NCBI RefSeq assembly: GCF_000203815.1
Contig: NW_004457723.1
Span: 620,001 to 684,000, forward strand
Source: Cavenderia fasciculata
Lineage: Eukaryota > Evosea > Eumycetozoa > Acytosteliales > Cavenderiaceae
DNA: 64,000 bases
Direction of reading: 5' to 3'
How positions within the stretch are numbered: position 1 is the stretch's first letter; every line of letters begins with the position of its first letter. The position numbers and the translations under genes are program-made. Shown here piece after piece: positions 1-64,000 of the stretch. The notes beneath the pieces are model-generated. The model saw nothing but the letters and a program-made list of their open reading frames with translations, had not been told where the DNA came from and made no database searches.

Positions 1-71
1 AAATCAATTAAAGTTTGGAATTAAAATAAATATAGAATTTTATTTGGTTCAATGAAAATATTTTGATAAAT

Positions 72-3000
72 CTAACTCATTGATTGTGATAATATTTGAC
101 GTTTAGGTTGTTGTTGAAGAGGAGGTTGTTTTGGTTCATAGAGCAGTGATTTTTCATACAACTCATCGTCGTTGTGTATTTGTCGTTGCATTAATTTTTG
201 TTGAAATATTTCATGTTGTCGCATTGGATATGGTACCTTTCTCCATACCTTCCAAGTTTTTACTACATTATTTATCTGTCTCATCTTTTCAAAATTAATA
301 AATATATATGATGATAGTTCCAATGGACTTGAAACATTATTTTCCTTCTTATTATTATTGCTGTCGTTACTTAATAAAGTTGGTTGAGAATCTGATACAA
401 CAAACATATCTTTAGTGTAGAGACCAAGGTATGGGAGTACAGGTGATTTACTTTGGGATAATAATTCACGATAACGTTTGTGATTAGATTCGGTTGAAAA
501 GATTTGTTGAAGTAATTGGTATTGAGCCATTGCCTTTTTCGATACCTTTTCCCATGTCAAGTTGATACGACGAATGGCATAATGTCCCAACCCGGTACTA
601 ATGGCATAGGAAGCATGGAAATTCTTGAGATTAAGCAGTGAATGACCAATATCTATAAACTTTTCAATGACCAATGCACGATGACTGGCACTTGAACTAC
701 AAAGGATTTCTGATCCAACCCATGAACTCCATCGATTAAATAGTTTGACAATTGCTTGGAAATTGGGACTTGATTCTGGCTTTGTAAATCTTTGCTTTAA
801 AAATTCACTCACAGGTAATTGTTTAAATGCCCTTTCATCCAACAATGTCATTTGAATGGCCACCTCTGTACTATCCAAATCAATTAAATTAAATTTCTTA
901 TTATCACTCAATGTACTTCTTGTTGCTGCTAATATAAAATTATTATTATTAGAAGAAGAAGAAGAAGAAGAAGTATTAGAATTTGGAGGGACTGATAAAT
1001 TATTTGGTTGAACTGAAGATGATGAAGAAGAAGTGATAGTCATTCGTCTAAGTGGTCTTTTTAAAATTGAAACTGGAGTATTATTTGGTTGATTTGAACT
1101 ATAAAGGTTTGGTGAAAGATTTGGTTGTTGAGCTGAGGATAAATTGGGAGAAGAGGTAAATGGAGAAGGTGATAATGGAGAAGATGAAGATGAAGTTGGT
1201 GATAATGGTGGAGTGGTTGCCATTGTCGTATTATTACTATTGCTATTAATGGTCAATGAAATTTCACCAGAATTATTTAAACTATTTGAATTACTATTTG
1301 GATTTGAATCTAATAGATATTTTGTAAAATCATCCAAATAGATGAGTTGTTTACTTTCTTCGTAGGAACTTTTACCAATAAATTCATTTGTAAATAATTG
1401 AATTTGTTTGGCAGTTTCTGAACCTTCCTCTGTCAACCAATACAATGGTTTAGATTCTACCAATGATTTGATGAGCAACAATATTCTTTCTCGTCGACGC
1501 GCAGCAAATAATCCACTATCCAAACCAATACCTTGATAGATACGTGTCAATTTGGATATATAATTGATTGTTGAAATAAAATAATCACAATGTGTAAGAT
1601 TAAATGTTTCCAACAATGATTCATCCTTGTAATAGATATCTGTCAATTTTAATATCAATTTTTCTATAGTCACAATCTTTAATACTTGTTTTCCTTTTTT
1701 AATTATATATTGTATACCATTTTCTTCATCCTAAAAAAATAAAATAAATATAAAATTAAATAAATTAGATTAGTTTATAAATATTATTTTTCTATTTCTC
1801 TATTTCTTCTTACAAATAAAATATTTAAATGATTTTGAAAAATAAAATTAAATAAATCAATTGATTTTGATTTATCAATATCATTTGTAGTTTGTAATAA
1901 TAATGGACCAAATATTTGACTCATTTTTAAATAAAATGATTTTTCCATTTCCAACAATTGTTTTCCATTCACAATTGTTTCTTGTTGTTGTAAAGATTTC
2001 TCTTTAACTTTAATTAAATGTTGAATAAATACAGAAAAGGTTGTCCAATGAATTTGAGATTGAGAAAATAATAGTGAACGTATACATGATGATTTGTAAT
2101 CAATATCTTCCACTTCGCAGACAGTCGATGTTAATAATTCCTCACTTGGAAGAATAGATGATGGTAATTGTTTGAAAAAATGAACCAATAATTGAACAAC
2201 TGTCAAGACTTGAATATTATCCATTGATCTATATGCATCTTCTTTACCTGGTGTCGTTGATTTGACAAGTGTTTCCAATTCTTCTGTCGATTCATTTAAA
2301 TTTTCATTTAAATAAATATTATAAAGTTCTATAGTTTCAGATTCCTCCTCTAATTGTTCATCAAAATATTCAATGATTTTAGTAATGAATAATGGACATG
2401 GTGAATCATCAGATAGACGAGTTTCTTCAATGGGAACACCAAAGATGGCTTCGTTACGATATTGATGAACTGTTTCATTGGTAGAATGGGATCTAGATAT
2501 CAACATCTTGTTGATACGATCCAATGATTCTTTGTTTTTTACAGTTGTAATCTTTACTCGTGTCATTAATTGACTTAATAATGTACCTGATCTTTCTCTT
2601 CCAGTTGGGGTTGGTGGTGGTGATGAAACTAGTGGTGGACTAGAAACCAAATTAATTGGTTGATCGAGCTCGGATGTAATATTTTCCAAACTTTTAGAAA
2701 GTTGATTTCTTGTAGATGAAGGAGTTGGTGGTGGTGATACTGGTGCTGGATGAATTGATGGTAATGGTGGTGGTGCCAGAATTGGTAAAAGTGGTGGTGG
2801 TGGTGTTTTACTTTCAAAGGTATCAAAAGTATCATTAGTATCTTCATGTCCAATTTCCTCATTTGCACCATCCAACTGATTTACAATTGTCGTCGTCGAT
2901 TCTTTTTCTTGTTCATGTTCTTTTTCCTTTTCATCTTCTTCAATGATAAGAGGAGGAGAAATCTTTTCTGGTGATAATAGGTAATCTTCTTTTTGTTGTT

Positions 3001-6000
3001 TTCTTTTTGATAGTCTAAGAGTACCTCCAATAAGATTTGCAAGTGGAAGAGGATAACTTGGTAATGATCCACTTCTTGTTCTACCATTTGATTCAATAGT
3101 TTGTGGTTTCTTTGATACAGATATTGAAGTAAATCTAATTCTACCAGAAGAAGAATTGGATCCACCACCATTATTATTATTATTATTATTATTTCGATGA
3201 TCCAAAAGATGTGAAAGGTTGATACTCAATTTCTTTGATTTTCTTCTTCTCTTTATAGTCTTTAATTCTTCTTCTTCCTCTTCATCATTGGTATCAAAAT
3301 TTTCAGACTCTGATTCTGATTGTTCTTGATCTTGTTCAAGATCTTCATCTTCATCTTCATCTTCTTCATCATCATCATCATCTTCATTACAAGTATCATC
3401 TTCCTTTACTGTTGATAATATTCTAATTGGTTGAATATTTAATTTTGATTTCCTATTCAATTGTTGTTTACATGTATTAAATTGTTTTATCAATGACGTA
3501 TATGCATTTTCTGTATTTTCAAACATTCCAAATACATACTAAATAAATAATTAAATATTAATACAACTATTCATAAATATGATTTCTTTTTTGATCTACA
3601 AACTTTTTTCATTGCCAAAGTAGTAATTTCAATTGAACTACCAATAATTATACTTGAAACTTTTTTAATACTTTTAATATCTGTAAATAATGATAATTTC
3701 TTCAAAATTTTAAAAAAATATTAATTAATTCTTCTTTTCATTTTCTTTTTTCTTTTTTCTTTTTTTTAACATACTTTAATTTCACTATTAAAAATCAAAC
3801 TATAGAAACAAAAATAAGAAGTGGTAATATAGATTTTACCAGCTTTTGAAACTTTTCTTCGATAGGCACATGGATGTTCAGAAATGGCCCTTTCACTAGT
3901 TGGCAAATTAAAAATATTGATAATATCTGCCTCTTTTCCCATTGCTGATGATATTGAATGTGGTGAAAGGATTTCTTTTGTCTAAAATGAAATAAATATT
4001 TAAAAAGTTAATTATATAATTTTTATCACTCCTCAATCGATAGAGTTTTAAATTTCAATAGACAACAACAACAACGATAAATATTAATGTTTATATAAAT
4101 ACCACTTTGGTCTAATATTAGGGTTTGGAGTGGATTAACCAATTGGATGGTTTAAAAAAACATAAAAAGGGAAGGACTGAAGATCAAATAAAGTGAATTT
4201 CCAATTATGTAATATGTTGTTATTGATTAAAATAAAATCCCTTTCGTTCAAATCAAATAACTGTTGTTGTTGTTGTTGTTGGTGTTGTTGTTGATGTTGA
4301 TGTTGATAATAATAAAAATGTAAAAAAAGGTTTTAAACCATTCGAATCTTTAAAATATATAAAGAGAGAGAGAGAGAGAAGGAGAGAGAAGGGAATCCAT
4401 TAAAATAATGGCATTATTTTATACCACGTTCCGTCGTTACATTCTCCCAACCCATCATCATGATCAAAAGTTAAAACAACCAAGTTGCCAAGTTGATTTT
4501 TGATATGATCTTTGTTTGATATATACTGTTTTGGAACTGGATCGGTTCGTTTTCAATATCGTTGTTGTGTTGTGTTGTTGTTGTTGCAGGAGAGGTGATG
4601 GAAGCAGTTTATATCACACCAACACCAACACACAAGCCGGCGTGGTCATTTGTGTGTTTTAAAAAAAATGTAGTAGTAGTGTCGGTGATTCAATTGTGAT
4701 TGTAATCAAAATTTTGAAGAAAAAAGTGAAATTCACCTCTTGTGTGTGTGTTGTGTTAAGATTGGTGGATTGTAGCAATTCTGGCATTGATGGTTTGTTT
4801 GTTTTTTGTTTATCTATCCTGTCTATAGAAAATCATTCATATGATATATCATGACTGACAATCAGTGTAGTGTAAAAAACAACAACAAAGTGATTGTATA
4901 CATACCATTAATTTAGTAGGTGATAAAGGCGATGAACTAGTCATGATTGGTGTAGTTGGAGTTGAGGAGGATGATGTGGTAGTAGTGGTTGGATGAATAA
5001 AATCTTTAAATTTGGAAATGATAGTTTGTTTCCTAGCTCCGCGTGGTGATGTCGGATTGCTGCTGTTCCCAACTCCTCCTCCAATTGAATTGGATCTAAT
5101 TCTAGTTGAACATTCTATAACTACCATATCTTCTTGTTCGTTTGCCATCATATTATTATTTTGATTATTTTGATTATTATTATTATTTACAATATCTTCT
5201 TTTTTGTTTTCTTCACATCTATTTGATTTATCAAATTCAATTCCAGAATCTGGATCACTACTACTACTATTGTTATTTATATTATTATTGTTTTTATGGT
5301 TATGATCTATTTTATTCAAAATAAAAGATGGCGCAGTATTATTATTATTATTATTATTATTACTATTATTAATGTTTTTGTTGTAATTAAAAGGCAAATG
5401 CTGGGGTGGTGAAAATGCAACACTATGAAGATGGTGGTGGAGGTTGCTGGGTGTAGCATTTTGCACAATGTTTATAGTAGTGCTACGAGTGGTGGTGGTA
5501 GTGGTAGAGGTATTTGTGGTAGAGGTGTTATTATGATTATTTAATACAAAAGTAGGAGGTGGTAGTGGTCTCTTGGAATTGATCAAGGAAGCCGCCCTTA
5601 TTCTTGGCACACCTAATTTCCATCCATTCCCACCACCGTCACGTCCATATTGTTCGATTACTGCGTTATTAATTGTTGTTGTTGTTGTTGATGTAACTGA
5701 TGAAGATGATGATATAGATGGTACACCACCGACAATGCTATCATCGTTACTAAATCTAATGCTATTGTTGTTTGGAAGAGATGAAGAGTATTGCTGCATA
5801 AGAGTTAAAGAAGAGGTTGGGGTTGAAGCAGCAGATGAGTCTCCTCCATTTATGGTTGTTGAAAGTAAAGGAGATGGTGGTTGTAACATTGTCATTTTTC
5901 TGTACATGTATATCGATTTGTTGTTTTGAGAGTATGTTTTAGGTTGTTGTTGTTGCTGTTTTAATGCATCAGATAATAAAGATTTATTATTATTACTATT

Positions 6001-6129
6001 ACCTCTATTATGATTAATTATAATTGGGCTACTACTGCTACTACTACTATTATTAACATCAGGATTGATATTATTACTATCATCACCATTGTTATTATTA
6101 TTATTATTACTATTATTGATGGGTTCCAT
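72..6129 (-). CDS. GRAM - RhoGAP-like - RasGEF multidomain signalling protein
   Basis: Five exons (minus strand): 6129-4906, 3981-3775, 3699-3604, 3538-1814, 1730-72; all junctions are phase 0, giving 1,636 aa. Seen: residues 1-408 are Asn/Ser/Thr-rich low complexity. About 430-530 is a GRAM domain, rebuilt across three exons. An acidic, Pro-rich linker follows. About 873-1084 is a RhoGAP-like fold, beginning with the motif FGVP and containing [11 protein letters not shown] RasGEF N-terminal region starts near 1085 and the catalytic CDC25-type RasGEF domain covers about 1366-1600. Known: RasGEFs load Ras with GTP at the membrane and GRAM domains bind lipids or membranes. The RhoGAP arginine-finger position reads ELYNIY, with Asn instead of Arg, so GAP activity is doubtful. 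The first intron (924 bp) is unusually long. The 5' exon could instead be a separate gene, but phase and splice sites fit one gene. Confidence 0.85.
3982..4905 (-). other. Unusually long first intron (924 bp)
   Basis: Donor GTATGT lies directly after ...KLM, and the acceptor is a T-rich ATTTTAG before the GRAM exon. Both flanks are phase 0. The intron is about ten times longer than the others in the window. It contains TTG-type trinucleotide runs (about 4262-4305), a GA-dinucleotide run (about 4365-4388) and several GT-rich patches. No convincing exon was seen inside. It could hold an alternative promoter: a start at the ATG of MGKEAD would give a shorter protein beginning at the GRAM domain. 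Confidence 0.5.
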
Positions 6130-6707
6130 TGTTGTTGTTTAACTTAATCTTCCTCTATGTATTTCATTGATAATATCGGGATAGGAGAAGAAGATAACGA
6201 CGTCGTTTTCTAATAATGACTTGGTGGTTTGGTTTGGGGGTTGCACAAGTAACCAAGTAGAGATAGATAGACTTTAGAATAGATAGACAATAGATATATA
6301 TTTCCCTCTCTTATCTCTTTCTCTCTCTCTCTCTCTCTAGATATCTATCTATCTATCTATCTAATTTTTGTATGTTTTGGAATAAATGACACTAATCTAA
6401 TCTTGATCTTGTTGTGCCATTAGAATAAAAATCTAAAAAGTTTTAAAACTTTATTTTTTTCTCCTTCTCCGATGTGTCTCCTCGCGGAATGGTTATCCAT
6501 TTTTAGAACAAGTTTTAGTATTATATAAAATTGAATCAATTTTGTTTATTTGATTGTTTGAGAAATAATGTACAAATTGGATGATAATTATTTTTGATAT
6601 TGTTGTTGATATTTTATCAAGTCGATTTTTTGATAAATTTAAAAAGATTGTTGTTAATATTGGCCTCTATTATTATTATTATTATTATTTGTTTGTTTGT
6701 TGTGTTT
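6130..6707. other. Intergenic region with CT and ATCT microsatellites
   Basis: This lies upstream of the GRAM-RasGEF gene and downstream of the methyltransferase stop. It holds a CT-dinucleotide run followed by ATCT tetranucleotide repeats (about 6309-6362). No ORF or RNA gene was recognised. It is expected to contain the RasGEF gene promoter. Confidence 0.6.
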
Positions 6708-8003
6708 TTAAGATTGATTTGAAGAGTTTGTTGGTTTTTGAGCCAAAACTATGATTCTAGGACCATCGGATATTGAACCTTGATATAAATCTTGAATACA
6801 ATATTTACTGGTTGAACGAATATTTTGGAATCCACAACTAGCCAACAAGAGTTGTAGTTCTGGTAAGGTGTAGATGGCAAATTGGTGGTTTTCACAGACG
6901 TATTGTCCGTCGCCATACCCATTACCAATTTCATCTGGGTCCATGGGAGAGTCTACACTGAAAAAGAGGTCTTGGAGACGCCAAATGGAATTGTGGAAAT
7001 CGACTTCAATATTACTGATACGTTTGACGGGGATGCCATTGACGAGTACCTTTTGTTCGGTTTGGTTTCGGAGTTGAGAGAGACCAACGAGAAAGTTGGA
7101 AACGTCCAATAGAACGACACCACCGGGTTGAAGCGATATCCAGATACGACGCAGTGCTTCGAGCTTGTCCTCGAGACGCAACAGGTATTGGAATGGACCG
7201 TGGACACTAACACACATTTTGTACTTGTTCTTGACAGACACGTCCATGAATCCACCGTGGATAGCTGTCACCTTGTCAGATGTGTTCATGGCATGGTCCG
7301 AGGCAAACGTCCAATAGTCGAGATCTGGCTCCATGGCATCAACATGCTTGAACACCTTGCGACGATCCCATTCTCCAAACATTCTACCCAATCCACATCC
7401 AATGTCGAGCAGTGTAATGTCAGATGTCAGACCGTAGAGCTGAGCAGCTCCCTCTACAAAGTTGGCAATCGTGGTAACCTCGTGATGACGTTGGATAAAA
7501 CAATAGTATAAAAGATCACGTTTCTTCCACGACGTACTCTCATCGCCATCACTCACATCAATGTATTTTGATATGTATTGTGATCGTACAGGTTGTGGTG
7601 GTGACGATGGTTGTTGTTGTTGTGGTGGTTGTTGATATTGAATATTATTATTATTGTAACCTTGGTGACTATTACTTGGTGATGATGATCTTGATGTAGT
7701 AGTAGTTGTAGAAGTAGAGGTTGACCCAATACTCTTATTTTTTTTCTTATTATTATTGGTTGCTGCTGACAATAAAGGGAATTCCTCTTCAAATGTCATT
7801 TTAGTGGAGTTGCTACCAGCACTGGGAGTTGAGGTTGTTGTAGTTGTTGACAAAGTTTGTTTCATTTTTGTTGTCTGCTGCTGCTGCTGGCCCAAATGTT
7901 GTTGAATGATTTTGTTGTTGCTGTAGTGATGATTATCTTTCTTTTGTTGTCTTTGTTGTTTATTTATGTCTTCTAGTATGTGTTCTCTTGGTATCATTAT
8001 CAT
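6708..8003 (-). CDS. Class I SAM-dependent methyltransferase
   Basis: Single exon, 431 aa. Residues 1-150 are Gln/Asn/Thr/Ser-rich and look disordered. The folded part starts near YISKYIDVSDGDESTSWKKR. Methyltransferase motif I is LLDIGCGLGRMFG, followed by an acidic strand-2 motif (DAMEPDLDYW) and a motif IV/post-I stretch (VSVHGPFQYLLRLEDK) with GGVVLLDVSNF, the usual order for a class I Rossmann methyltransferase. Known: such enzymes move the methyl group of SAM to small molecules, proteins or RNA. The substrate cannot be read from the sequence. The coding core is visibly GC-richer than the flanks. No intron was found and no signal peptide is present. Confidence 0.8.
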   Translation of the reverse strand: MIMIPREHILEDINKQQRQQKKDNHHYSNNKIIQQHLGQQQQQTTKMKQTLSTTTTTSTPSAGSNSTKMTFEEEFPLLSAATNNNKKKNKSIGSTSTSTTTTTSRSSSPSNSHQGYNNNNIQYQQPPQQQQPSSPPQPVRSQYISKYIDVSDGDESTSWKKRDLLYYCFIQRHHEVTTIANFVEGAAQLYGLTSDITLLDIGCGLGRMFGEWDRRKVFKHVDAMEPDLDYWTFASDHAMNTSDKVTAIHGGFMDVSVKNKYKMCVSVHGPFQYLLRLEDKLEALRRIWISLQPGGVVLLDVSNFLVGLSQLRNQTEQKVLVNGIPVKRISNIEVDFHNSIWRLQDLFFSVDSPMDPDEIGNGYGDGQYVCENHQFAIYTLPELQLLLASCGFQNIRSTSKYCIQDLYQGSISDGPRIIVLAQKPTNSSNQS

Positions 8004-8644
8004 GTATCAACTTCAAATTATACATACTGTGTGTAAGGTAATAAATTACTTTAAAAGGGATGGGGAGGAATAGAGGATGGTAAAAGAGATTATTTTGAAC
8101 AGAGTTGTTTGTTGTTGTTAAAAACTAACAGTAGACTGTGATGTTGTGATAAAAGAAACAAGTTAACTATCTAAAATAATGGAGAGTTCTCTTTCTGTTT
8201 CTTGACAGATGTTCTTGTAATTGTTTGATTCTTTTAAAAAAAAACTTTGCAACTGCGATGATGACAAGCCGTTTGCGAATGAATTAAGATATTTCACAAA
8301 GGTATGATGATGTAATACAAAGTTAGTTTTAAACTGTTTGGATGTTGGAGAGATTACAATAAAACTATATAGTTAAAGTTATATATGTATGGTTTGTTTG
8401 TTTAAGTACTATTTAATGTTTACTATTAAACTAGTTAAAGTTAATGAATGTTTGAGTTGACAAATTTTGAGCAAAGCAAAGCAAAAACCCAAACCCCCAC
8501 CTTTGCAGATGCGAAAATTGCAAGAATGGGAAATATGAGTTTTGATTGATGAAAATTGGCGCATGAGTCATTATGATTCCAATACAACCCTTTGGTTTAA
8601 AAGTTGGCAATTGCTTTTATTTTTGGTCTAAACATAATTACAGT
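8004..8644. other. Intergenic region, no gene seen
   Basis: AT-rich spacer between the UBR ligase 3' end and the methyltransferase start. It contains a short C-rich tract (about 8489-8502) and homopolymer T/A runs. No coding frame, RNA gene or mobile element was seen. The methyltransferase promoter should lie here. Confidence 0.6.
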
Positions 8645-11600
8645 TTAGAATAAATCAAGAGATTGAAAAGTATTGGTTGATTTCATTTGAATCCAAGATT
8701 TATAAAGCGATTGTAAAAGCGATGGAGAGAGGGATAATTGTTGGTTGACCATGGTAGTTGGTTCTTTTCTTTGGTTTAGGTAAATTGATTTATAATCATT
8801 GTTGAATATAATTGATGATTTGTCAATATCAACAATCTTTACCAATCCATTTGATATTTCAATAAAATAAAATACTTGATGAATTCCAGATTTACAATAT
8901 TTTGGATGCTAAAAAACATTATTAATTAGTATATTAATTGTTTTTTTAATATTATTTTTGTTACATACAGAAAGAAAAGAAGAAATACAATGTTCAGAAC
9001 AAAGTAAAGCTCCACAACTTAGACACTTTTGATTTTTAATTTTTGCACATCCCAAACATATATAATCCTTTAATGATTTTGAATTTAATGGTATACTCTT
9101 TTTAACAAAATCCTAAAATAAATAAAAAAATAAATAAAATATTAATATACATATATTTCCTATTTCTATTTCCATTTCTTTTCTTTCTATTTCTTACAAA
9201 ATAAATATTATGTAATTTAATAAATTTTGGAATATGATTAATAGATGAAGGAAGAAAGAAAGTAAAGTTTGGTTTTTTTAAAAAGTTTAAAGAGAATGCA
9301 TGATTGAGGATGGTATCAAATGTTTTTGGATCGAGGATTGATTTGGATGATTTGATATTTGGAATGTTGGTAATATTTGATACGATGAAATCATAGTTTT
9401 GGAATTCGGTTTGGGTAAATTGGTTACTAGAGTCATTGGTGTTTTTCATTTGACTGGTGAGATAGTTGTAGAGAAAGATTTTTCGAATCACTGGGAATGT
9501 GTATTCAAATAGTCTTGGGTTATTGTCGAGATCGTTGTATACTGATTTAATACGAGAGTATAATTGGCCTGGGTTGTTTGGATCATAGTGTCTTTTGGTT
9601 TGTGGTAACTCTGTGCACAGCGATTCCAAGACGATGAAATTAAATAGATAGTATTGGAGAGATGTGACCATTGCTTGGTCAGGTGTCATTCGACGGAGAT
9701 AAACCAAATAAGTACATAAAAAGATAGGGTCAATGTGGAAAAAGAACGCTGGAGGGATGGGAATAGAGTCTTCGGGAAAGGGTGGTACTTCGCAGATCAT
9801 GATAGTTCGAAACAGTGATCTTAGAGTAGCCAACTCATTCTTGAATTCCAAGTCTGTGAGAGGGTAGTATCCAGAGGGATCCAATGCCAATTGTTCGGGT
9901 GTGGCACAGTATTTGATCTTTCGTGTCTTCATTTCAAAGACATCATAGTTGTTAAAGACCATTCCCCAGAGGTGTCTTTCAAAGACACTGTTGTTTTGGA
10001 GGTCGTGTGGATCGAGTTGAAATGATAAAAAGAATTGAGAAACTTCTTCAATGTTGAGAGATGGTACATTCTTGGGGATGAGAATATTGGATGAACTAGA
10101 GCATAGCGGGCAACTGTAACTATAGTCCAATTCACGTGTACTTGAAAGGATACATGATCGATGTGTAACATGTCTACAAGAAATAATGTAACTTGGCAAT
10201 TCGTAACAACTAACAAAAAACTTGACCAACGATGGAAATTGTTCCAACATACTCTTGCTAATCATTTGTTTGTTGTATAGTATATTTGCCATGACATCTT
10301 CATCATCATCATCTTCATTATCTTGATCTTCTCGATACTGTTCATTTTGTAGATTATTCAATATTGAAACCAAATTTGATTTCTCTATTAATCTTTTTTT
10401 AATCTTTTTGATTGATGATAGTTTTTGATTTCTTGCCAATGAACAATGTGTTACATTTGCCATCATATAAAGTGGTTGAGTATTTGTTTTATCTCTACAT
10501 ATTATACAACATGATGAAGTATCAAAATTATCCATATCATCATCGTTATTATTATTATTATTATCTGTTGTTTCTTCATTTTCATCATCATTTTCTTTAT
10601 CTATTATTTCTTGTTGTTTTAAAAAAAGATTTTGTTTTTCTTTCATTTGTTTCATAATTTCATCTCTTTTTTGTTGTAATAATTTCTTTCTAGATTCTTT
10701 TTCCTTTTCATCTTCTTGTGAACCATCATCTTGAAGATTAATACCATTTGATTTAATATATCGATCCAAATCCTCTGAATAGTTTGATAGACTTGTAAAG
10801 ATATGAACCAAAAGTGGATTACGATCTTGATTTTTAGTTTTCCAAAATACAATCAGAGTATCCAACAATGATTGTTTTTGAACTGTTTTATCTTGGTATT
10901 CAATGGTTTCGAGTCGAATAAAATGGATTGGTGGTTCTTGACGTGTTTGTTGATTGTTGAGTATAAGAATAAATAGATAGAAAATATCACCAAGTGCAAT
11001 AAGTGACGACGATGATACTCTTGATAGGATGGAATGAAGTGAGAGGTCTAAAGAGGAGGATGTAATATTTACAAATTCGGGTGTAATCATTTTGAGCAAT
11101 ACAAAATGCAATAAGTTGAAAAAAGAGTGGTTTTCTAGTAACGAGGTGACACTTTTAATATGTGTCGACGATGACGAGTCAAGGAGGAGTTGTGATTTTG
11201 GTGGTAGCCATGGATAGGATTCGGGAATACCTTTTGATTTTTGGTATTCAAATAGTCTGGTTCTCGATCGTTCGAGTAATGTTATACGGTAGAAATATTC
11301 AAAGTGCCAATAATATGGATCATATTGATCCCACAATTCTGGTTTTAAATTCATCTCCAAATCATTTACATTCACTACAACTTGTTCTATTAATCTCTTT
11401 TTTCTTTCCAAATCTATATTTTTAAATATAAATTTAAAATTTATAATCTAAAAACAAAAAAAATAAATAAATAAATAAGTAATTAAGTAAATAATATTTT
11501 TGATTTGTATATTTGTTTTTCTATTTCTATTTTTTTACCTCGGTATAATAAAAAAAACCAGTTGAAGCAATTTGAATTAAATGATATTTTAAATCTTGAT

Positions 11601-14029
11601 CGGTTGGAGTGAGGGTAGCATGATCTTGAATGACATTGATAATAAATTCCAAAAGTGATTTTAGATTATCTGGACTCGTATTACTTTGAAGGAATGGTTT
11701 ATGAAGAATGGTTTCCAAAAAGAATTGTGGACTAGTTGCACCCAACATGATTCTAGTAGTGAAAAAGTCCAACATCATAGACTTTGATGTATAGTATTTG
11801 ATGGATCGATCAGGGTCTGTTGGAGATCCAATAATATGAGCTTCATCAATCATACGAGGTCGACTACTATGAGCATAATAGAATATTCTAAATGATGAAA
11901 TATCACAAAGTGTCATATTTACAAATCCATCCTGTACTACTTTTGATTCTATTGATATTTGTTTCATATAATAATCAATTACCTCTTGTCTTATATTATT
12001 ATTATTTTGATTATTATTATTATTATTATTTTGATTATTTGGATTATTATTTTCTGGTAATTGTAATATAATAGTAGCAATGATTCTAGAAAGTGGGAAA
12101 ATATATCTTGCACCAATATCATTATCTGTATCACACCATTCTGGATATTTAACAGTTTTAAATAATCCAAATGATCTATCTATAATATATTTTGCCAATG
12201 CTACTATTGATTCTAAATGTTGATTATTTTGTTCACTTTCTTGAACTAGAGTTTTAAATATTCTATTAAATGTATTGATTAGATAAACTTCAATTTGAAC
12301 CAATTCTTTTAATTCCTTTAGAATATTGTCATAGTGTTGAGAAGGAGTGACAAATTCATGAGTATATGCAGCCAATTGTAATAGTTTGTCTATAATGTGA
12401 CGATTCGACGCAACATAGAGTGCACATTCCTTGAATTTAACCGATTTGACCAATAGTATGGTTTCAAATCTACACGTCTTTGGTTGTTGTTTGTCACGAA
12501 CATAGGTTTGTTGGAATTGTTGTAGATTGTAAAGAGTAGAATCGACAATGGCTTCATAGAGATTGGGTTGTGCAGCTCCAGTTGCAAATGGAATGATCAT
12601 TGACGATGGATGATGACAAAACATTTGAAAGTGAAAGGCAGACTCTGAGAATACCTTTTTCTCTTGTGGTTGCATCAGCTGTGTCAAGTTGCCAAGATAG
12701 AGTTGATAGAATATCTTGGCAAACAACTTGTGATGATAACAAAGTGAAGAGAATAAAAAAAATGATGTTGATGCACAACTTGGATGTGACTGAAATAATG
12801 TCTCCAAAGGTGTACTAACCACTTTTACTTTTTTCTTTCCTTTTTTAATTGATGATGAAGAAGAAGATGAAGAAGAAGAAGAGTTGTCTTTTAATTGTTG
12901 ATGTTCTTGATTGTCAAGTTTAAAAGTTTCAAGTGTAAATTCTTGAGCTATGATTTGAGCAAATAAAGGTGATCGCATTGTACATTTCCCAAGAAATGTA
13001 ATAATATCTACAATTTCAAGTTCATTTAATTTGTATCGTTTTTGATTCGACCCCAAATCTGTCAACCGTTGTATGATTGCAGATAGAAATGTTGTGAATG
13101 CTTCAACCAAATGTTCAGGTATTGCATCTACATAATGTTGTTTGTATTGATAGTTGTCGGCATGTCTATGATCCGAACAGAACCCACTTGATTTTAATGC
13201 ATCAGGATTTCCACAATCACATAAACATGATCCACCAGGTGTATAAGCCAATGAATATTCATGTTTATCAATTACATGATTTCCTTTTAAAAAACATTCT
13301 ACACCTAGAAAAATAAAAGTACAAAAGAAAAGTTAACAAAAAAAAAATGATTGACAATAATAATAATATATATTGTTACTTACAAATATTTGTTCTTTCT
13401 TTACTTTTTGAACATGTTAAACATATAAAGTAATATCTTCCTGATAAATCTATAAAAAAAAGAAAGAAAATGATTAATAATTGTCCAACCATTTATAATG
13501 TACAGTTGTTTGTTTCTATTCATCTTCTCTTACAATTTGAACATTTAATAGATGGTGTTGATGGAAAATGATGAGATATAAACTCTTCAATGGATAGATT
13601 CTTTTCTTTAAAGTAATGTTTAAAGAGTGAATCAAGATTGGTTGTATTTAATGTCATTGATTTCAAAGAAGCCTCTAAATCTGTCATTGGTAGTACTCTA
13701 AACTTTTTCATTTTTGTATTCTTTCTTTTCTCTATAAACCATGGTATTGATTCTTCATCTTCATCATCATCATCACTATTTATATCAATATCTTCATCAT
13801 CTTGACTTGATGAAGATAAGTGTTGTTGTTGATCATCTTCTACCTTGTCTGATTCTTTTCTCTTTTTATCTGTTGTGTTTGTAGTAGTTGTTGTTGTAGT
13901 CGTTGTCGTTGTTGATGTAGTAGAAGTGTTATTATTATTATTATTATTGTTATTGTTTGAGGAAGTAGTTGATGAAGATCTCATTGATGACTTTCGTTTC
14001 CCTTTTGAAAGTTCTCCTTCTTCCTCCAT
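8645..14029 (-). CDS. UBR-box E3 ubiquitin ligase (N-recognin, UBR1-like)
   Basis: Six exons: 14029-13534, 13449-13384, 13304-11539, 11447-9198, 9112-8969, 8908-8645; the sum is 4,986 nt, 1,661 aa. Seen: an Asn/Thr-rich and acidic N-terminus. The UBR zinc-binding box spans exons 1-3 (about residues 160-235), running from KCSN through YYFICLTCSKSKE to CVECFLKGNH and GGSCLCDCGNPDA...GFCSDH. A RING-type cluster has CCIICRDK near 1089 and CRHVTHRSC...CPLC near 1200-1222, split by about 105 acidic residues. A C-terminal Cys-rich cap (CLGCAK, CLSCGALLCSEHC) lies in exon 5, with HPKYC at the start of exon 6. Known: UBR proteins bind N-degrons and ubiquitinate them for proteasomal decay. Which UBR subgroup is not certain. 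Introns are 60-91 bp. Confidence 0.9.
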
Positions 14030-14215
14030 CAATCTCTACTTCTACCTATACTACTATACGTGAATCGATATAGTATAGTATTATCTTATATTTTATCTCC
14101 CACAGGGTTAAATATATAATATTTTTATAGTGTTGATTTTGGGCAAATTCAATTTTCTGCATAAGTTAATTTAAACTAATTTAATTTTATTTTATTTAAT
14201 TTATTCAATCTTTCT

Positions 14216-17200
14216 TTATCCATGGGTTATTATTGTTGCTGTTGATGTTGTAGATGTTGTTGATGTAGTACTGGTGTTGTTGTTGTTGATATAAGGTTTC
14301 AACAATTTAATGACTCTTTGTTGTAATCTAACTTTTTGAATGGCTGTATTCCACTTTTTCTTGTTTTGTTCTTTTGATGCTTCATCTTGGCATTCATCTT
14401 CATCTTCATCATATTTCTGTTCCATTTCATCATCACCAAGATCTATATCATTATCGTTATCATCATCATTATCTGATTCATTTGTAATTGCAAAATATTT
14501 GATATTATCAACTAGTTGACTTTCTTCATCTTGTTTGGTTGATTTTTTAGAAGAAGAAGCTTTTAATCTTTTTGTAATGTTTGAAAATGGTTTAAATGAA
14601 GATACTGTTGTAGTACCAGAGGATACTAAATGATATTTAAGTGATTTAGTTGGGATATCTTCCAATTGTAGTCGTCTGGTTGATTTTTTGTATTCAGAGT
14701 ATGAATGACGAATGGTTTTAATCAACAGTCCCCATGGCAAACCCATTGATCCAAGACCCACACTAATAACCCATTCATAACCACCCAACGGAACCGTCTG
14801 TACAAAATTCTCTCCAAATTCAATAATGATCACTTGAACAATAGTACAAATAAATAGAATAACTGTAAATTGCCAATTACTTTTAATTCCTTCAAATACA
14901 TTTTTATCACCTTTAAAATAAATAAAAAGTTAATATTAGATAGTTTCTATTATCTATTCTTTCTTTCTTTGTTTCTTACAAGAATGAATTCTACGACAAT
15001 TAATTTCATTAAATAATTGTAAAAATATAAAAGTATTAAATAGTAGGGTGTAATGATGTTTACTGTATGGTACTAAACCAAGGAATATGGCGTCACCCAA
15101 GAAAAGGATGACAAATAGTACACAGAGTTGGAATATGGTTTGACCAACTATATTAAACCACATTGAAAAGGTGATGAGTCGTTTATCCTTTTTACTCTTT
15201 CTCTGTAGGATACTGTCTTTGGGTTCCTCGGTGGCAAGTGCCAGTGATGCCAAAGTATCCATAATTAGATTGGTCCATAGTAATTGAACCGCTGATAGAG
15301 GACTAGCTCCCGTGCTACTTGTAACAGACCCAACAAATGAAATGATAACTGCCACAAAATTAACTGTCAATTGGAATTGAAGAAACTTTTGAATTGATTC
15401 CATTACATTTCTACCCCATTTAATTGCATTTATGATTGATGCAAAATTATCATCTAATAATATTATATCTAAAAATTAAAAAGTAAAAGTAAATAAACAA
15501 AAAAAAGTAAATAAATAAACTAATTAATTATTTCTTATCTTTTTCTTACCAGAAGCTTCTTTTGCAATTTCAGTACCAGTAATACCCATTGAAAAACCAA
15601 CATGAGCAAGTTTAAGAGATGGAGCATCATTGACACCATCACCAGTGACGGCGACAATTTCTTTTGCTTCTTTTAGGTATTTGACAAATAGTTGTTTGTC
15701 AAGTGGAGTTGATCGAGCAATGACTTGAATGTTTGGTAAGAGTAGGTCGATTTGTTGTGGAGTGAGTTCTCTAAATTGACTCCCCTCCATACAGTGTCCT
15801 CCGGGTGTGAGAATGCCAAGCTTGATGGCAATGTTTTTGGCAGTGTCTATATTGTCGCCCGTGATCATTCGAACGCTCATACCGGCTTGTTGAGCAATTG
15901 CAATGGCACGTGGCACCTCTTTTCGAATTGGATCACGTATACCGAGAATAGCAAGACATATAAAGTTTGAATAGGTAAGGGTGTCATTGTAGATTTGCTT
16001 CCATATTTGTTCGAGTGGTGTTGGGTTTTCCGAAGCAATGTAAATGTCAAAGTAGACAATCGTAATCGTTCGAAGTAGGTCTGCAGACATACTCTTGACA
16101 CGTTGCAATAAATTAGATCGTTGTTGGTCATCCATCTCTTTCAAAGTATCGTGTGACGAGTGCCATCTCGAGCACCGACCTAATAGTACCTCGGCGGCAC
16201 CTTTAATAAATATTCGGTATGTCTGAGTTTGATCAGTCTCTTTCAACTTTGTTATGGTTGCCATCATCTTGGTATCCGATGAAAATGGTACAACTGTACA
16301 TATTGATTGATTTAATCGAAGTTTTGGTAAATCAAACGACAAATAGTCTCCATGTAAATTCATTGCAAATCCAAGTAATGCACATTCAGTTTGATTTCCA
16401 ATAAACATTGTAGTTGCATTCTTTTTTTGATTTTGGTCGCTGTCTAGTTGAGCTGTAGAATTACTAACAATAGAATCTACTATTAACTTTTTGGTTGTTT
16501 CTGATAGAGTCGTTGGTAATACTGCATAGTCTATACCATCGGGTTGTTCTTGTAGGTTGATACCAGCAACCCATCCAGATACGACGGTCATTTTGTTTTC
16601 GGTTAGGGTGCCAGTCTTGTCACTACATATGACTGTTGCGTTACCCATCGTTTCACAAGCTTGTAGTTGACGAACAAGATTGTTTCCTCGAAGCATTTTG
16701 AGCATACTGTACGCCAGACTGATGGTGACTGCGAGTGGCAGTCCCTCTGGTACAACGACGACTACAATCGTGATGGCAGTGATGAGATAGTCCAATATAT
16801 TGTTGAAATACTCTACTGATCGAATCGACTTGCTCGCATCAGACATGGTAGCGATGGTTGTTTTAACGAGTAGAATGGCAAATGTCAACACGGCAATGAC
16901 AACGCCAACTTTACCAATGGTGCCTGCCAGACTGTCGAGACGCTCCTCTAGCGGGGTCTTGGCATTCTCAACACGCAGCGACATCATCGTCTTTCCATTC
17001 ATGCTGTTGACACCGACACACAGTGCCATCATACTGCCACACCCCTCGGTCACGAGCGAGCCTGACAACATGCGCATGCGTCCCAGTACTGGGTTGGCAT
17101 CCTTTTTGACGGCTGCACTCTCGCCTGTGCACGCAGACTCTTCACACGACACACCAAACCCTTGCACGAGGAACCCGTCGACCGGCACGATCATACCCGT

Positions 17201-18113
17201 CTCGATGACAATAATCTCGCCTACATTAATCTCTGATGTCGGTACGACACTGTATCGACCGCTACGTACCACCTTGACCATCACATTGGTACGTTGTTTG
17301 TTGAGTTTTTGGAACTGCTTTTCTTTGCTATAGTTGTTGAGTGAGGTGACAGTCACAACAATCAGTACAGCAGCAATGATTGATATGCTGTCGATCCATC
17401 CATTGTCTTCACGGCGCCACAACACTGCTATCACCAACGACACGATTGCAGCCACCGCCAACATGATCATCATATGATCCTGTAAGCTTTCCAAAAAGTA
17501 AGAGATCAATGATCTAGTCTTTACAGGTGGCAATACATTCTTTCCAAATGCCAGCTGTCTTGCACGAAACTGATCATACTCTTGCTCCTCTCTTGACAAT
17601 CCCTCCAACCTATCAGTCTTGAGTGATCTCTCTAAATGTTTTAATCCATCACTCTGTACTAACAAATGTTTTAAAAATGGGTCATCTATATTAAATAAAG
17701 TATTTATATACTCTAAATCAATATTAAATGTTGATCGTTCATCTCTAAGTTGGAACAAAAAAAAAAAAAGTTGGTGGTGTGAGCAAAGAAGTGGTTAGCT
17801 TTTGTATGCAACTTTCAATGTCTTTGTCTTACTCTTTATCTTTTATATCAATGGTTATAGATTCCTCCTCTTCTTTCTTTTCATCATCATCTTCTTCTTC
17901 TTCATGTTTTAATAATTCTTTATTCTTTTTCTTTTTGTTTTTCTTTTTCTTATTTTTCTTATTTTTCTTTCCACTTGCTTCATCTTTTACTTTTCCAACC
18001 ATTTTATCATTGTCTTGATGACGATGATCTTGATGATCTAATAATTCCAATTCAATTTCATCTTTTTCATTGTTTATATGATGATTTGAATTTGAATTTA
18101 AATTGGCTACCAT
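14216..18113 (-). CDS. P-type Ca2+-transporting ATPase, plasma-membrane type (PMCA/PAT1-like)
   Basis: Four exons: 18113-17833, 17744-15550, 15468-14980, 14910-14216; 3,660 nt, 1,219 aa. Seen: a Lys/Glu-rich cytosolic N-terminus of about 94 residues; actuator motif ACTGESAAV; PEGL in transmembrane segment 4 (VVVVPEGLPLAVTISLAYS); the phosphorylation loop CSDKTGTLTENKM near residue 468; the hinge TGDGVNDAPSLK; then KEASDIILLDDNFASI rebuilt across an intron and the M5-M10 region. The acidic C-terminal tail includes a basic helix, KKWNTAIQKVRLQQRV, that could be regulatory. Known: these pumps export Ca2+ from the cytosol; in D. discoideum PAT1 works at contractile vacuole and plasma membrane. 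Subfamily is well supported, one-to-one identity with patA is not. It shares a divergent promoter region with Pat1. Confidence 0.92.
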
Positions 18114-18889
18114 ATGTGGTACAAAAATTGTTATATATTAATAGATAAATAGAGATAGATGGATACAAATAATTGAAAATGAACACATATATAAAAGGAG
18201 ACAATACAATAAGTATGTTATTAAATGTGGAAAGGTGGGTGTGAACTCTACCAGATACATTCACCACTCTCATCCATATATACATACCACCCAGTGAGTA
18301 AGTGAATAATTTAAATTGTCACTTTAAATTTAAAAGTTGGCATTTAGCACCACCACAACCAAACCAACCTGGTGGGTGTTACATCGTACATGTTTTAGTT
18401 TTTAAAAAGTACCAATCAAACCAAAGAAGAGTGAGTCTGAAAAACCAATGTCAGTTTATGACTCTTGCCCCTCCCCACCACCACCACTTGCATTAGTGCT
18501 ACCTTTTCTGACTGACTATTCATCATCATCCACCCACAATAGTTTTACACTTTTTTTGAGAATCATCTAGATTAATCGAGAATATTTTTGATGTTCATCT
18601 ATAATTATATTCTCGTCGACTAGAAATATAAATATAAATTATATTCCTCTTATCATGAAATTGAGGAATATTGTTTCCAATTTTTGAATTTTTTAATTTT
18701 TTTGCTTTTTTTTTTTTTCTTGTTGAGCTGAAGATTAAACTTGAACCCACATATTAATTATATTCGATAATCTACAATACTATATATATATATACTACTA
18801 TAACTCTATCTATCACTTTTTAATATCTATTAATAGTTGAGAAGAGATTGATTGATTGACAACATAGTATACATAGAGAGAGAGAGGAG
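18114..18889. promoter_or_regulatory. Divergent promoter region between Ca2+ ATPase and Pat1 genes
   Basis: 776 bp between two divergent starts. It contains TGGGTGTG at about 18236-18243 and a second GTGGGTGT-like patch near 18371, resembling the G-box bound by Dictyostelium G-box binding factor. It also has a long T run (about 18702-18719) and a GA-rich 5' leader before the Pat1 ATG. The G-box assignment is inference from the motif alone. No gene was seen. Confidence 0.4.
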
Positions 18890-21674
18890 ATGTCTGCACC
18901 AAACTACTTTGACGACGATCTATTGGCAACAGACGACCAAATCAACTATGAAGAACAAGAATACGATGACGATGAAACCTTTGGTGATACTGGTCCATTA
19001 AGTAACTATAGATAATAAAGAAAGATATAATATAGGTAGTGGTAGCTAATAATCAATCTCATTTAATAGATGACGAATGGGAGAATCAACATACATCATT
19101 GGCACATGAACATGAAGGATTTGTAGTTGACAATAAAATAAGAGATGGTGTTCAATTAAAGAGATACGACGACCAGGAAGATCTTGGAGATGATGGTAGT
19201 CTCTTGGAGGACGACGAAGATTATCGTAATGGTAACGGTAAAGATGCGGATGGTAGATCATCATTTTTTTCAGATCTTCCACCAGTAAACAACAACAACA
19301 ACAACAACAAACAAAACCGTCAACAACAACAACAATCAAATGCACAAGGTAGAACTGTTGGAATGTTTAGTTCATTATCACTTTATGATGATAAAGAAAA
19401 GAGTCCCAATAATAATAATAATAATAATCAAGTAAAGCATCAAATGATATATGAAAAAGAAAGCAACATATTGTATTAAACTTTCTCTTTCTCTTTTTCT
19501 TTTCTCTCTTATTAGGTTGATAATGATCAATTAGAATCAATGTTTAAAATTGCAATGGGTGAGATTCCAACTACTAGTATCCCTCAAGCTCTAACACCAC
19601 ACAATTCTTTGAATAATGTTCCAACTACCCCACAGCATCATCAACAACAACAACAACCACAACAATCTCCAATTGATCCATTGAAAAAATTGTTCCAATC
19701 TGGTGTTCCTCAACAATCTCCAAATAGTATGCATATATCAAAACAAAAAGAAACATAATATCTAGTATCGTATCTAACCATTTTACTCTCTTAAGAATTG
19801 GAAGCATTAAAAGGAGCATATTCATTATCTGATTTGGAAGCTAAATTTGAACAACAATCACAACAACAATCCTCTGTTTCACAAGTGGTCGAACAACAAC
19901 AAGAAAATGTACAACAACAACAACAACAACCGCAAACACCTCAAGGTAAAAACAATATAAACAATAATAATAGAAACTCGTCACCATCAAGACCAGGATT
20001 TACCCTTGGTGATGCTATACCAGGCAACAGAGAATACCAACAACATCAACGTATACTAAGAGATCAAGCAAGAGATGCAAACTGGAATCAACATCAATCA
20101 CCCAGAGGCGATGGAGGAGGAGGAGGAGGAGCTCCCCCAACTTCACCATACAACAACAACAAATACAACAAAAATGCCCAGAATGGTAAAAGTCCAATGA
20201 AGCAACCACACATTCAAGACAAAAAGTACATGAGTGCCGATGAAATTCAAACTATTCATAGATTACAAGCTTATCAACTTCATTATACAAATCCATATAT
20301 AGAAGATTTTTATTTTCAAAAATTAAAAGAAAGTATGTAAAATGTAAAAAGTAAAAGGAAATATAAATAGAAATAGAAATAGATCAATCAATTAAAACCA
20401 TTTTATTTCTATATTTTTTCTTTTAGGATCAGGAGTTGTAATTCAACAATTTACTCATACACCAATTTGTGATTCACTTCCAAAAACAATTACAAAGAAA
20501 CCAACTACAACAGCTGATCCATTACTTGGTGCTTTGGGACGTATTCCATCTCATTCAATTAGAGCTCCAAGACCAATCTTGCAAATTATACTTGATAAAG
20601 ATGAAAATGAACAATATGATAAAACTGTAAGGAATCAAAAAAAAAAAAAAAAAACAAAAGTAATATCAGTTACTTATATATTTTTTATTTTTTTTTATTA
20701 GGTTCAATCAAGTGATCAAACTATTAAATTGGCAATTGAATCATCATATAATCATTTACTTGATATTGAAGATATTGATCAATTGATTAATAATCAACAA
20801 CAATCTGCATCTACTGATAATCAACAATTAATAGATCTTCAAGCCAAAAAGGAACAAATAGCACAAGACCTATTTAAATCACTTCATTTGGATCCATTCC
20901 CATGTTTCAAATTTGAATCACCATTATTACCACAACAAACTCCTGATCAAAAATGGCCTTCTGTTTGGTAAATATAAAAAGAAAAAGAAAAAGAAAAAGA
21001 ATCATGATTATTAATTTTTTTATTTTCCTATTTGTTTTCCTTTTAGCCCAGAAGATTTATTATTTGTATCATTATGGGTAATTGGTAAAGGTAGAAAATT
21101 ATTGAATAGAGCCTTTTTATCATTGACATCACCACAATCGGTATCTGCGTTATTTGCAGTATGTAGAAATCTTCCATTATTATTAATGTTGCATTTGCCA
21201 GAGGGAAGTGAAGCTGCAACCAATGGAATCTACCGTACCGTTTCGAGATGGGTCATGGAAATCCCAATCCAATTCTTCACACTTGCCTTTCACTTTTTAG
21301 TCAACTTTAACCAACCCCAATTCCTGACCAAGGTGTTTAGCCACCGCAACGGTTTGGCCGTCATTGAACAATTCCTTCTCAGAGGCTATCTCGTTCAAGA
21401 CCAAGCCTACCTCTTGCACAATAACCTCCAAATGGATCCAGTTGCAGTACTCCAATTCCACGAAATCTTTGGACGTTTCTTCCAACGTCTTACTGGCAAC
21501 TTTGCAAATATCTTTAGCCAACAACAACCATCACAATCACCAAATATTCCTCCACAACCATACCCAGAACTCGTTAAAATTCATTCCCTCTTATTTCATC
21601 ATTCAAATGAAGCTCAAAAGAATATTCTTTCAATGGAATTGGGTATGAATAATAATAATATGATGATGAGATAA
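18890..21674 (+). CDS. Pat1 family mRNA-decapping activator
   Basis: Seven exons: 18890-19001, 19070-19431, 19516-19726, 19796-20332, 20427-20626, 20702-20967, 21047-21674; 2,316 nt, 771 aa. Seen: an N-terminal acidic block ending in TFGDTGPLNDEWENQH, matching the FGxxxxDDxW region of Pat1/PatL1; a Gln/Asn/Pro-rich middle; the conserved start of the C-terminal part, YMSADEIQTIHRLQAYQLHY then PYIEDFYFQKLKE; then LGRIPSHSIRAPRPILQI; and an alpha-helical C-terminal domain rich in Leu. Known: Pat1 links Dhh1, Lsm1-7 and Dcp1/2 in P-bodies and represses translation. The second-exon acceptor was chosen because it joins the DEWENQ motif cleanly; a 39-nt alternative intron is too short. Confidence 0.88.
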
Positions 21675-21886
21675 AAATGGAAAAAAAAAAAACAAAAAAA
21701 AACAAAACAAAATTAAAATATAATATAACAACCAACAAACAACAAAAGAAATGAAAATAAATGTAAAATCGAAATAATTAATTAATATATAAAAGTTAGT
21801 TTGTTGTTAGTATATTTTATTATTATTATTTCCATTATTCCCATTATTATTATTATTATTTCCTTCCGTGTTTCATTTCCTATTTC

Positions 21887-22542
21887 TTATTGAAGTATAC
21901 AACAACGACGATTTGCTTTTTTAGCTTGTTTTAAAAATAATTTACTTTTTGCAGATAGATCATTTGATTGTTGTAATAGGTCTTCCATTTTTCCCATATT
22001 TTGAAGTGCAGCGTCTATATTTTTATGCATGATAATAGTGATATCATTGATTTGTCCTTGAATTTCAGTAGTCTTGTCAACGTTGGCCACCGTTCCATAT
22101 TTTGTCATGATATTTTGTAATCCAGGGAATGGTGATCCAATAATTCCCTGTGTCGTTTTCAAATATTCCATCATCATTTCACTTAGACATCTAGCTGCTA
22201 CTCTATCTGGATATTCTTGATCCGTAAATACCACTCCACCAAATTCCTCTCTTACATCAACAAAACATTTATATTGTTCATAAGGTACCGCATTTTTTGT
22301 ATTCACATTAAACTTTTCAACAAAAATCTTACTAGTCGCTACTAATAATTCTTTTACCCTAAAAAGTAAAAATAAAAGAGTAAGAAGATGTAATATAGAT
22401 ACGAATATATATTACTTGTTTGTTGTTTGTTGTTGACTACTTACGTTCCTCTTTCAAAGAAACCAAATTGATTTAAATCATATACACTATCAATTACATC
22501 ACCTCCTTTTCTCCTTGTCAATATTATACTAATTATCTTCAT
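21887..22542 (-). CDS. ykt6: Ykt6 v-SNARE (longin domain, prenylated)
   Basis: Two exons: 22542-22445 and 22358-21887; 189 aa, the usual Ykt6 length. Seen: an N-terminal longin domain starting MKIISIILTRRKGGD and containing FGFFERGTVKELLVATSKIF; an R-SNARE coiled coil from about residue 130 (YGTVANVDKTTEIQGQIND); and a C-terminus CCILQ with the double cysteine used for farnesylation/geranylgeranylation and palmitoylation, with no transmembrane helix. Known: Ykt6 drives fusion in ER-Golgi, vacuolar and autophagic traffic. The CAAX motif is read from the second Cys (CILQ). The 3' end converges with Pat1, with a 212-bp spacer. Confidence 0.95.
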
Positions 22543-23004
22543 TCTTTCTTTCTATCTATTAGTTGTTATAAGTTTGTTGTTGTTGTTTTAAAAATACACA
22601 ATAAATATTATTATTATTATTATTACTACGTTATAATATAATATGAATGAATAAGTTAGTCTGTGTTTGTGTGATACGATTGAATCGAATGTTATTATTA
22701 TACTTTTTTTGACCCCTTTTTCACTCGATTAGTGATTTCCTCAAATTAACTCGTTTCCGACATTCTCTGAATGGTTTTCATTGTTTTCCGTTTCTCTATA
22801 GGTAACATTGGAAAATGATATGATAGTTTATTTATTTATAATTATTATTATTATTATATTATATTTTTTGATTGATTGATTATTGAAATTACTCTACTTT
22901 TTCGAAAAAGTAATGAAGTAATTCGAATCTTATTACAAAATATAACTAGTAATATTAAATTTTTTAAAAAAACTATTATCCTTTTTCTCTTTTTCTTCTT
23001 TTTC
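22543..23004. other. Intergenic region, no gene seen
   Basis: Upstream of ykt6 and downstream of squalene epoxidase. It has ATT-type trinucleotide runs near 22607-22625 and 22840-22855. No ORF or RNA gene was recognised; the ykt6 promoter is expected here. Confidence 0.6.
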
Positions 23005-24560
23005 TTATTTCTTTGTTAATCTAAGTAAACTACAAAGAGCAACTAATTTTTGAAGTATTTTTTCATTTCTTAATAATGGAACAACGATATCTGAAGCTTG
23101 ACACAACATTTTATAAGAGGTTGCAATTTTAGATGGAGTTGGGAATGGGAAAAGATTCTTTACCAATCCATAAAATGCAACTGCAAAGAAATGCATTGCC
23201 AATACATGTGGTTTTGGACAAAGTCCTGATAATAATTTAACTGGTCCTGCTGTAAATTCTCCTCCTAAACTTAAATATCCCATACATGCTTTTCTTAGAT
23301 TTTCTACAATTTAAAAAAGTAAAAAAAAGTATTAATAAAACAAATAATAATATTATCTATCTTTTTTTTCTATTTTCTCTCTCTTTTAAATTTACCATAA
23401 TCGGCAGAAAAAACATTATAAAGAGCACCAGCTAAAACATTTAAAGTTGAAGCAAGTGGTTGACGTTTTGATTTGAATTGTTGAATGATATTATCCATGA
23501 CTTTAGGGTTACAGAGATCGGCGGCTGATAGACGACCGAGTAATTGGGACATGTGGTAGACATCGGAAAGGGCGACAGTCATACCTGCACCAGTGAGGGG
23601 GTGACGCATATTCCAGGCATCGCCGAGGATGATGGAGCCGGGTTTGGTGCTTTCTTGGGGATGGAGACGAGAGTTGGGCATCTTTTTGAGTTGTTGCGTT
23701 TCGAGAGCCTGTAAAAAGGCGGTGCGGAGTGTTTCGGGTAGTTGAGGGGCTGTCTGTTCGCGGAAACGTTGTCTGAGTATATCATTGCTGGGACAGACAC
23801 CTGGGACATCAACCAAGACTCTGATCTCATTACTACCGATACGATACATGAGGATGGGAGTTGGATCGACCAAAAAGACATGTCCATGATGATGGTATGG
23901 TAGGTTGACACCACGGATAATGAGTCCGACAAAGGTACTGGTTTGAGAGGGTGTGTTGGCAGGTGTAATGACACGACGCAGATTTGAGAAACAACCGTCA
24001 CAGACAATAGTAAGTGGTGCACGCTTATCCATTGATACCTGTTGTCCAGTCTCGCTGTCCAATGTTACATAGGTTACACCGTGTACCTGATTGTCATCCT
24101 CAATGAGTGCTTTGACAGTACCTTCAACCACCGTAACATTGGGTGCAGACGACATCTTTTCACGCAACTTGTTGATAAACTTGCCATGATGAAACGAGTA
24201 ACCAATAGCATTCTCACCAGTACTCTGTAATTTGGGGTAGGTCAACTTGGTACTCTTATCGGCACCCATAAAGATACCATAGCCATAGGCAGGTGATGCA
24301 TCGATACCTTGAAAGCAGTCTCCCATCCCCAACATCTGTAGATGCTTGACACCACCAGGTTGCATCAACTCACCAACAATTCTATCAGGTTCGCTCATAT
24401 CACGTTCCACTACGAGTACTTGTTTACCTGCATTACCAAGTGCAAACGCCATAGACGTTCCAACTACACCTGCACCTATAATGATTACATCATAATCATA
24501 TATATCTTTTAATTCTATTGAAACTGAAGAAGATGAAGAAGAAGAAGTAGAGGAATCCAT
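23005..24560 (-). CDS. sqle: Squalene epoxidase (squalene monooxygenase)
   Basis: Two exons: 24560-23396 and 23303-23005; 487 aa. Seen: an N-terminal FAD-binding Rossmann motif DVIIIGAGVVGTSMAFALG followed by VVERDMSEPDRIVGELMQPGG; the second FAD motif IVCDGCFSNLRR; and the C-terminal FAD motif IILGDAWNMRHPLTGAGMTV. The C-terminal hydrophobic helices (exon 2) anchor the enzyme in the ER membrane. Known: it converts squalene to 2,3-oxidosqualene with O2, FAD and NADPH-dependent reductase, the first oxygen-requiring step of sterol synthesis. A short Ser-rich start precedes the FAD fold, and no long N-terminal membrane anchor as in animals is present. The core exon is GC-richer than the flanks. 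Confidence 0.95.
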
Positions 24561-25073
24561 CGAAAAATAAGAGAATAAATTAAATAAATAAATAAGTTGT
24601 ATGTTATCTCTTTTTTAGATGATGGTGAATGAATGAGTAGATTGATTGTCGAATCAATGAAAGAGAGAGAGAGAGAGTCGAGTACTTTAAAAGATTTTTT
24701 TTTTTTTTTTTCAATCTGAAGAATCTGATCCTAAGTTTGTTTCGTTTGCAACATCACCTTCATCAACAACCAAGAATCGACTTGTGGATGCTAACATAAT
24801 TGTTTGTTCAACAACCCCTTTTAAGGAAAGAATGATAGATCATCATCCCTTTTTGAACAACTCACTACAGTTGTTTGTTTTTAAAAAAGATAAATTATTA
24901 TTTTTATTTATTTATCTATTTTCCTTTAATCTTTTGATAAATAAAAATTAATATAATATTATATAGATATAAAGATTATAAATATTTAAAATATTAATAA
25001 TATTCAAATTGAATTCCAAATTGAACACAATAAATATAAAAAAAGAATGTAAATTTTACTTTTTTTAAAAAAT
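24561..25073. other. Divergent intergenic region with a coding-like patch
   Basis: Between the squalene epoxidase start and the start of the 622-aa gene. It contains a GA-dinucleotide run (24661-24677), a T run (24696-24711) and a stop-free stretch on + of about 240 nt (about 24714-24962) with amoeba-like codon use but no start and no clear splice signals. It is most likely promoter sequence; an old exon remnant cannot be excluded. Confidence 0.4.
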
Positions 25074-27158
25074 ATGAATAATAATAACAATAATAATAAT
25101 AATAAGAATGTTTCATTGACATCATCAGAATCATTTATATTTAATGATTTAGGTGATACACATGAAACTTTAGATGATGCTATTAATAGTACACCTGTAT
25201 TATCACTTGTAAATAGTACTGAAGGTACAAATAATACTAGTAGTAGTCAACAACCTGAAACTATTATAGCTGCTACAACTAGTACAACAACTACAACAAT
25301 AGAACAAGAACAAGAACAAGAACAAGAAGAAGAAGAAGAAGAAGTAGAACAAGAAGATGATGATGATGATGAAAGAGAAGATGAATTTGAAGAGGATGAT
25401 GAACAAGATGATGATATTGATATTCATCCTACTACAGTCAATGTTATTAAAGAAGAAGAAGAACAAATACAACAACTATCACAACAAAAAGAAAAAGAAG
25501 AAATAGATAATCCATTTCAATTGGATAATAGAAAAAGTAGAGAATTATATAAAACAAAGATATTAGAGAAACAAAAAAGTTTGGATAATATTCCAAGTTA
25601 TTATTCCAACAAGATACTCTATGACAAGAGACATATTTTCATTAAAAAGTTGGTCAATCGTGTATTTTCAACTTTAAAATCGGCTACTTCAGAAGACTTA
25701 TTGGCATCTCAAAAGAATAAGATTCTAAAGGAATTATTTCGTAATTTATCCTCTGAATTGGATGATTCTGTTTTAGGTAATGGAAATAGAAAAAAAAAGA
25801 AATAGGATCCTTTTATTTATTTATTATTTTTTTTTTTTATAGAATATTTACAATGTGATGAATTTAAACAAGGATCACCAATTAAAGGAATACCTTATAA
25901 TAATAATATTAAGGATAATCAAATGTTTGCATCATTTTCACCATTACAACTTTCAGAAACCAATAGATCACTTGAAATTCCACCAAGGATTACATTGGTC
26001 AATGAACAATCAAATTCACCAATGGATGTTCGTCATGCAAACGATCCAATACATTTGGAAATTGAAAAGAAATCTTATACCTTTGATTATCCAATACTAG
26101 ATGACAAGGAACAACCAATCATTTATTATTATCAATTGGCTTCTCTCTATCTATACCATATACCAAATGAAGTTGATAAACATCGTCATCTTTTCCTTAC
26201 CCTCTATAATAATCATTGGTTCTTTTTAATATTTTCAAGTTTATTTTATCTTTGGGTAAAAGGAAATGGAAAACAAAAAAAACAAAAAAAACAATATTTA
26301 TTAATTTACTTTTTATTTTTTAGTTGCTAGAATATAGATTATCATTAATACCACAAGTAAATGTATTTATAAAAGCAACAAATAGATTATTTTGGCATGA
26401 TAATGATTGTAATTATCAAAGATTTAAAGAGGTTTATATGGTTATTAAAAGTAAATTGTTGGATGGATCACTATGGTCAGGTTTAAATGAAGCAAATGAA
26501 GAGAATTCCCACGATCCAAATGGTATACTATCTAGAAATCGTCGTCTTTGGGTTGACTTTTATCATATTATCACTGTATTTTACTTTTACTATGAAGATA
26601 ATGTCACTGTGGAATCTTTGGCTCGTTTTAGACATACTTTGGAACAACACTATACCAATTCTGTCATTGGTGGTAATGACCCTACTCTATCTGAACTTTC
26701 AATAGATGATATCTTTGTTCGTGGTGTCATTAGACATTTATATCAAATTAAAAGTGAAGAAATTTTAATTAAATATATTGAATATTGTACTTTTTTTAAA
26801 GGCAAGTAAAGAAAAAAAAAGAAAAGAAAAGAAATGAAAAAAAAAGAAAAAGAAATATTAATTAAACTCTCTCTACTTTCTAGATTGGAATTTAACAGCA
26901 GTAACAAAAATTAAATTACAATCTTGTTTATATTCTTTTAGTAAACCTGGATCACCTTGTCATATGCCAAGAGATGTTAGAGTTGCTAGTAGACAGGCTT
27001 TGGATATACTTTTCCCTCAGGGTAGTTTGTCTCGTCACACTGTCAATCTTTTCTTTAGACTTTTACATCCATACTATTCAACTGGCTCTATCGTTCATTG
27101 GATAAAAGAAACTATTAAAAAATATTTACCTTCTTTTTTTAATAATAATAATCAATAA
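25074..27158 (+). CDS. Unrecognised dictyostelid protein, 622 aa
   Basis: Four exons: 25074-25776, 25843-26255, 26324-26801, 26884-27158; 1,869 nt. I do not recognise a family. Seen: a poly-Asn start, an acidic Glu/Asp-rich region (about 80-130), then a globular part with many aromatic residues, including LFWHDNDCNYQRFKEVYMV, RLWVDFYHIITVFYFYYED and CHMPRDVRVASRQALDILF, and a basic C-terminus ending in Asn. There is no signal peptide and no clear membrane helix, though WFFLIFSSLFYLW (end of exon 2) is very hydrophobic. Intron 3 starts with GC (GCAAGT) rather than GT; this is the only junction that keeps the frame. It is intact, so probably a functional gene. Confidence 0.75.
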
Positions 27159-27534
27159 ATTAAATTTTAATCAGATGGCAAAAGCTCAAAAAATCAATTT
27201 AATTTTTTTTAAATGATTTTTTTTCATTAAAATATTGAATCAAAATCTTCATCACCCTTGCACACCAAACTTTTTCATTTTTTTTTAGTTTAAATATTTG
27301 TTTCAATTAAATATTTATATGTAACTTGTTATAATGTAGAAAGTAGTAGATATAGTACTCTCATCTTCTCCTCCTTCTTAATGGTAGTCTTTCTTGTCGC
27401 AAGCCATTCAAACTAGTATTGTTTCATGGAGTTGCAAACAAAGGGGAAAGCTCTACGTGGAGGAGCACATTCTGTTGGAAGAGCACACTCGGAAGCTCAG
27501 TTAGTCGTCTACTCTCTTTGGTCTCCCTCGGTGT

Positions 27535-27620
27535 TGGCAGCAAGGTTACCATCCACTGTCTGTCGGTGGCCAGTGGCAGCTAGGTTACCATCCACTGTCT
27601 GTCGGTGGCCAGTGGCAGCA
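27535..27620. repeat. 39-bp tandem repeat, two copies plus 8 bp
   Basis: Units at 27535-27573 and 27574-27612 differ by one base (A/T at the tenth region of the unit), followed by the first 8 bp of a third unit. GC-rich in an AT-rich setting. It ends 20 bp from the 3' end of the tRNA-Arg gene. Not a CRISPR: there are no spacers. Confidence 0.9.
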
Positions 27621-27621
27621 C

Positions 27622-27635
27622 AAAAAAAATAAAAA
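27622..27635 (-). terminator. Pol III T-run terminator of tRNA-Arg
   Basis: On the minus strand, five T then A then eight T follow the tRNA 3' end by about 5 nt, the expected RNA polymerase III stop. Confidence 0.75.
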
Positions 27636-27640
27636 GTGGA

Positions 27641-27713
27641 CGACCAATGTGGGGCTCGAACCCACGACCTGCAGCTTAGAAGGCTGCCGCTCTTCCAGCT
27701 GAGCTAACCGGCC
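27641..27713 (-). tRNA. tRNA-Arg (anticodon UCU)
   Basis: 73-nt cloverleaf read on the minus strand: acceptor GGCCGGT pairing with ATTGGTC (with G-U pairs), D arm GCTCAGCTGGAAGAGC, anticodon stem GCAGC/GCTGC with loop CTTCTAA (anticodon TCT), variable AGGTC, T arm GTGGG-TTCGAGC-CCCAC, discriminator G. A-box and B-box are intact and no intron is present. T runs just 3' of the gene (plus-strand A runs at 27622-27635) serve as the Pol III terminator. It reads AGA, the favoured Arg codon in AT-rich amoeba genes. Confidence 0.93.
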
Positions 27714-27856
27714 ACGGTTATTATGGTGGGTGTTTGAAAATATCGGCGTCCTTCGCAGCCCTTTTTTTCGATTTTTGGCCTTATTTAAAAAAAAAATGGG
27801 TTGAAATGATTTATTTAATCATAAATTTAATCTTGAAACCATTACATCCAACTGGT

Positions 27857-27905
27857 AAGGCTTCCTCTCTTCCGGCCTAGCTAACCGGCCACGGTTATTA
27901 TGGTG
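27857..27905 (-). pseudogene. Degenerate copy of the 5' half and flank of tRNA-Arg
   Basis: A 49-nt segment matches 27680-27728 at 44 positions. It covers the tRNA 5' half up to the anticodon stem and about 15 bp of upstream flank, 177 bp away from the original and in the same orientation. The 3' half, including the B-box and T arm, is missing, so it cannot make a tRNA. It most likely arose by local duplication or by an insertion event at the tRNA locus. Confidence 0.8.
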
Positions 27906-29249
27906 AATGGTTTCCATTTGTTGATGCGTTTCTATTATTCTCTTTTTTTGGAATCAACTGTTTACCACCGAGTTGCCCACTGGTAAATTTAAAAAATAAA
28001 ATTTCAAAAACAAAAAAAGTTCATATATAATAAAATTATATATATAAATAAAGTTAATTTTGTTCAAGCAACTTTTATCATATAATTTTGTTTCTTTAAT
28101 AATCTACCACCTCTACAACATCCACTACTTCAGCCACAACAACATCTGCGACATCCACAACATCCACTACATCCACCACAACATTATCACTATCATCTTT
28201 CAGTGCCGAGAATCATTTTGATATCAGAGATTGTTTGTACGTACACGCAAAAATTTAAAAATAGATAAATAATAAGTAAACTGTATTTATCCAAAGTACC
28301 AAATCTATATACTCTGATATTACTCTTATTTGTTTATAGAAATATAGTCATTACCCCTTTAATTTGATGCTTGACCAAGCGTTTTGAATTTGATTGCATA
28401 CATCTCTATAGGTGTATCTTTATCTTTTTTTCAAAGTTTCATCTTGGTGATGCAATCAATTTCATCTCTGCTCAAAGAACCCTCCCTCAACCCTCCTTTG
28501 ATATATATATATATATGAAATGGTTTCCCTATCTCTTTATTTATCACCTCTTCTCACTACTAGTGTCGCTTCTCATATCTTCGCGAAGTCGTGGGTTGTG
28601 GGGGTATTTTTAATTTTTCATTCCCGAATTTCATTTTCATTCGCTGTCGCCCACATCCTTAATTCTCAGGTGAAGATGCACAACGTAATCATATCATATG
28701 TATAAGTTCTTTAGAATATGATTAGGGTGGGGGGTTATAAAGTAAAATATCATTGTTCAAAGATGCGATGAAATTTAATCTCTCTCTTGCTCGTAGTGTA
28801 TGTAGAGAGGTTCGTTGAAAAAGAGATTCGATGAAAAAATGTTCATTCATCAGTGACCTCTTGACAAACCGAGCATGACGACAATGTTGCCACCCTAAAA
28901 AAATGAAAAAGTGAATATGACCGTTTTGGGACAGATGCAAGGATGGATTGCGCAAACGTCTAAAGACTAATTGGTCCATAGCGGTAATGACGTGATTTCT
29001 TTTGGTTTTGTCACCGGCTTTTTTGTAACCATCTTCTAAGCCCTCTAATCACTCTGAGAGTGAGTGGTTAACATCACACAATCTCCTCCTCCTCATTCTA
29101 TTATTAAATTCTTTTTTAATCATACCCTATAAATACATAGTACAGTCACAGCAAAACTAAATTCATATGATCAGTCTCTTTTTAAATACAAATATTTTTA
29201 TCTTTTTATTCTCTCTCTCTCTATATCTTTATATATCTATATCTTTTAA
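27906..29249. other. Long gene-poor region with coding-like fragments
   Basis: No intact gene was seen. About 28106-28256 (+) reads as a Thr/Ser-rich open stretch (ACA/TCC/ACT codons) ending in ...FDIRDCLYVHAKI, with a stop just before it and no ATG. About 28722-28979 (-) reads as an exon-like piece starting MDQLVFRRLRN. A TA-dinucleotide run lies at 28501-28516. The last 150 bp before 29250 are CT/TA-rich 5' leader of the RTA1-like gene. These scraps may be remnants of multigene-family members. Confidence 0.4.
28722..28979 (-). pseudogene. Possible N-terminal exon fragment of a dictyostelid multigene family
   Basis: Open frame of 85 codons from an ATG, starting MDQLVFRRLRNPSLHLSQNG, with a T-rich CATTTTTTTAG acceptor-like motif inside. 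The start resembles, by eye only, the N-termini of large dictyostelid ankyrin/FNIP-type families. Nothing downstream continues it. It could be a chance ORF. Confidence 0.25.
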
Positions 29250-30374
29250 ATGTCAAGTAATAACAATTCAACTATAATAAGACCAAAATACCCAAATCTT
29301 CATGGATATGATCCTTCAGTAGGGTTGGCAACAGCAGGTGTAGTTGGTTTTGCTGTTGTATCTATAATATTATTAGCATTATCTATAAGATTTAAAAAGT
29401 TTTGGTTTTTTGTTGCTCCTGTTGCTGGTGCTGGTAAAATAAAAATTAAAAAAGATAAGATATAAATATAGAATACTAATATAATTATTTCTTTCATTTT
29501 GTTTATTTTATATTTAATTTTTTTTTAGTAATGGCAATTGGATATGGAACAAGAATAATAAGTGGAAATGATGTACATAATCTAGGAAAATATATTACAA
29601 CAACCCTTTTAATTTTATTGCCACCTACAGCCTTGGCAGCCGTATTTTTATTTGCACAACTTGGTAAAGTAATGAAAAAGACTGGTATTACACATCCAAT
29701 CTTTAGACCAAAAGTTGTAAAATATTTATTTTTAATTGTTGATATTTGTTCAATTTTCATTCAATCTGGTAAGCAAATTATAAAATATAAAAAATATAAA
29801 AAGAGTAATAATGATCATTTATTTATTTTTTATTATTTTGAAGCTGGAGGAGCATTATTAGCACAATCAGCAGATAATATAAATTTACAAACACCAGCCA
29901 AAGCAGTAATGTTGACTGGTCTAACCATTGCCCTTACATCATTTACACTATTTTTCTTTTTAATTGTTTATCTTCACATCAAAGTACTTAGAGAAAAGTC
30001 TGACGAGGCTGACAAAAAATGGAGAGTCATCTTTATTGCCCTCTATATCAGTGGTCTTTTAATTATCCTTAGAAGTATATATCGTGTTGCAGAGTATGCA
30101 GGTGGTTATCATAGTGCTATAATGTTAAATGAAGGCTTATTCTTTGGTTTGGATGCTTTACCAATGTAAGATATCATACATTTTACAATAACAATAATAT
30201 TCGTTCCATTTATTTATTAAGTTGAATCTTTTCTTTTTTTTTTTTTTCCAAAGGTTTTTATTAATGTGTGTATGGATTCCATTCCATCCAGGATATGTTA
30301 GTCTCAGTAACAAGGATAGTAAAAAGAAATCAACCACTACCGATGAAACAAGAGGAGGTGTTGAAATGGAATAG
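29250..30374 (+). CDS. RTA1-like seven-helix membrane protein
   Basis: Four exons: 29250-29433, 29529-29768, 29844-30165, 30254-30374; 867 nt, 288 aa. Seen: about seven hydrophobic helices, with the RTA1/RTM1 family features YGTRI after helix 2, DICSIFIQSAGGALLAQ spanning intron 2, and WRVIFIALYISGLLIILRSIYRVAEY with the family-typical RSIYR-E motif, then LLMCVWIPFHPGY. The C-terminus is short and charged. Known: fungal RTA1/RTM1 relatives give resistance to 7-aminocholesterol or toxic lipids and are thought to move lipids; the transport mechanism is not settled. Intron 2 (29769-29843) is 75 nt, multiple of three and free of stops, so retention would insert 25 residues without breaking the frame. 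Confidence 0.85.
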
Positions 30375-31150
30375 AATAAAAAAAAAAAGACCCAAACTTT
30401 TTTTTTGTAAAAGAAAGATTCTTCAAATTTTACTCTTGAAACCCTAAGCAATATATAATATTATATAATATAATAAATTAAAAATTAAAGAAAAAAACAA
30501 TATTTTTTTGGGGTTGTGATGTTGGAAAAACAAGAAAAATGAATGTTAGTCAATACTAGTCAGTCACACACCACTGTATTGGGGGTTGGTACATAGAGTG
30601 AATTTGGGGGGGTAGATATTTACCAACTTTTTTTTTAGAATACGAATAACCAAATTCATCCAACACAATGTCTTGACAGTGGGTGTGTTGTGGTAAACAC
30701 ATGAATAAACTATCTATTAGACAAGTGTGATCATCATTTGCATGATTTTTTTTAATTGTTGTTAGTATTATTATTATCTATCTATCTATCTATCTATTAT
30801 CCTATACATACTAGTTGGTTTATCTGTAAACCAAATTATTTGATCCAAAACCAAATTCAGTAGAACAAGTAAAAATACAAACTTGAACAAAAAAAAAAAA
30901 CAAAAACAAGAGAGAGGTTAGTATCTATTAACAATCACAACATCATCAATCCAACAACAACAACATCACAATCATACATTAAAAATGGAATTGTAATAAT
31001 ATTAATACAATTATTTTAATCGTCATCATCATATATAAAACAAAAACAAAAAAATACACCACTGTTTTTTGATATTATTTATTAAATACTTGTAATTCTA
31101 AAAAACCTTATTTATTTTATAGAAAGAATAGAAAAAACCTTTAAAAAAAA
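30375..31150. other. Intergenic region with TATC repeats and a G-box-like site
   Basis: Between the RTA1-like gene and the surface-protein gene. It has a TATC tetranucleotide run (about 30776-30798), a GGGGGG patch near 30606-30612 and TGGGTGTG at 30680-30687, about 470 bp upstream of the surface-protein ATG. The last motif resembles a G-box binding factor site, consistent with post-aggregation expression, but this is inference. Downstream half is A/T homopolymer-rich. No gene seen. Confidence 0.45.
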
Positions 31151-34100
31151 ATGAAAAGATCAAAATATATATATTTATTTTTAATTATATTATCCATAAC
31201 GATTTTAAATACTTTTGGTTATACTCCAGATGAATTAATTACAAATGATAGTGGTAAGTCTAAACAAAAAGATAAAGTAAAAGATCATCTTTTTTTTGTT
31301 TTTTTGTTAAACATATTTTCAATTTAATTTAGGCGATTCAAATGATACAACGACGATAGATAATAATGGAACGATTAGTAATTCAACAAGTGGAAATGTA
31401 ACAAGATTCAATACATCAGGTTCTGCTATACAGAGTTCAAACAATGAACTTAAATTTAATTTCCCAATAGTTGGCATTGCAACAAACAATCCAAACTCTA
31501 CGGCTCCTATCATCATTAGCAAATATCAAGCTTTTGCAAATACCGATAGAATTGTTAAAAAAGATTATCAAGTACTTGGTGGTGAATCAAATGTTATGAA
31601 TTCAATTGAAGTTACTCGTATGAATATAGAAAGAAAAAGAAAAAGATAAAGAATCATATTTTAGATTAACATTTTTTTTTTGATTTCTCTCTTTTTAGAT
31701 ACAGCAAGTTATAATGGATGTGTTGCATTGTTGAGTAAAACTGATAGTGGATGTTTAGTAATGACTTATAGTTTGAATGGTTCAAATGGAGAACCTGAAA
31801 ACTCGATTCAAAATACACGTGAACTACCCGGTATCAATTGTACAAATATTGCAATCGATGATACTTATATTTGGTTACCAACTACTGAAAATAGACTTGA
31901 AGTTTTAATTCATAGAAATTGTCAAAGAAGTAAGAAGAATTAGATATAGACCTTTTTATATTTATATTTACTCTTTCTTTTTTCTTTTTTCTTTTTTTTT
32001 ATAGTCGAACCAACCAATTTAACAAAACCATTGGGAAAGAAAATAGATTTTAATGGTACAGATACAACTATAATATTTGCAGATCCAAGAACCAAACCAA
32101 AACGATCATTATATATATTTCAACAAAAGACTAGTGTATTAACACAATACACCTATAATAATAGTCTAGAGGCTCTAACAGTAACTAGTACAACCAATAT
32201 TGGCGAGGCATGTTCAGTTAGTACAATCAAAAATGGTCAAATCATGGCATCATATCATGATGGTTTCAAAGCTTTCAATATTTCAAATGATCAATCCATT
32301 CCTTTTGATTCTACAAATATTGATAAAGTTGATCTTTGTGGTCCATTTGTTTATAATAATGGTTCAATTGTAAGAAAGAATATAAAAAAGGAAAAAAGAA
32401 TATTTATATATATTTCCTGTTATTAATTATTTCTTTTCTTTTTCTTTTCTAGTATTCAATAACAAATAATAATAGTTTTATTCAAATTTTACCTGGAATT
32501 GTATCAAGAGTTAGTTATCCATGTTATAATTCATCAAATGGTATCATTGAAGTAAAGGGAGCCATTAATCATTATAATATTAAATGGCTTGATAATGGTT
32601 CAACAAAATATCGACGTGAAGGTTTACAAGCCAAAAAGTATAGTGCTGTCCTAACTTCAACCATTTTCAATGACCCTACTTCAATTAAATTAACTTTTAA
32701 TTTAATTGAACAAAAAAGTAAAATAGAAACAAAAATATAATCAATAATCAACAATCAATCTAATACTATACTTTTTTCTTTTTTAGATCCAGGACATCCA
32801 TTAAAACATGGAGTATGTAGAACAGATTCAAATGGTACAGTTGATTTTAAAAATATAATGACACCTGGATTAAAATATTCATTTGTATTGTATGATCAAA
32901 ACAAAAACTTTACATCGAAAAATGGTACATTCAATTATCTAAGATCAAAAAATTATACTATCGATATGACAAGTATTGATGAATATGGGTTTAAATGTTC
33001 AAATAGAATTAATATTCCAATTACTCAAGGAGGTAAGGAAAAAACAAAAATAATAACAAAAATAATATATTTACTTTTCTTTTTGTTTTTTTATTTGTAG
33101 CAATATTTGATCCAGAAATTAAAATTAAAAATCCAAGTTGTTTTAATTCAACAGATGGTGAAGTTGAAATTGTAGATTTTTATCCAGATTTATATAATTA
33201 TGAAATGGTACCACATTCAATTCAAACATTCAACAAGTTTATTAAATTGGGTGTTGATAATCTTTATGAATATGTATTGTTTATAACGGAAAAGAATGAT
33301 ACTAGTTGTAAATTACCAAAGAAAATCAATCTAAAATCACCACCTCAAATGAAACCACCTCTCTATACTTATTCCAGAGTAAAAGAGTGTTATGGTGAAC
33401 CTGCTATTCTCAAAGTACAATATATACCAGGAATGGATTATTCATTGATTAAAAAGGAAAATGGTCAAAGATACCAAAGTACAAGAACCGATGGTGGTTA
33501 TTCATTCTTTACAAATATTCCAATTGGTAATTTTACTCTTCATTGTTCTGTTCCAAAAACAAATGGTACAAGTCTATGTAAAAATGAATTAACTCTACCA
33601 ATTAGAATTATTCAAAAAACTCGTAAGTCAAACAAATAGAAAACAAAAAAAAAAAAGAAAACTAGTCTTTATTAATCTCTTTTTAAATTTTAGAAATTGA
33701 ATTAGATCAATCAAGAGTAACAACACAATGTAATCCAGATGGAAAAGAAAATTTAATAGTTAAAGCAAAAGGAGGACAACCAGAAAGAAATGGAGATTAT
33801 TATTATATTGGTAAATATGCAAATGCCAAAGGACCCTATTTAAATGTTAGTTATTGGGTTGATGGTGTTTACTCGGTTACTGTAGCCGATGCCAATGGAT
33901 GTGCGGTAACCTACGATAACTTTACCGTCAGTAGACCTAGTGAATGCTCCATCTACTATGATCACAATGGCAATGTTGTTCACAAGGCTGGCATTGCACC
34001 AGTCATCAATTCACATTTGGCCCTTGCTCTTGGTATTGGTCTTGGTGTTGGTATCCCAGTACTAGTCGCTGCTCTCATAGGGGGTGTCGTATTGTATCGT

Positions 34101-34193
34101 CACATTGGAAAGGCAAAATCAAGAGCTCTTCCTCCTCCAAATAGTATTCCTGTTTTCATGGGTGGTAAAATTCAAAATATTGATAATTATTAA
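31151..34193 (+). CDS. Type I cell-surface protein with SprB-like repeats
   Basis: Eight exons: 31151-31253, 31333-31617, 31699-31929, 32005-32369, 32453-32717, 32787-33032, 33101-33622, 33694-34193; 2,517 nt, 838 aa. Seen: signal peptide (MKRSKYIYLFLIILSITI then LNTFGYT); a large ectodomain with many N-glycosylation sequons; at least four degenerate repeats that each start with a Cys-x-x-x-[G/D] type motif (CYNSSNGIIEV, CFNSTDGEVEI, CYGEPAILKV, CNPDGKENLIV) and end with an aromatic Y-x-V strand, the last containing GVYSVTVADANGC; one transmembrane helix (LALALGIGLGVGIPVLVAAL); and a short basic tail. Known: such CxG...GxY repeats (SprB-like) occur in bacterial and amoebal adhesins. Role inferred: adhesion or cell recognition. 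No close family name could be assigned. Confidence 0.8.
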
Positions 34194-34342
34194 ATAGATT
34201 AGAAAAGAAATAAAATAAATAAAATAAACAAATAAATATAAATATATAAATAAATAATTATTATCATTATTAAATATTTAAAGACAATTCTATTTGTTTT
34301 GTTTATATATTATTAATTTTTTATTTTTTAAAGTTTAAAAGT

Positions 34343-35297
34343 TTAGAGCTTAGCTTTTGGAGCAGCAGCAGTAATTTTACCCAACTTCATGGCGAGACCC
34401 ATATTTCCTTTAATCTTTAACTTTCCTTGACCAAAGAGAACTTGACCATTGACCTTTCCAGACATTAAATTGATCAAATCTTCTTCCTTGATGGAGATGG
34501 TGCAGTCAGCCTTGGCTGGTACGCCAGCCTTGACGCTACCCTTTTCATTCTTCAAGTCGACAGTGTATTTCTTGGTACCAACGTCAAAGAGGTAGACACC
34601 ATTGATTTGCTTGACAAGCTCTGGCTTACCAGCAACAGTCTTGGCCAATTCAGCAAATACCTTGCCCAATGGAGTTCCATCGTCGAGTGAACCACCAGCA
34701 GCGGCAGCTGGAGCAGCAGCAGTAGTGGATGGTGCAGCTGGAGTAGCAGCAGCTAATTTCTTTACAATAGCACTCAACTTCATAGCAAATGCCATATTAC
34801 CACCAATCTTTAATTTCTTTTGTGCAAATGCCTAGTGGTAGACAGAGATAGAGAGATAGATTGAGTGAATAATGATGATTCAATCATGATGATTGATTGT
34901 TACATACAGTTTGACCATTAAGCTTGCCATTCATCAAGTTTACAAAGTCTTCTTCCTTCATGGTGATGGTGCAGTCTGGCTTTTCATGCTTATCAGCCTT
35001 GAGTGAACCTGATCCATTCTTTCTATAAAACAACAATAATAATAGATAGTAGTTTTTTAGCAATGTTCTAATTACTATTTGTATATGACTGCTTGCTATC
35101 TATCTATATCTATCTAACTATATATTATATCTCAATATGTGTATTAATTGTAAGTGTACATACAAATCAACAGACCAAATCTTTTCACCAGCAGCAGTAG
35201 CAATGTTGAATTGGTAGATACCCTTGATGGTCTTTACGAGTGATTCACCTTCAGTCTTGATGACGTTTTCCAAGTTGGTAAAGATATTTGAAGCCAT
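34343..35297 (-). CDS. Tandem SCP2 sterol-carrier protein, peroxisomal
   Basis: Three exons: 35297-35164, 35022-34908, 34831-34343; 738 nt, 245 aa. Seen: two SCP2 lipid-binding domains in tandem, each with the same landmarks: IKGIYQFNI / INGVYLFDV, DCTITMKEEDFVNLM / DCTISIKEEDLINLM, NGKLNGQ / SGKVNGQ, LKIGGNMAFAMKL / LKIKGNMGLAMKL. An Ala/Pro-rich linker (about residues 110-135) joins them. The C-terminus PKAKL ends in AKL, a valid PTS1 variant. Known: SCP2 domains bind sterols and fatty acyl-CoA and work in peroxisomal lipid metabolism. The second domain lies in one exon while the first is split over three, fitting an old duplication. High GC in the last exon suggests strong expression. Confidence 0.92.
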
Positions 35298-35767
35298 AGC
35301 TATATATGTTGTTGTTGTTGTTGTTGTATTGTTAATACTGATGAAATATAGTACTATAATTGATGATATTGAAGGGATGAGTGAAATTGCAAACAAAAGA
35401 AAATTTGAAAAAAAAAGCAATTTTCTACAAACAGCTCTTGCGGAGAAATAATGGAAGATTCCGTCTATTCACCAGACATGACGTAAAAACAACCATCGCT
35501 ATTGTTTACCGAATTGGTAATAAAGAGATTTTTTTTTTTGATATAGTAGACCTATCTATTCTCGGGTTCGGAATAAATCAATATAAATAATAACAATGAA
35601 TTATTATTATTATTGTATACCAAAGATAAGTTCAGAGTTTGATGATCTTGAGTTGGAAAAAACAAAAAAATTTAATAAATGGTGGTGCTGTGCAGACCTC
35701 GTTTGAACATCAAATTAAATATGTGATTGTGCATCATCATTCATTGTAATTAATTATAATTATAATA
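35298..35767. other. Divergent promoter region, no gene seen
   Basis: Between the SCP2 gene start and the RsfS-like gene start. It starts with a GTT-trinucleotide run in the SCP2 5' leader (about 35310-35327), then AT-rich sequence with short GC-richer patches. No coding frame or RNA gene was recognised. Confidence 0.55.
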
Positions 35768-37890
35768 ATGTTATCAACATCATCATCTCTAATTACAAAA
35801 GGAGGAGGTAATCTTGTTAATCTAATAGGATCAAGATCTTTACCTTCTTTTAAACATATAAATAATAATAGCTTTATCAGCAGTAACAGCGGATCATGCA
35901 ACAACTTTAAACTATATAATTTTACAACTGCATTATCATCATCACCATCAATTTATCAACAACACCATCAACAAATAACCTCTTTATTATCATCGACAAC
36001 ATCATTATTGTCATCAACATCATCACAATCAATTCAACAATTATGTTTTTATTCAAACAAGAGTAATCATTATAATAGAAGAAATTCATATACAAGACAA
36101 CAAGATGTTAGAGCATCAAAGAAAAGAGAGTCCGTTAAAGAGGCTACACAAAGAGGAGAGGAGCCAGTTAAACGTCGTCACTCTAAATTGGCACATGAAC
36201 ATACCCTTCCTCTTAGCCACGAAGAAAAGGTTGAACTAAAGAAAAAGACTAAAAAGGTTAGAAAGGAGCAAATCAAAGCAAACAATCAAGAACGTATCAA
36301 ACATGTCGAACAAGTTGAAAATGATCAAAAATTGGATCAACAAAGAGAGGAAACTGAAAGAAAGTCTAGAGATTTAAAGAATTCAATCATTAATCCACCA
36401 CCAATTCAATTACAAAAACAACAAAATAATAATATACAACAAGATGAAGATGATGAATCTTTATCTAGCAGTAGTTCATCTTCATCCTCATCTTCATCTT
36501 CTTCTAGTTCATCTTCATCAAATTCATCATCAAATGAAGATGATGATCAAACATTTGAAGAGTTTGAAAATGATGATGATTTGGAACCAGAAGAATTTGA
36601 AGAAGATCAAGATGAACAGTCGGATGAACAGTCGGATGAATCATCGGAACCATTAACAAAACCAGCCAATTATGAAGAAGTGATGAAATTTTTTGAAGAT
36701 TATAAAGTTTCAAAGGCCAATTTCCAAGGTACCTATACACCAGTACCAGTAGAGGAATTTGATATTTCAAAGATTGATCCATCAAAGATGATTACTCTTT
36801 CACCGGAAATGCTTCAAGAATTGACCAAAGACATTGAAGATGATGTTGATGATGACGAATTACCACTACCACAATTCATCACTCACGAGGACGCAAAGAA
36901 ACGTTTTGGATTTACAGACGATGAATTAAAGAGTGCTGCCGCTGAAATCTCTGATGAAGTCTATGAACAACTTTTGGCTCAACAACAAGTAGAGATTGAT
37001 CAATTAATCTCTCAAGGCAAACACATCAATATCCCACCAACCATTGATGAACAAAAGCCAATCACCCAAAAACAACCACCAATCGTCGTTGGAAAGGATA
37101 AAATCATCGATGCCAGTCTCCAATCGGTGGAAAAGAAAAAGAAAAAATCATCGTCAATGCCATTGATGGAAGAGGAATTGGAAGAAGGTGATGAATACGT
37201 AGACTTTAAGGCTGACAAGGAGAATGAAGAAAGAAAGAAAAAGAAAAGGAATCGAAAAAGGAAAAGAAAAAGAAACAACATGATCAAGAAATCAAGGAAT
37301 TTGAATCCATGGAGGAATTGATCGTCTATAAACAACAGCAACAACAACAACAAATCAAACAAGACCCTAAAAAGAAACATCTCTTGGAAACAAAGAATGA
37401 AATTACCATTCATGAAGTGATGGATGTTTTGGCTGAAACCAAATTGGAAGATTTCTTTGTCGTAGACATTTCTAAAAAATGTACCTTTACAAAATATCTT
37501 ATCGTTGCTAGTTCTGATTCAAATAGAATCCTTGCAAATGCTGAAGAAGATTTATTAACTACTGTAAGAAAGGAGAAAAGAAAAAGAAATAGATAAAAAA
37601 ACAAAGATATATATAAATATTTATTAATTAATTTATTTTAGTTTAAACATAGATTCCCAGTAGGACATCAACCAATTAACTCTGCAGATGAATCTGATGA
37701 TTGGAGAGCAATTGATTTAGGATTTTGTATGGTTCATTTATTTGAAACCTCTAGAAGAGAATACTATGATCTTGAAACACTTTGGGCAACTCGTCGTCCA
37801 AATGGAACTCAAGAACAATCTTGGGATGATGAAAAAACAGATCTTATTGGTGAAAAGGTAATTGATCAAAAATATATTAAAGAAGATTAA
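35768..37890 (+). CDS. RsfS/Iojap-domain protein, probably mitochondrial, with apparent frameshift
   Basis: Main frame from ATG 35768; last intron 37564-37641 and last exon 37642-37890. Seen: an N-terminus rich in Ser/Arg/Lys and poor in acids (MLSTSSSLITKGGGNLVNLI), typical of a mitochondrial presequence; a long charged/Ser-rich/acidic middle; then a C-terminal RsfS (ribosome silencing factor) domain with HEVMDVLAETKLEDFFVVDI, CTFTKYLIVASSDSNRILAN and WRAIDLGFCMVHLFET. Known: RsfS binds ribosomal protein L14 and blocks subunit joining; the mitochondrial form (MALSU1) aids large-subunit assembly. The 5' frame ends at 37321 while the RsfS part lies in another frame; the change falls in a GA-rich tract at about 37230-37275. 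This is either a sequencing/assembly indel or a real break. Much longer than a typical RsfS. Confidence 0.7.
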
Positions 37891-37940
37891 AGAAATAAAA
37901 TAATTAAATAAATATAAATAATTTTTTTTTTCCTATTCAT

Positions 37941-40900
37941 TTATTTATTTCCATCAATTAATAAAAATGATAGAGAACTATGATTATCATGAGAAATAGA
38001 ATTGATGTATGAAAGTGAACCAGTACTAGTTTCATTATTATTAATATTATTATAATGATAACGATTGTAATCATAGAGTGCACTAGAGAAACTTGGGAAT
38101 TGTAATAGTTGCACGCATTCAATAGAACGTTGAATGACTTGAGGATCAAAGTATTGGTGGTAACTTTGAACCTTTAAAAGACATAGAATGACACGACTAG
38201 TTGCTTCTGGCCAACGTGCTGCCAACTTGGTCAACGACGAAATAATAACCAACATTAATGTGACTTGTTCAGAGATGTGTTGATGTTGTTGATGTGGTTG
38301 ACCCAACAATAAAATAGATGATTGTTGTTCTTGTTGTGGTTGTTGTTGTTGTTGTTGAGATTGTTGATTAAGTGATGAATTAGAGACACTAGAGAGTGAT
38401 TCCATTTTCATCATATTGATACGTTCATAGGCAATCAATTCGAGTGCTTCGTGATAGTCATTGAAAATGGTTGGAGTAATTTCTGTACAGATACTTGCAC
38501 TACTGTACTCTCCAATGATCCAACACAAGCATTGTGTCATATCGATTCCTCCACCTCTACCTTCGGTGATGATTTGTACCAAAAGATCCTTTTCATCTAC
38601 TACCAACGATGGATATTGATTAAAGATGGACATGATCTCTGTAATAAGAGTTTGTTTAACAGATCGTTGATATGGTTCAAATGGAAACATTTGTTCGACA
38701 CGTTCAAATACAACTGGCAACAACGATCTAAATATAGTCTTGTCACCATAGGCCAATAAAATGTCAAAATAAATATGTAACAATGCAGGTACCAATTCAC
38801 ATGATCCAATGGTTCTTGGCGTTACAGGTGTCTTTCTACAAAATTGTTGAAGTAGTGGCAATGTTGTAGTTGACCAAAAATTAATCGATACTCCACTTTC
38901 ATTTCTTAATAAATAATTATATAAAACTCTATATTCGCTCCATGCTGTATCATTTAAATCATTTATATCTATTCCTCCCATTGTTGCTACAAAAAAAATA
39001 AGAAATAAAAATAAAAAATAAATTAATAAGAAATAAATTTTAATCTTTCTATTACTTTTTTTACCATATTTTCTTTGTTCAACTAAAACACTTTCCATTG
39101 AAGAGGTTAATAAAGGTAAATCCAAAAGTAAATGAAATACTTCAATAAAAGTATTTGGTGAAATTAATGATGGCAGCAATTCACTAAACTCTCCAATTAA
39201 ACTATGAGGAAACCATGCCAAACATTTAAATATAGGTGGAAAGTATAATCCAAATACATTTGAATTCTCTAATAACTTTTCCTTATTTTTTAAACAAAAA
39301 TTTAATGTTTCAAATGATACAAATGAATTCATATCTAAATTTAAAAAATAATAATTAATAAGTAAATATAAATATACTTTTTTCTATTTGATTTCTTAAT
39401 AATTACAAGTTTTTGGTAAAAAAGTTTGAAAATAAGCTCTAAATAAAGGTTCTGGATCATAGATTAGAGTATGACTATGATTTACAAAAAATTGTAAAAG
39501 AGCTAATAATACATGACCAGAGTTTGCATTTGTATTCCTACTAGATGGAATATGAAGTTGATAGGCCTTTTGAACGGTTGGAAAGATTTTTGGTACCAAA
39601 TTGATATCCATACAACAAAGGAAATCCAATATTCTAATACTCTCTAGCAATGCAATAACAGCTATATTATCAATAGCACCACCGCTTTTTTCATCTTGAA
39701 TAGGTCTAAGTTTTGATTGATCAATAATTCTTAGACAATAGGATACAATGATGGATTGAAAATTTGGATTTAAAACTCTATTTGATAGTGCTGATCCAAT
39801 TTCTCTTGGTGTTTGTGGTGGTGTTTCGCCTCCAATTTGTTGTTGTTGTGATTGTTGTTGTTGTTGTTGTTTTTGTGGATTATATAGATTTGTCAACCAA
39901 ACATATAGCATAGAGAATGAATAAATATTAAATGATTGATCCTCTGTATAGACTTGAGAATTATTCAATACTGTAAAAAATTCAATCGATATTGATCCAT
40001 CCATTTCTGTTACTGGTGCTGCTCCTTGTTGTCCAATTTTAAAAACTAAAAAAGAAAGAAAGAAAAGGTTAGATATAATTATTAGAGTTTAGTTTGATCT
40101 CTCTCTCTCTCTCTCTCTCTACATACATCCAGTATTTGATTGTTTTTGATCAGAAACCAAACTGGCATGTGAAAGAAATTGACCCAATTGACTTTCAATT
40201 GGTTTGATTTGAGACATTGGTATGCTATCGGAATAATGTCTAACAAAGGTTGATAGGAATGGTAATGAAGACGATCTTAATAATGGTTCCAATATTGATT
40301 GAGCGATGAATGGAATGGTACCAATAAACAATGATGCATTTCCACTACCACTTGTTATCATCAATGATAATAATAATGATAATACTTTATGATCATTAAA
40401 AAATGTTTTTAAACTAGAAAGAGAAAAGAAACATATAAACATTCTATTAGTTTGGAATGGAACCAATGATGTAATACAAACTTTTTATGTAATAATTGAG
40501 GTTCATTGGTTGATATCTTTGATATAATCGATAATGATAATGTTTTAACACGTAATGGTGAATTTGGATCAATCAAAACCGTTGTTCTATATAGATATAA
40601 AAAGATAGATAGATTAATATCACATACACACATTGTATTAGATATAGGTATATAAATCAGATGTACATACAACTTTTCTATAAATACAGGGTTTGCTTTT
40701 AAAGCATTTGGTAAAATGATTGATTGTTGTTGTTGTTGATGATGATGATTCCTTTTCTTATTGTGATGATTCTTTTTACCACTACTACTACTACTATTAT
40801 TATTATTTGTTTTATAGTAATTGATTGTTATTCTATACAATAGTTTTAACAAGTCAAGACATTCTTTTGATTTGGTATTCTTGAGTGCAACATTTTCAAT

Positions 40901-40981
40901 CTTGTTTAACAAATCTTTAATATTAATATCTTGTTGTTGTTGCTGTTGTTGTGGAACAGGTGTTGTTAATTGTTGATCCAT
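37941..40981 (-). CDS. ap5z1: AP-5 complex subunit zeta-1
   Basis: Six exons: 40981-40671, 40586-40482, 40413-40127, 40045-39407, 39334-39065, 38986-37941; 2,658 nt, 885 aa. Seen: alpha-helical repeat protein. The signature stretch around exon 3/4, GFFKIGQQGAAPVTEMDG then FFTVLNNSQVYTEDQSFN and FSMLYVWL, matches the human AP5Z1 region GFF...GPVTEVDG...FFTVL...FTDDQ..N..AFSML.AWL. Later, FPPIFKCLAWFPHSLIGEF and LLDLPLLTSSME match the FPNLFKFLAW / LLDLPCLTAAL part. Known: AP-5 zeta (SPG48/KIAA0415) works with SPG11/SPG15 in late-endosome-to-Golgi retrieval. Intron 2 uses an unusual GTTTGT donor. Poly-Gln/Ser tracts are insertions. It converges with the RsfS gene, with a 50-bp spacer. Confidence 0.93.
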
Positions 40982-41169
40982 ATCCTCCCTCCTCTCTTAT
41001 ATATATCTTCAAACAAAGAGAGATAGAGATAGAGATAATAATTAAAGGACTTATACTAGTTGGGTCCAAAATTTGATTTTAAAAAAAAGGAGATGAAACT
41101 TCAAAAATAGTTTTATTGTTTGTGTTATTCTTTCGTTTCATTTATACATATCTGATTTGATTTATTTAT

Positions 41170-41879
41170 TTATGAATTTGAAGGAAATACATTAAAGAAA
41201 TGATATATTTCATCTTTATCATAAACAGCAACTTTGGTAGTACAATTTGAACATTCAACTGAATAATAATCTTCTTCTATCTGTTGATCATCATTATCAT
41301 GATCGTCTGTCGTTGCTATCGATGTTGGTTCTTTTCCATTTCCATTTCCTTTTCCTTTTGATTTCTTTGGATGTTTCTTTTTCTCTTCTTTATAGACCAA
41401 TTTAGATTGATAATCAATAGTACAATTCTTGACAAACATTGCACGGTATTGATTCTTGTATAAATCATGTCTCTGACAATCAACACACAACAATGTAAAA
41501 CATGCTGGACAACTTAAATAGGCATCTGTTTTATCTAAAGAAAATATAAAATAAGAGAGAGAGAGTAAATATATATCAAGGGTTGGGTTGGATGGGATGA
41601 GATATACATACTTGTAGATTTAAGATTCTTATCAACCCATTGTTGATTCAAATCATCTTCTTTATCGTCATATAACAGTTCATTTCTTTCTTCCTCTGTA
41701 AAATCATCCTTTGTATCAAAGTATCCTACTTGTTGACTGTCATCACCATCTTCATCAGATGATTCATCATCTTGAAATTCATCATCACTATGTTGATCAA
41801 TCGTTTCAAGTCTTTGTTGTTGTTGTTGTCGTCTACTCGATGATTTCGTACTTAAATCATCATTCTTTTCTAGATTCAT
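41170..41879 (-). CDS. eapp: EAPP-like protein (E2F-associated phosphoprotein family)
   Basis: Two exons: 41879-41612 and 41534-41170; 633 nt, 210 aa. Seen: an acidic N-terminal half with [14 protein letters not shown] and [10 protein letters not shown]; then the conserved zinc-binding part [39 protein letters not shown], a Lys-rich insertion, and [20 protein letters not shown] with HFFNVFPS at the end. The order CPAC...CVDCQRH...QYRAMFV.NC...VYDKDE.xHFFNV is the EAPP signature. Known: human EAPP binds E2F1-3 and modulates E2F-driven transcription. Function in amoebae is not known. Two CxxC pairs probably bind zinc. Confidence 0.92.
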
Positions 41880-42096
41880 GACATATTACTACTCTAAACT
41901 AATATATCTATATCTATGATTATTTATATATATATACAAAAATGTTTATGTTTTATTTCAAAGTGTGAGACAACAACTTGTTATAATGTTAAGTTTGAAC
42001 ACAAAAAAATCAATTAATTAAAATTTATTTTCTTTTCTTTTCTTTTCTTTTTTTTTCAACAATATGATAATAGATAGATAGATTAGTTTGGTATAA

Positions 42097-43198
42097 TTAT
42101 TGTTTCTTTTCTTCTTGCTGTTGTTGATCTTTTGATGGAATATGATCAGTAAGATTCAATAAAGTAGCCTTTTGAATCCATTCTTCAGTTTCACGTTTGT
42201 TGGTCGATTGAATTGGTTTTCCGGTACGGATGGCTTCAATTTCGAGACGAGTCAACTTGACACTCTCAAAGGCATAGTCCATAAAGGCTTCACATGCAAC
42301 TGGGACAATAGGACGAATGAGGGCAAAGATAGCATTGGCATAATCTCTAATCTCCTTTTGTGAGTGGCTGTCCATACGCAAACGAAGGAAATGGAATAGA
42401 TTGTGTAGATCAATCTTCCAGTACCATTCAGTGTACACGCTTACCGGTAACCCAATACGTGCCAATTCTCTACTAACTCCTTTATCCAACAAGTTATTAT
42501 AGGTCTTGTAACATTCTTCAGCTTGATCTAAATAATCTAAAAACTAAACAATTGGAGAAATAGAAATTACAAAAAAGTTAGTATATATATATCAAATATG
42601 ATGTTTTCATCATCATCATCTATTCATACCTCTTGAGCAGTTTTAGTATCCATTTGATCTTCACCACCTTGTCTATTGGATGTTGATTGTTTTCTGACAT
42701 CTTCGACCGATGGATGATAGAACTTGTCTGGCATGACTGAATAACGAGCACTGTATTCATTGACATTGGCAGTACGATGTCTAATCCATTGTCTAGCAAT
42801 AAAGATTGGCATGACACAATGGAATTTAAATTCAATCATTTCAAATGGTGCTACAAATCAATAAAAAGTAAAGAGTATAAAGTAAAAGTTAATATTTCTA
42901 TTTCTCTCTCTCTTTCATTCTACATACAAGTATGTTGATGACGATATAGGTATCTAATGAGACCAGTATCTTCAGTAACCTTTTTAGTTCCAGCACCATA
43001 GGATACTCTGGCAGCTTGACAGATTGCAAAATCAGCAGTTTGACCAACTGGTGCCAATCTTGGCATAGTATCAACGAGAGCTACATTTCCATGATCGTGT
43101 ACTTTTACCTCCCAACGATGTGATCCTTTCATTACATCATAGTATTCTGTTTCATTGGGTGTTTCAATCACCGTAATACCGTCAGTTATAGCTTCCAT
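42097..43198 (-). CDS. thyA: Flavin-dependent thymidylate synthase (ThyX; D. discoideum ThyA type)
   Basis: Three exons: 43198-42928, 42850-42630, 42543-42097; 939 nt, 312 aa. Seen: the ThyX signature [14 protein letters not shown] (consensus RHRxxSxNExSxRY, with Ala at the first S position) in [20 protein letters not shown]; upstream [11 protein letters not shown] and [12 protein letters not shown]; downstream [20 protein letters not shown] and [19 protein letters not shown], which supply the C-terminal dUMP/FAD-binding residues. Known: ThyX methylates dUMP using methylene-tetrahydrofolate, FAD and NADPH; D. discoideum thyA is the founding eukaryotic case. It replaces the usual ThyA/DHFR-coupled enzyme. 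An E2F-type site lies 190 bp upstream. Confidence 0.97.
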
Positions 43199-43753
43199 TA
43201 TTATTATTATTACTAATTATTATTATTATCTCTTTTAAATGTTTTTAATTATGATTTGTACTACTACTACTATAATAATATTATATATCTATGTAATTTA
43301 TATACCTAGAAAATAGAATGAATGAATCATTGATTGATGGGGGGGTGGTTGATACTGACAATACTCCTCTATCAGGTGGTGGTTTGATTTCCCGCCATTT
43401 TTATTTAATTTTTTAAAGTGCTCCTCAACGGCAATTCAAAAGCTTTGGGAAATGGAGATGGATCCAAACACCCGTGCATATGATCAAAAGCTTTGGTGGT
43501 GATGAATCATTCACCCTGATGTATATACCAACAACATCAAATATATAACCCACTCCAATAGTGAAGTGAATCATCATTTTCTAAAAGAAGGAATTGGATT
43601 GTACAATATTGTTGTTCTCTAAAATGATTTATTATTGAGTTGTAATTACGTGTGTCATGTGGAATTATATTAGGTTAGGATTGGATAGGATAACTATGAT
43701 CTATGACGATAGGGGGAATTGTGGAATGTTGTTTTTGTTGTATGTTTGTTGTT
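43199..43753. other. Intergenic region (ThyX promoter side)
   Basis: Between the ThyX start and the SERINC stop. It carries the E2F-type word at 43388, a GGGGGGTGG patch near 43340, and a twice-used word TCAAAAGCTTTG near 43436 and 43482. Otherwise AT-rich. No gene seen. Confidence 0.55.
43388..43396. promoter_or_regulatory. E2F-type site upstream of the thymidylate synthase gene
   Basis: TTTCCCGCC matches the E2F consensus TTTSSCGC and lies about 190 bp upstream of the ThyX ATG, in an AT-rich region where such a GC-rich word is rare. S-phase genes are classic E2F targets. Motif match only; no other support. Confidence 0.5.
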
Positions 43754-45202
43754 TTAATCCCAAGATCTATTTGGGAATAAAGCAGGACCGACTAAAGTCC
43801 AAAGATATAATAGATGAACTAGCCAACCAGATACGATTTTAACCCAAACTGATACGAGACCAGAATCGACATTGATCGATGCACTAGAGAGACCTCCAAT
43901 GGTAGACCAATTGGTGAGAAGCATACCAATGTACATGGCACCAAATGCAAAGGTGATGTGGAAAAAGGTGTAGCTGTAGGCGACTTCATGTTTTTCATCG
44001 TCTTCCATTTGTTGTGGGACGTCATCATCGTCGTCGGAAAAGGCGTTGAGACTAGAGTATTGGGGACTGTCAGACTTGCCGAGTAACTCGGTCGAGTCGG
44101 ATGCTCTAAAGGCACTGTAGCACACAGAGATGATGGTAAAGATGGCACCCATAATGACAGTGTAGTTTTTGGGGTCTTGATTGGCCATTGTCGAGCATGT
44201 TGAGGCTGGCTCACTCATAATGGCACTGTACACTAGATAGGTCGAGTAGAGCATGACTACACCCGACTGTAATAGACCCGATGATGGACGATACTCTCTA
44301 ATTCTCTCATTGACCGACAATACACCGATAATGAGTGACAGGCCCAAATTGAAAACGACAAAGAACTGGTTGATTGAACATGTCTTGCCCCACAATACCA
44401 ACATTGTGATGGTCAATGCTAGTGCCAGACAAATGGTACCAATCGAAGCCACCAAAAGAACGATATAGTAACGGTTGCTCGAATGTCCCTCATCTTCAAT
44501 CTTGGAGACGAGTTTCTCGTTGAGTGTGTATCCAAATTCGATCAACAGTACCAATTGAATCAAGATAAATGCTGCTGCACCAAACAAAGAGATCCATCCA
44601 TAATAGACAAAGAATTGATTGGGAATAAAGAACGATGCAAAGATGATACCGGCCAACAAAACAATCTTTACTGGCCAATAGCCATCTTGTATCTGTGCTC
44701 TTGGATTCTCTGTGTTTTTGACACCAATCAATATCAATGCCAATAATATATGATATACTGCCAACCCAAATGTTAAACGATATACTACCAATGCTCCATA
44801 ACATTCATTATCTTGTTTTGAACAAATTTGTAATACTAAATAAGAAAAAAGAAAAAGAAAAGAAAAAGATAAATGTAAGTTTATCAAAAGTAAAAAGTAA
44901 TCAAAAATCATTTACAAGTACAGATAGCATACCATCAATATCGGCAAACCAAGAGAATGCCCAATAACTAAATACATAAGATAATACAGATATGATTAAA
45001 AAGAATAAAATATACAAGGTTCTAGTACACGTTGACTTTTTTAAAGACAATACTGAACCACAACAAGAACAACCTAAATTAAATATATAACAATTCAATT
45101 AGTAAGTTAATCAAAAGTGTACATATTATATAATATAATATATATTCATTCATTCTTACCTGCACAACAAGCAAGTGTACTACATGCTAATATGCCACAC
45201 AT
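43754..45202 (-). CDS. Serine incorporator (SERINC/TDE1 family)
   Basis: Three exons: 45202-45160, 45073-44933, 44835-43754; 1,266 nt, 421 aa. Seen: Cys-rich start (MCGILACSTLACCAGCSCCG), then CTRTLYILFFLIISVLSYVF and about ten hydrophobic helices in total; family motifs NPRAQIQDGYWPVKI, FFIPNQFFVYYGWI, FNLGLSLIIGVLSV, GVVMLYSTYLVYSAI and the C-terminal YTFFHITFAFGAMYIGMLLT-NW followed by SVWVKIVSGW. An acidic cytosolic loop (DDDDD) precedes the last pair of helices. Known: SERINCs are plasma-membrane lipid scramblases first described as aiding serine-derived lipid synthesis. Exon 1 is only 43 bp. Confidence 0.94.
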
Positions 45203-46907
45203 GGTATGATGTCTTTCTTTTCTTTCTTTCTACTGTATCCTCAATCGCGATTGATATTATATAGATCTATATAAAGAGAGAGTTTTAAACTAAAATAAAG
45301 TAGCACTGAAATACTGAGTAATAATATAATGATATAATATAAATATACAAATGTTTAGAAGATACAAAATAATTAATAAAAGTGAATCGGGAACACACAC
45401 AAAAAATTTTCCTTTCCAACAGTCTTGAAAATAGGGGAATAGTTCATTCATTCTTTTAACAAAGAAGGGATATAAACAATACACTTTACAGATAGAGATA
45501 TAATTGTAAAGACACAAAAGATCCCAAGATTAATATATATATATAGTTTGATAGTGAGGTGGATATGTAGGATGAATGAATATGTATTAATAATACATCT
45601 TTTGTGTTGTATTGTAATAAGTTTATTCATTCAGAGTCACATAGCACCTTATTACAATTGTGTAATATAACCATTAATGATTAAGTTATATTTATCAATC
45701 TATCACTCACACACACGCATGTGTTCAACATTGAACACACAATCTATAATAGAAAAGAAAAAGATACATCATCCATCTTATTGATTTATTGATTTATTGA
45801 TTTTATTGGCCATGGTAGATGACGTCTTGTAGCCTTTTTATTATGACAACTCTTAATTAATATTAATAAACATATGAACAAAAGAGTTGTTATAACAAAA
45901 AGACTATATTCAAATCATACTGCCACCATATAAGCTACGACCAACCCATCAAACCCGGGTGACCCAATGTGGAATGGATTTGTTGAAACATATAGACGTG
46001 CGTATGATTCGTATAAAAATTACACCCCCCCCTCCTTCAATTGCCGATATGAATGCAGACGACCAGAGGCATTGCGCTCCTTGTAGATGTGGAACCCACG
46101 GCATTAGAACCCGAATGTCCTTTCTTTTTGTGGAATGTTGTCTTGGTTCCAGTGTCTGGTGCATAACACTGTCGAGCCAATAAAAGCAATACCAAAAGCC
46201 TCCATTTTGGATTCGATTGCCTTTCTTTTTATGGGTGAATCCTATATAATAATAATTGGAATGGAGAAATATCTTTTGGATGACCTCTCTGCTTATTACC
46301 GGTCCCCAAACTTGCTATAGCTACACGATGCAGAATCTGGCAGATCTTTCTGGAAAAATCATTACAACAAGCGAGTACGATAGAAAGAGTGCAAACTACT
46401 TGATGATTCTAGTTGGGTTCTAGACAGAGTATCAGTATCCATTGCTTTTGTTCTATAGGTGAATGGTGTTTAAACAAATGATTAGTAATTATCGATTGAA
46501 AGTTCATTATTATGTTTGACTTACATTGATTGTTGTTGTTGTTGTTGTTGTTGTTGTTCATTGGTGATGATTATATCTTCAGCTCACTATTACTGTTTCC
46601 CCTCAGGTCAACTATATATTAATAATAATGATTACTTTACAAACAACACAATAATTCCTTCTCTTTCACTTTTAATTGTTAAAAATTAAAAATAATATTG
46701 TCAAAACGACGTAATTTCATTCTGTCTATCAATCAATCAACCATATCTCCCTATCTTATCTCTCTATCTCTTTTCTATCTATTTTTTGGGTGGTTGATGA
46801 ACAGTAGTGCTGGTAGTAGAATAGTTGGTGGCATTGTTGATAGTATAGGTAGTAAAAGGGTGCTTGTAAACTATTGGTCGATATACTTTAAGAACAAAAA
46901 CAAAGAG
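45203..46907. other. 1.7-kb intergenic region with an atypical island
   Basis: Mostly AT-rich with TA runs. About 45930-46440 is GC-richer, contains a CCCCCCCC tract (46024-46031), and has overlapping ORFs on both strands that look like no known protein. The reading does not resolve into exons. It may be a degraded gene, a non-coding RNA or a mobile-element remnant. A (GTT)n run lies at 46531-46557. The promoter of the LYR gene should lie in the last few hundred bases. Confidence 0.45.
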
Positions 46908-47378
46908 ATGATGAGCTACACTCCCTCCAACTGCATTCACCTATACCGTGACTTGCTCAGAGCTGCACGTCTACTACTCGTCGATAGCGCAAGAAAGGAT
47001 AGATCCTTTTCACAAGTCTGCAGAAATCAAGTTCGCGATCGTTTTAGAGAAAACAAAAGCGTTGTAGACACACAAATGAAGAGATATCTCTTTGATCAAG
47101 CCCAAAAAGAATTCTCTCATCTTAAATCTTTATTGGAAAATGATAGTTTAATCAAGGTAAATAGAGAGAGAGAGAGAAAGAGAGATGTATATGTTAATAA
47201 TTATATTAATTATGTTCAATCAATTATATATATTTAGTACCCAAATACAATTAGAGTTTTACCAGAGGCTGCAAAGAAATCAAAGATCCTTTTATCAACT
47301 TCATCACAAGAAAAGATTAAATCAAAGAAATGGGGTCTAATCGATAGAGTAATCTCAACTTTTACTAATAATAAATAA
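46908..47378 (+). CDS. LYR-motif protein (Complex1_LYR family)
   Basis: Two exons: 46908-47156 and 47238-47378; 390 nt, 129 aa. Seen: the LYR tripeptide in NCIHLYRDLLRAARLLLVDS followed by a helix with the family's RxxxRxxFR spacing (CRNQVRDRFRENKSV), and a basic C-terminal tail. Known: LYR proteins are small mitochondrial helpers of Fe-S transfer, complex I/II/III or mitoribosome assembly; they bind ACP and often HSC20. Which LYRM it corresponds to cannot be settled. The frame is open upstream to 46698 with another ATG at 46797, but the stretch between looks non-coding, so the ATG 11 codons before LYR was chosen. Confidence 0.8.
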
Positions 47379-47689
47379 TATAATAATAATAATAACAATA
47401 TATAAAACATAAAACACCTGGAAACAATCGATTGTGGATTATTATTATTATTTGATAATTTATTTATTTTATTAAAGAAGAAATACTTTTTGGTAATGTT
47501 ATTTATATTTATATATATATTTATAAAATATGTGTTTTGTATTATTCCAATTAATTATTTAATTAATATTTGTTTTTTATATGTTTTTTTTACTTGTTTT
47601 ACTTGTTGTTGTTGTTTTTGTACACCTTTTTTTTTTTGTTCTTTACAATTCATTCTTTTACAAAGTGATCCTATTATTTGTTTTGTTGT
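47379..47689. other. Convergent 3' spacer
   Basis: 311 bp between the 3' ends of the LYR gene and the Ash2-like module gene. Very T-rich; no gene seen. Confidence 0.6.
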
Positions 47690-48696
47690 TTAGGATGACA
47701 TGATAGTTGTTGGAGCATTTGAAGAAATATTCAATTTGGATGGTAAGTCTGTTGATGAAGTGGGTGGTTGAGTGGTTGATGGTGTTTGTTGTTGTGATGT
47801 TGAGGTGGAATTGGAATTGATAATACTATCAATCATTTTGTTTTGTTGTTCGTGATGATGATGATGATGAACTTGTTCTTCTTCTTGTTCTCTCTCCTTT
47901 TCATCGTCTACTTGAACAATCATTTTCTTTGGTGTTGTTTCAATCATATCAACATCTGTAATGGTACTAGTGTTACCACCGTTATTGACACTGGTTGCTG
48001 GTTGCTGGACCAATTTACTTTGATTCTCTTTGGGAGGAGGAGATGAAATGGAAGAGATGGAAGCTTTTTCAAGTTGCAACAATGATGGTGATGATTGAGA
48101 GGGAGTAGAGGTGTTGGAGTGATGGTTAGAGAGCAGTTGTGAAAAGAAGACATAGAGAGGATTGGCACCAAGCGACGAGATGACATCAGAGCCATTGTGC
48201 ATTGGAAGAGGACTGGGCGTTGGTGGGATGGTCGATCGGATGCCAACAGTGATCATTGACTGCACTGAAAAGAGACAGTCACGAATCGTAAACTGACTCT
48301 CTTGCTTGAGTGCAATCGGAGACTTTCGGTGAAGGAATCTAAACTCGAGTCCGCGAAGTTCAGGTGTTTCTAAATCCTCAATCTCCTTGCGCAACCACTT
48401 GAGGTCGACATCAACATTGACCTCCAAGAATCCAACCAATTGTTGAACTCTTTCATCGTGGATATTAATCTCTACAGTTCCTTCATCAGCAGTTTCTTCA
48501 TCAAATGATTGTTGTTGACGTGATGATAATGTTGTTGTTGTTGTGGTTGATGTTTGATTTGGTGTCAAGTTGATATTGGTTCTTGGTACATATGGTGTGG
48601 TTGATGTGGTGGTTGATGAAGATGTTGTTGACGATGATGATGATGATGAAGATGTTGGTTTTGGTTTATATTTAATTGATATATTACCATTTCTAC

Positions 48697-48733
<37 letters not shown>

Positions 48734-51700
48734 GTTGTTGTTTTGTGATGATTGTTGATTAAATAATGGTGGAGTAGTACTCTCACTATTATATTTACGT
48801 TTGTTACCACTATTATCCTTTGTTGAAGGTGTTGACATATCCATACACATATCTTCAAATTCAAGATTATTATTATTTACAAAATTACTATTATTATTTT
48901 CCCCTCCTCTATTGTTATTACTGCTACTATTGTTGTTGCTATTACTATTATTATTATTATTATTATTACTATTAGTGTTGTTGTTATTATCCCTATTATT
49001 AATTATACCCATACTCATATCTTTAAATACCAAATCTTTACTTGATCCAACATTACTATTGGTATTACTGTTGGTAGTGCTAGTACTACCGATACTACTA
49101 CTGCTACTATTGTTGTTGGAAGTATTTAATATTGGTTGATTGATTGTTAACTTCATTTTCTTTGTAATCTTTGCTTCATCATCTGAAATGATATTTCTGT
49201 CGTCATCATCAATAAACATATTAGAGTTTGAATTGGATGGAACCAAAGCTGATGAATTGGAAGAAGTTGAAGACAAAGAGGCAATACCTCCTCCTCCACC
49301 GCCACCACCACTCAATGAAACATGGTGTGATCCTTTTTTGTCATCTTGTCCAACATTACCCCACATATCTATAATTAGAAAAGAAAAAATCAATTTTAAT
49401 TAGAAATCATTCAATTAAATATTTTCACAACAATTATAATTAAGTAACTTACTTCTACCAGATGAACAAAATAGATTTTTATACGATGATAAAACTCCAC
49501 TAAGGTTCTTGTTCAAATAATCAACTAGAATAGAATAAGCAAGTAAGTATAAATATATATATATATTTTTTGATTTGTTTTCTTTTTCTCAACATACTTG
49601 TTTTACCACCTAATAAAAGGGTATTTGCATTTTCAGAGATAAAAGAATAAAGAGCTTTGTTTGAAGAAAACTTTTGACCACTTGTTAATTCCAAATTATA
49701 AAGAGTGGTATGAACAATGACCTTCCATGATTTTGGTAAATGTGAAAGGGTCGAAGCCTTTTTCTCATTACACTTTGAACATTGATAAATATATCTAAAA
49801 TCAATATGACTTGGAATAATCATCTTTGGTTTACCTTCTAATAATTCAGATGCAGCATTTGGATATTGAACTTTACAAAGACTACATTGCAATGGAGTAT
49901 ATTTGGCTGTAGAAGTTTGATTTGAATGTTGTGGTTGTTGTTGACTATGATGATATGCTTGTTGAGTTGATGACGACGAAGAAGATTGATGAGATTGTTG
50001 TTGAGATGATTGGTGTTGACTTCCACTACCATGATGATGATGATGTGATGATGATGATGATGATGGTTGACTCTGAGAGGATGAGGAGTGTTGTTGATGA
50101 TGTTGTTGTTGTTGTTGATGATGTGTATGTGATGATGAGGATGACGACGATGATTGAATAACAGGTGGAAGACCTTCATCACCATCAGTATCAGTATTGA
50201 CAACTGCAGCACCAGGATTCAAACGTTTCTTGGCCACCTCTTTGCTAAGTACCAAGATACCTCTGCTATCAAACTCTACACGATCACGTTTCTTTCTATT
50301 ACACCACAATCGGTTGTTCATGACCGAGTTGACAAACAGACTTCTGCCCGACGACAAGATATAATTGATGATTGGTAAACTCACATCTTGCTTTGGATCA
50401 GACACCAAGTCCTTTTGATGTGATGCAATATACTGGAATATATCCTTTCTAGCATGATATCTAACTCCCTTTTCCATCTCTAGATTATGTAATGTTGTAT
50501 GTATAATCTTTGTCCTAAATAAATCAAAAATATATACATTAATTAATTAATTTGTTTAATCACATGTTATTTGTTTACATACCAAGATTTAGGATGATGT
50601 TTTAAAATACCGGGACCATTTTGACAATATTTACAAGAGTATTCATAGTTTTTGTCAAATGGACCGGGAAGTACTCGATTGAGACTAAACTCGAGAACAA
50701 TGTCGTTTTTACATTGGTTGCAGGTGATAGTTGCGGTCTTGTCGGCAGGTGTCTCTTCTCCTTCGGATTCCGTGTCTGATGGAGATCGAGAGGAAGAACG
50801 TGACGAACTCGAGATGTACTCGCGACGGTATCGACCGCCACCTCCCGAGTCACTGTCCGAACCAGACCGACTGTCACTGCGACTACGACTTCTTGATCGG
50901 CTACGACTGTGGCTACTACTATGGTTATTCTTTCCACGGCTACCACTACGACCACGACTATTACTTCTACTCATCATTCTATGGTCTTTATCATTGTTGT
51001 TGTGACCAATATTATTATTATTATTGTTGTTAGAGTTTGTTGTAGAGGAAATAGTATCACGATGCATTGCACGTTCACGTAGTGTTTCACGATCTTGCTC
51101 ACCGCCACTACTGATCGTTTCAATGGCGTTAATGTTACCTTCTCCCAATGGAGAATCGATGTTTTCATTGTCCAAACTCTCGACTTCGCTCGGTCTTGGA
51201 TTAGCCCATTTTCCAGTGTATGGTCCTCCAGAAACAAAATACCCTTTGTTATTAAAAAATGCCATTGATACAGCTTTTGATATATCAGCTGAAATCAAAA
51301 AAAAAAGAAAAAGAAGAAAAAGAAAAAGAAAAAGAAAAAGAAAAAGAAAAAGAAAAAGAAAAAAGGGGAAAGTTAATCAAAACTATACAACTATAACCTA
51401 TATAATACATTATACTTTTATACTTTACATACCTAAAGATTTATCATGAAGGAAAACATTTGGATATTTGACAACATAGGAAGTGACTTCAGTATGATGA
51501 AAGAAACGATTACCAGTTAACCTTTCCAAGTTGTACAATGCAGTATGAATGACACATTTCCAAGACTTGCCAAGATGAAAGAGCATAGGTGTTTTAGAGG
51601 AAGAGCAATTCTTACAAGTAAAAGAGTACTTGTTGTCGTGGAACCCTGGTATGACACGTTCCGACAGCTCTCTTACATCTTGAACAATCTTTTGATGACA

Positions 51701-52204
51701 TGTAGTACAAACAAGTGGTACCGAAGACGATGGTGATGCCAAATTGGTAGTTGCATTATTATTATTATTATTATTATTGCTATTGGTACTATTTGAAAGA
51801 TGTGGTGGTGATGAAGAGTTGCTGGTCGATTGGCCGTCATTTGGTGTTGTCACTGTTGGGGGTGGCGATGTTGCTGTTTTTGAACTTGACATGTTTAAAG
51901 AAGTAGATTGTTGATGATTATTGTGATGTTTATTACTGTTAGTATTATTTGATGGTTGTTGATGATTAACTGTACTATTACTGTTACTACTGCTACTACT
52001 TGATGATGATGATGATAAAGAAGGTGATGAAATCAAAGTTGTAGATGAACTTGAAGGTGAGGTTTCAATGATTGTATTGTTGTTGTTGTTTAGTTGATGA
52101 TTTTTTTTAGTATCTTCAGTTGTTGATGTTGATGTTGATGTTGATGTTGATGTTACAGTACTAAGGGTTAAATTGTCTCCAATATTACCTCCGCTACTGA
52201 TCAT
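47690..52204 (-). CDS. Protein with three Ash2-like zinc-finger/winged-helix modules
   Basis: Five exons: 52204-51433, 51288-50583, 50514-49598, 49524-49453, 49368-47690; 4,146 nt, 1,381 aa. Seen: three tandem modules separated by low-complexity linkers. Each has CxxC (VCTTCHQK, TCNQCKND, QCSLCKVQ), a 35-45 residue loop with VIPG/VLPG/MIIP, a second CxxC (TCKNC, SCKYC, QCSKC), a KSW-x5-HTxLxNLE helix, a winged-helix stretch, and a closing helix with LFV/YFV/LFC then W-x-N. The pattern resembles the N-terminal zinc finger plus winged helix of Ash2/ASH2L, a COMPASS subunit that binds DNA. No SPRY domain follows. The last exon is Asn/Ser-rich with a conserved-looking segment NIHDERVQQLVGFLEV...FRFLHRKSPIALKQES. 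Role inferred: nuclear, chromatin or DNA binding. Family assignment is by eye. Confidence 0.75.
51289..51432. repeat. GAAAAA hexanucleotide microsatellite inside an intron
   Basis: Intron 1 of the Ash2-like module gene holds a plus-strand GAAAAA repeat (about 51308-51364, roughly eight or nine units), so TTTTTC on the transcript. It sits just before the 3' splice site and would form a long polypyrimidine tract. Confidence 0.8.
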
Positions 52205-53229
52205 AATTTCATAATGATCCCTTTAATAAAGAAGAAGAAGAAGAAGATGATGATGATTGATGTTATTTGATGAAATAAATAAATAAATAAGTTAAAGTTG
52301 TTGTACTACTACTTTTTTTTTTTTTTTATAAATAGAGCAGTGTAAAAGAAATTTAATTTAATCTAAAATTGATTTGATTTTGAATTGATTTGATTTGATT
52401 AATCTATCTATCTATCTTTTATATTAATATATATATATCTCTAGTAACACACACACTAACTTATAAATAAATAAATAAATAAATAAATGAATAACCAAAG
52501 TCAACCAACTAACTTAATCTTTTTTTTTTAATGAATGAGAAAATAAAAATATACACTTGCTAGTAAGAAGAAGAAGAAGTTGTCCTTCCTATTATAAAAT
52601 TTTGTGATCACAAAAAATAGATAGCTCACTAGAAAGAAAACAAAATAAATATTATTAAACCCCCACAACCAATCATCCATCTTTTTTTTTAGTTTTTGAT
52701 CCAACCACCCCACAACCATTTCTATGAGAGCTTTTTTTGTTGTTGGTATATCTTATTAATTGTTTGAAACCTTGAAAATAAAATTCTTAGGATTAATCTC
52801 ATTCGGATATTATAATAAAAAAAAAAAGGGAAATTTGTCACAGATTATACAGACCCTCTTCACCCCGATGATAGTTTGTTTATTTGCCTTCTCTTTGAGA
52901 AATAAAATATGAAGTTCCCAAATATTGCATCTCTCCTACCGACCTCCTCTACCTTCTTTCTTTTCAATCAACAAGCTTTACTTTGTTGTTGGAAGAGGGG
53001 GTTTAATTTAACCCTACCCAACTTCTTTTTAATGTGTGTTAACCTTTCCTTTTCTTTTTTCATTTTGAGGGGGGCAACCAAGATGGAGAGTGGTGGGTGG
53101 TCATTGTTATTCACTCCCTCACCATCATATAATAATTTAATACCTAAAACTTTTTAATCGAACAATCAATCATCATTATTACTTCAGATCAACAACAACA
53201 ACAACAAGAAAGAAGAAGACAAGACGGAG
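52205..53229. promoter_or_regulatory. Divergent promoter region
   Basis: About 1 kb between two divergent starts. It holds a GAA/GAT trinucleotide run (about 52230-52258), T runs (52313-52328), TATC repeats (52401-52418), an AAATA-type run (52464-52492), and a CAA-run 5' leader (53191-53208) before the giant-gene ATG. A tiny upstream frame ATGAAATTATGA overlaps the ATG of the minus-strand gene. No further gene was seen; the ORF at 52909-53157 has no family features. Confidence 0.5.
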
Positions 53230-56200
53230 ATGATTAATAAATCGACAGATGCGTCTTCAATGGCAGCATCTGCAAATAACAACAACAACAATCAATCATT
53301 GAATATTAATGATATCATACCTCTTTCAACTATCATTTTGGTATGTATCTCTGGAGATAAAGATATGATATCTTTGCAAAGAAGAGAAGAGTTATATTAA
53401 TTTCCTTTTTTTTCAATTTTTGTTTTGTTTTCTTTTTTTTTTTTAAACTTTCAAGGGAAAAGACAATATTGAAGATGAAAGTAAATTATTGTTAACTGGG
53501 TTAATTGGAAAGATTGAATGGTCAACTTCACAACAAAGTAGAGTGAATGTACAGAAACGTAGAATCGGTAAATTCAAGTCACTCTTGGTGATTGACATTT
53601 GCATCGAGAAGCAGCTTCAATCGTCGACGTTAAAGTGGAATGTCGAGGAAGATCAGTTTGACAAGTTTCAATCACTCTTTCAAGAGGCGTTCAAGTACTT
53701 GATTGACAATGACCCGTTGCTAGTGGTTGGCAAGTTTCGCTTAATTGTCGAGTTTTATGATAATCATCCATACTTGGCTTCATTCTATATCGATGATCAA
53801 TCAACAAGTACTAGTACGACGACAACGACTATTCGATGTCTATTGGATTTGGATTGGTTAAATGAATGCAACAATGTAGAAGAGTTTGATCATTCCATCA
53901 AGATATTGACTCTATCTTTGGTACTAAAGTATTGGATAGAGTGTCATCGTGCAGTATCCTATCCTGCCAATGTTCAAAGAGATGCTCTTCATTCACTCTT
54001 TGGCTATATGTATAATTTACAAACATCAAATCATCCAAATTCAAATTCAAATACAAATACTTCCAATACTTCTACAACTTCTACAACTAGTACAACAAAT
54101 AATAGTGGAGATGATCAAATAATTAAAAGATTTAGTAAATTTTTAATTCAATGTAATCAAAGGTTGATTATGGATTCATCACTTTTATTTCATACAGTCA
54201 TGCAAGATATATTTGAATTGTATGATCAAATTCAACTATTGTTTAATCATTATAAATTAGACTATCCAATCAATTCATCCATGATTGAATATCTATTGTA
54301 TCAAAATGATACTCCCCTCATTGTAAATAATATCAACCAAGATCATACACATGCCACCTCATCAATATCATCATCAACATCAAAATCATTATCATTTTCA
54401 AAAAATGATAGACAAGAATTAATTGATTTACTCGACCGAGTAGATACAAAGATATCAATGTATTTGGGACAAATACATATTGATTTACCATACGACCGTA
54501 ATGCACTACGTCAAGCACTCGAGATTGGTGATACGACTGATCGTCGCCAAGCAAGTTATGAAGTGATCAAGACATTTAGTTCGAGTATCGAATCAAACAA
54601 TGCTATTAGACTGTCGAGCAAGATTAGAGAGAGTTGGCTCAATTCTCCGGAATCGTCTGTTCAACCAGTGATTGTGGTTGGTCGTGAGAGTAGAGCCTTT
54701 TCAAACCAGGCTTCTCTCTTTGCCAGTGCTGGATACATTTGTATCAACGATTCTATTCGTGATGCCATTGCAACTATTGACAGATTGGCATCAGAAACAA
54801 ATGTCCGTACCATTCTCAAGGGTTCTGAAGACGACTATCCATCTAGTATCCGACAGGATATAGTACAGGTGGTTGACAAACTAGCAAAAATGACTGTGCA
54901 CTTGTCACCGGCAGTTGCACGTCTTCGTGGTCTCGTAGCGAGTGTGCATGGAGGGTTAGCACCATCGACACAGATTTACGGTGGTATCCAACATTTGCGT
55001 GAAGCACTCATCATCGTGACACAAAAGAGTATGGCGTCAATTGAAGAACTACAAAAATCAACACTTGCACGTTTGGTTGAAGGAGTACATCGTAGAAAAG
55101 GGTACCATTACCAAACACACAACTCTCAGCCGGGTATACTCGACTCTACCGGATTCAAGACATTGTATAATATCTTGGAATCGTTGTATAGTCGTGCAAG
55201 GGGTGCTATTTGGCTAGAAGTGTATCGTCTGGAAGATGCAATTGGAAGTGTGCCAACTGTACCATCAAGCTTTAGTGTTCTCCTCCAACGACCAAGTGTC
55301 AGTGGATCAGAACGTTTCAGAGCCAACGAATTGGAAGCCAAGAATGAACAAGAACAAGTTTTACAAAAATTGGTTCGTATAGGTGGTGCCAATCTCTACA
55401 TGAGTCCGAGTAATGAATGGGTTGAGCATGCAACCGATATCATCGAGGCGGTACCACTCTTTATCTATGAAAAGACAATAGAGGTCGATGGTAAACACAC
55501 CACCGTCTTTGAAGTCGACCAAGAAGGCTTGGAGCAAACCATCAGACAATTGGCCGAGCATTGGACCAAGAATATTCGTCTCACCATCCTCTCTGAACAC
55601 TGTGCATTTGCCCGAGACATCATTTCAATTGCTCAAAATCAATCGGATCCATTTAGATTGTCGTTGGATGATATCATTGCTGTCACCTATTACATTGAAT
55701 CAGAATATGATAATCTTGCTGAAAAGGTTGAAGAACTAATAGAAACTAATTGGAAACAATCAAATTTTATTACTAGAATTGAATCTTTACGTTTATTATT
55801 ATTACCTTTAGATTTAACAAATGATGAAAAGTTTGAGTATGTTGAAAACAAAAAAAAAAGACAAAGACAAGATATTTAAAATTATAATTATATTTATTAT
55901 TTTTCTAGATTATGTAAAGAGATTGTAACAAAATCAATTATAATATTTCAATCAATAACAAAAGAAAACAAAGACAGAATATCATTTATGGCATTTAAAA
56001 AACAAAGAAATCTACCTGCTTTTCATTTATTAACTACAGAGGCTCCTGGTCTAGTTGAAGGTTTTATTCAAGCAATTTTAGAAGAAGAAATGGTAAATAT
56101 AAATATATCCTTTAATTAATTAACAATTAATTCTCATTCTCTTTTATTTATTTTTTTAGACATTAAAAAATATAATTGAATATCATAAATTAGAGAAATT

Positions 56201-59200
56201 GGTAAATGAAAAGATTAAAGAATATAATCAAGAGATTTCAAATTTTGGTAAAAAGGTTATCAATGAATTCAACTATACACCAATTGTTGAACAATACATG
56301 TCACAGCTATCAATCGATGAAAATACTGCCATTCTCAGAGTTGTAAATGATCATGTAGTCATTCAAAAACAAGTTTCATTATTAATCTTGTTAAATGATT
56401 TGGATAAATTAAATAACAACAATAATAATAATGATAGTAGTTTGGAATCAAAAAGAGTATTGGATATAATTAATCGATTAAATGGAGAGGAAAAGAATTT
56501 ATATAATATTAGAAATAATGCAATTGAAACTATATTTAAACAAAATATGAATGATAAGGAATTCCATCGATTCAATCCACAACATATTCAAAGAGATTTG
56601 GATGATATCTTACAGGTGATACAAACCAATCAAGTCTATTTGGATGAATACAAAAATTATTTGGTTTGTGAGGCACGTCAAAAAGCATTGGAACAAGCTT
56701 CTGAAAAAGAGTATCCAGATCTCTGTCTGTTGGATCGTCAGACCAAGTTGTATCGTTCAAGAACTGCTCTCTCTCGTACTTGTGCACGTCGTGAAGTGAT
56801 CTCTAAATACCAACTACACTATCAAATGACTAATCCTAGACTTTCGTGGTCTTGTGGTGCAGTCTTTTTAAACGAGAATTCAGATGAAATGTTGGTACGT
56901 CCAACTGGCAATAGAAAGAGATACCACTTTATCTACGGACCATCACGTGTCAACCTTGGAAAGGACGAGCGCAAGAGTGTCGAGATTTGGCCACAGTTTG
57001 TCGGTGCAACCGATCCACTTTGTGCCAAGCATGCCAAAGCGTTTTACTCGCTCATTAATCACCAACCGATCGTGCGAACCATCACCGCCGCTGAAAACCT
57101 CAAAGTGTCAGAGAACCAGTGGACTGCTCTGGTGCGGGCCGTTCGAAATGTCCAAGCTCTGTTTGTCGAGCGGTTGGGTGTGGGTGACATTGAAGATTTG
57201 GCATTCCAATTCAACCAGCGTGGAGGATTGGCAACTGCCGCCCAAAAAGAGTCAGAGGCATACATGTCTGGGCCGACTGCCGGCTACTGTATTCCAAAAG
57301 ATCTGCTCTTTAAACTGTTTGTAGTCACTCATCAAGACACACGTAAACTGTCTCATATTGGTATTCCAAAACATCTACATCCAATGATTGTACAGTTGAT
57401 GGTCGATGTCGCTTCGAAACAAGGTCAATTCCAATCGGCCAACGAATGGGAGAAATGGGTATCACAAACAATCTTGTCAAAAGAGTCGTTGGAGAAACGA
57501 TTCTCATCAAGTGGTACCACCACTAGTGGTGACGATGCAGCTCAACAAATATCAACCTACTTTAAACAATATGTCGAGTTGAATGGTGGTGTTGTTTTGT
57601 TCCACTTGACAAAGTTGTGTCAGATTTTGGGATCGGTTGGTGTGCCATCGCCACTCGTTCGATTCGGTCGTGATTTGCATTCGGCGTTGTGGAGTGGATG
57701 GGCAGAGAAAAAGATTACGCTGGGTGGCGAGCAGGTCAACCGGTCGGTGGTGTTCCCCATGACACGAGAGATACCCGAGTCGGGCAAACTGTCGTCGCGA
57801 CTCAACCCGTCGGCCGGTATTGCCGCAGAGGAGCAGCTGCGCGTACACTTGTTTGGCGTGTACAAGGGTGACGACGACCAAAAACCACCTCCAGACGTAA
57901 GATTTGCCTGGGTGATGCGAGCATTCCTTATTATGAGCGGTCACTATAAAGAGGTGGCATTGTCACTCGACGAGGAGGGTCAGACTGTTGCACGACTCAG
58001 TTGGCACGGTTTCCACCCCGACTCTACCGACATTGAGGATATCAAAGCACGTCAGTACTTGGCCCAACACTTTTTAGATGTAAATGACTTTGATCGTGCT
58101 GTTCCACACCACTGTCAAATGATCCAACATCTTCAACTACAATTCCCAAAGCATACGACGGTTGGAGACATTACAGTCACTGCCGTACCGGGAGTCAGCA
58201 GCGACGACCTTCTCGGGTTCTCTGCCGAGACACTGACACTGCTTGGCGAAGAAGCTGATCGCGCACAAGATATTCTCCGCGGTCGTGCGGGTATGTCGGT
58301 TGACCAGATGGCCGCCAACTCACGTCTGCACAACACGCTCGACGACTGGGCCGGCCCCCTCGCCAACCTCCCCCACAACGAGCTTAAAATCATCAAAGAT
58401 GCCGTGGGAGCCCGTGTACACCCTCTCGCACTACGTTTGCGTGGGCCAGGCGACAACTTTTTGCGCGATCTTCAGGCTCAGGATGTTGTTGTCTTTTCCA
58501 TCATCCATCCGCAGCTGCTCGCGCTCAACCCAGCACATCTACGCGACTTGATGCTCATCGGACGTCCCAACAGCGCCTTGTCGGCACTCGACCACATTTC
58601 GCAGGGTCGTCACCGATGTTGGTTCGAGAGAGACGTGATGTTGTGGTATGCTGCAGCACGTGCAATCGACCAAGACGGCAACCGTGTCGCCAAATGGACC
58701 GACCGAAACAAACTAGGAAGAAAAGCAGTCTACAAGGCATTTGGATGGGGTAACGATCATTACCAACCACTCCTAGGAACTGATCTCCGTGAGGAGGTCA
58801 ATCGTCTAGAGAACCGTGCCATGTTTGTGTATGCCATGCTAGAGCAGATTGTCGGTATCGATGCATCACGTCAAGATTACAAGGACCGATTGGTGGCAAT
58901 GGAAACAATGATGCAAGAGCAGTTGTTTAATCGATCCGCTGCTAACCGTGTAGGTGCGTCACCACTTACCCTTGCACCCGACCAGCTGCAACAAGAGATT
59001 GAAATACAAATACAATACGAACAACGTGTATTATTGGCAAACCGATTTAAAAAGCGTGATCAAACCATTAGAGAGTCGTTGGAAGAGGTGAGAGATGCTC
59101 CATTTATCCGTTCGATCAATCCTATTCGTTGGTTGGCATTGGGTGGCTATCTTTTGCTAAATGGTGCAGCTCCAAGATTTGCAAATAGAATATTAAATGT

Positions 59201-62200
59201 TGTTCAACGTGCATTTAGCCGTCTCAATCAAAAAGACCACATCTTGGATGAAACCAAATTAGAGTCATTCTTAGAGACTGACAAATCGGTTCAGTCGCTC
59301 ATTGTACCAATGTTGGCAACATCAAAAGTACAACTAAAAGATCGCAAAGGAAAGATGTTTAGTGTCAAGGCAAGTGAAGAACATCTAGAGACTGCAGTCA
59401 CTAGAAGAAAAGAACTCCAAATTCAATCTAAAAAGAATACAACTCTTAAATGGAGAGAGAATGGGTATCTCGCATCTGGACTACCACTCTATAGTAGTTT
59501 GACAAAAGTAGCCAGTCTAGATGTCATTGAAAAGACTTTATTAGCACCCATTAGAGATAATATAAAGTCACTTACAGATCACTTGGAAGTTAGAAACAAT
59601 GAACATCATACATTACAAGAAGAAAAGATTTATAATATGATTGGATCAACACTTAATCAATGTATAAAGACATTATTGGCATTGGTTAAATTATCGAGTA
59701 TGGATCATGCAAATGAACAACTGTTGGTTAAAACAATTGAACAACTTGGTAATCAAACCAAAGGAAAGGAAATTGACCTCAAATCTTGGGATCGTCTTAT
59801 AGGTAGTTATGAAGAATTTGGTCTACTCAATCAACTCTATGAACAAGCTTACAAACACTTGTTTGGTGGTGACCAAGTTAGATGGTTGGAATTTACGGCA
59901 ATTGGTTGTGAAATCATGTCGACACTGCTACTGTTTGAAAAGATGGCTGCACAATATCTTCTGACACCACTCGAAGATATCAATGAATCGGCATTATGGA
60001 GATCATTGGCAGAGTTTTATGCAAAGACTATTGATGATCATTACAGCGAGTATACTCCATGGGGTTTGGATCCAAAACGGTACCCTCGATTTGCCAATCT
60101 CTATTTTGACGATGTTGGTATCTTGAAGAAGCAATTCCAAGAGGAACAATACCGTCTCTATTGGAGTGCACATCGTCATCTCTATCCATTCATACGTGCT
60201 ATTGTAATGAATAAGGTTTCGTCGATTAAAAATACTCTGTCAGAATCTGATCAAAACCAATTATTTGGTAAATTGTCGTCCAATGAACAAGTAGAGATTC
60301 AACCAATTGGAGCATCTGCGCCACACCAATACGAACAATTGTGGAGAGTGTATGGTCAAATACGTGAAATTGCATTTATTAGAAATGATGGATTCCAAAT
60401 CCCACGTGTCTTTTCTAATCTCGATGCCAAAAAGGTATTGGATGTCACCAACAAGGTCAATCATGCATTCCTCAGTCCTGTTGGTAGAACTCATTATGGT
60501 AGAGCTTTAATGGAAGGTCCTACACTCAATGATAATCTATTTATAACAAGAGATGGTTCAATGGCTGAAATTCAAAATAACAGCAACAATAGAAGAGTTT
60601 TAACAATCAATGATGCATATATTTGGATATCTTTATCAAGTTATCGTCAACTTTTGGAAGAAGGAGAAGGAAATCAAAATATTATTGAATCAATAATAGA
60701 AAATGAAAAGAAAACAAAATATTTAAATATTTGGAGTGAATCTAAAGGTGTAATGATTGCAGCTAGATTCATTTCACCTGTTATTATTGGTAGTGTTGTA
60801 ACGTTGCATCATCATCGTTTAGAACATCAACTTTCAAATGCTGGTTATCCAACCACCGACAAATCACCTTTCCTTTACGAGTTGACATACAACAAGTCGC
60901 TCTATCCATTGATATTCAATCCACCCGACCAGACTGGTGTTTTATTGCCACCAGAAATCGACTGGTTGCAAGTAGAGACACACAAGATCAACAATGACCA
61001 AAAGATTATCGAACGAATCAAAGAACGTCTTTTACCTTTTGTTCAGACCTACCCTATTATCATTGTAAAGGGTGCCGCTGAATCTGGTGCTAGAAATTTA
61101 CAAAGATTCGATTTTAACAAGGATGATGAGAATGGTGGTGGGTGGGCAGAAACACTAAAGACTTGTTGTACATTTATTTTAAATGTATCTCGATCCCAAA
61201 ATGTGGTCATTCAAAGGGCAATCATCTCATCACCATTGTTTTGGATGAGTCAATCGGCTATTGACAGAATGGTAACTAGACAAATCAACGATCATGGTGT
61301 TAGTGTCGAGTTGAATCGTCATCCCAAAGACACTGTCTATGGTACTCTTCGTATCATCATGTCTGCATCATCTCCAACCTCTGAACCGTCGTCGTATCAA
61401 GATAATATATGGAAGGCATCTCATCCAATCGCACTCAATAGTCTGCAAATTGCTACCAATGTCGGTCGTCAAGGTTCACTCGAGATGTTAACACCCGACA
61501 TGCTATCAGACGCACTCAAAGACTTGTTTATGAAGCGTCTTGAAGAGGCTGGATCCAAAGTCATGCAATCAATGGTGCGATTTGGCCCAACCTATTGGAA
61601 CGAACAGATTAAACTGATTGGTGACAACACGCTCGACAGCTACCACAAGAGATTCCCACATGTCAGAGAAAAGGATGCCAACGGTGTACCCATTTGGTGG
61701 CCTAGATATTTGATGTTGGACTTTATCGCCGAACCTATCTGGAAGGATAAGCGAACTGATCAACTGGTCAGTACCGACGACATTAACAATTGCTCTATTC
61801 AACTACTCGATATTGTACCTGCGTCGTCCAAGACTAACCGTGTCGAGTCTGTCTTTACACTTATTGATAATCGCAATGGAGCAGAGTTTGAAGCTCAGGT
61901 GGTAGACGTTAGATTCTGGCAATTGGAACCAAATGTCGGTATTGGTCTTTGGCCAAATTATTGGAAACGTGAATTAGAACATCAACAACATCTCGTTAAA
62001 ACTGGTACCCAACCTGATATCCAATGGTCTCAAGTTGGTAAAAGTGATCGTATTGTTTTGGAAAACTTTTTAATAGTTGGTAAACAATTCATCTCCTCAA
62101 TCCCAAATTTAAATAATGTAGAATTAAATTTTAATCATGATAATGAAGATGAAAATCAAAATCTACCAATTGAATCATCATCATCATCATCAAATCCAAC

Positions 62201-63693
62201 TACTACTAGTACTACAACAACAAACATTTCTTCATCTTCCTCATCTTCAACAACTACAACTACAATTGATAAAATAATTAATAATAATGATTTAAATTTA
62301 GAAAAAGGTAAATAAAAAAAATATATTATCCTTTTTTTATATTATATAATATGTTTGTTTTTGTGTTATTAATCATTTTCTTTTTAATATTAAGGATTAC
62401 CTGAAATTTATTTAAAAAAAGGGATTGATTTTATAAATGAAGGAATATTTGGAAAGGATTTAATTTCTTTAAATGATAAAACCAAGGAAAGAATTGTACA
62501 ATATAGTTTGGATAGATTGACAAGTTTTAATCTACTTCCAACAAATATCGATATTTTAAATAATCCACTTTCCAATCCATACCATAGTTCTATCATTGAA
62601 TTGGATGAAAAGGCACCAACTCTTGCCATCATTGTTGGAAAGTTTAAATTAATGCATAATCATTTCTATCCATTCATGTCTGTTCGTTGTCAAGAAAATA
62701 GACAACTAAACATAATTGGTATACATCATAGTTGGATTTAAAATTGAAAATAAGAAACCTCATGTTAACCGATGTATCACCATGTCAAAGGATGGAAACG
62801 AGTTGATTGAATTTTCATCACTACGACCAATCCCATTTGACGCTTGTTATCTCGTGGAACTACCAAATAATATTGCAGGTGAAGAAGTAATGTTTCACAA
62901 GAAACTAGATAACATGTTGGGAAGAGAATGTGGAATCCAAGTACTCAACCCAAGTGACACTAGTAATGAAACATGTGATGATAAATATTGGATGAAATCA
63001 AAGTTTACAAATCTCTTACCAGTCGCCACACTTGAAAGAGATAAATGTTTGACTGATTCTCATATCATCAAATTATTACCAGATTCAACAACTGGTTATA
63101 TTGTTCAAGCTAGAAGAGGTACTACAGAATCTGAAAGTGTTCAATTTATTGGTGAAACGGATAAAGAATCGGTAGCAAATCAAATAATGGATAGATTCGA
63201 TGGAAATGATCAAATATTGTCAGACGTGGAAGATGATGAATTATTAGTATCACCATTTGTAAAATCAATAGGATCAACTCCATTTGTTTTAAGACTAAAT
63301 GCTTGTATTGGTGGATTAACCACATGTGCTGTGGTTCAAGCTGGTAGTAATCGAGAAACTATCATATCTCCTCATATTAGAGGTTCAAAATGGATTAGAT
63401 TCTCATCCATCAAAGATATTCTTCAAGATCACAATGGTAAAAAGTTTAATTCTCAACATTGGCAAAGATGGTGTGACTTGGCTCAATCCATTCGATCACA
63501 AACCAATCTACCAATTGTTGGAATTGATTTTATTGTGATTGAAAATCAACTATCAATCATCCCACTGGAAGTTAATGCAAGACCTGGTAGTCTTGTAATG
63601 TCTGAACAACCAGAGTTTGATCAAAATGGTGATTTTATAGATTCTAAAATGATCTCTCCTATTTCAATTTCTTTCTTTTCATCTATAAATAAT

Positions 63694-63774
<81 letters not shown>

Positions 63775-64000
63775 GATTCAAACACCAACATTACAATTCA
63801 ACAACTACTTTTAAATCAATTATCAAATTTAGAAGAATTTAAAAGATTAGAGATTATTAATAATAGATATAGTTGTAATGAAAAGGAAAAGGAAAAAGAA
63901 GATGAAAGATATTTGGATAGATTTGAAATATTTAAACAATTGTGTCATGGAGCAATTGAAAATGGATTTGATCAAACTGTGAAATGTGTATTAATAGCTT
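53230..64000 (+). CDS. Giant protein (>3,400 aa, partial) with two ATP-grasp-like regions
   Basis: Exons: 53230-53340, 53456-55836, 55909-56092, 56160-62307, 62395 to the window end; open at the right edge. Seen: a Ser/Asn-rich start; a long helical N-terminal region; a GC-rich central block (about residues 1170-1770, 57.0-58.8 kb) without recognised motifs. About residues 2520-2830 resemble an ATP-grasp core: IIIVKGAAESGARN, NVVIQRAI, TLRIIMS, then IATNVGRQGS. A second, clearer one spans about 62.95-63.6 kb: YWMKSKFTNLLPVATL, ELLVSPFVKSIGSTPFVLRL, PIVGIDFIVIE and LEVNARPGSLVM. Known: ATP-grasp enzymes form amide or thioester bonds through acyl-phosphates. Substrate and family are unknown to me. 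The frame breaks at about 62719-62741 (see findings). A long poly-Asn tract follows the second region. Confidence 0.7.
63688..63771 (+). repeat. AAT trinucleotide run coding poly-Asn
   Basis: Near-uninterrupted AAT codons (one ATT near the start) encode about 27 Asn in the giant protein, just C-terminal to the second ATP-grasp-like region. Typical dictyostelid coding microsatellite; length is likely variable between strains. Confidence 0.9.

What the first reader, a model, noticed from the sequence alone, without database searches (positions are those of the whole stretch)
53230..64000. Giant enzyme-like protein with two ATP-grasp-like regions
More than 3,400 residues, only five exons in the window, one of them over 6 kb. 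The 3' region has convincing ATP-grasp landmarks (GIDFIVIE, LEVNARPG, SPFVKSIGSTPF) and an earlier region repeats the pattern more weakly (VKGAAESGARN, VIQRAI, IATNVGRQGS). A protein of this size with ligase cores and a large unannotated body is a candidate for a new amide-ligase or peptide-like synthetase system.
Basis: partly seen in the sequence, partly recalled or inferred. Interest (0 to 1): 0.75.

Follow-up and report, generated by a model that had tools for sequence, protein, structure and literature searches.

The report
Giant bacterial sugar-enzyme fusion in amoebae
A social amoeba carries one enormous protein that joins an oddly enlarged nucleotide-sugar-dehydrogenase-like scaffold, two ATP-driven joining domains and a sugar kinase; bacteria carry the same parts as neighbouring genes or as one equally giant protein, and what it makes is not known.

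Summary

The closest bacterial relatives are giant Omnitrophota proteins, 42-46% identical. Elsewhere the parts sit in a row: core, ATP-grasp gene (22 of 32 usable loci), GHMP kinase (12 of 20).

Best reading: a nucleotide-sugar (probably uronic acid) activating and ligating mega-enzyme acquired from bacteria. Architecture is well supported; reaction and product are inferred. Four targeted literature searches listed no description.

The parts
53230..53340 (+). exon 1 (aa 1-37)
   Evidence: ATG, GT donor at 53,341
53456..55836 (+). exon 2 (aa 38-831): N-terminal region; from aa ~440 the first Rossmann strand of the dehydrogenase-like fold
   Evidence: place of the strand by motif and by the fold of the Methylovulum relative
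54680..54709 (+). GRESRAFSNQ (aa 446-455), in the place of the NAD GxGxxG loop
   Evidence: GRxSRAFxNQ in 78 of 85 proteins that hold GYC.PKD; the second Gly replaced in all 78
55909..56092 (+). exon 3 (aa 831-892), holds TTEAPG (aa 873)
56160..62307 (+). exon 4, 6,148 bp (aa 893-2942)
56871..58703 (+). central and C-terminal parts of the UDP-sugar-dehydrogenase-like fold (aa ~1130-1740): PSRV (56,940), ENLKVSEN (within 57,090-57,116), GYCIPKD (57,282-57,302)
58761..60443 (+). helical middle (aa 1760-2320), no known fold matched; barely tested
   Evidence: AlphaFold2 model m69f17336c514 residues 1-561
60444..62099 (+). ATP-grasp domain 1 (aa 2321-2872)
61068..61097 (+). KGAAESGARN (ATP-grasp 1 glycine-rich loop by order of motifs)
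   Evidence: K, AESG, RN invariant in 19 of 19 rows; coordinates
61923..61952 (+). LEPNVGIGLW (ATP-grasp 1 E-x-N motif)
   Evidence: E, P, N invariant in 19 of 19 rows; coordinates
62395..63675 (+). ATP-grasp domain 2 (aa ~2943-3365)
   Evidence: profile A6 to RimK/LysX/Ddl, best 2.8e-5
62739..62764 (+). single frame break in the assembly; intact relatives exist
   Evidence: 8 of 8 relatives align on both sides
63565..63588 (+). LEVNARPG (ATP-grasp 2 E-x-N metal-site motif)
   Evidence: N, R, P invariant and E nearly invariant in 16 rows; coordinates
63697..63774 (+). run of 26 Asn codons, a low-complexity loop after ATP-grasp 2
63960..64000 (+). last coding bases in the window; the galactokinase-like GHMP kinase (aa ~3470-4012) follows outside, to about 65,693
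   Evidence: L009 = G000:C7:680001-690000; PF00288 E 2.5e-4; gal_kin 2.3e-10 in relative P0010

Best explanation
The gene encodes a roughly 4,012-aa multifunctional nucleotide-sugar enzyme that an amoebozoan ancestor acquired from bacteria, most likely Omnitrophota. SHOWN by computation: a UDP-sugar-dehydrogenase fold inflated about 2.5-fold (modelled on a bacterial relative), an ATP-grasp domain, a second ATP-grasp domain and a galactokinase-like GHMP kinase lie in one chain; bacteria encode the same modules in one chain or as adjacent genes. INFERRED: the kinase makes a sugar-1-phosphate; a separate GalU-type enzyme would turn it into an NDP-sugar; the dehydrogenase-like core binds that NDP-sugar and acts at C6 through its conserved Cys, Lys, Asn and Asp (thiohemiacetal or thioester chemistry); and one or both ATP-grasp domains activate a carboxylate, most simply the uronic acid C6, and join it to an amine or other nucleophile. 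The product would be an amidated or conjugated (NDP-)uronic acid for a glycan or small molecule. The order of steps, the cofactor and the product are not known.
Against: The NAD loop GxGxxG reads GRxSRAF with the second Gly never Gly (78 of 78), and the Glu of the usual PEF/PER motif is Ser (Y.PSRV in 80 of 85 proteins with the Cys motif, Y.PER in 0), so ordinary NAD oxidation is doubtful. The amoeba's ATP-grasp 2 has Gln where 8 of 10 short-form rows have Lys in the ATP loop. Foldseek TM-scores for the large models are low (top rows 0.44 and 0.20 by target length), and whole-chain rmsd for the dehydrogenase fold is mostly 17-19 A in the best rows. No nucleotidyltransferase domain was found in the chain. 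No substrate or product evidence exists.
Confidence: 0.5

Rival explanations
1. The dehydrogenase-like core is no longer a dehydrogenase. It is a scaffold or a Cys-based acyl-transfer site that receives an acyl group from ATP-grasp 1 (acyl phosphate to thioester to amide), so the protein is a ligase with a thioester relay and uses no NAD.
For: Cys and Lys motifs are kept while the NAD loop and the PEF/PER Glu are changed. ATP-grasp 1 is in the same chain as the core in the 25 locus proteins in which its motif was found.
Against: The altered GRxSRAFxNQ loop is itself nearly invariant, so it probably still binds a phosphate-bearing ligand, perhaps a dinucleotide in another way. No NDP-sugar-dehydrogenase fold working as an acyl carrier is known to me (recalled).
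Confidence: 0.25
2. The system is a salvage or synthesis route to UDP-glucuronate or a related NDP-uronate; the ATP-grasp domains are auxiliary.
For: A GHMP kinase and GalU sit near the core in Methylococcaceae. In zebrafish a GHMP glucuronokinase is fused to a putative pyrophosphorylase (PMC3938481, passages seen). The Methylococcaceae kinase recalls glucuronokinase to me (recalled; searches put it nearest heptose kinases and mevalonate kinase).
Against: Such a route does not need two ATP-grasp domains; an ordinary dehydrogenase has about 450 aa; other lineages have fucokinase-like or galactokinase-like kinases instead.
Confidence: 0.15
3. A peptide-like or amide synthetase, without sugar chemistry.
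For: Two ATP-grasp domains, closest to D-Ala-D-Ala ligase, RimK, LysX and DcsG.
Against: A dehydrogenase fold, a sugar-kinase-like GHMP domain and GalU neighbours point to sugars.
Confidence: 0.07
4. Assembly chimera, contamination or pseudogene.
For: One frame break.
Against: Introns and one place only, on a 1.9-Mb contig; relatives of 3.8-4.2 kaa in five other named dictyostelids.
Confidence: 0.03

Closest known systems
UDP-glucose/GDP-mannose dehydrogenases (UGDH, GMD, CalS8; TIGR03026, PF00984)
   Different: About 1,150 residues instead of about 450; NAD loop GxGxxG changed; PEF/PER Glu is Ser; 39.8-50.6 bits against the TIGR03026 cut-off of 189.8 in the three relatives examined
ATP-grasp ligases of the Ddl/RimK/LysX/DcsG kind
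   Same: Fold of domain 1, profile of domain 2, E-x-N motif in both
   Different: Domain 1 gave no ATP-grasp match by sequence and shares a chain with a dehydrogenase fold
Galactokinase and other GHMP sugar-1-kinases
   Same: GR..GH.D, SSSSAL, G..D and GLGG motifs; gal_kin 2.3e-10 in P0010
   Different: At the C-terminus of a 4-kaa protein; the amoeba scores 21.7 against the Pfam cut-off 22.3
Bifunctional sugar kinase/pyrophosphorylases: bacterial FKP and zebrafish glucuronokinase (PMC3938481, passages seen)
   Same: Sugar-1-kinase fused to or beside nucleotide-sugar steps; the neighbour kinases of L023 and L031 are FKP-like (3.5e-36, 5.2e-39)
   Different: No pyrophosphorylase domain found in this chain; dehydrogenase fold and ATP-grasps instead
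Giant proteins of Omnitrophota (PMC10066038, search listing only)
   Same: The closest bacterial relatives include 3.9-6.1 kaa Omnitrophota proteins
   Different: This family also exists in other phyla as a shorter core gene of about 2,400-2,730 aa

Membership tests
NDP-sugar dehydrogenase family | three-domain UGDH fold | tested here: met
NDP-sugar dehydrogenase family | catalytic Cys in GxCxPKD and K/N of ExxKxxxN | tested here: met
   GYC.PKD in 85 and ExxKxxxN in 78 of 101 long proteins in the set (which also holds unrelated neighbours), window protein included
NDP-sugar dehydrogenase family | GxGxxG NAD loop | tested here: not met
   GRxSRAFxNQ in 78 of the 85 proteins with GYC.PKD, x never G; the 7 others are P0015, P0017, L051 and four pieces. 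Equivalence to GxGxxG rests on position after the first strand of the model.
NDP-sugar dehydrogenase family | Glu of the PEF/PER motif | tested here: not met
   Y.PSRV in 80 of 85, Y.PER in 0; role of this Glu recalled
NDP-sugar dehydrogenase family | curated score for the family | tested here: not met
   39.8-50.6 bits against 189.8 in three relatives; PF00984 passes its own cut-off in two of those three
NDP-sugar dehydrogenase family | NAD-dependent oxidation of an NDP-sugar | not testable with these tools
   needs biochemistry
ATP-grasp superfamily, domain 1 | ATP-grasp fold | tested here: met
ATP-grasp superfamily, domain 1 | glycine-rich loop with Lys and E-x-N metal motif | tested here: met
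   K, AESG and E-P-N invariant in 19 of 19 rows; equivalence to the known sites is by order and recall, not by a bound structure
ATP-grasp superfamily, domain 2 | sequence profile of ATP-grasp ligases | tested here: met
   31 PDB sequences at E<=1, nearly all ATP-grasp enzymes by name, best 2.8e-5. For the window exon alone only TIGR02291 at E 0.012.
ATP-grasp superfamily, domain 2 | ATP-binding Lys in the KP..G loop | tested here: not met
   Gln in the amoeba, in 4 of 5 Omnitrophota long forms (L012-L015) and in L023 and L030; Lys in L011 and in 8 of 10 short-form rows
GHMP kinases | PF00288 above its cut-off | tested here: inconclusive
   21.7 against 22.3 in the amoeba; relatives P0013, P0025, P0043 pass
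GHMP kinases | SSSSAL ATP loop, catalytic Asp motif, GLGG motif | tested here: met
   present in the window's gene and in the dictyostelid-clade relatives read

The most novel reading that the evidence does not exclude
An undescribed class of mega-enzyme: a dehydrogenase-derived core that no longer uses NAD in the usual way but keeps its Cys, coupled to two ATP-grasp ligases and a sugar kinase, making a new kind of sugar-acid conjugate. It exists as neighbouring genes in scattered bacteria and as a single 4-kaa chain in Omnitrophota and amoebae, to which the whole giant gene passed.
Probability: 0.35. Interest if true: 0.9.

Novelty: new variant of a known kind. Interest (0 to 1): 0.72.

Why it matters
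It gives an identity to a 2.4-4+ kaa protein family most of whose members carry no Pfam domain (18 of 24), ties it through fusion and gene order to a sugar pathway that can be tested in a cultured methanotroph (Methylovulum miyakonense HT12), and offers a case of a 12-kb bacterial multi-enzyme gene kept in amoebae, since the common ancestor of dictyostelids and Archamoebae if the transfer happened once. A dehydrogenase fold that keeps its cysteine motif but has an altered NAD loop makes the chemistry itself an open question.

Tried and rejected
13-nt micro-intron at 62,719-62,731: my first model; rejected because 8 of 8 relatives align to residues encoded inside it.

Second copy in the genome: the other 25 matches all overlap the Asn-rich end of the query; L002, the best of them, shows only an Asn run there. 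The bacterial ATP-grasp 1 query finds one place only.

Pfam and NCBIfam on the window exons: nothing above a cut-off. ATP-grasp 1 by profile against the PDB: no ATP-grasp hit; the structure settled it. Plasmid search with exon 4: no match. The search for stand-alone relatives of the C-terminal part found two proteins only.

Direction of transfer: both trees put the amoebae in one clade. Their nesting inside bacterial long forms rests on branches (SH-aLRT 98-99) that set apart P0015 and P0017, whose sources are unnamed, and, L012 (89); the order of L012, the other Omnitrophota and the amoebae is unresolved. The tree with all bacterial long forms as one clade is not rejected (p-AU 0.091). So nesting is favoured, not proven. 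In one search, 65 of 79 segments were used (near-duplicates and short pieces dropped; the 79 had already lost 4 duplicates and 5 short ones), 30 of 79. P0019 and P0020 were labelled bacterial and amoeba-like after I had seen the first tree; the tested clade was also named after seeing it. The distance limits were set after I had seen the gene maps.

The helical middle (aa 1760-2320) matched no fold, but only as part of a large model.

Literature: six searches ran. Four were aimed at the family, its parts or its transfer, two at the organism and at glucuronokinase. Listings were capped (for example 12 of 22 and 12 of 100), and only open-licence PMC papers are searched. Of the listed papers I read passages of PMC3938481 only.

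Full report
1. The gene. The window is G000:C7:620001-684000 of a 31.0-Mb, 21-contig genome. Its nearest relatives include named dictyostelids, and size and tree position make Cavenderia fasciculata likely; no call names the organism. The exon model spans 53,230 to about 65,693, 7 exons and about 4,012 aa. (One search counts the frame break at 62.7 kb as one of its gaps; without it the last three coding blocks are two exons split at 64,325/64,397.) The part beyond the window was read from L009. The frame breaks once between 62,738 and about 62,764; 8 of 8 relatives align on both sides.

2. Domains by sequence. Pfam and NCBIfam give nothing above a cut-off in the window's exons. The last exon, beyond the window, matches GHMP_kinases_N at E 2.5e-4, 21.7 bits against a cut-off of 22.3. 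Among 12 relatives scanned together, GHMP_kinases_N matches 6, UDPG_MGDP_dh 4 and two ATP-grasp families 2 each; NCBIfam gives NDP-sugar dehydrogenase in 5 of 12 (best 9.7e-17) and galactokinase in 5 of 12 (best 2.3e-10). Profiles against the PDB: ATP-grasp 2 (16 rows, the window's included) to RimK/LysX/D-Ala-D-Ala ligases, 2.8e-5; the core (24 bacterial rows) to UDP-glucose dehydrogenase, 8e-7; ATP-grasp 1 (19 rows) to no ATP-grasp.

4. What is kept and what is changed. The set held 101 long proteins: P0001-P0046, the window's gene and locus proteins over 1,500 aa, some of them unrelated neighbours and a few near-duplicates. GYC.PKD is in 85 and ExxKxxxN in 78. Of the 85, 78 hold GRxSRAFxNQ in the place of GxGxxG, and its second glycine is never glycine; the 7 others are P0015, P0017, L051 and four pieces. 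Y.PSRV is in 80 of 85 and Y.PER in none, where dehydrogenases of this family have a glutamate (recalled). So the core has the fold and the cysteine motif but fails two sequence features of the family, and I do not file it as an ordinary NDP-sugar dehydrogenase. The GHMP motifs are present in the window's gene (GRDRVFMGHSD, SSSSAL, GNNAGAAD, GLGGS). The second ATP-grasp has Gln in place of the loop Lys, as do 4 of 5 Omnitrophota long forms and 2 of 10 short forms aligned.

5. Relatives and gene order. The protein search finds Heterostelium album, Acytostelium subglobosum, Polysphondylium violaceum, Dictyostelium purpureum and D. citrinum, Pelomyxa schiedti, m51a1_g168 (Mastigamoeba by recall of the prefix), unnamed sequences, and an Omnitrophota protein of 4,160 aa at 46%; two other Omnitrophota proteins are 42-43% identical over about 2,570 columns. 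A second search with an alignment adds mostly proteins of about 2,620-2,730 aa, two of 4.2-4.4 kaa and two shorter ones. A genome scan gives 46 loci in Omnitrophota, Latescibacterota, Gemmatimonadota, Methylococcaceae (among them Methylovulum, Methyloglobulus and Methylotetracoccus), Armatimonadota, Myxococcales, Acidobacteria and others. ATP-grasp 2 homology is found in 33 of 46 loci, GHMP in 20 of 46, GalU in 4 of 46 (some queries come from these loci). Of 39 short-form loci, 32 have a core of at least 1,500 aa and at least 1.7 kb downstream; in 22 of these 32 ATP-grasp 2 homology begins -22 to +230 bp from the core's end, and in 12 of the 20 with at least 3.3 kb of room GHMP homology follows within 1.2 kb. 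In L016, L017 and L038 the ATP-grasp gene lies upstream on the other strand; 13 of 46 loci have none, five of these with under 0.7 kb downstream. The kinase differs by lineage: FKP-like (two tested), another GHMP type in Methylococcaceae, galactokinase-like when fused. Three neighbouring giant proteins in Omnitrophota carry SIS and DUF4954; FBPase and HAD; or PGM/PMM and WD40 domains. The distribution is patchy: 8 of 285 genomes of the phylum of L011 and 7 of 201 of the family of L022.

6. History. Two trees put the amoebae in one clade (with two unnamed sequences, P0019 and P0020) next to or inside the bacterial long forms, far from the short forms. Inside is favoured, but it rests partly on two unnamed sequences and the alternative is not rejected (p-AU 0.091). 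With the family otherwise bacterial in my searches, transfer from bacteria to an amoebozoan ancestor is the simplest reading. The gene has introns, one place in the genome and relatives in five other named dictyostelids, so contamination is unlikely.

7. Mechanism. Shown: the modules, their fusion and their gene order. Inferred: the kinase makes a sugar-1-phosphate; a separate nucleotidyltransferase makes the NDP-sugar; the core works on C6; ATP-grasp activates and joins a carboxylate. The main doubt is whether the core still oxidises with NAD; the rival with a non-redox cysteine relay is given 0.25.

8. Novelty. Searches listed no paper describing this family (capped listings, open-licence papers). 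Automatic database names exist ('ATP-grasp domain-containing', 'GHMP kinase N-terminal', 'UDP-glucose/GDP-mannose dehydrogenase family protein', 'galactokinase/mevalonate kinase-like'). I rate it a new variant of a known kind, with a case for more.

Noticed in passing
window 49521-52222, minus strand: Three neighbouring open frames share a Cys-rich module (CxxC ... CxxC, in two of them followed by an 'HTTLYNLE'-like tail), looking like repeats of one module (read by eye).
   Followed up: no
window 72-39383: Ordinary domains by Pfam in 6 of 10 open frames tested: RasGEF, RhoGAP, methyltransferase, UBR box, P-type cation ATPase, AP-5 zeta.
   Followed up: partly
L011 368-10456; L014 22305-29909; L015 22951-31062: Giant Omnitrophota neighbours of the family gene are mosaics with SIS, DUF4954, FBPase, HAD, receiver, PGM/PMM or WD40 domains; the upstream giants of L011 and L013 are 48% identical over 2,277 columns.
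   Followed up: partly
L023, L024, L031, L036, L040, L043, L044, L046, L049, L054: Genes that read like a histidine kinase, in most of these loci also an NtrC-type regulator and in five an HDOD-like protein, lie upstream of the core (named by eye). FabI (tested in L031) and a nickel-pincer isomerase (tested in L023) lie downstream.
   Followed up: partly
P0019, P0020 (no window coordinates): Unnamed sequences fall inside the amoeba clade; they begin mid-core, as a single exon of an intron-bearing gene would.
   Followed up: no
   Followed up: no
L051, L056: Very divergent 5.3-5.7 kaa Omnitrophota members with long branches; shared blocks lie in a different order in the two.
   Followed up: no
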